Positions 1 to 40,493 of a DNA stretch of 40,493 nt are shown here, piece by piece; within the stretch, counting starts at the first letter, position 1; each line of letters begins with the position of its first letter. The DNA is taken from contig CAJWHT010000027.1 of NCBI GenBank assembly GCA_913041495.1, forward strand, positions 1 through 40,493, written 5' to 3'. The notes under the pieces are model-generated. The model had not been told where the DNA came from. It made no database searches and worked only from the letters and a program-made list of their open reading frames with translations. A program made the position numbers and the translations under genes. Source of the stretch: an uncultured Desulfobacteraceae bacterium (GTDB lineage Bacteria > Desulfobacterota > Desulfobacteria > Desulfobacterales > Desulfobacteraceae).

Positions 1-88
1 CTGGAATGAAAAACCCCTGGGGATATACAGGGATCCTGAGCCGGATGCAGCAGAGGCCGGTGCAGCCGATGAAAAAATTTACGAATAG
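1..88 (+). CDS. C-terminal end of an unidentified protein (partial)
   Basis: An open frame enters at the left edge (first full codon at base 2) and ends at a TAG at 86-88, giving about 28 residues rich in Asp, Glu and Ala and ending in DEKIYE. The stop lies five bases from the end of the convergent receiver-TPR gene, which fits a real gene boundary. Too little is visible to identify the protein. The frame could also be chance. Confidence 0.35.
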   Translation, partial: WNEKPLGIYRDPEPDAAEAGAADEKIYE

Positions 89-93
89 CCGGC

Positions 94-1290
94 TTAAAAA
101 CTGCGGCGCAGTTCCAATGCCTCTTGGTTTTCAGGGTCCAGGCGCAGGACGGCGGAAAGAAAATCATCTGCCTGAATGACCTTATTCTTAACGTAAAAAA
201 TGCGGGCGATCTTGAGCTTGCATTTCACGGGATGGACCATGTTCTTGTCTGCGGCCAGAAAGTATTCGAGGGCCTGGTCCTCATCCCCGAGCGCCTCGTA
301 GATCAAGCCGGCCTTGAAAAGCAGCTCGTGGTTTGAAGGAAATTCCTTGAGCAGTTTTTTAAGAAGGCTTTTGGCAAACCGGTTTTCCCCGTGGGCCATG
401 CAGATATCCAGGATTTCCTCTTTGAGCTGGAGATGTTTTTCAAGCTTGGCAATGAGGCGGGCAAACAGGGTCACGGCCAGATCGTTCTGTTTCATGGCAA
501 GCAATTGCTTGCCCTCGTTGATGGCATGGTCGTTGTACCGGTTTGTCAGGGCCAGGACCTCACATGCGTAACGGACGGAAAGGGCCCAGTCCTTGCGCTG
601 CCAGTAGAATTTGCTGAGCAGGTGACGGGTAACGGCATCCATCGGGTTGACCTCTGCAGCTTCAAGATAGCACGTTTCCATGGTGGACACCTTGCCGGCC
701 TTGCCGTACAAAAGCCCCAGGTTTCGCTTCAGCCGGGAGGCTTTGGGCCGCATCATCACCGCCCGTTCCTGGCAGCGGATGGCCATGTCCATTTTGCCGG
801 CCTCTTCCATTTCTCTTGCCTTACGCACCAGAAGGGTGGCCTCATCCGGGTGGTTGAACCGTTCGACAGCCTGGCGGATCTTATCGTCCAGCATGGCCGG
901 GGTCAGGGGTTTGATCAGGTACCCGTCCACTTCAATTTCCGCCACGTCATAGACGATGTCCCGCTCTGATTCCGCCGTCACCATGAGGACGGGCATGTCC
1001 CTGAACCGGGCGTCATTCCGGATGGCGTCCAGCATCTGGGCACCGTTCATCACCGGCATTTTCCAATCGACAATGGCCAGGTCCACCATCTTGTCTTCCA
1101 GGATCTGCATACCGGCCCTGCCGTGCTCGGCAAAGAGGATCTGCCGGCCCAATCCAAGATTTCTCAGGGTTTTCTTGATAATGGACCGCATGCTTTTCAT
1201 GTCGTCCACAATCAGTATTGTCATATTTTCTAAATCTATCATGGGTTTCCCGTCAGCGCCTTTTTGACTGTTCGAATCACGTGGGGACAT
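94..1290 (-). CDS. Response regulator receiver-TPR protein
   Basis: The protein has 398 residues. An N-terminal CheY-like receiver (about residues 23-140) has the acidic pair D29-D30, the phospho-acceptor D75 (IVDWKMPVMNG) and the conserved K127 (YLIKPLTP). The rest (about 150-398) is helical and TPR-like, with recurring patterns such as LGLLYGKAGK and AGLIYEALGDEDQALEYF. There is no DNA-binding or enzymatic output domain, so it probably signals through protein-protein contacts. Its natural partner could be the divergent hybrid kinase at 1523, but that is inference from position. The start is uncertain: Met17 (base 1242) or Met23 would leave the receiver intact, and no strong ribosome-binding site marks the first ATG. 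Confidence 0.88.
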   Translation of the reverse strand: MSPRDSNSQKGADGKPMIDLENMTILIVDDMKSMRSIIKKTLRNLGLGRQILFAEHGRAGMQILEDKMVDLAIVDWKMPVMNGAQMLDAIRNDARFRDMPVLMVTAESERDIVYDVAEIEVDGYLIKPLTPAMLDDKIRQAVERFNHPDEATLLVRKAREMEEAGKMDMAIRCQERAVMMRPKASRLKRNLGLLYGKAGKVSTMETCYLEAAEVNPMDAVTRHLLSKFYWQRKDWALSVRYACEVLALTNRYNDHAINEGKQLLAMKQNDLAVTLFARLIAKLEKHLQLKEEILDICMAHGENRFAKSLLKKLLKEFPSNHELLFKAGLIYEALGDEDQALEYFLAADKNMVHPVKCKLKIARIFYVKNKVIQADDFLSAVLRLDPENQEALELRRSF

Positions 1291-1522
1291 CTGATTTCAT
1301 TGAGAATCGCATCCAACCCAGGCCCACACATACCAGACCCGGCCGCCAGAATCAACCGTAATGCACACCTTAATGCCTACCAAACCCCAATTTTCAGGGT
1401 CTTTCACGAATGTTAGCGGCGAATGAGCGATATGAGAAAAGGGGTTGATTTTATCCAGTCCTTATGTCGATACTTGTAACAAATTTATACGGACTGCCAA
1501 AGACCTTTAAGGACCCCCCTGA

Positions 1523-3052
1523 ATGGAGCGACACACGCGGATTGGATTAAAGATCGTTGACTGGTTGCAGCAAAAATGCCCTGCCCTTAAAAAACACAGC
1601 GTTCAAAAGCACATATCTTTGATGCTGCTGGCCTTAAGCCTGCTGGCCACAGGTGCCATGTTCACACTCAGCCGGATATACCCCATGCAAGGCGGGTTGC
1701 TCACGGCCTTTTACTCTTTTCTGGTTTTTACAAGTATCGTTATGCTGCTGTCCTGCGTCATGACACTTGCAGCGCTTCACGTCAAAGACCGCCTGTCCTG
1801 CCAATTGCAGGACAGCACCGCGGAAAACACCCGGAAAACAGCCCAGCTTAAAAAGGCCAACAAAGACCTGGAAAGGCTTATGGCTGACACCAAAAAAATC
1901 GAGCTCCAGATCCATCACTCCCAGAAAATGGAAGCCATCGGTACCCTGGCCGGCGGCATTGCCCATGATTTCAACAATATTCTTTCCGGGATGTTCGCCT
2001 ATATCCAACTGGCTCAAAGGCATATGGACGACCCTGAAAAACTGCAGCGGGATATCCGGAAAATCCGGGCCGGTGCCCAGAAAGCCGCAGACCTGTCACG
2101 CCAGATTCTAACGGTTTCACGAAAGTCCGAGCCCAAACGGGAAATCACCCGGGCGGCACCGGTGGTTCAGGAAGTGGTGGACCTGATCCGGGCCACCCTG
2201 CCCCCCACCATTGAAATCCATGCCCATCTGGAGTCCTCCGCCGCTATCCTTGCGGACCCCGGCAAGCTTCACCAGGTGACCATGAACCTGTGCACCAACG
2301 CCTACCAGGCCATGGCGGAAACCGGCGGCACCCTGACCCTGAGGCTATACGACACCAGTGTTTTTCAGGATCCGGGCCTCATGAATCAGGGAATTCCCCC
2401 GGGAGACTATATTTGCATCTCCGTCAAGGATACGGGGACGGGCATGGACTTTGAAACCCAGAAAAAAATGTTCGACCCTTACTTTACCACCAAGGCGCCG
2501 GGCCAGGGCACAGGGCTTGGCATGGCGGTGGTACTGGGCATCGTCCAGGAACATGACGGCTATATCCGGCTGTTCAGCGAAACAAAAAAGGGGACGGAAC
2601 TGCAGATATTTCTGCCTGCATCGGACGCCGCAGCCGATGCTTATCCCGCCGTGCCAACCGCAGAAGAAGAGGCCCAAGGGCGGGGACACATCCTCTTTGC
2701 AGACGATGAACCAGATCTTTGCCAGGCCACCCGTGAACTTTTGACCGCCCACGGATTCCAGGTGACCTGCTGCAACAGCGGGGAGGAAGCCTGGGCCGCC
2801 CTTTTGTCCGATCCGGATCAATTCGACCTGGTCTTCTCCGATTATGCCATGCCGGGTATGTCCGGCCGGGAACTGGCCGAACGGATCAGAACCGCTATGC
2901 CCGATGTCCCGGTGCTGCTGTGCACGGGCAACCCCGACATACTGGCAGACGGCCTGACCCTGATGCCCGACCGCTATGTACCCAAGCCCTTTGATCCGGA
3001 CACCCTGGTACCCCAGCTTCAATCCGCCATGACAAACCGGATATTGTCCTGA
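1523..3052 (+). CDS. Membrane hybrid histidine kinase with C-terminal receiver
   Basis: The protein has 509 residues. Two hydrophobic segments (about 31-50 and 58-86) form a short membrane anchor without a large periplasmic sensor. A coiled-coil-like stretch (about 95-130) leads to the dimerisation box with phospho-acceptor H148 (GGIAHDFNNIL). The ATPase domain shows the N box (NLCTNAYQAM) and the G boxes (DTGTGMDF, GTGLGMAVV). A receiver domain at about 392-509 carries D440 (FSDYAMPGM) and a KPF lysine. This order is typical of hybrid kinases using the HDFNN-type H box. The start ATG follows AAGGA. It is divergently transcribed from the receiver-TPR gene, so the 232-bp region between them should hold both promoters. 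The input signal cannot be read from the sequence. Confidence 0.93.
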   Translation: MERHTRIGLKIVDWLQQKCPALKKHSVQKHISLMLLALSLLATGAMFTLSRIYPMQGGLLTAFYSFLVFTSIVMLLSCVMTLAALHVKDRLSCQLQDSTAENTRKTAQLKKANKDLERLMADTKKIELQIHHSQKMEAIGTLAGGIAHDFNNILSGMFAYIQLAQRHMDDPEKLQRDIRKIRAGAQKAADLSRQILTVSRKSEPKREITRAAPVVQEVVDLIRATLPPTIEIHAHLESSAAILADPGKLHQVTMNLCTNAYQAMAETGGTLTLRLYDTSVFQDPGLMNQGIPPGDYICISVKDTGTGMDFETQKKMFDPYFTTKAPGQGTGLGMAVVLGIVQEHDGYIRLFSETKKGTELQIFLPASDAAADAYPAVPTAEEEAQGRGHILFADDEPDLCQATRELLTAHGFQVTCCNSGEEAWAALLSDPDQFDLVFSDYAMPGMSGRELAERIRTAMPDVPVLLCTGNPDILADGLTLMPDRYVPKPFDPDTLVPQLQSAMTNRILS

Positions 3053-3086
3053 TCACCGTTTTTCTTTCAGAAGCGATGCTTCCCAC

Positions 3087-3128
3087 AAAAAAAGGCCCCT
3101 GCGGTATTTGCGCAGGGACCTTTTTTTC
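3087..3128. terminator. Bidirectional rho-independent terminator
   Basis: A stem of GGCCCCTGCG at 3094-3103 pairs, with one mismatch, with CGCAGGGACC at 3111-3120. It is flanked by an A-run on the left and a T-run at 3121-3127. It lies between the converging kinase gene and the small minus-strand gene and can serve both. Confidence 0.85.
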
Positions 3129-3144
3129 CTAAGTTTTTGATGCC

Positions 3145-3453
3145 CTACTCGTCTGCGGGCGCCTCTTCTTCACCACCATCACCGTCAGCCGCCTCTTCTT
3201 CAGGGGCCGCCTCCGCCGGCGGTGCTATTTTCTTTTCCACTTCAGGCATGATGGTCTCATCGATGAAGATCTCAAAATCTTTCATGATGATCTCCTTGAT
3301 GGGTCCGGCGGTGAGCTCTTCACCTTCCCGGGTCCCCATCTGCAGGGTATCCACCAGTTCACCGACGATCTTGTTCAGATCCGATGCAATCATCTCCTTC
3401 ATTTTCGGAAGGACGATTCCCAATTGAATGCGGAAAGCCAGGTCTTCAGACAT
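3145..3453 (-). CDS. Small acidic-tailed protein of unknown function
   Basis: The protein has 102 residues. Residues 1-75 look helical and amphipathic (KMKEMIASDLNKIVGEL). The last 25 or so residues are almost only Glu, Ala, Asp and Gly, forming a disordered acidic tail. It has no signal peptide, cysteine or recognisable domain. A good ribosome-binding site (AAAGGAGA) lies just upstream of the ATG, and the gene ends against a bidirectional terminator, so it is likely to be real and translated. It lies downstream of the S4-domain gene, separated by about 167 bases. I do not recognise the family. Confidence 0.7.
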   Translation of the reverse strand: MSEDLAFRIQLGIVLPKMKEMIASDLNKIVGELVDTLQMGTREGEELTAGPIKEIIMKDFEIFIDETIMPEVEKKIAPPAEAAPEEEAADGDGGEEEAPADE

Positions 3454-3620
3454 GATGTCTCCTTTCTGTTAATTGAGTTAATCTCGCTGTTACGCGGCAA
3501 TAACCCAACAAAAGATCACAGCAAAGAGACTAAATATCATTCATTTTACTGTCAATAACGCGGCCCGAAACCCACATTTAAACCATATTTCGCCCGGGCT
3601 TCAATTGCCTGTATTCCCGG

Positions 3621-3866
3621 TCAGCCACCGGCCGGGTCCGCCGCCCCGGCCATCCTGATTTCCAGGCAGATGCCGTTCAGTTCAACCACATCCCCGGGAT
3701 AAATTTTTTTCCGTTTCCGGGTCTCCACCGCGCCGTTCACCCGGACCAGACCGTCGGCGATCAGGTATTTGGCTTCCCCGCCGCTGGCGGCAAGATTCTC
3801 AAATTTCAAAATCTTGTACAATTCCACCGGGGATTTTGTCAGAAAGACCACCTCTTGATCAGTCAT
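3621..3866 (-). CDS. S4-domain RNA-binding protein, YbcJ-like
   Basis: The protein has 81 residues, almost entirely one S4 domain. The pattern ELYKILKFENLAASGGEAK, then GLVRVNGAVETRKRKKI and a short beta strand, matches the small single-domain S4 proteins typified by E. coli YbcJ, which are thought to bind structured RNA. I chose the ATG at 3866 over the GTG at 3872 because GGAGGG sits seven bases before the ATG. The gene overlaps the end of the acyl-CoA synthetase gene by eight bases, so the two are probably translationally coupled. Its RNA target is unknown. Confidence 0.85.
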   Translation of the reverse strand: MTDQEVVFLTKSPVELYKILKFENLAASGGEAKYLIADGLVRVNGAVETRKRKKIYPGDVVELNGICLEIRMAGAADPAGG

Positions 3867-6288
3867 GGGCACACCCTCCCCGGCTTACGCCTTCGCTGAG
3901 GCGGATGGCATCGGCCCGCAGCCGGCCCTGGATATACAGGGAAAGGGCGGCAATGGCCTTGTCGCACACGGAAAACACAGGGATACCGCCGGCGGTCAGG
4001 GCGTCCCTTAAAGGGTCATACAAGCGTCCGCCGTCCACCACCGCCACCACCGGGGTCCGGGTGGCTGATTTCAGGGCGATCATCCGGTTGAGAATACTGC
4101 CGGGATGGGACATGAGAAACCGGTCCATGGGGCTGTCCTCAAGGGTTCTCATGGCAGGTGACATGGGATCAAGACTGATGACCACGGCGTCCACACCGGG
4201 ATCTTCACAGAGGATCTTGGCGATCTCCCCGTGGGCTTCATCATCGGCGGAAGGATTGATATCCAGGGGGTTGGACAGGGTGACCAGCCGGTCCAGCTTC
4301 TTGGCTGTCAATACCCCTGCCACGGCCTGCCGGGTGGCGGGGCTGAAGTCGGCAAGTTCCATGGTAAAATCGTCGGATTGAATGCTGTCCGCCATCCCCA
4401 CGGCTTCAAAGCCTGCCCCGCTGACCGCAGCCAGCCGGTTGCCGGTCACGGCCTTGGGGCTCAGGGTTTCGGCAAGGAGCATAAGTTCCTGGAACTCGCT
4501 GAAATTCCTGGCCACCACGGCGCCGGCCTGGGAGACACAGCTCTCGCAGACCATATAATCCCCGGCCAGGGAGGCGGTATGGCTCGAGGTGGCAGCCTGT
4601 CCCTCCAGGGTGCGGCCGGCCTTGTAGAACACCACTTCCTTGCCCGCCAGGACGGCTTCCCGCACCGCCCGGCAGAAGGCCAGGCCGTCCAGGTCGTTGA
4701 ACCCTTCGGCATAGACCGCAATGACGTCCACCTGGGCCGAATCTTTAAAATAGGTGACCATATCCCCCAGGGTGAGATCGGTCTGGTTGCCCATGGAGAT
4801 CATGTACGCCGGGGACAATTGGGGGCACTGATGACTGCGGTGGAGCATGAAGGCCCCGCTCTGGCTGACCAGGGCCGCCCGGCAGACCGCGTTATCCCTG
4901 ACCTTGGGCAGCTTTTCCTCCGGGATGAACCAGGTGTCGTAACGGCCGGGTTTGGAAATCACCCCCATGCAGTTGGCCCCGAGGAACACCGGACCGCCCT
5001 CTCCTGCATGCGCCTTGTCTATGGTGGCAATCACCTGTTCCGCCCTGGCCTGGCTGTCATGGGTCTCCCCCATGCCGCCGGCGATGAGCATGACGCTGTG
5101 TGCCACATCCTTTTGAATGACGTCTTCCACCAGATCCGGCACCTGGGCCGCCCCCACGGCCACGATAAACAGATCCAGCTTCGGACCTTCGGCGGCAATC
5201 GCATCCAGATCCGGCAGACAGGGGATACCGTCAAGGGATTCTTGTCCCTGCTTGAAGATGACCACCTTTTCAGGGTCAAATCCTTCGGCCAGGATGTTGT
5301 CCAGGATAATTCTGCCGAAATTTTTCCGGGTGCCGGACACCCCGATAATGCCGATCCGTTCCGGGTGCAGCAGGTTGTGGATCTTCTTCACGGGGCGCGG
5401 GGCCTTGACGTCGGTCCGTTTGGAAAACTTACACATCCCGTCCAGGGGCACCATCAGGTAATCGGTGAAGGCAAAAGGATTGATCTCAAGCTCTTCGATC
5501 ACAAAGGGCGCATCGGGATTTTCCTGGGCAAAGTAGTTGCCCATGCGGAAAAAAGATTCAAAGCATTCCACCAACTGCTCATCCGTGACAATCCGGCGCT
5601 GGCCCCGGGTCAGGCCGGCCAGTTTCCGGTAGGAGATGGTCTGGCGGTAAAGCTGGAAAAAGGTTTCCCCGTCGCCAAGGGCCGTGGAGGAGGCAACGAT
5701 GGCCTGGCCCTTGCGGAACCGCTTGGCGTAAAGCTCCGTATCCGTGCCCCCTAAGCCTGCGGAAATAATACTGCCGAACTCCCGGGTATGGCGCAGCCCC
5801 ACGATGAGTTCGTTGCCGAAGGCGGAAGAATCCGGCGGCATGAACTGCACCTGGAGTACGCCCCGGACATCTTCGGACACGGCGGCCAAAAGCGCCTCGC
5901 CGGAAAGCCCCTTGTAGTGCTCCGGAATCCCGTTGGGATGCTGTCCCAGCCGGGCCGCGTAGGCCTCCGGCACCTCGTACATCATCCGCCGGACGGCGGA
6001 ACGGATCTTATTGGGATCCTTGTCCACGATGCGGACGCCGCCCACCTCGGTTTTATGAATGATATAGGGGGAGACAATCTTGAGTACGGTCTTGTCACCG
6101 GGAATTGCGGTCAGTTCCTCGTCCGAACACCGGGCCCCCCTGGCGATAAGATTGCTCTTGGGCGGGGTTTCCGCCCCGGACCGCGCCAGCAGTTCATAGA
6201 CTTCATACTCAAAAAGATAATCCCGGCCCTGTTCCCAGGCCCGGCTGAAAATTTCCGTAATACCCTGATAATCAATGGGAACATCCAT
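3859..6288 (-). CDS. NDP-forming acyl-CoA synthetase, beta-alpha order (copy 1)
   Basis: The protein has 809 residues from the chosen start. These enzymes interconvert acyl-CoA + ADP + Pi and acid + CoA + ATP through two phospho-histidines. The N-terminal third is an ATP-grasp (beta) domain with the shuttle-type motif IIHKTEVGGV (H78). A CoA-binding Rossmann domain (about 265-390, IGIIGVSGTRKNFG) and ligase domains follow, with the catalytic histidine H570 in SSHTASLAGDY. The beta half precedes the alpha half, the reverse of the usual bacterial fusion. The start at 6288 is preferred over 6312: it has GGAG six bases upstream and aligns exactly with the start of the neighbouring paralogue. The gene lies 43 bases after copy 2. 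The acyl substrate cannot be told; acetate, propionate or an aryl acid are all possible. Confidence 0.9.
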   Translation of the reverse strand: MDVPIDYQGITEIFSRAWEQGRDYLFEYEVYELLARSGAETPPKSNLIARGARCSDEELTAIPGDKTVLKIVSPYIIHKTEVGGVRIVDKDPNKIRSAVRRMMYEVPEAYAARLGQHPNGIPEHYKGLSGEALLAAVSEDVRGVLQVQFMPPDSSAFGNELIVGLRHTREFGSIISAGLGGTDTELYAKRFRKGQAIVASSTALGDGETFFQLYRQTISYRKLAGLTRGQRRIVTDEQLVECFESFFRMGNYFAQENPDAPFVIEELEINPFAFTDYLMVPLDGMCKFSKRTDVKAPRPVKKIHNLLHPERIGIIGVSGTRKNFGRIILDNILAEGFDPEKVVIFKQGQESLDGIPCLPDLDAIAAEGPKLDLFIVAVGAAQVPDLVEDVIQKDVAHSVMLIAGGMGETHDSQARAEQVIATIDKAHAGEGGPVFLGANCMGVISKPGRYDTWFIPEEKLPKVRDNAVCRAALVSQSGAFMLHRSHQCPQLSPAYMISMGNQTDLTLGDMVTYFKDSAQVDVIAVYAEGFNDLDGLAFCRAVREAVLAGKEVVFYKAGRTLEGQAATSSHTASLAGDYMVCESCVSQAGAVVARNFSEFQELMLLAETLSPKAVTGNRLAAVSGAGFEAVGMADSIQSDDFTMELADFSPATRQAVAGVLTAKKLDRLVTLSNPLDINPSADDEAHGEIAKILCEDPGVDAVVISLDPMSPAMRTLEDSPMDRFLMSHPGSILNRMIALKSATRTPVVAVVDGGRLYDPLRDALTAGGIPVFSVCDKAIAALSLYIQGRLRADAIRLSEGVSRGGCAHD

Positions 6289-6331
6289 TGGTTTCTCCGT
6301 TTTGTCAATCATCGCCCGCAGGGCTTATGTG

Positions 6332-8722
6332 TTATGGTTGCAGCCTAAACCGTTCCAGGCGGAGGCGGTAGGCCGTGTATCTTGCCAGCAGGTTCATGGC
6401 CTGGCTGCAGGACCGGAAGACGGGTATCCCCCGGTCCCTGAGCCGGTCGTTTATGGGGTCGTGGGCCCGGCCGGCGTCGTTGAACACCACCACGGGCTTT
6501 GCTGCAGCCTCGATCAGGCCGGGAAGGGATTCCACAAAACTGCCGGGCCGGGTGGTATACCCTTCCGGATCATCCGGGGAGGGGGTATCTGCCGTGGCCG
6601 GGGCAAGGGAGCCTAAGGAAGCCACCACGGCGTCAATATCCGCATCCTGGAGCATGGCCTTTACTGCGCCGGTATAAACCTCATCCGGCGCGCCCGGAGT
6701 GAGATCCAGGGGATTTTTTATGTCCATGATGTCGGTGAGTCCGGCACGGTCAAAGAGGTCGGCCACCACCCGTATGGTCGCCGCTCCGAATCCCGGCAGT
6801 TCCAGGGAAGAGTCCCTGGACTGGAGGGAATCGGCAATGGTAACCGTTTCAAACCCGGCAGGACTCAGGGCCCCGGTCCTGACACCTGTGATCTGCTTGC
6901 CGTGGAGGTACGCGGCCAGATTCATAAGACCGTCGAATTCCTCCGGGGAATCGGTGACCAGGGCACCGGCCTGGGCCAGGCAGGAGGTGCAGACCATGTA
7001 GTCCCCGGCAACCGAAGCGGTATGGCCCGAGGTGGCTTTTTTCCCTTCCGGGGTGCGGCCGGCCTTGTAAACGATGACCTCCTTGCCGTTCTCCACCGCC
7101 CTGCGGATGCCCCGGCAGGCGTGGAGGCCGTCCAGGTCCTGGAACCCTTCGGCATAGATACTGATGATGCCGACATCCCGGTCATCGGCCAGAAAGCAGA
7201 TAAAGTCCCCGATGGTCAGGTCCATCTGGTTGCCCACGGTTATATTGTAGGCCGGATCTCCGGAGACGATCCCGGTCATGCGAACCAGGGCAAAAGCGCC
7301 ACTCTGGCTAATCAGGGCCACAGGAGACGGCGCCTTGTCCATCCGTTTGGGAGAGCAGGCATCCGGGGTAAAAAAGGTATCCATACGCCCCGGGCGGCTG
7401 ATCATCCCAAGGCAGTTGCCCCCTAAAAATACGGGGCCGCCGCCAGGGCTTTTATGGGCGGTATCGATTTTATCCATCACCGCCCTGGCCCGGTCTTCGG
7501 TCCCTTCTTTTTCCCCGAGCCCGCCAGGGATAAGAATGACACTCTTGGCCCTGCCGTTGTCGATGATTTCATCGATCAACGCCGGCACGTGGGCGGCGCC
7601 CACCGCCACCACCAGAAGGTCTACACTATCGATATGGGTGAGATCCGGCACACAGGTCACCCCGTCGATTTCAGCGGCTTTGTGGGAGATGATGCGAATC
7701 TTGTCCTTGGCAAATCCCGCCCGGACAACGTTTCTCAGGATATTGCGGCCGAAGTTCATCTTGGTGTTGCTGACCCCTATGATGGCAAGAGACTCCGGTT
7801 TCAGCAGATTGCCGATCCGGTCGATTCTCCTGGGTACGGATGGGCTGAAGGCCTGGGAAAATTTACACAGCCCGTCCAGGGGCACCATCTCATAATCCAC
7901 CAGGGCAAAGGGATTCACCTCCAGTTCCTCGATTACATAAGGCGCCTTGTCGTTCATGGGGGAAAAATAATTGCCCACGGCAATAAAGGCGCCGAAGCAT
8001 TCCATGAGCTGCTCGTCCGACACCAGGCGTTTCCCGCTCCGGGTCTGGCCGGAAAGCTTCTCGTAGGCGATGGTTTTCCGGAAGAGGTCAAAGAACTCAT
8101 CGCCGGTCACCGCTGCCGTGGACGCGGATATGACGGCCTGTCCCAGACGGAACCGCTCGGCATAGAGTTCCGTATCCGTCCCCCCGAGCCCTGCGGTAAT
8201 CACCATGCCGAACTCCCGGGTCCACCGAAGACTTACCAGAAGTTCGTTGCCCAGGGCATCGGATTCCGGCGGCAGGTACTGGGTGATAAGCACACCGCGG
8301 ATGCGTTTGTTGACCGCTTCTCTCAACGCATTGCCGGACAGCCCTTGGTAATGCGCCAGGTTCTGGTCCGGATTCTCCTCAAGAAACCGGGTGAACCGGT
8401 CACTCACCGTATCCACCATGCGCCGGCTTTCGCTTCGAACCTTACCGGCCAGGCGGGACACCACTTTTACCCCCCCCACATCCGACTTGTGCACCACATC
8501 CGGGCTGACCACTTTAATGACCACTTTTTCCCCTAAAAAGGGCACCAGCAGTTCCGAGGTCAGACGGTTGGTCCGCTCAAACAGCAGATACTCCGGGACC
8601 GATTCGGACCCCAGGGCGGAAAGCAGTTGATAGGTTTCGTGTTCAAAGAGCTGGTAGCGGTTCTCGGATGCGGCCTGGGCCAGGACCCGGGTCATTTCTT
8701 CAAAATCAATAAAAAGCTGCAT
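6332..8722 (-). CDS. NDP-forming acyl-CoA synthetase, beta-alpha order (copy 2)
   Basis: The protein has 796 residues from the chosen start and is a full-length paralogue of the next gene downstream. It has the same order: ATP-grasp domain with VVHKSDVGGV (H78), CoA-binding domain (LAIIGVSNTKMNFG), then ligase domains with H567 in SGHTASVAGDY and the matching motif VGNQMDLTIGDF. All expected phospho-transfer histidines are present, so both copies look catalytically intact. The start at 8722 is preferred to 8764 because AGGA lies eight bases upstream and homology with copy 1 begins exactly there. It is the first gene of a run that continues through copy 1 and the S4 protein. Two diverged copies suggest different acyl-CoA preferences or subunits of a hetero-complex; this is inference. 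Confidence 0.9.
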   Translation of the reverse strand: MQLFIDFEEMTRVLAQAASENRYQLFEHETYQLLSALGSESVPEYLLFERTNRLTSELLVPFLGEKVVIKVVSPDVVHKSDVGGVKVVSRLAGKVRSESRRMVDTVSDRFTRFLEENPDQNLAHYQGLSGNALREAVNKRIRGVLITQYLPPESDALGNELLVSLRWTREFGMVITAGLGGTDTELYAERFRLGQAVISASTAAVTGDEFFDLFRKTIAYEKLSGQTRSGKRLVSDEQLMECFGAFIAVGNYFSPMNDKAPYVIEELEVNPFALVDYEMVPLDGLCKFSQAFSPSVPRRIDRIGNLLKPESLAIIGVSNTKMNFGRNILRNVVRAGFAKDKIRIISHKAAEIDGVTCVPDLTHIDSVDLLVVAVGAAHVPALIDEIIDNGRAKSVILIPGGLGEKEGTEDRARAVMDKIDTAHKSPGGGPVFLGGNCLGMISRPGRMDTFFTPDACSPKRMDKAPSPVALISQSGAFALVRMTGIVSGDPAYNITVGNQMDLTIGDFICFLADDRDVGIISIYAEGFQDLDGLHACRGIRRAVENGKEVIVYKAGRTPEGKKATSGHTASVAGDYMVCTSCLAQAGALVTDSPEEFDGLMNLAAYLHGKQITGVRTGALSPAGFETVTIADSLQSRDSSLELPGFGAATIRVVADLFDRAGLTDIMDIKNPLDLTPGAPDEVYTGAVKAMLQDADIDAVVASLGSLAPATADTPSPDDPEGYTTRPGSFVESLPGLIEAAAKPVVVFNDAGRAHDPINDRLRDRGIPVFRSCSQAMNLLARYTAYRLRLERFRLQP

Positions 8723-8775
8723 AAGGATTTTCCTGTGAAGCAGGGACTGCCGGACATGTCCCATGGCAGCCCGTA

Positions 8776-8790
8776 GGGGGGTTTATGTTA
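8776..8790 (+). repeat. 15-bp direct repeat, copy 1
   Basis: GGGGGGTTTATGTTA occurs here and again at 8933-8947. Both copies lie in the region between the divergent acyl-CoA synthetase and apbE genes, so they may be regulator sites or remnants of a local duplication. Confidence 0.6.
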
Positions 8791-8891
8791 TCAGGCGAGT
8801 ATCATAGCAGTTCCCCGGGAAATATCAACCTGGCCCGGCCGATATATAGGCAATGAATCTGGACCCTTTTGCGCCCCCTTGCCACCTTAGG

Positions 8892-8929
8892 ATCTTGTTC
8901 TGCCCATCTTGTTCTTCTCATCTTGTTCT
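8892..8929 (+). repeat. Three 10-bp repeats with a 14-bp period
   Basis: ATCTTGTTCT occurs at 8892-8901, 8906-8915 and 8920-8929, each separated by four bases. The array is in the apbE/acyl-CoA synthetase intergenic region, about 65 bases before the apbE start. It could be a short unstable tandem repeat or a set of binding sites. Confidence 0.65.
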
Positions 8930-8932
8930 CCT

Positions 8933-8947
8933 GGGGGGTTTATGTTA
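8933..8947 (+). repeat. 15-bp direct repeat, copy 2
   Basis: Exact second copy of the 15-mer at 8776-8790, 157 bases away. It directly follows the three-copy repeat and lies 46 bases before the apbE start codon. Confidence 0.6.
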
Positions 8948-8992
8948 AAGGGGTGGGCAGACGGTAACATTTAACCAGACAAAGGCGGTCCC

Positions 8993-10030
8993 ATGCTCAC
9001 CCCCAAAGGTGTTGTTCTGATCCTAAGTGCGTTACTCATCCTATCCATTCCCGGCCTTTCCGGTGCATCTTCAAAAAAGGAATTCGTTCTCACCGGAAAA
9101 ACCATGGGCACCTTTTACCGGATCAAATTTCTGACCCGAAAGCCCATATCCCAAAGCCTGTGGGACAAAAAGGTGAAAATCCGGCTCAAAGAGGTGAACG
9201 CAAGGCTTTCCATGTACCAGAAAGACAGTGAAATCTCCCGGTTCAACCGGACGCCTGAGCACCAGGCATTCCGGCTGTCCAAGGATTTTTACGCCGTCCT
9301 TTTGCAATGCCGGAATCTTCACCGCCTAAGCCACGGGGCCTGGGACGGCACCGTCAAACCCCTGGTGGACCTCTGGGGATTCGGCACCCGGGAAAAAACC
9401 GGCACACTGCCTTCGGATCAGGATATCCGGGCGGCCCTTGCCAAAACCGGCTTTTCCCGCCTGGTTTTAGGAGAGAAGAAAACCCTGACCAAAACCGTTG
9501 CCGGCATCACCCTTGATCTTGGGTCCATTGCCAAAGGATACGGGGTGGATGAAATTGCCCGCCTGTTCGCCGAGGCCGGGATCTTCGACCACCTGGTGGA
9601 AATCGGCGGGGAGCTGGCCGCAGCCGGCCGGAACAAAAAAGGCAACCCCTGGACCGTGGGCATTACCAAACCCCAAAAAGGCACCCTGAACCCCGGCCTC
9701 TACCGGGTGGTCTCCCTGGACAACGCCGCCATCGCCACCAGCGGCAACTACAGGAACTTCTTCGAATACCAGGGAAAAACCTACTCCCATATCATCAATC
9801 CCCAAACCGGCTATCCAGTGGAAAACAAAGTGGTCAGCGCCTCGGTCATCGCCCCGGACTGCACCCGGGCCGACGGCCTTGCCACCGCCCTCATGGTCAT
9901 GGATGTGGATGCCGGCATCGCCCTGGTCAACCGCCTTGAAAACACGGAATGCCTGATCATCAAAAAAGAGGGAGACCGCATGGTCCCGGTGCGTTCAGAA
10001 GGATTCAAGCGTTTTGAATACGAAAGATAA
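8993..10030 (+). CDS. apbE: FAD:protein FMN transferase (ApbE)
   Basis: The protein has 345 residues. It should covalently attach FMN to a Thr/Ser of exported flavoproteins such as RnfG/RnfD or NqrB/NqrC. Residues 1-26 form a signal peptide ending near LSGAS. It has no lipobox cysteine, so it is probably a soluble periplasmic protein rather than a lipoprotein. Family motifs are present: TMGTFYRIKF, GSIAKGYGVD, EIGGELAAAG, the HIINPQTGYPV metal/FAD region and the late ADGLATALMVMD stretch. The ATG follows AAAGGCGG. No rnf or nqr genes are in the window, so the target proteins lie elsewhere. Confidence 0.93.
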   Translation: MLTPKGVVLILSALLILSIPGLSGASSKKEFVLTGKTMGTFYRIKFLTRKPISQSLWDKKVKIRLKEVNARLSMYQKDSEISRFNRTPEHQAFRLSKDFYAVLLQCRNLHRLSHGAWDGTVKPLVDLWGFGTREKTGTLPSDQDIRAALAKTGFSRLVLGEKKTLTKTVAGITLDLGSIAKGYGVDEIARLFAEAGIFDHLVEIGGELAAAGRNKKGNPWTVGITKPQKGTLNPGLYRVVSLDNAAIATSGNYRNFFEYQGKTYSHIINPQTGYPVENKVVSASVIAPDCTRADGLATALMVMDVDAGIALVNRLENTECLIIKKEGDRMVPVRSEGFKRFEYER

Positions 10031-10248
10031 CCCATAAAAGAGCAATCGGGCCGGCTTGGTTTGTGAGAAGCATTATCTTAAGATATTTTTAGTCCGTGAC
10101 GGCTATTTTGCCATCCAGGCCGAAACCTCGCATCATCCCCGAATCCCCTTGCCAAAAAAGGGGATATGGTTTACTCATGCTATACCGGGCCGCAAAGAAA
10201 GCCAAGCCTTACGGTTCCGGCAACTGGATCTTAAGATGTGGTGGCGCT

Positions 10249-10602
10249 ATGGATATATGTTCGAATAAATGCATCAACCCAAAGCAGGTGGAAGAGACGG
10301 TAAAGCAGATGCCGGCGGCCGAGGATATTTCCGGGATGGCGGAAATATTCAAGGCGTTGAGTGATGCCTCCCGCCTGAAAATCGTCACCGCCCTCCTTGT
10401 GCAGGAGCATTGTGTCTGTGACCTTGCCGCCCTCTGCGGCCAGAGCGAATCCGCAGTGTCCCACCAGCTCCGGGTGCTGCGCACCCTCAGGGTGGTGAAA
10501 AACCGCAGGGAAGGAAAAATCGTTTACTATTCCCTGGATGATGAGCATGTCAGATCCCTGATCCAGATGAGCCTGGATCATATTACCCACCAGCCCATTT
10601 AA
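10249..10602 (+). CDS. ArsR/SmtB-family metal-sensing repressor
   Basis: The protein has 117 residues from the chosen ATG. The winged helix-turn-helix is clear (LSDASRLKIVTALL, then SESAVSHQLRVLRTLRVV). Two potential metal sites are visible. The alpha3N type comprises C4 and C8 near the N-terminus with C55 and C57 (EHCVCDLA). The alpha5 type comprises D98, H100, H111 and H114 in the last helix, matching the SmtB D-H-H-E pattern with His for Glu. This combination recalls CadC-like sensors of Cd/Pb/Zn. I chose 10249 because residues upstream look unlike the family. No transporter or detoxification gene is adjacent, so its regulon is elsewhere or only itself. Confidence 0.88.
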   Translation: MDICSNKCINPKQVEETVKQMPAAEDISGMAEIFKALSDASRLKIVTALLVQEHCVCDLAALCGQSESAVSHQLRVLRTLRVVKNRREGKIVYYSLDDEHVRSLIQMSLDHITHQPI

Positions 10603-10689
10603 TGCGCAGCAATCATCTGTCACGGCACCCGGCCGTCAGGAAGAAACAACGGATCAATCCAATTTCTTTGATAATAGTGGGGCGGCCGG

Positions 10690-12291
10690 TCAGATTTCAG
10701 GATGTATGAAATCTTCCCCGCCGGGGATATCAATGGCCACCACGGTCATGCCGGTATCGTCCATGGTCTCCATGCGGATGCCATAGCCCATGGCCTTGGC
10801 GAACAGACTCGCCGAATAGGTGCCCAGGCCGGTGCCGTTTTTCTTGCCGTGGGTGACATACTTATCAAAGAACTGCGCCCGGACCTGGGGCGGCACCACC
10901 CCGTGGTTTGCCAGGGTAAGGGTAACGGTGTCTTTGGACGGGATAATCGAAAAGACGATTTCCCCCCCTTCGGGAGAGGCCTCTGCCGCATTCACAAAGA
11001 GATTGGAAATGAGGGGAAAGAGGAGACGTTCTTCGGAATGGATCATCCGGACACCGTCCGGCCCAAACTCCTTTTCGTCTTCAACCACCCGGCAGGACAA
11101 AGATTTATGCGCCACCAGCCTGCGGTGCTGGTCTTCCACCTGATGGATCACGGCCACCGCATTGACCGGCTGAAGCGTTACCCGGTATTCACCGGTTTCG
11201 ATCCGGAACATATCCAGGGAGAGATCGATCATATCGGCCATGCGGTTGCCCGTATCTTCAATGAGCTTGAGCATCCGCATCTGGTCTTCGGTAAGGGTGC
11301 CCTGAAGGCGCATGACCTGGGGCAAAGTAATAATCCCGGTGAGCGGCTGGCGAAGATCGTGGCGCATGATCCGGTCTACATCATCCCTGAGCTGCTCAAC
11401 CTTTTTCTTGCGGGTGATATCTTCCTTGATGGCCACATAATGGGTCACGACGCCTTCCGGGTCTTTTACCGGAAGGATGCTTGCCTGTTCCCAGAAAAGG
11501 GCGCCGTCCTTCTTACGGCTGCAAAGCTCTCCTTGCCAGATGCGTTCGGCATCCAGGGTGCGCCAGAGGTCTTGAAAAAATGGTTTGCCGTGGACTTCGG
11601 AGCGCAGCATATTGACGTTTTTACCCACCACCTCGGCTTCAGTGAACCCGGAGATGGTTGTAAACCCGGGATTCACATATTCCACGATGCCCTGAACGTC
11701 CGTCATTATAATGGAAAGCGGACTGTTTTTTACCGCCCCCCAGAGTTTGGCCAGGTCCATCTCCGCTTTTTTCCGCTGGGCAACCTCAGCCCTCAGGTCA
11801 ATCTCTGTCATCACCGATGCGGCCAGGTCGGTCACGGTTTCGATGTCGGTGGGGGACCAGATCCTGGGGATACCGTCGATAACACAGAATGACCCCAGCA
11901 CGTAGTCGTCCCGGGTCACCAGGGGAATGCCAAGATAGGCGATGACGTTGAGATCCCTGATGGCCAGATTTTTCCTGAACAGGGGGTCCTTTCTGGCATC
12001 GGAGATCACCAGGGGGGAGCCGGACACCTGGTTATACTGGCAGAACGAATGGGACAAAGGGGTCTCCCTGCGGCTCTGCCAGGGTTCGGGCAGTCCCACG
12101 GCACTTTTAAAAAACTGCCGGTTCCGGTCCACCAGCGACACCAGGGCCACCGGCGCACCGGTAAACCGGGCCGCAAGGCGGCTCAGCCGGTCAAAGGCCT
12201 CCTCCGCAGGGGTGTCCATCAAGGCGACATCCCTGAGAGCAGCCAGCCGGCCGGCATCGTTTAAATGGGTATGCAGGCTATGGTTGTCCAT
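10690..12291 (-). CDS. GAF-PAS sensor histidine kinase
   Basis: The protein has 533 residues and no membrane segment, so it is probably cytoplasmic. A GAF domain covers about residues 25-165 (VALVSLVDRNRQFFKSAVGL, GSFCVIDGIPR). A PAS-PAC module covers about 180-297 (IIMTDVQGIVEYVNPGFTTISG, then HYVAIKEDITRKK). The dimerisation box has H311 (IMRHDLRQPLTGI), and the ATPase domain shows LFVNAAEASPEGG and GTGLGTYSASL. It has no receiver, and no response regulator is adjacent. The PAS heme or flavin ligands cannot be judged from sequence. No clear ribosome-binding site precedes the ATG. Confidence 0.92.
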   Translation of the reverse strand: MDNHSLHTHLNDAGRLAALRDVALMDTPAEEAFDRLSRLAARFTGAPVALVSLVDRNRQFFKSAVGLPEPWQSRRETPLSHSFCQYNQVSGSPLVISDARKDPLFRKNLAIRDLNVIAYLGIPLVTRDDYVLGSFCVIDGIPRIWSPTDIETVTDLAASVMTEIDLRAEVAQRKKAEMDLAKLWGAVKNSPLSIIMTDVQGIVEYVNPGFTTISGFTEAEVVGKNVNMLRSEVHGKPFFQDLWRTLDAERIWQGELCSRKKDGALFWEQASILPVKDPEGVVTHYVAIKEDITRKKKVEQLRDDVDRIMRHDLRQPLTGIITLPQVMRLQGTLTEDQMRMLKLIEDTGNRMADMIDLSLDMFRIETGEYRVTLQPVNAVAVIHQVEDQHRRLVAHKSLSCRVVEDEKEFGPDGVRMIHSEERLLFPLISNLFVNAAEASPEGGEIVFSIIPSKDTVTLTLANHGVVPPQVRAQFFDKYVTHGKKNGTGLGTYSASLFAKAMGYGIRMETMDDTGMTVVAIDIPGGEDFIHPEI

Positions 12292-12400
12292 GCTGTAACA
12301 GAATCGTTGGTGTGTAAAAAGTGTAACTCCACAATACCATCATTTCTTGAGATCCTTCAATAGTAGAAATATTTTGCCAAAGAACAAGGTGGGAAATCCG

Positions 12401-12940
12401 CTAGGGCCCGGAGCCCGTTGCCGTCAGAACCGCCTGCTTATAGTGGACCTTCAGGTGGAAACCGAACATGCAGTGCCATTGGTGGGCATCAAAGGGGCCG
12501 AATACCGGATGAATGGTTCTCCTGGAGCCCCGCAGCCGGTCCAACCGGGACACCTCACGGATATGGTCGGCCACGGATTTTGAAAATGCCGCCACCTGTT
12601 CAGGGCCGGCCGCAGGGGACGGCATCACATCGGTTTTGGGATCAATGAGCGCCATGCCGCTCAGGGGTTCGTCCCTGGCAAGCTGGCAGGTAACGGCCGT
12701 GATGCACTGGTTTACGATGACGTTATGCGAAAGGAGCATATAATAGGACCAGTTGCGCATATCCGGGTCCACCCCCGGCATGGGCGGCACCCGGACCGGT
12801 GTGCCCCCCGCGGTGTGGTCAAGGTTTTTTGCCAGCGTCAGATATTTATCACAATATCTTTTGGCCCTGCGGCTGGCGCCTTGCCTGCTCGTACACATAA
12901 AAAAGGTGCGCACGGCCTGTTTTAACAATAGATTTCCCAT
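12401..12940 (-). CDS. DinB-like four-helix-bundle protein
   Basis: The protein has 179 residues from the ATG at 12940, which follows GGGAGG; a longer upstream reading frame lacks a good start. The C-terminal pattern HPVFGPFDAHQWHCMFGFHL, followed by KVHYKQ, and the internal LLSHN histidine match the DinB/YfiT-type metal-binding bundle. There H72, H162 and H166 would form the metal triad. Many members are thiol-dependent transferases or stress-induced proteins, but no specific activity can be assigned. It is divergent from the aminotransferase gene, with a 150-bp shared upstream region. Confidence 0.75.
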   Translation of the reverse strand: MGNLLLKQAVRTFFMCTSRQGASRRAKRYCDKYLTLAKNLDHTAGGTPVRVPPMPGVDPDMRNWSYYMLLSHNVIVNQCITAVTCQLARDEPLSGMALIDPKTDVMPSPAAGPEQVAAFSKSVADHIREVSRLDRLRGSRRTIHPVFGPFDAHQWHCMFGFHLKVHYKQAVLTATGSGP

Positions 12941-13092
12941 GGTGCCTCCCGTATCATCAGAAGCAAGATTAAAACACAAAGAACGATACCAAAGAACATG
13001 GGGATTCTGCGTCCCGGGGTCAAATTCATTTTTTTTCATTGACATCCCCCTCAAACCCGGGCATTCAGACAAAATCATTCGACAACCCAAAG

Positions 13093-13953
13093 ATGCGGAA
13101 CGAAATCATGATAGCCTATTTCAACGGAGAGTATTGCCCCAAAGAATCCATTGCCATCTCACCGGATGACCGGGGATTTTTGTTTGCCGACGGTCTTTAC
13201 GAGGTAATCCGGGCCTACCGGGGCCGTCTTTTCCGGGCCGAAGACCACCTGGAGCGGCTAAAGGCAGGTGCCCGCAGCCTCAATCTGACGGTTCAGGACT
13301 TCGCTCATCTAAAGCAGGTGGCGCAAAAACTGCTGGTGAAAAACGGATTGAACGCAGACGCCACCGTCTACTTCCAGGTGACACGGGGGGCCGCCCCCCG
13401 GGGCCATGCCTTTCCCGATCCGAAGGTAGAGCCCACCGTATACGGTATCGCCGCCCCCTTTGACCCCGGCCCGGGTTTGAAAAAGCAGGAAACCGGGGTG
13501 CCTGTTATCCTGGTACCGGACCAGCGGTGGGCCAGATGCGATTTGAAAACCTGCGGCCTGACGGCCAATGTCCTGGCCAACCAGCGGGCAAAGGAAAGCG
13601 GGGCCGGGGAAGCCCTTTTTGTCAGAGACGGCGTCATTCTGGAAGGCACCCATTCCAACTTCATGGCCGTGGTGGACAACCGCCTTGTTACGGCACCGGC
13701 ATCCAACCATATTCTTCACGGGATTACACGGAAATTGGTGCTGGAGCTGGCTCATGCAGAGGGCATCCCCGTGTGGGAAGCGCCCGTATTTGAGGCGGAC
13801 CGCCACAAAATTTCCGAGGCCTTTATCACCGGCACCACCACAGAAATCACGCCGGTGACCGCCATTGACAGCACCCCGGTGGGTGAAGGGGAGCCCGGCC
13901 CGGTGACACGAACCCTTCAGAACGCCTTGAGACAGGTTACAAAAAAAAGTTAA
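13093..13953 (+). CDS. Class IV aminotransferase, D-amino-acid aminotransferase-like
   Basis: The protein has 286 residues from this ATG; a second ATG at 13108 is an equally good start by homology. Fold-type IV PLP motifs are present: DRGFLFADGLYEVIRAY, the PLP lysine K152 (CDLKTCGLTANVLANQ), EGTHSNFMAV and ITGTTTEITPV. DLKT before an Asn-rich motif and the DGLYEVIR opening favour D-alanine/D-amino-acid transaminase over branched-chain aminotransferase. Such an enzyme would supply D-Ala/D-Glu or degrade D-amino acids in the cytoplasm. The related 4-amino-4-deoxychorismate lyase is less likely. The TetR gene follows about 45 bases later and could be co-transcribed. Confidence 0.85.
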   Translation: MRNEIMIAYFNGEYCPKESIAISPDDRGFLFADGLYEVIRAYRGRLFRAEDHLERLKAGARSLNLTVQDFAHLKQVAQKLLVKNGLNADATVYFQVTRGAAPRGHAFPDPKVEPTVYGIAAPFDPGPGLKKQETGVPVILVPDQRWARCDLKTCGLTANVLANQRAKESGAGEALFVRDGVILEGTHSNFMAVVDNRLVTAPASNHILHGITRKLVLELAHAEGIPVWEAPVFEADRHKISEAFITGTTTEITPVTAIDSTPVGEGEPGPVTRTLQNALRQVTKKS

Positions 13954-13998
13954 GGCCACCCCTTGATCTTAACCGAATGATCGTTTATTTTAGGAGCC

Positions 13999-14571
13999 AT
14001 GAGAGTCAAGGATGACATAAAACAGGACGCCCTGTTCGAATCCACGGTCAAACTGGTGAACGAGATCGGCTTTGCCGCCAGTTCCGTGTCAAAAATAGCC
14101 AAAGACGCCGGTGTTTCCCCGGCCACCCTTTACGTGTACCATGAAAACAAGGAGGCCCTGCTCGTGGCCACCTATGTCCGGATCAAGCAGCTCATGGGAA
14201 CGGCGGTGAGCCGTAATTTTGACGACAGCCGGCCCATCCGGGATACATTAAAGCAGGTATGGCTGAACATCTTTGACTTTGTGAAAGAAAACCCCGCCTA
14301 TTTTCAGTATATGGAGCAGTTTTCCAACTCGCCCTTCTGCGAACTTGTGAACAAGGCTGAGGTGGAAGCCTACTTCCTGCCGGTGATCCGGGTGATCACC
14401 CGGGGCATAGAACAAAAGATCATCAAGGATGTGGACCTAGATACCATCGGGGCCTTTCTATTTTTCCCTGTGGTGGCCCTGGCCAGCCCCAGGCACAGCA
14501 AGGACTTTGAGATGACCCGCAAAAACATTGACACCGCATTCAGCCTGGCCTGGGATGCCATTCGCAGGTAG
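13999..14571 (+). CDS. TetR/AcrR-family transcriptional regulator
   Basis: The protein has 190 residues. The N-terminal helix-turn-helix is typical: SVSKIAKDAGVSPATLYVYH followed by ENKEALL (about residues 28-55). The C-terminal ligand domain is helical (FDFVKENPAYFQYMEQF). AGGAG lies close to the ATG. Its stop is 33 bases before the exported hydrolase gene in the same direction, so it probably regulates itself and that gene. The ligand is unknown. Confidence 0.9.
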   Translation: MRVKDDIKQDALFESTVKLVNEIGFAASSVSKIAKDAGVSPATLYVYHENKEALLVATYVRIKQLMGTAVSRNFDDSRPIRDTLKQVWLNIFDFVKENPAYFQYMEQFSNSPFCELVNKAEVEAYFLPVIRVITRGIEQKIIKDVDLDTIGAFLFFPVVALASPRHSKDFEMTRKNIDTAFSLAWDAIRR

Positions 14572-14604
14572 AGGGAAATCTCATAATTTACGGATCATAA
14601 TTAA

Positions 14605-15681
14605 ATGAATATTCGATTAAAGATTATCGCTTTGACAATAGGAGTCATCATGACCACACCCGCCCACGCCCTGGACAGCCGTCCCATGCCCGGCTTCACG
14701 GACAACAGGTTCCACACCGACATCGACCCCTTTGACACGGAAGGGAGCAGCACCCTGTCAACGGGCATCAAATTCCTGTTCGCCCGGAACAACCGCACCC
14801 CAGATGCTGCCCTGCCGTCTCAACAGGCGGATATCACCCCTTTCAGCCGGCGGGAAGAAGGGATGTTCAACAGCACCTGGCTGGGGCATTCCTCCCTCAT
14901 GATCAATATGGACGGATTCAGGATTCTCCTGGACCCGGTTTTTGAAGAAAAGGTAACCCTCGTGGGTCCGAAGCGGTTCAACGGCCCTGTGCCTGCGGCA
15001 CTCGGCGATCTTCCGGATATCGATCTGGTGATCGTTTCCCACGACCATTACGACCATCTGAACAAGGCCACCGTAAAAGCGCTGAAAGATAAAGCCGCCT
15101 GTTTCATGGTTCCCCTTGGGGTGGACGCCCATCTGAAAAACTGGGGGATTCCGGCCTCTAAAATCATTGCCCTGAACTGGTGGCAGTCCGGCACCCCGGT
15201 TCAGGGGCTTACGGTCACAGCCACCCCGGGCCAGCATTTCTCCGGCCGGGGACTGACGGACAGGAACCGGACCCTCTGGGCCTCCTGGGTGATCGCCTCA
15301 CCCAATTACAGGATATTTTTCTCCGGGGATTCCGGCTACTTTGACGGGTTCGCCGCCATTGGCGAGGCCTTCGGCCCCTTTGACATGACCTTTCTGGAAT
15401 GCGGCGCCTATGATCCGGCCTGGCACGGGGTTCACATGTATCCGGAGGAAACGGTACAGGCCCACCGGGATCTGAAGGGCAAAATACTTCATCCCATCCA
15501 TTGGGGGACTTTCAACCTGGCGCTTCACCCCTGGTACGATCCCATGGTCCGTCTGTCAAAGGCCGCAAAAGCGTCAGGTATCTCCATCGCCACCCCCATG
15601 GCAGGCCAGACCATTACCTTCGGCGATCCGGGACGGCCCTGGTGGGAAATCAACGAAGCTTTAGCCGCATTGCAGGAATAA
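14605..15681 (+). CDS. Exported metallo-beta-lactamase-fold hydrolase, NAPE-PLD/UlaG-like
   Basis: The protein has 358 residues. Residues 1-22 are a signal peptide ending in PAHA, so the enzyme is probably periplasmic. Metal-ligand motifs are intact: TWLGHSSLMI, SHDHYDHL (H146, H148, D150, H151), TPGQHFSGRG, FFSGDSGYF and IHWGTFNLALHPW. This set matches the bacterial N-acyl-phosphatidylethanolamine phospholipase D/RomA-like branch of the superfamily, which hydrolyses phosphodiesters, rather than beta-lactamases. The real substrate is unknown. Its TetR neighbour suggests induction by a small, perhaps lipophilic, compound (inference). The gene ends ten bases from the converging radical SAM gene. 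Confidence 0.88.
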   Translation: MNIRLKIIALTIGVIMTTPAHALDSRPMPGFTDNRFHTDIDPFDTEGSSTLSTGIKFLFARNNRTPDAALPSQQADITPFSRREEGMFNSTWLGHSSLMINMDGFRILLDPVFEEKVTLVGPKRFNGPVPAALGDLPDIDLVIVSHDHYDHLNKATVKALKDKAACFMVPLGVDAHLKNWGIPASKIIALNWWQSGTPVQGLTVTATPGQHFSGRGLTDRNRTLWASWVIASPNYRIFFSGDSGYFDGFAAIGEAFGPFDMTFLECGAYDPAWHGVHMYPEETVQAHRDLKGKILHPIHWGTFNLALHPWYDPMVRLSKAAKASGISIATPMAGQTITFGDPGRPWWEINEALAALQE

Positions 15682-15690
15682 AGAAGCGCT

Positions 15691-16626
15691 TTAGAAGGGG
15701 CGGTCTGCCCCGCACAGACTCCCCTGCCAGGTATCCCGGGTTTCCAGAGTATGCTGGATCATGTTGAAGGTTTCCCTGTAGCGGCCTGCCCAGGCAGGGG
15801 CCTGAAGTTCACTGGCGTGGGGGTCCCCCGTGATCCGCTGGATGATAATGTGTTCGGGCAGCCGCTCTAAAAAATCGCAGACCAGATCCACGTAGGCTTG
15901 CTGCTCAAGGGGGGTATACTCCCCGGCCTGCCACATCCGGTCCAGTGGCGTATCTCTGATGACGTAAAGCAGATGGATCTTTACCCCGTTGACACCGCAG
16001 TCAGAGATGATTTTTGCAGCCTCCAGCATCATCTCCCGGTCTTCTCCGGGCAGTCCTAAGATGATATGGGCGCAGACATTAATGCCGGGCTTGCGGGTGG
16101 TCAATGCCATGGCCCGCTCAAAGGCGGCAAAATCATGCCCCCGGTTGATGCGGTCAAGGGTAACGTCGTGAACCGACTGAAGGCCGTACTCCAGCCAGAC
16201 CAGGTAATCTTTCGTATAGGAACGGATGATATCGATCTTTTCTTCGTCCACGCAGTCCGGCCGGGTGCCCACGGCCATGCCCACAACCCCCTCACAGGAA
16301 AGTGCCTCGTCATACATGGACTTCATATGGCCGGCGGAAGTATAGGTATTGGAATAAGACTGGAAGTAGGCCAAGAATTTCCTTGCCTTGTACTTCTTCA
16401 TGGCCGGCAGTTTCCCGGCTTCGATCTGCTCACGGATGCCAAGGCCCCGGCGAAAGGCCCCGGTACCGGAGCCCTTTGAATTGCAGTAAATACAGCCGAT
16501 ATCCGACAGGGAGCCGTCCCGGTTCGGGCAGGTCAGCCCCGCATCCACGGAAATTTTCTGGACCCGCTCCCCGTAAAGGTTGCGCAGATACGCATTATAG
16601 TCCGAATACCGTTTTTTCTTTTCCAT
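15691..16626 (-). CDS. yhcC: Radical SAM protein, YhcC family
   Basis: The protein has 311 residues. The cluster-binding cysteines are C33, C45 and C48 (CPNRDG, then GCIYCN). The wide first spacing is characteristic of the YhcC (TIGR01212) family and differs from the usual CX3CX2C. Other family marks are the YFQSYSNTY, VGTRPDCV, EYGLQSVHD and HIILGLPGED motifs. The family is widely conserved and of unknown reaction. GGAGAGGG precedes the ATG. It converges with the hydrolase gene and lies about 37 bases downstream of the STAS-like gene, so the two may form an operon. Confidence 0.92.
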   Translation of the reverse strand: MEKKKRYSDYNAYLRNLYGERVQKISVDAGLTCPNRDGSLSDIGCIYCNSKGSGTGAFRRGLGIREQIEAGKLPAMKKYKARKFLAYFQSYSNTYTSAGHMKSMYDEALSCEGVVGMAVGTRPDCVDEEKIDIIRSYTKDYLVWLEYGLQSVHDVTLDRINRGHDFAAFERAMALTTRKPGINVCAHIILGLPGEDREMMLEAAKIISDCGVNGVKIHLLYVIRDTPLDRMWQAGEYTPLEQQAYVDLVCDFLERLPEHIIIQRITGDPHASELQAPAWAGRYRETFNMIQHTLETRDTWQGSLCGADRPF

Positions 16627-16662
16627 CCCTCTCCTGCCCCGGTACGCCCTTGTGCTGCCGCC

Positions 16663-17034
16663 TCAGGCGCAAAGAAACGCCTCTGCCTCCCCCGGCACCG
16701 TAAACACCCGGAAGTTGAATTTAAACATTTTCACCGCAGAGATGAACATCTTCACCATGGAGCGGTTCACCTCACCTGCCACCAGGATGGCGGACCGGTT
16801 GGCAAAGACTTCTGTCTCGGGCTTGTACATGTTGAACACCCTGACAATCTCGGTGAGATCCGAGAGCGTCATTCCCATCACCGCCTTCCTGCAATCCCAG
16901 TAGGAATGCTTGATATCATAATCCGGATGCCGCATCAATCGGCTGATGGCCTCGGACATGGAAGTCGCTTCCAGGCTGCCCGCCACCGTAATCCGGATAT
17001 ACCGGTCATGGCTGTCGTCCATTGAGTATAACAT
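16663..17034 (-). CDS. Small STAS/SpoIIAA-like protein of unknown function
   Basis: The protein has 123 residues. It is an alternation of strands and helices (YIRITVAGSLEATSMSEAIS, then TLSDLTEIVRVFNMY, VFANRSAILVAG and FRVFTVPGEAEAFL) resembling the SpoIIAA-like/STAS fold, with a closing strand and an EAEAFL helix. No phosphorylatable serine can be assigned with confidence. The ATG is preceded by GGAG at eight bases. An inverted repeat (GGGGTTAGCG / CGCTTAACCCC) lies in its upstream region around 17055-17121. A second protein of similar appearance lies at 34733. Confidence 0.6.
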   Translation of the reverse strand: MLYSMDDSHDRYIRITVAGSLEATSMSEAISRLMRHPDYDIKHSYWDCRKAVMGMTLSDLTEIVRVFNMYKPETEVFANRSAILVAGEVNRSMVKMFISAVKMFKFNFRVFTVPGEAEAFLCA

Positions 17035-17240
17035 GTGTCCGCTCCGGCAAAAGGGGGTTAGCGTTCTTCCATAATACCCGTTACGGCCTGTTTTTCCAAT
17101 ACCGGTTTGCCGCTTAACCCCTAAATTATTAAGCGCTTCAACAAAACAAGTATGATTAGATTATACGCGAATGATCAACTCAATTTGTCCTTTTCAGATA
17201 AAATTTTGTGACTATTTGTAAGACGATGACCATTATGCCA

Positions 17241-17420
17241 ATTACCCGGCAGCAACGGCGCAAGGGATCTTCGCTAAATCTCCGGCAGCCCCAAAAACCA
17301 CTGGTGAGCGGTTGACATGCCTGCCTACGAAGCGCGGCAACCGCCTCTTTCAGTCCGTGACGAGACGGCTTGCAGGACGCCACTCAAACCCTCACCCCGC
17401 CGCTGCCTGGCCCTCTTGGT
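17241..17420 (-). repeat. Structured long repeat, copy A
   Basis: Read on the minus strand, this 180-nt segment is homologous to 18138-18294. Shared blocks are CCA...GGCAGC...GGGGTG at the start, CGTCACGGACTGAAAGAG (17345-17362), CCGG/GATTTAGCG/TCCC (17264-17285) and an end of GCTGCCGGGTAA. The ends GGCAGC and GCTGCC pair with each other, and an internal stem (17308-17314 with 17338-17344, GCGGTTG/CAACCGC) is perfect. An open frame of 67 codons across it looks like a by-product. Confidence 0.7.
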
Positions 17421-17440
17421 GCGTTTTGTAAATTGATTAG

Positions 17441-17500
17441 ATCCTAAAATAAGGATTATAAAGTTTATGTGTTGTAAACGTGATTCTCTGGGAATCATGC
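17441..17500. other. Short hairpins downstream of the two-repeat gene
   Basis: This stretch holds two weak hairpins: ATCC/GGAT near 17442-17457, and TGATTC with GAATCA at about 17481-17497. They lie just beyond the stop codon at 17511 of the minus-strand gene. Neither has a clear T-run on that strand, so a terminator role is uncertain. Nothing else is visible between copy A of the repeat and the gene. Confidence 0.3.
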
Positions 17501-17510
17501 TTCTCCGGTA

Positions 17511-17873
17511 TTAAGTTGACTTTCGAATGAGGCCTCTTGCCTTACGATACTTATAGACAGCGTTTTTTGACTGCCCATAATTAAAACCGGCACTTTCTAA
17601 GTGTTTAATGCACTCCATACTGGTCTTATTTATCGCCTCAAACTTATCCAATATTTCGTCATACTCATTTTGCTTCATCCGATGTGTAAGTATTTGATGT
17701 TCCCCATGGTGCAAATAGATGTATGCACCGTTCTTGGCTTGTTGATAGCTCGCCCCTTCTTGAACAAGAATATCTTCACATTCAGTTTGCGATAGACCAT
17801 TTGTCCGGGCATGATATAAATCTAAGATACGAGAATACTCTTTTTGGCTAAATGTTTTAATTTCGTTTGCCAT
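17511..17873 (-). CDS. Two-repeat helical protein of unknown function
   Basis: The protein has 120 residues from the ATG at 17873, which has a very strong ribosome-binding site (GAGGAGGAG, six bases away). It consists of two tandem copies of one unit of about 50 residues. Residues 8-57 and 66-114 align as KEYSRILDLY/NEYDEILDKF, then ECEDILVQEGASYQQAKNGA with ECIKHLESAGFNYGQSKNAV, then YIY/YKY. The unit looks like a small helical bundle, and the second copy ends in basic residues (KYRKARGLIRK), so nucleic-acid binding is plausible. Base composition is much richer in AT than in flanking genes, suggesting acquisition by transfer. The gene sits alone between inverted structured repeats. I do not recognise the family. 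Confidence 0.7.
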   Translation of the reverse strand: MANEIKTFSQKEYSRILDLYHARTNGLSQTECEDILVQEGASYQQAKNGAYIYLHHGEHQILTHRMKQNEYDEILDKFEAINKTSMECIKHLESAGFNYGQSKNAVYKYRKARGLIRKST

Positions 17874-17907
17874 TATAATCTCCTCCTCGGTAAAATATCT
17901 TGTGAAC

Positions 17908-17937
17908 ATTATGGCAACATAACATACTGAAAATCAA
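17908..17937 (-). promoter_or_regulatory. Candidate sigma-70 promoter of the two-repeat gene
   Basis: On the minus strand, TTGATT (17932-17937) and CATAAT (17908-17913) are separated by 18 bases. Transcription would begin about 25-30 bases upstream of the ATG at 17873, leaving room for the strong ribosome-binding site. This fits an autonomous gene. Confidence 0.45.
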
Positions 17938-18137
17938 CGCATATTTTTGTACATTTGTCGTCACATTCTATAAACTAAAAAAGTCTATGCTGTTTAACGT
18001 AATATACTGTTGGCGTATCAAAAAATTTGCTTTAAGACTCATCTTTATGCCCTGTTTGACCGCCGGTTCTGAATACTCAGACTATCCGGTTTATACATAG
18101 TTAAACAGACGAAGAAATACAAACCCAACTCAGCAAA
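17938..18137. other. AT-rich intergenic stretch with an inverted repeat
   Basis: No gene is visible here. CTGTTTAAC (17990-17998) and GTTAAACAG (18100-18108) form a perfect 9-bp inverted repeat about 100 bases apart. The stretch is AT-rich like the neighbouring two-repeat gene and leads into copy B of the structured repeat. Confidence 0.4.
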
Positions 18138-18294
18138 CCAGGGGGACTAGGCAGCCGGTGCCGGGGTGGCCTGGAGCGTCGTAAATTCACTGGGCGTCAC
18201 GGATTGAAAGAACAGGGAATTTCCGATAGCCCGGCGATCAGGACGATCGCCGGGATTTTAGCGGAAGGTCCCGCGGGGCCGGCTGCCGGGTAAA
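18138..18294 (+). repeat. Structured long repeat, copy B
   Basis: This 157-nt copy lies in inverted orientation relative to copy A. It contains CGTCACGGATTGAAAGAA at 18195-18212 and CCGGGATTTTAGCGGAAGGTCCC-type sequence at 18250-18272. The ends GGCAGCCGG (18150-18158) and CCGGCTGCC (18279-18287) pair perfectly. A strong 10-bp hairpin, CCCGGCGATC (18230-18239) with GATCGCCGGG (18245-18254), occupies the middle. The pairing ends are kept in both copies although flanking bases differ, which suggests selected secondary structure. Confidence 0.7.
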
Positions 18295-18393
18295 AGCCCC
18301 CTCCCCATTGATTTCATAAATTCATACCCCTCGCAATTTAGACGGCGATGCAATCTTGACCAAAACCCCATAAGTATTGTATTTTAGGAGGTT

Positions 18394-20277
18394 ATGAATT
18401 TTTACAAAAACACATATGATATTATTGTGGTCGGGGCCGGTCATGCGGGGTGTGAAGCCGCGCTGGCAGGGGCTCGGATGGGGTGTGACACCCTGTTGCT
18501 GACCATTGATATGGATAAAATTGCGGCCATGCCCTGCAGCCCGTCCATCGGGGGGATGGCCAAAGGGCAACTGGTCAAGGAAATTGATGCCCTGGGCGGA
18601 ATGATGGCCCGGATTACGGACTCTTCTGCCATCCAGTACCGGACCCTGAATACCCGGAAGGGGCCGGCGGTCCACTCCACCCGGACCCAGAATGATAAGA
18701 ATATGTATGCCCGCCACATGAAGGCTGCCGTTGAAAAAACGGCGAACCTTGACCTCAAGCAGGCCATGGTGGAACGGCTGCTTATCGAGGATGACACGGT
18801 ACGGGGGATTACCGACCAGACCGGTTTTGAATACTTTGCCCCCTGCGTGGTGATCACCACGGGAACCTTTCTGCGGGGGACAGTGCATATCGGGGCGTCC
18901 AGAATCCAAGCCGGCCGGGCCGGGGAATTTGCCTCGGTGGGCCTGGGGCAGTCCCTGGAAGCCCTGGGGCTGACCATGGGGCGGATGAAGACCGGCACCC
19001 CGCCGCGGCTCCATGCGGACAGCATTGACTTTTCCCGGTTCAATATCCACGGGTCGGATGACAGCCCCACCCCCTTTTCCTACAGCACCACGGAAATCAC
19101 CACCCCCATGCTGCCAAGTTTCATGGGAGATACCAACGCGGATACCCACGAGATTGTCCGGCAGAACCTGAAACACTCCGCCCTGTACGGGGGGCATATC
19201 AAGGGGCAGTCCGCCCGGTACTGCCCTTCCTTTGAGGATAAAATCGTAAAATTCCCGGACCGGGAGAGCCATCATGTGATTCTGGAGTACGAGGGGATCG
19301 ACTCCAAGGAGATTTATGCCTCCGGTTTGGGCAACAGCCTGCCCCTGGAGATTCAGTACCAGGTGGTGCGCTCGGTCCGCGGGCTGGAGCAGGCCCAGAT
19401 CATGCGGCCGGCCTATGCCATTGAGTATGATTACGTCAACCCGCTGGAACTGACGCCGGCCCTTGAAACCAAGCGGGTCCGGGGGCTTTTCCTGGCCGGG
19501 CAGATCAATGGCACCTCAGGATATGAAGAGGCCGGGGCCCAGGGGCTGTGGGCCGGGACGAACGCTGCGGCAAAAGTCCAGGGCCGCCCCGCCTTTGTCC
19601 TGGACCGGTCCCAGGCGTATATGGGGGTGATGGTGGACGATCTTGTGACCCGGGGGACCAATGAACCCTACCGGATGTTCACCTCCAGGGCGGAATACAG
19701 GCTGCTGCTCAGAGAGGACAATGCGGATCTTCGCCTGGCTGAAACCGCATTTGAGTATGGATTGATCCAGCGGGAGGCCCTTGAATTCGCCAGGGAAATC
19801 CAGGCCCAGACCGCAGGGGAAATCGATAGGGTCAAACAGGCCGTGGTGAAGCCCACACCGGCAAACAACAACTTTCTGGAACAGCAGGGGTCCAATCCCA
19901 TCACCACCGGCGTCAAGCTGGAGCAATTGCTCAAACGCGCGGAGCTGAGCTATGCCAACCTGAGCACCATATCCCCTCCGCCGCAACCGGTCCATGACCG
20001 GGCTGCCCGGCAGGTGGAAATCGAAATTAAATACGAGGGGTATATCCAGCGCCAGTACAACGAAATTAAAAAATTCAGGGATCTGGAAAAAATCAGGATT
20101 CCCCAAGGGTTCTCCTTTGACGATGCCCATGGGCTCTCCAACGAGATCCGGGAAAAACTGAACCGGATCATGCCCGCCTCCCTGGGACAGGCCGCAAGGA
20201 TCGACGGCATGACCCCTGCGGCCATATCGGTGCTTATGGTTGCGATTACTGCCTTTCACCAGAACAAGACCCCTTGA
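18394..20277 (+). CDS. mnmG: tRNA uridine-5-carboxymethylaminomethyl modification enzyme MnmG (GidA)
   Basis: The protein has 627 residues, the usual length. With MnmE it installs the cmnm5 group on the wobble uridine of several tRNAs, using FAD and methylene-tetrahydrofolate. The FAD fingerprint [10 protein letters not shown] starts at G14. Conserved regions include [13 protein letters not shown] with C48, [35 protein letters not shown] and [14 protein letters not shown]. The ATG follows AGGAGG very closely. mnmE is not in the window. It heads a plus-strand series with the DnaJ-like, hpt and zinc-ribbon genes. Confidence 0.97.
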
Positions 20278-20360
20278 CTTGGAGCGGTTGGCGCTTATCA
20301 TTAATTCACAAATATTTAGAATAACTGGATTAAGTTTAAATTTACGGAAGTAAGAGACCC

Positions 20361-21299
20361 ATGGCAGACGATTACTACAAAATACTTGGAATAGATAAAA
20401 GTGCTTCCGCGGCTGAGATCAAAAAAGCCTACCGGAAACTGGCCTTGAAATACCACCCTGACAAAACCAAGGGAGATAAGGGCCTTGAAGACAAATTCAA
20501 AAAAATCTCCGAAGCCTATGCCGTGCTCAGCGACGCGGAAAAGAAGAAGCAGTACGACACATACGGCTCGGCGGATTTCCAGCAGCGGTTCTCCCAGGAG
20601 GATATCTTCAGAAATTTCGACCTCGGCGATATTCTCAAGGAATTCGGTTTCGGGGGCGGCGGAAACTTCGGGCGGGGCGGCTTTTCCGCCAATTTCGGCG
20701 GGGGCGGTTCCCCCTTCGGCCGCCAGGGGGGCTTTTCCGGCGGCGGCAATCCCTTTGGCCACCAGGCCCAGGCCCGGCGGGGAAAGGACCTGGAATATGA
20801 ACTCCCCCTGTCGCTGGAAGAGATGATTAACGGCACCAAAAAGACCATTACCATCAGCCAGGGAGGCCTGACAAAGGCCATTGAAGTAAAAATCCCCAAA
20901 GGCCTGACAAAGGGGAAAAAGATACGGCTGGCAGGAAAGGGGGAACCCGGGCCCCACGGGGGACCTGCGGGCAACCTTTATATAAAATCCGCCCCTACCC
21001 TGCCGCCGGGCATTACCCTGGAGGAAAATAACATCAGTATGGACCAGGAGGTCCGGCTGACCCAGGCCCTGCTCGGTGACAAGATCCAGGTGACCACCCC
21101 GGCCGGAAAGACCTTCAACCTGACCCTGCCCCCCGGCACCAGCCACAAGGCAAAAATGCGCATCCCGGGCCAGGGAATCCCCCATATGAAAGGAAATGGT
21201 TGCGGAGATCTCCTTGTTGTTGTTAATATAGCCATGCCCAAAGCATTGAACCATCGGCAGACCGAACTGATCAACGAACTCAAAGAAACAGGATTGTAA
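20361..21299 (+). CDS. DnaJ/CbpA-type co-chaperone
   Basis: The protein has 312 residues. It should stimulate the ATPase of DnaK and deliver unfolded clients in the cytoplasm. The N-terminal J domain has HPD at residues 32-34 ([11 protein letters not shown]). A Gly/Phe-rich linker (about 88-135) leads directly to the C-terminal client-binding domains ([28 protein letters not shown]). The CXXCXGXG zinc-finger repeats of true DnaJ are absent, so it is a CbpA/DjlA-class B protein. It starts 83 bases after mnmG and ends six bases before hpt. Confidence 0.93.
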
Positions 21300-21305
21300 C
21301 CAAAG

Positions 21306-21821
21306 ATGCCCGAATTCATCCCCATGATTTCAGAAGATGAAATCAAAGAAAAGACCAGGGAAGTGGGAGCAAAAATTACAGAAGACTACAACGGCCTTGA
21401 CCTCGTACTCGTGGGGGTGCTCAAGGGCTCTTTTATTTTCTTGGCCGATCTGACCCGGCAGATAAAAATTGACCATGATATCGACCTGGTGGGGGCGTCT
21501 TCCTACGACGGCACCGCCACCACCGGCCAGATTGTCTTCACAAAACAGCCGGATCTTGAGCTGGAAGGCCGTGATGTCCTTTTGGTGGAAGATATTGTGG
21601 ATACGGGGCTGACCCTGTCTAAAATCGTTGAGTTCGTTCAACTGCTCAATCCCAGATCCGTCAAGATCTGTACCCTCATCGACAAAAGAGAACGGCGGGA
21701 AGTCGAGCTGAGTGTGGATTATTCCTGTTTTACCCTTGAAAAGGGGTTTATCGTGGGGTATGGACTGGATTACAATGAGCGGTACAGGAATCTGCCGGCC
21801 ATATATGATTTGAAATTATAA
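21306..21821 (+). CDS. hpt: Hypoxanthine phosphoribosyltransferase
   Basis: The protein has 171 residues. It converts hypoxanthine (and usually guanine) with PRPP to IMP/GMP in purine salvage. The PRPP-binding loop VLLVEDIVDTGLTL (about 91-104) is diagnostic. LVGVLKGSFIFLADL, SSYDGTATTG and the late VGYGLDYNERYRNLP segment match bacterial Hpt. It lies six bases after the DnaJ-like gene and 17 bases before the zinc-ribbon gene, consistent with one transcript. Confidence 0.95.
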   Translation: MPEFIPMISEDEIKEKTREVGAKITEDYNGLDLVLVGVLKGSFIFLADLTRQIKIDHDIDLVGASSYDGTATTGQIVFTKQPDLELEGRDVLLVEDIVDTGLTLSKIVEFVQLLNPRSVKICTLIDKRERREVELSVDYSCFTLEKGFIVGYGLDYNERYRNLPAIYDLKL

Positions 21822-21838
21822 AATAAGGGGGATGCGCA

Positions 21839-24178
21839 ATGATAATAACCTGCGAGGAATGCTCAACCCGGTTCAACCTTGACGAATCCCTGCTCCGGCC
21901 CGAAGGCTCAAAGGTCAGGTGCAGCCGGTGCAAACATGTGTTCACGGCATTCCCCGAGACATCAGAAGTTCCGGCCCCCGATTTCGAACCAGAACCGGAA
22001 TCGGCTCCTGAGCCAGATCCGGAATCCGAATCCTTTGAATTCGCCCCCCCTGAAGAAGAAACAGAGGCCCCCTATGACGACGATATCGGGGCCATCCCCT
22101 CCATTGAAGAGCCGGAGGAGACAGAAGAACCAGAGGACGCTCCCGACTTTGACGTCTCTTTTGATGAAGACGATGACGATTATGGCATAGAAGTGTCACC
22201 GGAAACGGAATTTCAACCGGACACAGAGACGGAATCCGATGACCTGGATTTCGGGGAACAGGACATTGATTTTAATGATATCGCATTTGATGAACCTGAG
22301 CCTGAGTCCCGGGACAGCATTTCCGGGGATGCCGATGAGACACCGAAAGAATCCGATGATATGGACCTTTCCTTTGAGGAAAGTGAAATCAATTTTGATG
22401 AGGATGACTTCGCCTTTGAAGACGGTGAACCGGATGATGAGCTGGATGACGACTTCGATCTTGAAGAGACCGGCGATGATTTAGACGGCCCCGAAGAAAT
22501 CTCTTTCGATGCAGCCCCACTGGAAATGGAAACCTCCGATGAGGCGGCCGATGAAGAGATTCAAACGGCACCGGACCTTGATGTACCATCCCTGGAAATG
22601 GAAAACAGCCAAGAGGATGATAAGGATCCTGATCCGGGAACTGAAGCGTTTGACGAACCGGAATTTGACGAACCGGAAGATCTGGATTTTGACTCGGATG
22701 ATTTTGATATGGACGATTCTGGATTCCAGGAAACCGAATTTGAAGAAAGCGATTCCCCCTCGGATGAACCAGACCCGGAAACCGCAGATATTGAAATCTC
22801 ATTTGATGATGAAGATGATATTGCGGCACTGACCGATATTCCCCTGGAAATGGACGCTGCCGAAGCATCGGATGCATCTGACACAGATGTAACGGCACTG
22901 GATGACGGAGAACTGGAATTTGAAGAATCAGACATAGAATTCGAAGACTCCCAGATGCCTGCAGGCATGGTGGATGAGGAAGACCGGGAAGCCCTGGACG
23001 ATATTGATTTTGAAGATCTTTCCCCTGAAGAAGACGGGTCTGCCCCCGCAGTTGAGTCCCCGGCCGAGGATTTTGAGGACAGTCCGGACGACGACCTTGA
23101 AGAGGTTCCGGACCTGGAACTCTCGTTCGACGAACATGAGGATGCCGACCTGGTCTTTGAAGAGGATTTTGAGACAGATGATCTCCCGGGCCTTGAAATG
23201 GCTTCCCTGGAAGAGGAACCCGATCTGTCCGACGAGGAATTGCCTGATCTTGCGGCGGATGTGGAACTTGCTGACACAGATCTCACCTTTGATGAAACCG
23301 GCAATGAACCGCCCGCCTTTGAAGAGGACAATGCCGATTTCCAGGCCAGTTTAGATGCGGAACTGGAAACCGACAAGTTCGCCGGATATGACGACGTCCT
23401 GAACCAGGGTGTGGAGCCCGAAAGCGGCCAACCGGACTTTGACAGCGAGCTTGGGGATGGTCCGGATGCCCCACAGGCCCCTGCGGCCGCAAGCGCGGCT
23501 GATGCCCCGGCACAAGAACCGGAAGCCCCGGCACAGGGCATGCGGGCCCCCGAAAGTCCGCTGATCGATCCCCTGCCCGATGAAGATGTACGTAAAAAAC
23601 GGGCCAGGAAAAAGAAAAGCGCCATCGGTGCTCCTGTGAAGGTCTTGTTCCTGCTCTTTGTCCTGGTGGTTGCCGCTTACGTGGCAAGCCTTCAGTTCGG
23701 ATACACCATCCCCTTCCTTTCGGACCTGAAGATCCCGTATCTGACCGAGATGATCCAACCGGAACCGGCCCCTAAACCGGTATTGAAACCTGTGCCCAAC
23801 GAGGTGAGTATCAAGGGCAGGTTCCTGACCAATGCCACGGCAGGAGAAATCTTTATTGTCACCGGAAAAGTGGATAATCCTTCCCAGGTTGCCTACAGCC
23901 ATATCCGGGTCAAGGGCACCCTGATCACCAAGGAGAATCCCAAAGCCATGACCCAGATCATCTATTGCGGCAACATTATTGGCGAGGAAGAACTTAAATC
24001 CGGCAATATTTCCGACATCCAGCAAAAGCTGACGGTCAAGGAAGGCATGCAGAATGCCAACGTGAATATCGGACCGGGCAAGGCCGTCCGGTTCATGCTC
24101 GTATTCTCCAACCTGCCGGAAAATTTAACCAATTTCACGGTGGAGGTGCTGGATTTTAAAAACAGCACGATGAATTAA
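21839..24178 (+). CDS. MJ0042 zinc-ribbon membrane protein with very long acidic linker
   Basis: The protein has 779 residues in three parts. Residues 1-36 form an MJ0042-type zinc ribbon with C5, C8, C28 and C31. About 45-580 is a low-complexity acidic region dominated by Asp, Glu, Ser and Pro, with recurring phrases such as ISFDD, LEMDAAE and LDFDSDDFDM. A basic cluster (RKKRARKKK, about 583-592) precedes one membrane helix (about 600-618), followed by a DUF3426-like extracytoplasmic domain (VSIKGRFLTNATAGEIFIVT, NLPENLTNFTVEVLDF). The positive-inside rule places the linker and ribbon in the cytoplasm. Proteins of this ribbon-plus-DUF3426 design are common in Deltaproteobacteria, but their role is unknown. 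The linker is far longer than usual. A ribosome-binding site (AAGGGGG) precedes the ATG. Confidence 0.85.
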   Translation: MIITCEECSTRFNLDESLLRPEGSKVRCSRCKHVFTAFPETSEVPAPDFEPEPESAPEPDPESESFEFAPPEEETEAPYDDDIGAIPSIEEPEETEEPEDAPDFDVSFDEDDDDYGIEVSPETEFQPDTETESDDLDFGEQDIDFNDIAFDEPEPESRDSISGDADETPKESDDMDLSFEESEINFDEDDFAFEDGEPDDELDDDFDLEETGDDLDGPEEISFDAAPLEMETSDEAADEEIQTAPDLDVPSLEMENSQEDDKDPDPGTEAFDEPEFDEPEDLDFDSDDFDMDDSGFQETEFEESDSPSDEPDPETADIEISFDDEDDIAALTDIPLEMDAAEASDASDTDVTALDDGELEFEESDIEFEDSQMPAGMVDEEDREALDDIDFEDLSPEEDGSAPAVESPAEDFEDSPDDDLEEVPDLELSFDEHEDADLVFEEDFETDDLPGLEMASLEEEPDLSDEELPDLAADVELADTDLTFDETGNEPPAFEEDNADFQASLDAELETDKFAGYDDVLNQGVEPESGQPDFDSELGDGPDAPQAPAAASAADAPAQEPEAPAQGMRAPESPLIDPLPDEDVRKKRARKKKSAIGAPVKVLFLLFVLVVAAYVASLQFGYTIPFLSDLKIPYLTEMIQPEPAPKPVLKPVPNEVSIKGRFLTNATAGEIFIVTGKVDNPSQVAYSHIRVKGTLITKENPKAMTQIIYCGNIIGEEELKSGNISDIQQKLTVKEGMQNANVNIGPGKAVRFMLVFSNLPENLTNFTVEVLDFKNSTMN

Positions 24179-24188
24179 TAAAAACCGC

Positions 24189-24217
24189 TTGACACCCCAC
24201 AAAAACCCGTGTATTGT
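24189..24217 (+). promoter_or_regulatory. Sigma-70 promoter of the tRNA-Met gene
   Basis: TTGACA (24189-24194) and TATTGT (24212-24217) are separated by exactly 17 bases. Transcription should start near 24224, a few bases before the tRNA. The -10 box lies in the loop of the overlapping terminator hairpin. Confidence 0.75.
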
Positions 24218-24229
24218 ACTCGGGTTTTT
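24201..24229 (+). terminator. Terminator of the mnmG-zinc-ribbon transcript
   Basis: AAAAACCCG (24201-24209) pairs perfectly with CGGGTTTTT (24221-24229) around an 11-base loop and ends in a T-run. It lies 22 bases after the zinc-ribbon gene stop and directly abuts the tRNA gene. Confidence 0.75.
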
Positions 24230-24306
24230 GGCGAAGTAGCTCAGTTGGTTAGAGCATGCGGCTCATATCCGCAGAGTCCGGGGTTCAAGTCCCTGCTTCG
24301 CTACCA
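24230..24306 (+). tRNA. tRNA-Met (anticodon CAT), elongator type
   Basis: This is a 77-nt cloverleaf including an encoded CCA. The acceptor is GGCGAAG with CTTCGCT and discriminator A. The D stem is GCTC/GAGC, and the anticodon stem TGCGG/CCGCA has loop CTCATAT giving anticodon CAT. The T arm contains GTTCAAGT. The first base pair is G-T rather than the initiator C-A mismatch, and the anticodon stem lacks three consecutive G-C pairs, so it is not tRNA-fMet. A lysidine-modified tRNA-Ile2 is less likely from the overall resemblance to elongator Met. Confidence 0.92.
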
Positions 24307-24318
24307 GATATTACAAGG

Positions 24319-24358
24319 CCCGGTATCTATGGAAACTCCAAAGATACCGGGTTTTTTA
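24319..24358 (+). terminator. Terminator of the tRNA-Met gene
   Basis: CCCGGTATC (24319-24327) pairs perfectly with GATACCGGG (24343-24351), followed by TTTTTT. It lies 12 bases after the tRNA. From here to 24549 no gene is visible. Confidence 0.88.
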
Positions 24359-24549
24359 TTTGTGCCGGAACAGCTCCGGGCAGAAGGAAAGCAAATAAAG
24401 GCAGGAAACCATTTAGCCTCCCAACGAAAGAAACAGCGAAATCGCCGGCATTGATTCCCATAGGGGGAGTGTGGTACCATTTCCCCGACCATTAAACTTC
24501 TGCGGTGATGCAGGGCCCAACGCCCAATCCGCCACTAAAAGGAGTGCTT

Positions 24550-24930
24550 ATGCCCGGTGTATACGACATCTATGTGAAAGACCAGTTTGCCTCAGCCCAT
24601 GCGTTGCGGGGATATGACGGACAGCATGCTGAAATGCACGGCCACAACTGGACCGTGGAAGCCTGTATCCAGTGCACAAAACTGAACCAGCGGGGAATCG
24701 GAATTGATTTTCAGGATGTGCGGAAAACCTTAGGGGATGTGGTGGGGCGGCTCTCCCATACCAGCCTGAACGATGTGGCCGAATTCGGTGCCATCAACCC
24801 CACCTCGGAGAATCTGGCAAAATTCATCTATTCCGAACTGTCCAGGCGTCTGAATACCGTCCATATCCAGGTAAAAAAAGTATCGGTGTTTGAAAGCCAG
24901 GGCTGCGGGGCTGCCTATCGGGAAATCTGA
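24550..24930 (+). CDS. queD: 6-pyruvoyl/6-carboxy-tetrahydropterin synthase family protein (QueD-like)
   Basis: The protein has 126 residues from the ATG at 24550, which follows AAAAGGAG. The family makes 6-carboxytetrahydropterin for queuosine and other 7-deazapurines. Zinc ligands H17, H30 and H32 are present (FASAHALRGY, MHGHNW), as are GIGIDFQDV, a DH-like LSHTSLND, PTSENLAKFIY and the closing VSVFESQG. The catalytic Cys normally four residues before the HGH motif is replaced by His (H26 in DGQHAEMHGH), so activity may differ from standard QueD. No queC, queE or queF gene is adjacent. It ends 11 bases from the converging serB. Confidence 0.85.
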   Translation: MPGVYDIYVKDQFASAHALRGYDGQHAEMHGHNWTVEACIQCTKLNQRGIGIDFQDVRKTLGDVVGRLSHTSLNDVAEFGAINPTSENLAKFIYSELSRRLNTVHIQVKKVSVFESQGCGAAYREI

Positions 24931-24941
24931 TCCGGCGGCCC

Positions 24942-26258
24942 TTACAGGTTTGTCTTTGCTTCAATCGCCGTGCCGTTGGACTGGTGAATCTCCCGTTCGT
25001 GGATGCCGATAAGGTAAAGCAGGCCGTCAAGCCCCATGGTGGAAATGGCGTTGGCGGCTTTTTCCCGGACCACGGGCTTGGCGTTAAAGGCCACCCCGAG
25101 CCCTGCAATGGAAATCATGGGCAGGTCGTTTGCCCCGTCCCCCACGGCAATGGTCTGCTGGATGGACAATTCTTCACGCTGGGCAATCTCCCGCAGAAGG
25201 CTGGCTTTGCGTTCCCCGTCAACAATCTCCCCTGTGACCTCCCCTGTGACCACGCCGTCACGGATCTCAAGTTCATTGGCATACACATAGTCAAAGCCCA
25301 GTTTTTCCGCCAGATAGTTCCCCACAAAGGTAAACCCCCCGGACAAAATGCCCAGTTTGTACCCCAGGCCTTTGAGGGTGCGGGCCACGAGATCCGCCCC
25401 TTCGGTGAGGGGCAGCCGTTGGGCCAGTCCTTGAATCTCCTCTTCCCGCAGCCCTTTGAGCAGGGCCACCCGCCGCCGGAAACTCTCCTTGAAATCCATT
25501 TCCCCCCGCATGGCCGCCTCGGTGATGGCTTCCACCTCCGGCCCCACACCGGCCAGCTTGGCCAGTTCCACAATCACTTCGGCCTGAATCAGCGTGGAAT
25601 CCATATCAAAGACCACCAGCTTACGGTTTTTCCGGTAAATATTGTCCACGTGGAAAGAAATATCGATATACTCCTCCTGGGAAATCCGCATGAATTCCCC
25701 GCGCATATCCACTATATCCGTGGGGGGTCCGGAAACTGAAAACTGGACACTGGATTTAGGACTGTGTCCGGGGCTTTGACCGGGGCTTTGACCGGGTCGC
25801 CCGTCTTTGTTTTCCAGCCGTTTCAGGGAACGCCTGCCGGTCAAACGGGTGATGGAATCGATATTCAGGTTATTTTTTGCAATCACCGAGGCCACCGCAG
25901 AGATCTGCCGGGCGCTGATGTCCCTGCCCAGGATGGTGATGATACGGCGCTCTTTGCCCTGGGCATGGACCCATCGCTCATAGCTGTCGTGGTCCACGGG
26001 CTTGATGTCCACTGTCAGCTCCATCTTATGCCCTTCAAAGAGCATATCCTTGAAAATCGGTAAAAAATCCTTTGAACAGGGAATTTCAGCGAGGATTCCC
26101 AATGAAATATGATCGTGAATCACGGCCTGGCCGATATCCAGAATAGTAACGTTGTATTGGGCTAAAAGCCCTGTAAAAAGGGCATTCAGACCTTTTCTGT
26201 CCCTGCCCGTGATGTTGATGAGAACAATATCGCCCATGGGTTTTTCTTTGGCTCCCAT
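24942..26258 (-). CDS. serB: Phosphoserine phosphatase SerB with N-terminal ACT region
   Basis: The protein has 438 residues from the chosen start. It hydrolyses phosphoserine in the last step of serine synthesis. Two ACT-like regulatory segments precede the enzyme: INITGRDRKGLNALFTGLLA and IITILGRDISARQISAVAS. The HAD phosphatase domain follows, with nucleophile motif DMDSTLI, LSGGFTFVGNYL and GDGANDLPMI. Between them is a linker with repeated QSPG units (about 12-bp repeats near 25770-25800). The start at 26258 is preferred because the longer frame to 26345 has no ribosome-binding site and its extra N-terminus matches nothing; Met at 26237 is also possible. Two ACT segments suggest allosteric control by serine or another amino acid. 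Confidence 0.92.
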   Translation of the reverse strand: MGAKEKPMGDIVLINITGRDRKGLNALFTGLLAQYNVTILDIGQAVIHDHISLGILAEIPCSKDFLPIFKDMLFEGHKMELTVDIKPVDHDSYERWVHAQGKERRIITILGRDISARQISAVASVIAKNNLNIDSITRLTGRRSLKRLENKDGRPGQSPGQSPGHSPKSSVQFSVSGPPTDIVDMRGEFMRISQEEYIDISFHVDNIYRKNRKLVVFDMDSTLIQAEVIVELAKLAGVGPEVEAITEAAMRGEMDFKESFRRRVALLKGLREEEIQGLAQRLPLTEGADLVARTLKGLGYKLGILSGGFTFVGNYLAEKLGFDYVYANELEIRDGVVTGEVTGEIVDGERKASLLREIAQREELSIQQTIAVGDGANDLPMISIAGLGVAFNAKPVVREKAANAISTMGLDGLLYLIGIHEREIHQSNGTAIEAKTNL

Positions 26259-26486
26259 ATTTAAGTATACCGGGTAAAATCTAACGGTTGCCCACTTCCG
26301 GCAATTGCCGGACTTGGGTCCCTTATAGCCCCGGCATTCATACATTGTAAAGGGTTTTATCCCGGACCGTCCTTGGGATCAGGCATATCTGCTGCGGTTT
26401 CCGATTTTTCGGGTTTTTCATTGCTCCCGCCGTCCATTTCTGACATACTTGCAGAAAACAATCTCCAACCAAACGCGCAAACAATA

Positions 26487-27239
26487 ATGATGACCAGGTT
26501 TTTCGCAACCATTGCCGCAGTGATCTATCTGACCACCTGTACCGCATGGGCAGGGCAGCGGCTGACCATTGTCCGGGGGCAGAATTTCCCGCCCTACCAC
26601 TACCTGGATGAAAAGGGGGAACTGACAGGGTTCATCATCGATATCATCACCGGTGTGAGCCACACCCTGACACTTGACATCCGGTTTGCCCAATATCCCT
26701 GGTCCAGGTGTCTTCACCTGGTTAAAATCGGTGAGGCCGACGCAATGATGAACCTGTTTAAAACACCGGAGCGGGAAACATTCATGATTTTTGAAGAGGC
26801 AATCCTGACCTGGGAAGTCAACATGTTCTTCACCCTGAAATCCTCACAGGTTTTATTCACCGGCAACCTGGATGAGCTGAAAGGAAAACGTATCGGTGCC
26901 GTCCGGAATTACAGCTACGGAGAACATTTTGATACCCACAGCCCCGAACTGAACATCCTCCGCCTGGAAACAGAAAACGGATTACTGCGTAACCTGCTCA
27001 ATCGGCGGTGCGATATCATCATCGGCAACCCTATCGTTTTGCGCACCCTTGCCGGACAGATTCCCGGAGGCGAAGACATCGTTACCACAGGCCCCCGTGT
27101 CACCAATGATCCGCTTTATATCGGATTTTCAAAGGCCAAAGGTCATGAACTCCTTGCCCGAAGGTTTTCCGATGCCTTAAAACAGTTCAAGGCAGGTGCG
27201 GATTACCGGGCAATCCTGAAAAAATACAATATCCACTAA
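26487..27239 (+). CDS. Periplasmic solute-binding protein, family 3
   Basis: The protein has 250 residues from the ATG at 26487 (another ATG follows directly); the longer frame begins at TTG. Residues 1-22 form a signal peptide ending in TAWA. The mature part has the family 3 layout: NFPPYHYLDEKGELTGFIID, GEADAMMNLFKTPERE, then GKRIGAVRNYSYGEHF and a C-terminal lobe ending in ALKQFKAGADYRAILKKY. Such proteins bind amino acids or similar small molecules. No ABC permease or ATPase is adjacent, so it may be an orphan receptor-like protein. It converges on the seven-gene operon, 15 bases away. Confidence 0.85.
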   Translation: MMTRFFATIAAVIYLTTCTAWAGQRLTIVRGQNFPPYHYLDEKGELTGFIIDIITGVSHTLTLDIRFAQYPWSRCLHLVKIGEADAMMNLFKTPERETFMIFEEAILTWEVNMFFTLKSSQVLFTGNLDELKGKRIGAVRNYSYGEHFDTHSPELNILRLETENGLLRNLLNRRCDIIIGNPIVLRTLAGQIPGGEDIVTTGPRVTNDPLYIGFSKAKGHELLARRFSDALKQFKAGADYRAILKKYNIH

Positions 27240-27254
27240 CGGCCCAAGATTTAG

Positions 27255-28121
27255 TCAACGTCTCTTGCCACCTTGTTTGATCACCACATCCCCCAGCTTA
27301 CAGCCGGCTTGACGCGCCACCACGGCGCATTTGGCCTTAAAGAGGAAAAAAACGCGTTCATCGTAGTGGTCCAGGGTTTCAAAGTTGCCCTGCCCCTTTG
27401 AAATGATCAGATCCGCCCGGTGGAATTCCCGGACAAATTCATCGGTGCAGTAAGGGATCAGGGTGCCGGGAATCAGGGCGCCTGTGTCCATCACGCGAAC
27501 CATGTCCGGCAGGCCTGCGGCCTTTGCATCTTCAACAGTGGCGTCATTCTGGATGGGACCGCCCCGAACGGCGTAGGTAATCTTCGTGCAATCCATCTCC
27601 TCCAGCAGCAGCCGGTCAAATACAATTTCCCCGGCATTGTCTCCCAGCCAGAGGATATGAGACGCCCCTGCCACCGCCGCCCTGAAATCCGCCACACTGC
27701 CGTTGACCCGGGTCTCCATGGCGTGGGTGATGGTTGCCAGAAGCTTTTCCCGCCCGACGGTGGAGGCGGTACCGAAATCGATGATATTGCCGGCAATGGA
27801 AAGGCGGACGGAGGTATCGAACCTTTCCGCCGCGTCCTGCCCCTCTTTCATGGCCTGAAGTGCGGGAAGCAGTTCCAGTGACAGGGTATTATACTTTTTC
27901 TTGAGCCGGGCGTAGGGATCCCAGACACCGGTCATCTCTCCCACGGTTTCCTGGATAAACCGGGCCACGAGGGGCGGCGGCCAGTCCGGGTCCAGGACGG
28001 ATAATTTTGCCATAACTTTTTTTAACACGGCAAGCTGAAGCGCTTCATCCCCTGTGGCCAGCCGGGCCGCATCCAAGGCGCCCCGGGCAATACAGGGGTA
28101 ACAGTCATTATTCATCTTCAC
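27255..28121 (-). CDS. DUF89/ARMT1-like metal-dependent phosphatase family protein
   Basis: The protein has 288 residues. The N-terminal CYPC pair (C7, C10) and the core motifs LWLGDNAGEIVFDRLL, VRGGPIQNDATVEDA and ISKGQGNFETL are characteristic of the DUF89 family. Its members include damage-control phosphatases that remove abnormal phosphorylated metabolites. The start is GTG at 28121: GAGGAG lies eight bases before it and it overlaps the upstream stop as GTGA; the ATG at 28115 is the alternative. It is the last gene of the cooC operon. The substrate is unknown. Confidence 0.88.
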   Translation of the reverse strand: MKMNNDCYPCIARGALDAARLATGDEALQLAVLKKVMAKLSVLDPDWPPPLVARFIQETVGEMTGVWDPYARLKKKYNTLSLELLPALQAMKEGQDAAERFDTSVRLSIAGNIIDFGTASTVGREKLLATITHAMETRVNGSVADFRAAVAGASHILWLGDNAGEIVFDRLLLEEMDCTKITYAVRGGPIQNDATVEDAKAAGLPDMVRVMDTGALIPGTLIPYCTDEFVREFHRADLIISKGQGNFETLDHYDERVFFLFKAKCAVVARQAGCKLGDVVIKQGGKRR

Positions 28122-29458
28122 CGCGCCATCTCCTCGACCATGGACACAAGTCTTTGCCGGGTGTTGAGTTCAGGGGTGTCCAGTACACGTTCAAAAAGGT
28201 GCTGCTTGATCTTTCCGATCTCAGGCCCCGGAGGCATTGCCATAATCCGGCAGATGTCCTGCCCGGTAATCTCAAGGTCATTCATGGTAAATGCATTTTT
28301 TCCGTGCATCTCGTCTAAAAGCTTTCGCATTCTGGTTTTTATGTCGGACAGGGTATAGGGTGATTTGGCCAGGTTTCCCCGCTTGTCGGCAATTCTCATG
28401 CGCATGAAATCCCGGTAAGACAGACCAAGATCGGCCAGCATGGCCAAAAGCCTGCGAACAGCCCGCGGTGTGCTGTCTTGAGTTAACGGCCGCATATGGG
28501 CCCGGACCAGGGCAAGAATATAGTCTGTCTCCCGCCGTGAAAACCGCAACTGCCCAAGATCGCTGGCAAGGGCATCCCGGTGGGTTTCATGGCCGGCAAA
28601 GGTCAGTTGCCCGGCTTTGAAACGGACGGCATCAAATTTTCCGGTATCGTGCAGGTAACCTGCCAGCCGGAGCAAGGGCTGATCTGCGGGCAGGGCATCC
28701 CCCACCAGCAGGCAGTGTTCGAATACGGTTTCCCCGTGATGGGGGCCGCCGTTGAGCCCCGCGCACCTGTCAAGGCTGGGAAAAATGCTGGAGAGCAGTC
28801 CGGTCCGGTGAAGCAGGGTAAAAAAAAGGGAGGGCTTTTCCATGGCCATGGCTTTGATCATTTCGTTCCGGATGCGCTCTCCGGCAATCCCCGTGCCCAG
28901 TTCCCGGCACCTGTTTCGGATGGCGGCCTGGGACTGCCCATCCATTTCACCGCCGTAACGGGCGGCGAACCGGCAGGCCCGGACCATGCGGATGGGATCT
29001 TCGTTGATACGGTCTTCAGGGTTTCCGGTAAACCGGATCAACCTTTGTCTAAGATCATCCTGACCGCCGTATGGGTCTGTCAGAAGGCCCGTTGAAGGAT
29101 CCCAGGCCATGCTGTTGATGGTAAAATCCCGCATCCCGAGATCGGCTTCAAGCGTTCCCCCCTCGCTGTCGCCGCGAAAAGAGGCGACTTCCACCCCGTT
29201 GATAAGGCTGACCTCAAAATTTTGGCCCACCTGCCGGGGTTTTTCACCCCAAAAAAGCCGGTTGACGATATCGGGGGACGCATCGGTCAGGATATCCAGA
29301 TCACCGGGGGGGTGGCCGGATATCAGGTCCCGTAAGGCCCCGCCTACGATGTACGCTGCAAACCCCTTTGCCTTCAGGGTGTCAAGGATGGTCCGGGCAG
29401 CAGGCCATTGGGCACTGCCGGCCAGTCCCGGTAAAAGATCTACGGGGAATGAAGACAT
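28118..29458 (-). CDS. cca: tRNA nucleotidyltransferase / poly(A) polymerase-type protein with HD domain
   Basis: The protein has 446 residues from the ATG at 29458; an upstream extension to 29587 overlaps ubiX and looks spurious. The class II nucleotidyltransferase head has GG39-40, RD43-44 and the metal-binding DLD (D53, D55), followed by RDFTINSMAWD, DPYGGQDDL and NEDPIRMVRACRFAAR. A C-terminal HD phosphohydrolase region follows (AGYLHDTGKFD). Likely roles are adding or repairing the tRNA 3' CCA end. Some bacteria split CC- and A-adding between two such enzymes, which cannot be told here. It starts 11 bases after ubiX. Confidence 0.92.
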   Translation of the reverse strand: MSSFPVDLLPGLAGSAQWPAARTILDTLKAKGFAAYIVGGALRDLISGHPPGDLDILTDASPDIVNRLFWGEKPRQVGQNFEVSLINGVEVASFRGDSEGGTLEADLGMRDFTINSMAWDPSTGLLTDPYGGQDDLRQRLIRFTGNPEDRINEDPIRMVRACRFAARYGGEMDGQSQAAIRNRCRELGTGIAGERIRNEMIKAMAMEKPSLFFTLLHRTGLLSSIFPSLDRCAGLNGGPHHGETVFEHCLLVGDALPADQPLLRLAGYLHDTGKFDAVRFKAGQLTFAGHETHRDALASDLGQLRFSRRETDYILALVRAHMRPLTQDSTPRAVRRLLAMLADLGLSYRDFMRMRIADKRGNLAKSPYTLSDIKTRMRKLLDEMHGKNAFTMNDLEITGQDICRIMAMPPGPEIGKIKQHLFERVLDTPELNTRQRLVSMVEEMAR

Positions 29459-29469
29459 CGTAAGTGGCG

Positions 29470-30105
29470 CTACTCCCCCCAGCGCAGGGTCAGCCGGTGC
29501 TCTGCGCCCAGATGATCCATAATCCTTGCCACCACCGTATCCGCAACGTCCGTGACGGTTTTCGGAAAGGAGTAAAAGGACGGACAAGGCGGCAGGATCA
29601 CCGCACCGGCACCTGCCGCCCGGGTCATGTTTTCCAGGTGAATCACACTGAAAGGGGTTTCCCGGGGAACGAGGATCAGTGGCCTTCGTTCCTTAAGGGT
29701 AACGTCACATGACCGGGTGATCAGATTATCGGCGTATCCTCCGGCAATGGCCGCCAGGGTCTTCATGGAACATGGCACCACTGCCATGCCGTTGTGAACA
29801 AAGGAGCCCGAAGCCGGGGCAGAGGCGATTTCCTCCTGGGAAAAGGTTTCCACCCGGTAAATCGCCCCCTTGTCCACACCGTACCGGAGCAGAAAGGCCA
29901 ACAGGGTTTCATCAGCCGCCATGCTCATTTCGTGGATCAGGACTTTCCTGCCGGCGTCGGATAAAATGACCAGGACCCGCGCCCCGGTTTCCGCCAGGGT
30001 TTTGATCAGGCGAACCCCGTAGATGCTGCCGGATGCCCCTGTGACGGCCACCACATAGGTTTTGCCCTTGTTGGGTACTTCCGGGTGAAGTTTTTCGGCA
30101 TTCAT
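29470..30105 (-). CDS. ubiX: Flavin prenyltransferase UbiX
   Basis: The protein has 211 residues. UbiX makes the prenylated FMN cofactor of UbiD-type decarboxylases. Motifs include VAVTGASGSIYGVRL, PCSMKTLAAIAGGYADNLIT and RETPFSVIHLENM. The start overlaps the ubiA stop as ATGA, so the two are coupled. With UbiA it fits late menaquinone synthesis, where anaerobes use UbiX/UbiD-like enzymes (often the futalosine route). No ubiD gene is in the window. UbiX could equally serve UbiD enzymes for aromatic acids. Confidence 0.95.
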   Translation of the reverse strand: MNAEKLHPEVPNKGKTYVVAVTGASGSIYGVRLIKTLAETGARVLVILSDAGRKVLIHEMSMAADETLLAFLLRYGVDKGAIYRVETFSQEEIASAPASGSFVHNGMAVVPCSMKTLAAIAGGYADNLITRSCDVTLKERRPLILVPRETPFSVIHLENMTRAAGAGAVILPPCPSFYSFPKTVTDVADTVVARIMDHLGAEHRLTLRWGE

Positions 30106-30986
30106 CTGAGGAGGACCTCCGTTATCACCCCGGTCAAAAGCACCACGGAAATGATGGAATTCATATGGAAAAACGCCATATCAATCCGGCTCAGGTCACG
30201 GGGATTAACCAGCCGGTGCTCAACAATTAAAAGGATACCGATCATCCCTAAAAAAATCAGAAATACCGGATGCATGCCAAAGGCAAAAAACATGGCGGTG
30301 AAAAATCCCATGGTCATGACATGCAGCAGGGAGGAGACCTTCATGGCATTGTCTGCCCCCAGCACCGCAGGCAGGGAAAAAAGGCCCTGTTGCCTATCAA
30401 AGTCAATATCCTGGCAGGCGTAGAGGATGTCAAACCCGGCAATATAGGTCCAGAGGCTGGCAGACAAAAAGACCACCCCGGGACTTAAGGTGTCTGTAAT
30501 CGCGATCCAGGCCCCCACCGGTGCCAGGGCAATGGCAAACCCAAGATACAGGTGGCAATACTGGGTAAAACGCTTGGTATAAGAGTAAAAGCACAGGGCA
30601 AAAAGCACGGGAAAAGAGAGAAAATAACAAAGCGTGGATAACATGGCCGCAGAAAAGACAAACACAAGTCCGGATACGGCCACAAAGAAGATGGCCTCTT
30701 TCTGGGACAATACACCGGAAGGGATTTCACGGATGGCGGTTCTCGGGTTTCTGGCGTCGATGGCCGCATCGACAATCCGGTTGAATCCCATGGCCGCAGA
30801 GCGTGCGGCCACCATGGCAACCAGTATCCAGGACAGATCCCAGAATGAGGGGGCATGGGACTGCCAGGCCAGTACCACGGCGGACAGGGCAAAGGGAAGG
30901 GCAAATATGGTGTGGGAAAACTTGATCATCCTGCCGTAATCCCGGGTTTTTTCCGATAAACGTTTCATTTTAACTTCTGTGTTCAT
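30102..30986 (-). CDS. ubiA: UbiA-family prenyltransferase
   Basis: The protein has 294 residues and is an integral membrane protein with about eight or nine hydrophobic helices. The first Asp-rich motif is NRIVDAAIDARNPRT (N69, D73, D77) and the second is CQDIDFDRQQG (D193-D197). Together they bind Mg-polyprenyl diphosphate. It transfers a prenyl chain to an aromatic ring. Next to ubiX in an anaerobe this is probably menaquinone synthesis (MqnP-like), but 4-hydroxybenzoate or heme-type substrates are not excluded. AGGA precedes the ATG. It starts 31 bases after amrS, the largest gap in the operon. Confidence 0.92.
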   Translation of the reverse strand: MNTEVKMKRLSEKTRDYGRMIKFSHTIFALPFALSAVVLAWQSHAPSFWDLSWILVAMVAARSAAMGFNRIVDAAIDARNPRTAIREIPSGVLSQKEAIFFVAVSGLVFVFSAAMLSTLCYFLSFPVLFALCFYSYTKRFTQYCHLYLGFAIALAPVGAWIAITDTLSPGVVFLSASLWTYIAGFDILYACQDIDFDRQQGLFSLPAVLGADNAMKVSSLLHVMTMGFFTAMFFAFGMHPVFLIFLGMIGILLIVEHRLVNPRDLSRIDMAFFHMNSIISVVLLTGVITEVLLR

Positions 30987-31017
30987 GTGTCCTAAGTATT
31001 ATCTTGAGGGTATCAAA

Positions 31018-32025
31018 TTAAAAGATGCCGTACACGGGCGTACCGCACCCCGGGCAGTTGCCTTTATCCGTCACATTGTTCTTAACCGCATAACCCCTTC
31101 GTTCCACCAGCAATTTGCCGCAGTGGTGGCAGGTTGTGTTCTCCCGGGCACTTCGCACATTCCCGGTGTACACATACCTTAATCCCGCCTGCTCACCGAT
31201 CCTGCAGGCCGTTTCAAGGGTATGCACCGGGGTGGCGGATCTGTCCGTGAGGCGGTAGGTGGGATGAAACCTGGAAAGATGCCAGGGGGTTTGAGGCCCC
31301 AGTTCATGGCAGATAAATTCGGCCATTTGCCCAAGTTCATCCGGGTCGTCATTCACCCCCGGTATGATCAGGGTGGTCACTTCCACCATCACGCCTTTTT
31401 GCAACATCAGGCGCAGGGTTTCTTTCACCGGTTCCAGCCGGGCGTTGCAGAGTTTCCGGTAAAACCCGTCGCTGTAGGCCTTGAGGTCAACATTGGCGGC
31501 ATCCAGGACATCCCCTGCCATGTCCAGCAGTTCAGGGCTCATAAAACCGTTGGTGACAAAGATGTTGTAGAGGCCTTTTGCCTTTGCCAGCCTTGCGGTA
31601 TCCAGGGCCAGTTCAAAAAAAACCGAGGGTTCCGTATAGGTATAGGCGATACTCCGGCAGCCAGAGGCAATCGCCTGGGCAACGATATCGCCGGGTGAGA
31701 AGGGGCTGCCTGCGATCCGGTCTTCCCGGTCACTTACCTGGGCAATGTCCGCATTCTGGCAAAACCGGCAACTCAGATTGCACCCCATCGCTGCGATGGA
31801 AAACGACCTGGAACCGGGTTTAAAGTGAAAGAGGGGCTTTTTTTCCACAGGGTCCGCATTGGCGGCTATGACGTGGTCATAGTTCAGGGATACCAGGGTG
31901 CCGCCCCGGTTTTCCCGGACCCGGCATATGCCCCTTTTTCCCGGATCTATTTTGCAATAGTGGCTGCAGATCCGGCACTGGACCTTTCCCTGCCCTATGG
32001 GTTTATACAGGTAGGCGGTTTTCAT
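31018..32025 (-). CDS. amrS: AmrS-family radical SAM enzyme
   Basis: The protein has 335 residues. The radical SAM cluster is GCNLSCRFCQN (C82, C86, C89). An N-terminal Cys cluster (C17, C20, C24, C34; CRICSHYC, then GICRV) and a C-terminal zinc ribbon (CHHCGK, then CPGCGTPVYG) mark the AmmeMemoRadiSam radical SAM subgroup. HLSRFHPTYRL and LDAANVDLKAYSDGFYRKLC are also typical. The reaction is unknown. The partner genes for Memo and AMMECR1 proteins, often fused or adjacent, are not in the window. It overlaps the upstream methyltransferase stop as ATGA. Confidence 0.93.
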   Translation of the reverse strand: MKTAYLYKPIGQGKVQCRICSHYCKIDPGKRGICRVRENRGGTLVSLNYDHVIAANADPVEKKPLFHFKPGSRSFSIAAMGCNLSCRFCQNADIAQVSDREDRIAGSPFSPGDIVAQAIASGCRSIAYTYTEPSVFFELALDTARLAKAKGLYNIFVTNGFMSPELLDMAGDVLDAANVDLKAYSDGFYRKLCNARLEPVKETLRLMLQKGVMVEVTTLIIPGVNDDPDELGQMAEFICHELGPQTPWHLSRFHPTYRLTDRSATPVHTLETACRIGEQAGLRYVYTGNVRSARENTTCHHCGKLLVERRGYAVKNNVTDKGNCPGCGTPVYGIF

Positions 32026-32795
32026 TCTTCCGCCCTCAGTCCCGCCACAAGTCCTGTGGCGGGTTTATAGAGCTTTCGCTTGCTGATTTTCAGTGCCAGG
32101 GGACGGGTCCGGAACTTGGGCACCGGCTGGATGCGCATGCCGATCAACGTCCCGCAGTAAGATTTTTGCACCAGTCTGAAATTTTCGACCCTGGCCACCC
32201 AGATCCCGGAAAGAAAGGGGAACTGGACCGTTGTCCGCCACTTCACCGGCACCTGACCTAGGATCGAAAACAACAGGGACTTTAATTCCCAGACACTGAA
32301 AAAATGGGCGTGGGTATAAATGCCGGGGAAGAAAAAGCTTTTAAAGCGCCGTGCCATATTCAGCGGGGCATAGCGGTTGAGCACCCCGATGACCACCTGG
32401 TCCTTGGCCACCCGGCAGGCCTCTTCAATGGCCTTGGCAGGGCGGTCCGTAAATTCCAGGCTGGTGAACATCAGGGCCGTATCAAAGGCATTGTCGTCAA
32501 AGGGCAGGTCCTCGGCCTGGCCCCGGTGGAGGTCCACCTGGCTGCCCAGGCGGGAGGCCGCCAGATCCAGCATATAGGGGGAGGGATCTATACCGGTAAG
32601 ATTCAGGCCCTGGTCCAGGAAAGGGACCAGGCTCAGTCCCGTACCGCAGCCGATATCCAGCATCCGCTGCCCCTTTTCAGGAGAGATCAGATCCCGGATG
32701 AGTTTGGTTTCAAGGTCCATGCAGTGGCGGTGACGCCGCGTATCAAGCCGGGCATCGCATTTTCCCGCATCCTTGAAATCAAACACATATCCCAT
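32022..32795 (-). CDS. Class I SAM-dependent methyltransferase
   Basis: The protein has 257 residues. The SAM-binding motif MLDIGCGTGLSLVPF begins at residue 45, followed by GIDPSPYMLDLA and GQAEDLPFDDNAFDTALM. The N-terminus is rich in His and Arg (DTRRHRHCMDLE). It starts two bases after the cooC stop and overlaps amrS by four bases, so it is embedded in the operon. A metal-centre, quinone or small-molecule substrate is possible; nothing in the sequence decides. Its basic C-terminal tail (ALKISKRKLYKPAT) is not part of the core fold. Confidence 0.88.
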   Translation of the reverse strand: MGYVFDFKDAGKCDARLDTRRHRHCMDLETKLIRDLISPEKGQRMLDIGCGTGLSLVPFLDQGLNLTGIDPSPYMLDLAASRLGSQVDLHRGQAEDLPFDDNAFDTALMFTSLEFTDRPAKAIEEACRVAKDQVVIGVLNRYAPLNMARRFKSFFFPGIYTHAHFFSVWELKSLLFSILGQVPVKWRTTVQFPFLSGIWVARVENFRLVQKSYCGTLIGMRIQPVPKFRTRPLALKISKRKLYKPATGLVAGLRAEE

Positions 32796-32797
32796 AA

Positions 32798-33562
32798 TCA
32801 GCCGATGGCCTCCACCACTTTTTTCATCATACGGTCCACCGCCTGAACCGCGGGCGAATCGTCCGGCAGTTCCATCAAGGAGCGCTGTTCCATATCGAAA
32901 TCCAGCAGGTTGCCGTCATCCGGTATGGTGGCCACGATGGGCACACCGATCCGTTCCACCTCATCCAGAAATGCCTGGCTTAATTTTTCAGGCGCCCGGT
33001 TGACGATGAGACCTTTTTCCCTGACATCCAGTTTGAGGTCCCCCAGCATCTCGTTGATCCGCCCCACGGCCCGAAGCCCCCTCAGGGCATAATCTGTCAC
33101 CATCAGCAACATATCCACTTTTCCGGATGTCCTGCGGCTCAAATGCTCCATACCGGCCTCGTTGTCCACCAGCAGATATTTGTAATTTTTTTCAAGTTCG
33201 TCGGCAAACCGGTTCAGGATATTGTTGACCATGCAGTAGCAGCCCTGGCCTTCCTGGCGGCCCATGACCATGAGATCATAGGATTTCTCCTCAATGAGCA
33301 CCTGGTTCATCAGCATTTCAAGATAAAGCACCTTGTCCATTCCCGACGGTACCCCCTGGGGATCTTTCATGAAATCTTCACGGATATCCCCCACGGTTTT
33401 TTCAATGTTCAGTCCCAGGGTCTCCCCGAGGTTTGAATTGGGATCAGCATCAATGGCAAGAAGAGGATCAGTTTGTTTGGTAGCAAAATATCGGGTCACC
33501 AGCGCGGATACGGTGGTTTTACCCACACCGCCTTTGCCGGCCATGGCAATCACTTTACTCAT
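32798..33562 (-). CDS. cooC: CooC-type nickel-insertion ATPase for CO dehydrogenase
   Basis: The protein has 254 residues from the ATG at 33562, which follows GGAG at five bases; the longer frame upstream is unsupported. It is a MinD/Mrp-type P-loop ATPase with the deviant Walker A GKGGVGKTT (residues 9-17) and AIDADPNSNLGETLG. The CxC nickel site is at C108 and C110 (GQGCYCMVNN), the diagnostic feature of CooC/AcsF. It should load Ni into CO dehydrogenase or CODH/ACS, whose genes are not in this window. It is the first gene of the seven-gene operon. The related Mrp and NifH-like groups lack this CYC motif. Confidence 0.93.
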   Translation of the reverse strand: MSKVIAMAGKGGVGKTTVSALVTRYFATKQTDPLLAIDADPNSNLGETLGLNIEKTVGDIREDFMKDPQGVPSGMDKVLYLEMLMNQVLIEEKSYDLMVMGRQEGQGCYCMVNNILNRFADELEKNYKYLLVDNEAGMEHLSRRTSGKVDMLLMVTDYALRGLRAVGRINEMLGDLKLDVREKGLIVNRAPEKLSQAFLDEVERIGVPIVATIPDDGNLLDFDMEQRSLMELPDDSPAVQAVDRMMKKVVEAIG

Positions 33563-33770
33563 AATCACTCCAGCAGTTGCGGCTGCATCCGGGCTAAAAA
33601 AGGACACCCGGCAGAAGGTCAATGAAAGCCGCCCTGCCGCCCCCGGCGCAACCTGGTTAATTTCACCCCATAAACATAAAGCAATCTATAGAAATTGCAA
33701 TTGCCCGGGGTAGAAAGTTTAACCCGTGAAATGTCGATGTTACACTCTGTTTTTAAGGAAAGGGAAAGAA

Positions 33771-34427
33771 TCAGAGAATCTTGCGTTCCGGCCATCCCGT
33801 GTCTGCGAAATTTTCGAAATGTATCCCGTTGTCCCCGGCCGCGACCGGGGCAGGGGCAGGGGCAGGCGCTTTTTCTTGCCGGAACCAGTCGGCATCGCTG
33901 TAGAGGTCTTCCATACAATCATCACAGATGCTGTGGGTGAAGCTCATATCGGTATAGGCTTCCAGGTAGGAATCCACCTGGTTCCAATACCCTTCGTCAT
34001 CACGGATCCGTTTACAGCTGGCGCACATGGGAAACAGGGAACGCAGCAGTTTTAACTCCAGGTGGGTTCTGATTCTGGCCAGAAGTTCCGGGGACTGCCA
34101 TGGTTTGGGAATATAGTCCACGCCGCCGGCCTCAAAACCGCGCACCACATCAACGGTTGCGTTTTTGGCCGTTAAAAAGATCACCGGGATATGGCGATAC
34201 TCCGGGTTTTTCTTCAGACGCCGGCAGACCTCATACCCGTCCAGATCCGGCATCATGATATCCAGAAGGATCAGGTCCGGCTGATTCTTCTTAACGAAAT
34301 TCAGTGCCTGGCAGCCGTTCTGGGCCATGGCAACGTCAAATCCGTTATCAGACACCACTTTTCCCGCCAGTTGAAGATTTCTCGGTTCATCATCGACCAC
34401 TAAGATAAGAATGCTTTTGTTTCCCAT
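33771..34427 (-). CDS. Response regulator with C-terminal Cys-rich motif
   Basis: The protein has 218 residues. The receiver (about 5-125) has D56 (LILLDIMMPDLDGYEV) and K108 (DYIPKPW). The C-terminal part has FPMCASCKRIRDDEGYWNQV, then SICDDCMEDLYS, with C135, C138, H165, C168 and C171 arranged like a zinc-binding site. This CASCKRIRD...GYW...H..C..C ending is known from many environmental receiver and PAS proteins but has no assigned function. A short disordered Ala/Pro repeat and a tail follow. GGAG lies seven bases before the ATG. No kinase is adjacent. Confidence 0.85.
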   Translation of the reverse strand: MGNKSILILVVDDEPRNLQLAGKVVSDNGFDVAMAQNGCQALNFVKKNQPDLILLDIMMPDLDGYEVCRRLKKNPEYRHIPVIFLTAKNATVDVVRGFEAGGVDYIPKPWQSPELLARIRTHLELKLLRSLFPMCASCKRIRDDEGYWNQVDSYLEAYTDMSFTHSICDDCMEDLYSDADWFRQEKAPAPAPAPVAAGDNGIHFENFADTGWPERKIL

Positions 34428-34732
34428 GACCGTACTCCGAAATGATAGAAACGCAAGATATTAGAATTGCGTGAATTTATGGTGATCAGAATAAGCGGAT
34501 TTCTATCGCCTGGCAAGTCTTTTTTGCCCACCCGCCTTTTTTTGCCAAGGTCCTTATTTAAGAGTTACGGGGTAACCAAACCCGGGAACGCCTGAGTTTA
34601 AAACCATGAACACAGTTCAGGGCTTGTTTTTTTACAGGCTTTGCTTTATATTCCAGCCCTCGTTAAATAAAAGGTCCTTTTTCAATCTTCTGTTTCTTTC
34701 GATCTGAGGGGCCGCATATAAACAGGTGTGAC
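34428..34732. other. Shared upstream region of two divergent genes
   Basis: 305 bases without a gene lie between the divergent response regulator and the STAS-like gene, so both promoters should be here. A perfect 6-bp hairpin (ACGCAA 34451-34456, TTGCGT 34467-34472) lies in the leader of the response regulator. GTTAC/GTAAC flank GGG near 34563-34575. I could assign no riboswitch or clear promoter. Confidence 0.35.
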
Positions 34733-35191
34733 ATGAATTTTCCAAACCTTAACATCTCAGCCCCAAAAAAAATCGACACAGACTACTACGCCCTGACAAT
34801 TTTCCCGGACCTTCTCTTTCTTGAGGCCTTTTCCTCGTGGGATGAGACGGTGGCGGAAATGCTCTTGTCCCACGTCTACGAAATTGTCGGCACTTACTAT
34901 CAGGATAAGACGTGGGCCTTGCTCAGCGATGCGACTTTATGGCACCACAGTACGCCGTCCGTTGCAGAAAGGATCGCCTCCGCAGACAGCAATGGGATCC
35001 AGACGTCGCTAAAATACCACGCCATGGTGTCCGGCGGTTCTGCCCTGAAAGAATGGCAGATGACAAACATGACAAAACCAGGCGGCACGGTTGAATCCCG
35101 GATATTTGATTCCCTGGCCGATGCCAAAGCATGGGTGGCGGCGCTTGGGTTTACGGTGCCTGACGGACATACCTGTGATACGCCTCAATGA
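34733..35191 (+). CDS. STAS/SpoIIAA-like protein of unknown function
   Basis: The protein has 152 residues. The sequence alternates strands and helices and ends in VESRIFDSLADAKAWVAALG, the pattern seen at the end of SpoIIAA-like STAS proteins. Two Trp residues near WALLSDATLWHHSTP and the LTIFPDLLFLEAFSSWDETV start suggest a small globular cytoplasmic protein. AGGTG is weakly placed before the ATG. It sits between a response regulator and a c-di-GMP protein, but no link can be shown. A similar protein is encoded at 16663-17034. Confidence 0.65.
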   Translation: MNFPNLNISAPKKIDTDYYALTIFPDLLFLEAFSSWDETVAEMLLSHVYEIVGTYYQDKTWALLSDATLWHHSTPSVAERIASADSNGIQTSLKYHAMVSGGSALKEWQMTNMTKPGGTVESRIFDSLADAKAWVAALGFTVPDGHTCDTPQ

Positions 35192-35210
35192 TACGCCCGT
35201 AAGAGACGCC

Positions 35211-36791
35211 TTATAAAAACCGGATCGGTGTCTGCAGTTCTTCAGAAGACAGGGATTTGATGTAGTTGAGAAGCTTTTCCCGTTCGTCGATCTTCATGTT
35301 CACAAATTCAACGCCCATGATATATCCGGTACCCGCCGGCCGCCGCCGGATCCGGATCACCCGGCAAAGAACGGTGAGGTCAATGGATTTGATCACCACC
35401 TTCAAGGATACGAAGTTGTTGATGGGAAAATAATAGCCGGTTTCAAACTTCAAGCCGCTGGCTGAAATATCCCTGACGCGTATCCCTTTGGCCTTACCGG
35501 GCGCGTTGACATCCCAGGCGGTGCCCCCGTCAACGTCTTCTTCAACATTTGCGTCAGCGGATTCGAGCACATCGTCATCCACCTTGGGAAAGCCGTATTT
35601 TTCAACGCACTTGATCTGATCGTCGTTTGAGAGAAAGACGATCTCGAACGTCAGATCCACGGAAATCCGCTGATACTGGCGCCGTTCGATATTAAAACAC
35701 CGCCGGGAGATAAACAGATCCACCAAAGCGGCATCAAACTGGGTTCCCCGCCCCTCTTCAAGGATAGACAGGGCCTTTTCCACGGACATGGCCTTTTTGT
35801 ATGGCCGGTCGTAGGCGGTGAGGGCATCGTACACATCCACAATGGCAAGAATTCTGGCGGCCAAGGGCAATTTTTCCCCGACCAACCCATAGGGATACCC
35901 CTTTCCATCAATCCGCTCGTGATGGGCCGATGCGATGAAAGGCACGGCTTTCAACTCCCGTGAAAAATGAATCTGCTCCAGAATCTCACTGGTGTAGGTG
36001 GCATGTTCCTGAATCTTTTTATATTCCTGATCCGTCAGCCGGCCGGTTTTCAAAAGCACATCATCCCTGACCCCTATTTTTCCGATATCGTGGAGCCAGG
36101 AGGCCACCTCAAGTTCATTCAGGGCCAAGGAATCGAGGCCTGCGGCACGGCCCAGTTGTTCGGCATACAGGGCTACACGCTGGGAATGGCCTGCTGTAAC
36201 CGGATCCCTTGCATCAATGGTTTTTGAAGAGGTGGAAATCAGGCTTTTAAAGAGCCGGATATTTTCTTCATGGAGCAGGGTGTTATCAATGGAAACTGCG
36301 GCATTGTTGGAAAAAACCCCAAGCAGCTTTTCATCGTAGGCCGTGAACCAGCCCTGTTTTTTATTCAACACCTGAGTGACACCGATGATCTCTTTATCCA
36401 GGGTCACCAGCGGCATGCACAGGATACTCCGGGTTCTGTATCCGGTATTTTTATCAATATCCGGATTAAACCTGTCATCCTTGTACGCGTCTTCTATGTT
36501 GACGGTTTCCCCGGTTTTCGCCACATATCCTGCAATGCCCTTGTCCAGGGGGAAACGAATTTCAGACACCACAGCCTGCTGGATAAATCTTGAGTAAAAC
36601 TCGCCGGTGTCATGGTCACAAAGGAAGATGGAACTGACATCTGCCCCCAGAACCCTTGTGGCCCCTTCCATGATCACTTTTAGCAGCCTGTCCAGGCGTT
36701 TTTCCCCGGCCATTGCCTGGGTGATCTCAAGGATCTCATGCAGATCACTCACCTGTTTTTCAATATCCGGTGCCTCGGAGAATTCCGTCAT
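35211..36791 (-). CDS. GAF-HD-GYP-PilZ cyclic di-GMP phosphodiesterase/receptor
   Basis: The protein has 526 residues. A GAF domain (about 15-180) is followed by an HD-GYP domain with HD at 234-235 (SWLHDIGKIGV), AHHERIDGKGYPYG with GYP at 298-300, and DVYDALTAYDRPY. The C-terminus has a PilZ-like domain with RxxxR (R371-R375) and DISASG (441-446), but an acidic insert of about 45 residues separates the two motifs. It would degrade c-di-GMP to pGpG/GMP, with GAF as input and PilZ as a c-di-GMP reader, perhaps feedback. No membrane segment is present. Confidence 0.92.
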   Translation of the reverse strand: MTEFSEAPDIEKQVSDLHEILEITQAMAGEKRLDRLLKVIMEGATRVLGADVSSIFLCDHDTGEFYSRFIQQAVVSEIRFPLDKGIAGYVAKTGETVNIEDAYKDDRFNPDIDKNTGYRTRSILCMPLVTLDKEIIGVTQVLNKKQGWFTAYDEKLLGVFSNNAAVSIDNTLLHEENIRLFKSLISTSSKTIDARDPVTAGHSQRVALYAEQLGRAAGLDSLALNELEVASWLHDIGKIGVRDDVLLKTGRLTDQEYKKIQEHATYTSEILEQIHFSRELKAVPFIASAHHERIDGKGYPYGLVGEKLPLAARILAIVDVYDALTAYDRPYKKAMSVEKALSILEEGRGTQFDAALVDLFISRRCFNIERRQYQRISVDLTFEIVFLSNDDQIKCVEKYGFPKVDDDVLESADANVEEDVDGGTAWDVNAPGKAKGIRVRDISASGLKFETGYYFPINNFVSLKVVIKSIDLTVLCRVIRIRRRPAGTGYIMGVEFVNMKIDEREKLLNYIKSLSSEELQTPIRFL

Positions 36792-36959
36792 CTGTCCCCC
36801 TGAATATGCAGATAATCTGATACAGATAAACCCCGGCCGTCATCTCTCCCCACGGCCGGTCCTTTTCATTGAATATCATCACAGGCAATTTTTTACAATC
36901 CGGTTGTCCGCCGCCCCTGTATAGTCTTTTCTTTACCCTGCAAATGAAGAGGAGAACCT

Positions 36960-37361
36960 ATGAAAACCGTAATGATCGTCAACCAATCTTTACCCCCGGG
37001 TCTGGCTGCAAATACCACCGCAGTTCTGGGCATCAGTCTGGGCCGGATGGACAGCAGTATCCTCGGTCCGGACCTAAAGGACGGTTCCGGCACCCGCCAT
37101 CCGGGTATCACCCAACAAACCATCCCCGTTCTTTCGGCAGAAAGCTATCTGATAAAAGAAATCTTTGAACAAAGCGGCCGGCTGCCGGAGATCTCGGTAA
37201 TCGATTTCAACACCATTGCACAGAAAAGCCGGCATTATGATGACTATACCGAAAAGCTTGCGGCCGTCTCCACCCGGGACCTGGAGTTTTCAGGCATCTG
37301 TCTACAGGGTCCCAAAAACCAGGTGAATAAAATGACCGGCATGTTAAAGCTTTACCGGTAA
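36960..37361 (+). CDS. DUF2000 family protein (peptidyl-tRNA hydrolase II-like fold)
   Basis: The protein has 133 residues. LPPGLAANTTAVLGISLG and HPGITQQTIPVLSAESYL match the DUF2000 family, which resembles peptidyl-tRNA hydrolase II in fold. The biochemical role is unknown. GAGGAGAACC directly precedes the ATG. It is transcribed alone, flanked by a terminator downstream. Confidence 0.85.
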   Translation: MKTVMIVNQSLPPGLAANTTAVLGISLGRMDSSILGPDLKDGSGTRHPGITQQTIPVLSAESYLIKEIFEQSGRLPEISVIDFNTIAQKSRHYDDYTEKLAAVSTRDLEFSGICLQGPKNQVNKMTGMLKLYR

Positions 37362-37381
37362 CCCCCACCCCATAGCCACAT

Positions 37382-37424
37382 CAGGACCGGGAAATCCTCC
37401 TCCCGGTCCTGCAAATTTTTTTCT
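37382..37424 (+). terminator. Rho-independent terminator of the DUF2000 gene
   Basis: A perfect 11-bp stem, CAGGACCGGGA (37382-37392) with TCCCGGTCCTG (37401-37411), is followed four bases later by a run of seven T. Confidence 0.85.
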
Positions 37425-37521
37425 TTTTTCCAATCTGAACTAAAGCCCCGTGGAATCGAAATCGAATCAGAATTCATTCAAAGTGAAACACGTTTTTTCC
37501 CAACAGCCAGTTAAAAAAAAC

Positions 37522-37548
37522 TTGACTAAATGAAATTCTATCTATAGC
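37522..37548 (+). promoter_or_regulatory. Possible promoter of the symporter gene
   Basis: TTGACT (37522-37527) and TATAGC (37543-37548) are separated by only 15 bases, shorter than optimal. A palindrome follows directly, so it would overlap the transcription start. Tentative. Confidence 0.3.
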
Positions 37549-37563
37549 AATGGTTAAACCATT
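37549..37563. promoter_or_regulatory. Candidate operator, palindrome copy 1
   Basis: AATGGTTAAACCATT is a perfect palindrome around a central A. Its core TGGTTAAACCA recurs at 37619-37629. Its place just after the possible -10 box suits a repressor site. Confidence 0.45.
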
Positions 37564-37618
37564 ACAAAACAGGAAATGATAATCCTGAGATTTTTGGGGA
37601 ATCCGAAAGAAAGGAGTT

Positions 37619-37629
37619 TGGTTAAACCA
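37619..37629. promoter_or_regulatory. Candidate operator, palindrome copy 2
   Basis: Second exact copy of TGGTTAAACCA, 68 bases from the first and 74 bases before the symporter ATG. Confidence 0.4.
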
Positions 37630-37703
37630 CAAGGAGGCAGCCCTGCCCTTTTCCACGGCGGGCGTTTATATCAAAAAAAACTAAAGAAGGGAATAGGAGA
37701 AAC

Positions 37704-39173
37704 ATGGGAATTTTGTACGTACAATTTGGACTTTATCTGCTGCTGATGCTGGGCATCGGATATTATTCAATGAAGCAGACCAACAACAACGAAGATTTTT
37801 TAATCGGGGGGCGAACCCTGGGACCTGCCACCACGGCCATTTCCGCCGGCGCCTCTGATATGTCAAGCTGGCTGCTGCTCGGCCTTCCGGGCGCAGTCTT
37901 TGCCAGCGGGCTTGTGGAAGGGGTATGGATCTCTTTAGGCCTGGTGCTTGGCGCCTACATCAACTGGCTGGTGGTTGCCGGCCGCTTAAGAGCCCTGACC
38001 GAAAGCTATGATACCGTCACCCTGCCCAAGTTCATCTCCAAACGCTTTGACGACGAATCCGGTCTGCTGAAAATCGTTTCCACCGTGGTCATCCTGGTCT
38101 TCTTTACCCTCTACGTGGCCTCCGGCCTCAAGGGCGGCACCCTTCTGTTTGCCCACAGCTTCGGTGCCACCGAGCAAACCGCACTGCTGGTCACCACCTT
38201 TGTGGTTGTGTCCTACACCTTTTTGGGCGGATATATGGCCGTGTGCTGGACCGACCTGATCCAGGGCCTGCTGATGCTCTGCGCCCTGATTTTCTGCGCC
38301 CTGCTGGGGTACTTTGCCATCACCGGCACCGGTACCGATATTGTTTCCATCAAACCGGATGCCTTTAAGTGGAGCACCTCCTGGATTACCGGTGCGTCCC
38401 TCATGGCCTGGGGATTCGGCTACTTCGGCCAGCCCCATATCCTGGCACGCTTCATCGGTATCAAAAGCGTGGAAGCCGTTCCTTCCGCCCGCCGTATCGG
38501 TATCTCCTGGATGGTGATCTGCCTCATTCTGGCGACACTCATCGGTATCATCGGCATTGGCTACAACGAAGTGAATCCCCTGCCCGGCGTAGCCGGTCCC
38601 GACGGCAACAAAGAAAGAATTTTCCTGGCCCTGACAACGGCCTTGTTTCATCCCCTGCTCGGCGGTTTTATCCTGGCAGCGGTCATGGCAGCGGTGATGT
38701 CCACCGCCGATTCCCAGCTCCTGGTCCTGACCTCCTCCCTCACCGAAGATCTGCCCTTTTTTGAAAAATACGACGATAAAGCCAAAGCCTGGGTCAGCCG
38801 CTTCGGCGTTGTGGGATTTGCCCTGGTGGCCTACATCATCGCATCCAACGACAGCGGTTCCATCCTCTCCATGGTGGGCTATGCCTGGGGCGGCTTCGGC
38901 GCAGCCTTCGGCCCCCTCGTCATCTTGTCCCTGTGCTGGAGAGGGATCACCAGGCACGGGGCCCTGGCCGGCATGATCGTTGGTGCCGCTACGATTTTCA
39001 TCGTTAAAAACTATATCAAAATCGAAGGGGAATACTTCTACGAGCTGCTGCCCGGATTTATCCTGGCATTTGCCGCCATCGTGATCGTATCCAAGTTCAC
39101 AGCCACCCCCAGTGAAGAAACCCTTGCAAAGTTTGACGATGCCCAGAGGCTGCAGGAGCGCCTTAAAGGCTAA
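37704..39173 (+). CDS. putP: Sodium/proline symporter PutP (SSS family)
   Basis: The protein has 489 residues and about 13 membrane helices. It imports proline (or a related solute) with Na+. SAGASDMSSWLLLGLPGAVF carries the sodium-site D52, equal to D55 of E. coli PutP. MSTADSQLLVLTSSL carries S333/T334, equal to its S340/T341. FTLYVASGLKGGTLL and GYFGQPHILARF also match. AGGAG lies four bases before the ATG. Upstream are two palindromes; downstream is a strong terminator, so it is a single-gene unit. Proline could serve as nutrient or osmoprotectant. Confidence 0.95.
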   Translation: MGILYVQFGLYLLLMLGIGYYSMKQTNNNEDFLIGGRTLGPATTAISAGASDMSSWLLLGLPGAVFASGLVEGVWISLGLVLGAYINWLVVAGRLRALTESYDTVTLPKFISKRFDDESGLLKIVSTVVILVFFTLYVASGLKGGTLLFAHSFGATEQTALLVTTFVVVSYTFLGGYMAVCWTDLIQGLLMLCALIFCALLGYFAITGTGTDIVSIKPDAFKWSTSWITGASLMAWGFGYFGQPHILARFIGIKSVEAVPSARRIGISWMVICLILATLIGIIGIGYNEVNPLPGVAGPDGNKERIFLALTTALFHPLLGGFILAAVMAAVMSTADSQLLVLTSSLTEDLPFFEKYDDKAKAWVSRFGVVGFALVAYIIASNDSGSILSMVGYAWGGFGAAFGPLVILSLCWRGITRHGALAGMIVGAATIFIVKNYIKIEGEYFYELLPGFILAFAAIVIVSKFTATPSEETLAKFDDAQRLQERLKG

Positions 39174-39185
39174 CATCAACATCCC

Positions 39186-39255
39186 GGGACCGATGCAAAG
39201 GTCCCCCATATAGTAAAGACCGGTACAAGACTTCGTCCTGTACCGGTCTTTTTTT
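39186..39255 (+). terminator. Tandem hairpin terminator after putP
   Basis: A small hairpin GGGACC/GGTCCC (39186-39205) precedes a strong one: AAAGACCGGTACA (39215-39227) with TGTACCGGTCTTT (39239-39251) plus a T-run. Confidence 0.88.
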
Positions 39256-39464
39256 GAGACAGTATTTGTGAGACAATTGATGTCGGCATGTCTCAGCATT
39301 AGTGTCTCCTGATACACCCGGAAAAATAACCTACCATCGCCCTTTCCCTGCCAGAAGGCCACTTCAAAATCCTGGCACCCGCCTTGCATTTGGAACTAAA
39401 AACATATCAAACCACCGGAAAAAAGCCGGGACTGAACAACAACCGTCTTTATGGAGAGACTTTT

Positions 39465-39821
39465 ATGAAAACATCACCGAAATTCATGAAAATAACCATC
39501 ATCACCGCCGTATTCACTCTTTTTACCGGACTGTCCTGGGCCGGCGCCATCGCCTATGCGGACTGCGGCAGTCCCCACGCCCAAAAAGATCCCCACAGCA
39601 TGGGCAGGATTACAGGCACAGATTTTCAGGACATGGATATGGATGACAGCGGGGAAGTCAGTTATGAGGAGTTCAAGGCGGTCTTTCCCAGGATTACACA
39701 GGAAGGATTCACCCGGCTGGACAATGACGGAAACGGGCAGTTGAATTCAGGGGAATGGGATGCCTTCAAAGATGCCCACAAAGGTATGGGCAGCTACCAC
39801 ACAAAGCCTGAAACCACCTGA
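39465..39821 (+). CDS. Exported EF-hand calcium-binding protein
   Basis: The protein has 118 residues from the ATG at 39465; the longer frame lacks support. Residues 1-32 form a signal peptide ending AIAYA, so it is probably periplasmic. Two canonical 12-residue EF loops are present: D58-D60-S62-E64-S66-E69 (DMDDSGEVSYEE) and D86-D88-N90-Q92-N94-E97 (DNDGNGQLNSGE). A calcium buffering or sensing role is likely. The mature N-terminus has one Cys and His residues. GGAG lies rather far (10 bases) before the ATG. Confidence 0.85.
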   Translation: MKTSPKFMKITIITAVFTLFTGLSWAGAIAYADCGSPHAQKDPHSMGRITGTDFQDMDMDDSGEVSYEEFKAVFPRITQEGFTRLDNDGNGQLNSGEWDAFKDAHKGMGSYHTKPETT

Positions 39822-39856
39822 TCAGCCTGATCAGGCATGGGGGGGGGCATTCAGAT

Positions 39857-39899
39857 CAAAAAAAAATCCCCGGTCCGGGCAAGCATGCCCGGACCGGGG
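39857..39899 (-). terminator. Terminator of the SlyD-like gene
   Basis: A perfect 13-bp stem, CCCCGGTCCGGGC (39868-39880) with GCCCGGACCGGGG (39887-39899), has an A-run at 39858-39866, which is a T-run on the minus strand. Confidence 0.9.
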
Positions 39900-39936
39900 A
39901 GATATCTTCTAAATTAAACCGTTGCGGCGAAACCGA

Positions 39937-40461
39937 TCAGTGGCATCCGCCACCGCAGCCGGAACCGCAGTCTCCGGCCTTATCACCGCAATCCTCGGCG
40001 CTGCAGCCGCAGGCGTGGGCAGGCGGTTCCAGACCGGTGTCGGCGATGGTGATGTCAAACACCAGGGTCTTGCCGGCCAAAAAGTGGTTCACGTCCATCT
40101 TTACCATCTCGTCGGTAATCTCGGCCACTGTTGCAGGCACCGGGCGCCCCTGGGGATCCTGGAGCTGAAGCTGAATACCTTCCTGGAGGGGAATTTCTTC
40201 GGGAATGTGTTCCCTGGGAATTTCTACGATGGCCTCATCGTTTCTCGGGCCATATCCCATTTCAGGGGGAATGGTCACGGTTTTGGACTCCCCTTTTTTC
40301 ATACCCATCACGGCGTCGTCAAACCCTTTGATCAGCATGCCTGCCCCAACGGTGAACGTCAGGGGTGTTTTTCCCTCAGAGGTGTCAAATACCTCGCCGT
40401 TTTCAAGTTTTCCCGTGTAATCAACGGCAATGGTATCCCCTGATTTGATGGCTTCTGTCAT
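39937..40461 (-). CDS. slyD: FKBP-type peptidyl-prolyl isomerase, SlyD-like
   Basis: The protein has 174 residues. The FKBP core (IAVDYTGKLENGEVFDTSEG, GMLIKGFDDAVMGMKKGESK, IPPEMGYGPRND) encloses an insert-in-flap region (about 76-130) as in SlyD. MDVNHFLAGKTLVFDITI is typical. The last 26 residues are rich in Cys, Gly and His (HACGCSAEDCG, CGSGCGGGCH), giving six Cys and two His, a metal-binding tail comparable to the nickel-binding tail of E. coli SlyD. SlyD delivers Ni to hydrogenase, which fits an organism that carries CooC, but no hydrogenase gene is visible. AAGGA lies eight bases before the ATG. Confidence 0.92.
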   Translation of the reverse strand: MTEAIKSGDTIAVDYTGKLENGEVFDTSEGKTPLTFTVGAGMLIKGFDDAVMGMKKGESKTVTIPPEMGYGPRNDEAIVEIPREHIPEEIPLQEGIQLQLQDPQGRPVPATVAEITDEMVKMDVNHFLAGKTLVFDITIADTGLEPPAHACGCSAEDCGDKAGDCGSGCGGGCH

Positions 40462-40493
40462 AAATACTTTCCTTCCAGACCCCGCCTCCGTTT

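Follow-up and report, generated by a model that had tools for sequence, protein, structure and literature searches.

How did a low-GC island flanked on both sides by GC-rich copies of the same repeat come to lie between the yhcC side and mnmG in an uncultured sulfate-reducing bacterium of the order Desulfobacterales, and is it a unit that can move? We analyzed the locus in a window of 40,493 nucleotides (the whole stretch of DNA under study); this window is contig C27 in a draft assembly of 5.77 Mb and 328 contigs. Our preferred reading, to which we give roughly even chances, is that the island is a cargo cassette, non-autonomous and with structured ends, which a presumed enzyme encoded elsewhere would move in trans.

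Layout of the unit and its cargo gene

To the left of the island lie yhcC (15691-16626) and a 123-aa gene with no family in Pfam (16663-17034), which adjoins the unit; to the right lies mnmG (18394-20277). The whole unit spans ~17190 to 18330. As originally predicted, it contains an AT-rich patch, with a GC content of 36.6% at 17457-18092 compared with 62% for each end copy and 54.5% for the whole window. The two long structured copies proposed to enclose this patch are also real. A single covariance model (R1, built on 20 copies) aligns the left structured end (LE) on the minus strand at 17240-17423 (120.7 bits) and the right structured end (RE) on the plus strand at 18134-18295 (168.5 bits; the feature itself extends to 18297), each a three-way-junction element that reads outward. 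LE and RE are both among the 20 training sequences of R1, and relatives of each were found independently by genome BLAST. The fold of LE draws further on the consensus of five LE copies, and that of RE on a folding z of -5.28. A conserved block, CGTCACGGAYTGAAAGA, recurs as had been noted, at 17346-17362 and 18195-18211 (94%).

The unit had been delimited by perfect 12-bp terminal inverted repeats. These are present as exact inverted copies (TTACCCGGCAGC at 17242-17253 in the left end module and GCTGCCGGGTAA at 18282-18293 in the right); however, they are not its termini. A sister unit, split over contigs C180 and C55 by the assembly, has both end modules in common with the window, and its homology runs ~50 bp past the left repeat and ~30 bp past the right one. 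The complete left module thus defined with the C180 part lies at 17192-17456 (85.3% over 265 bp), and the complete right module defined with C180/C55 lies at 18093-18325 (93.1% over 130 bp, 93.9% over 82 bp); from their ends, C180 probably continues into C55. Homologous short pairs in the same-genus genome G014 reach about 55/85 bp past the 12-bp repeats. As a signal, the repeats were ruled out by their count, which is at chance level: the window holds 8 perfect 12-bp inverted pairs 300-2000 bp apart, compared with a mean of 7.65 in 20 order-1 Markov shuffles.

The cargo gene predicted between the ends was found at 17511-17873 on the minus strand, with its ATG behind the strong ribosome-binding site GAGGAGGAG; from this start the product is 120 aa, and a 132-aa ORF call starts further upstream. 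Its own promoter, also part of the original prediction, is a consensus match only (TTGATT-18-CATAAT, minus strand, 17908-17937), of a kind found 5 times where 2.6 are expected. The protein is an orphan. It has no Pfam or NCBIfam family at E <= 0.01, its best match in the PDB has an E of 0.096, its PHROG (E 0.0028) and PADLOC (E 0.044) matches are weak, and tblastn found no viral relative. Its two halves are alike (37% over 46 residues, E 1e-6), and its predicted structure is all-helical at low confidence (mean pLDDT 59.0). It is cargo, and our guess is that it may be a small DNA-binding protein.

Fold and distribution of the repeat family

The end element has a three-way-junction fold with strong covariation on the outward-reading strand. 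When 31 distinct copies, of which 29 come from genomes other than the host, were aligned by sequence alone, 42 of the 52 pairs in the window's own predicted structure changed on both sides. Cells were paired at 84.3%, compared with a shuffle mean of 67.0% and 37-49% for slid versions of the structure, and on none of five measures did any of the 500 shuffles reach what was observed, although related sequences alone can beat such shuffles and the copies, collected by a structure-aware model, lean towards the fold. The consensus structure of the alignment itself gave higher figures (39 of 44 pairs, 88.2% of cells paired), as expected because it was fitted to that alignment. G-U cells outnumber A-C cells by 142 to 23 in a consensus that itself favors G-U, and the outward-reading strand is thus the folding strand.

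The hairpin loops are conserved as well. CA(N)GGA is present in 70 of 74 copies and CAGGACG/CATGGACG in 52 of 74, while the second loop is CACGACG in 7 of 74. CsrA-like GGA motifs (CA(N)GGA, CAGGACG) thus occupy both hairpin loops, at 18195-18215 and 18240-18256 in the window and likewise in other copies.

Could the element function mainly as RNA, say as a decoy that binds CsrA, read outward from accessory genes and passively mobile through insertion sequences? The folding of the outward strand is consistent with this, as is the resemblance of the loops to those of CsrB, which are CAGGA(U/A/C)G in the passages of PMC7652899 cited here and which likewise place GGA motifs in hairpin loops. A carrier is at hand in G014, where a 1458-bp ISAs1 element (L172:2932-4389; NCBIfam E 3.6e-132) contains one copy that lies ~35 bp in from an end. 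Of 22 equal-scoring G014 copies, 8 were retrieved, and each of these sits inside this ISAs1 element, whose junctions show direct repeats of 9-10 bp, by eye, in 3 of the 6 printed. Copies can therefore hitchhike in ISAs1, and the high copy number of G014 is no proof of self-movement. However, a consensus scan of the unit found neither a terminator-like site nor, immediately before LE or RE, a promoter-like one, the CACGACG variant departs from the loop motif, and both outward pairing and exchanged cargo would be left unexplained. The element also differs from CsrB-type RNAs in having two motifs only, a position at cassette ends, and no Rfam match (Rfam 15, no model at E <= 10 over 17100-18400). 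We therefore consider the functional-RNA account improbable. In eight other loci, the sole Rfam match at gathering score was a cobalamin riboswitch outside the elements (L192:1696-1882, 115.2 bits), beside a pair in the same-genus genome G011.

A genome-wide search for the long ends had been proposed as a check on the unit, and it returned many dispersed copies in the host and its relatives. BLAST of the RE copy in the host genome gave 23 matches at E <= 1 (17 below 1e-15, itself counted), and that of the LE copy gave 15 (seven below 1e-8, itself counted). The string GCTGCCGGGTA occurs 29 times there, compared with 2 for the reversed control; 16 of these occurrences are family members and 13 are unrelated to the family. 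R1 matched 23 sites in the host (two weak) and 40 in G011 at E <= 0.1, and 51 in G014 and 21 in G008 at E <= 0.01.

Beyond these genomes, presence is patchy. With strict filters, R1 matched 13 of 389 sampled genomes of the class, host included, all from the host's family; plain BLAST of 40 genomes matched only the host and G011. A wider model (R2) across 395 genomes of the phylum matched the host and four others (E 5.9e-7 to 9.2e-4). Three of these four, from another family of the phylum, carry a distant variant with the same two hairpins in 2, 2 and 4 copies, on a single strand per locus (L266:752-1959; L265:6309-11066; L268:1018-5800). The fourth match (G703) is without the core of the repeat and may be chance. 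The RE copy matched no plasmid or phage, and R2 matched none of nine viral contigs that contain the short core pattern. The folded repeat family is apparently undescribed: the literature searched gave no description of it, which does not prove its absence from print, and among the many exact repeats counted in PMC2702500 it is not one of those described in the sections cited here.

Outward pairing and exchange of cargo

Copies of the element follow an orientation rule. Among 211 R1 matches in 13 genomes, neighbors within 3 kb were 17 (-+), 4 (++), 1 (+-) and 0 (--), and within 5 kb they were 18 (-+), 4 (++), 1 (+-) and 1 (--), so that 36 of the 211 copies stand in outward pairs; assembly breaks between contigs may conceal some mates. 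The bias persisted when six homologous G014 pairs were counted once ((-+) in 12 of 17, P = 1e-4) and in the host genome and G011 alone ((-+) in 10 of 11 neighbors within 5 kb, P = 8e-6). The mates of a pair are mostly of different types: in a tree of 74 copies, read by eye and resting on an alignment fitted to the covariance model, they fall on separate branches in 16 of 18 pairs. The exceptions are the C224 pair of G011, whose mates are sisters, and the pair at 904816 in G281, which is unclear. The RE type was found with at least three kinds of partner, and in G252 two near-identical mates form a pair 8.7 kb apart.

Sliding folding over 11 loci gave no left mate for single copies, and R2 found no mates in the host-genome loci. 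In 19 other loci, R2 contributed two mates, one in L190 that is truncated and one in L211 that is weak and lies 5.5 kb from its partner. A GC-rich block to the left of the C18 cargo, at most a putative end, partly resembles a block in C254. The six homologous pairs in G014 are ~565 bp long and fit a MITE (short, non-coding, inverted ends, many copies), while the window unit contains a gene. A TTTATCCGGTAT-like motif lies in direct orientation at both ends of these short units (L183:3013-3577 and homologues).

What lies between the mates differs from unit to unit. The sister unit shares both end modules with the window, but not the interior, and its cargo is a GIY-YIG protein. Other outward pairs enclose genes for HNH (C196), RES (G281), TerB and a periplasmic binding protein (G011), and an IS1634, while KilA-N, Fic, DUF4160 and DUF6414 genes stand beside single copies and a GNAT gene lies between (++) copies. 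Fic-like proteins occur in 4 loci, one of which was run against Pfam, and several neighboring genes are without any family.

The strongest opposing view starts from the same copies and takes them for a REP/BIME/ERIC-like dispersed structured repeat, in which ~160-bp copies are spread or kept singly, pairs are inverted doublets or neighbors with another cause, and the gene is incidental. Most copies are indeed single, four neighbors are (++), and the distant variant in the other family is unpaired and on one strand. ERIC/NEMIS-type repeats are non-coding, folded, intergenic and 100-200 bp long, and the element is like them in these respects. It differs in its strong orientation rule, its unequal mates and the exchange of cargo between common ends, best seen in the window and C180/C55; in addition, two relatives lack both a cassette and the element that belongs to it (see below). 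Taking both sides together, we regard the dispersed-repeat view as possible but doubtful.

To return to the cassette reading, the unit ends are diverged, outward-facing copies of one ~160-nt element, folded as a three-way junction on the outward strand. We propose that a trans-encoded enzyme would recognize these folded ends, in the form of RNA or of single-stranded DNA, and would move whatever stands between them; on such a mechanism accessory genes would change while the ends stay. A broader form of this proposal is an integron-like gene-capture system of the Desulfobacterales, whose trans recombinase would read two unequal three-way-junction ends on one strand (ssDNA or RNA), move any cargo and allow end types to be mixed; this we think rather unlikely. 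If the cassette reading is true, mobile genes of bacteria would have a recognition end of a new kind, in which a large, strand-specific fold with covariation takes the place of a short inverted repeat. This would help to explain how small genes of nuclease-, toxin- and defence-like kinds spread among sulfate reducers although no transposase is visible. R1 and R2 would then be a searchable signature for tracing the enzyme.

Absence from relatives and candidate movers

The unit is absent beside mnmG in relatives. Among 15 loci from relatives, 12 place yhcC next to mnmG (L220, one of these, has only a piece of yhcC), and the yhcC-mnmG gap is 137-262 bp in the 11 measured, which is too short for the unit. 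It was not seen in the three relatives' mnmG loci with other neighbors, and the R1 match lists of G008 and G011 hold nothing beside mnmG. The ends thus occur elsewhere too, pairs bracket genes, and the region is missing in relatives, so none of the outcomes that had been set against the original prediction occurred. On the right side, host-like sequence is back by about 18344. Because the 123-aa gene was not found in relatives' mnmG loci either, only this right side is constrained, and the left boundary at mnmG is undefined. The 123-aa gene (16663-17034) may be part of a larger insertion.

Similar differences were seen at other sites. A cassette with one element and the DUF6414 gene (C18) occupies 1.9 kb in the host genome, compared with 78 bp in G011 and 26 bp in G008 between the same neighbors, and cassette and element are missing together in both relatives. 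At the site of the C196 unit, G011 is about 3.6 kb shorter. Behind both comparisons is a search of four genomes that used 12 of the 20 flanks prepared; 6 of the 12 matched, and only these two gave both sides. Around the window and C180 units there are short similarities, none convincing as a target duplication, in agreement with the earlier remark that no target duplication is clear. Of the originally predicted small mobile unit, or cargo with paired ends, the cargo between structured ends, the lack of a transposase inside and the dispersed copies thus stand. Its mobility we still infer, because no target duplication is clear and only 36 of the 211 copies are in outward pairs.

Which known systems come closest? 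The ends of mobile insertion cassettes are those of a known IS, whereas here ~160-nt folded ends are tied to no IS and the cargo differs between units; an autonomous element bearing both of these ends was not seen, and the G014 ISAs1 has its single copy inside one end. The unit nevertheless resembles mobile insertion cassettes (MIC231 type, as named in the cited part of PMC6542083) in having a passenger gene between inverted ends, no transposase, and movement in trans if any. By analogy, it may work like a mobile insertion cassette and is a candidate member only.

REPINs, in the sections of PMC3116915 cited here, are a folded repeat found as singlets and inverted pairs, and our elements likewise are dispersed, folded and without a gene of their own. 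REPINs are, however, short and gene-free, and movement of REPIN-like units by a Y1 (IS200/RAYT-type) transposase fits the genomes poorly. At E <= 1e-4, Y1_Tnp has no match in G014, which has 51 copies, one match in the host genome (G000), and up to 24 where R1 matches nothing; G021 also has no match. A Y1 mover is unlikely given that 51-copy genome, and we find this alternative hardly credible.

The elements might instead be attC-like sites for an integron integrase, given cargo of an integron-like kind and tandem (++) neighbors in G281 and G011. Integron cassettes do carry accessory genes beside a strand-specific folded site, and attC core boxes read RYYYAAC and GTTRRRY. However, 0 of 69 copies had RYYYAAC near the 5' end together with GTTRRRY near the 3' end; the random control also gave 0 of 1380, so the result speaks for absence of the paired boxes and not for their depletion. 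Outward pairs at scattered sites are moreover at odds with cassettes that run in the same direction, and attC sites are thus a very improbable explanation.

For the mover posited by the cassette reading, no recombinase common to several genomes appeared in the 26 ORF clusters printed (ORFs from 46 sources near elements), and no gene for a mover was found within a pair. The sole transposase between mates (L194), considered as an autonomous partner, was rejected: it belongs to an IS1634 that has 15-bp repeats of its own, and is therefore cargo. In L042, the sequence upstream of 8786, ahead of a single element, contains what by eye are an integrase-like ORF and pieces of an IS91-like transposase.

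A motif of the C18 copy, which by eye reads as an inward sigma-70 promoter, returns ahead of three further right copies (C35a, C196, C217) with no more than 5 of its 22 positions mismatched, and in two more copies the version is weaker, by eye. In L049, L041, L050 and L055, a shared promoter-like motif lies before the right copy and reads from the end element into differing cargo genes.
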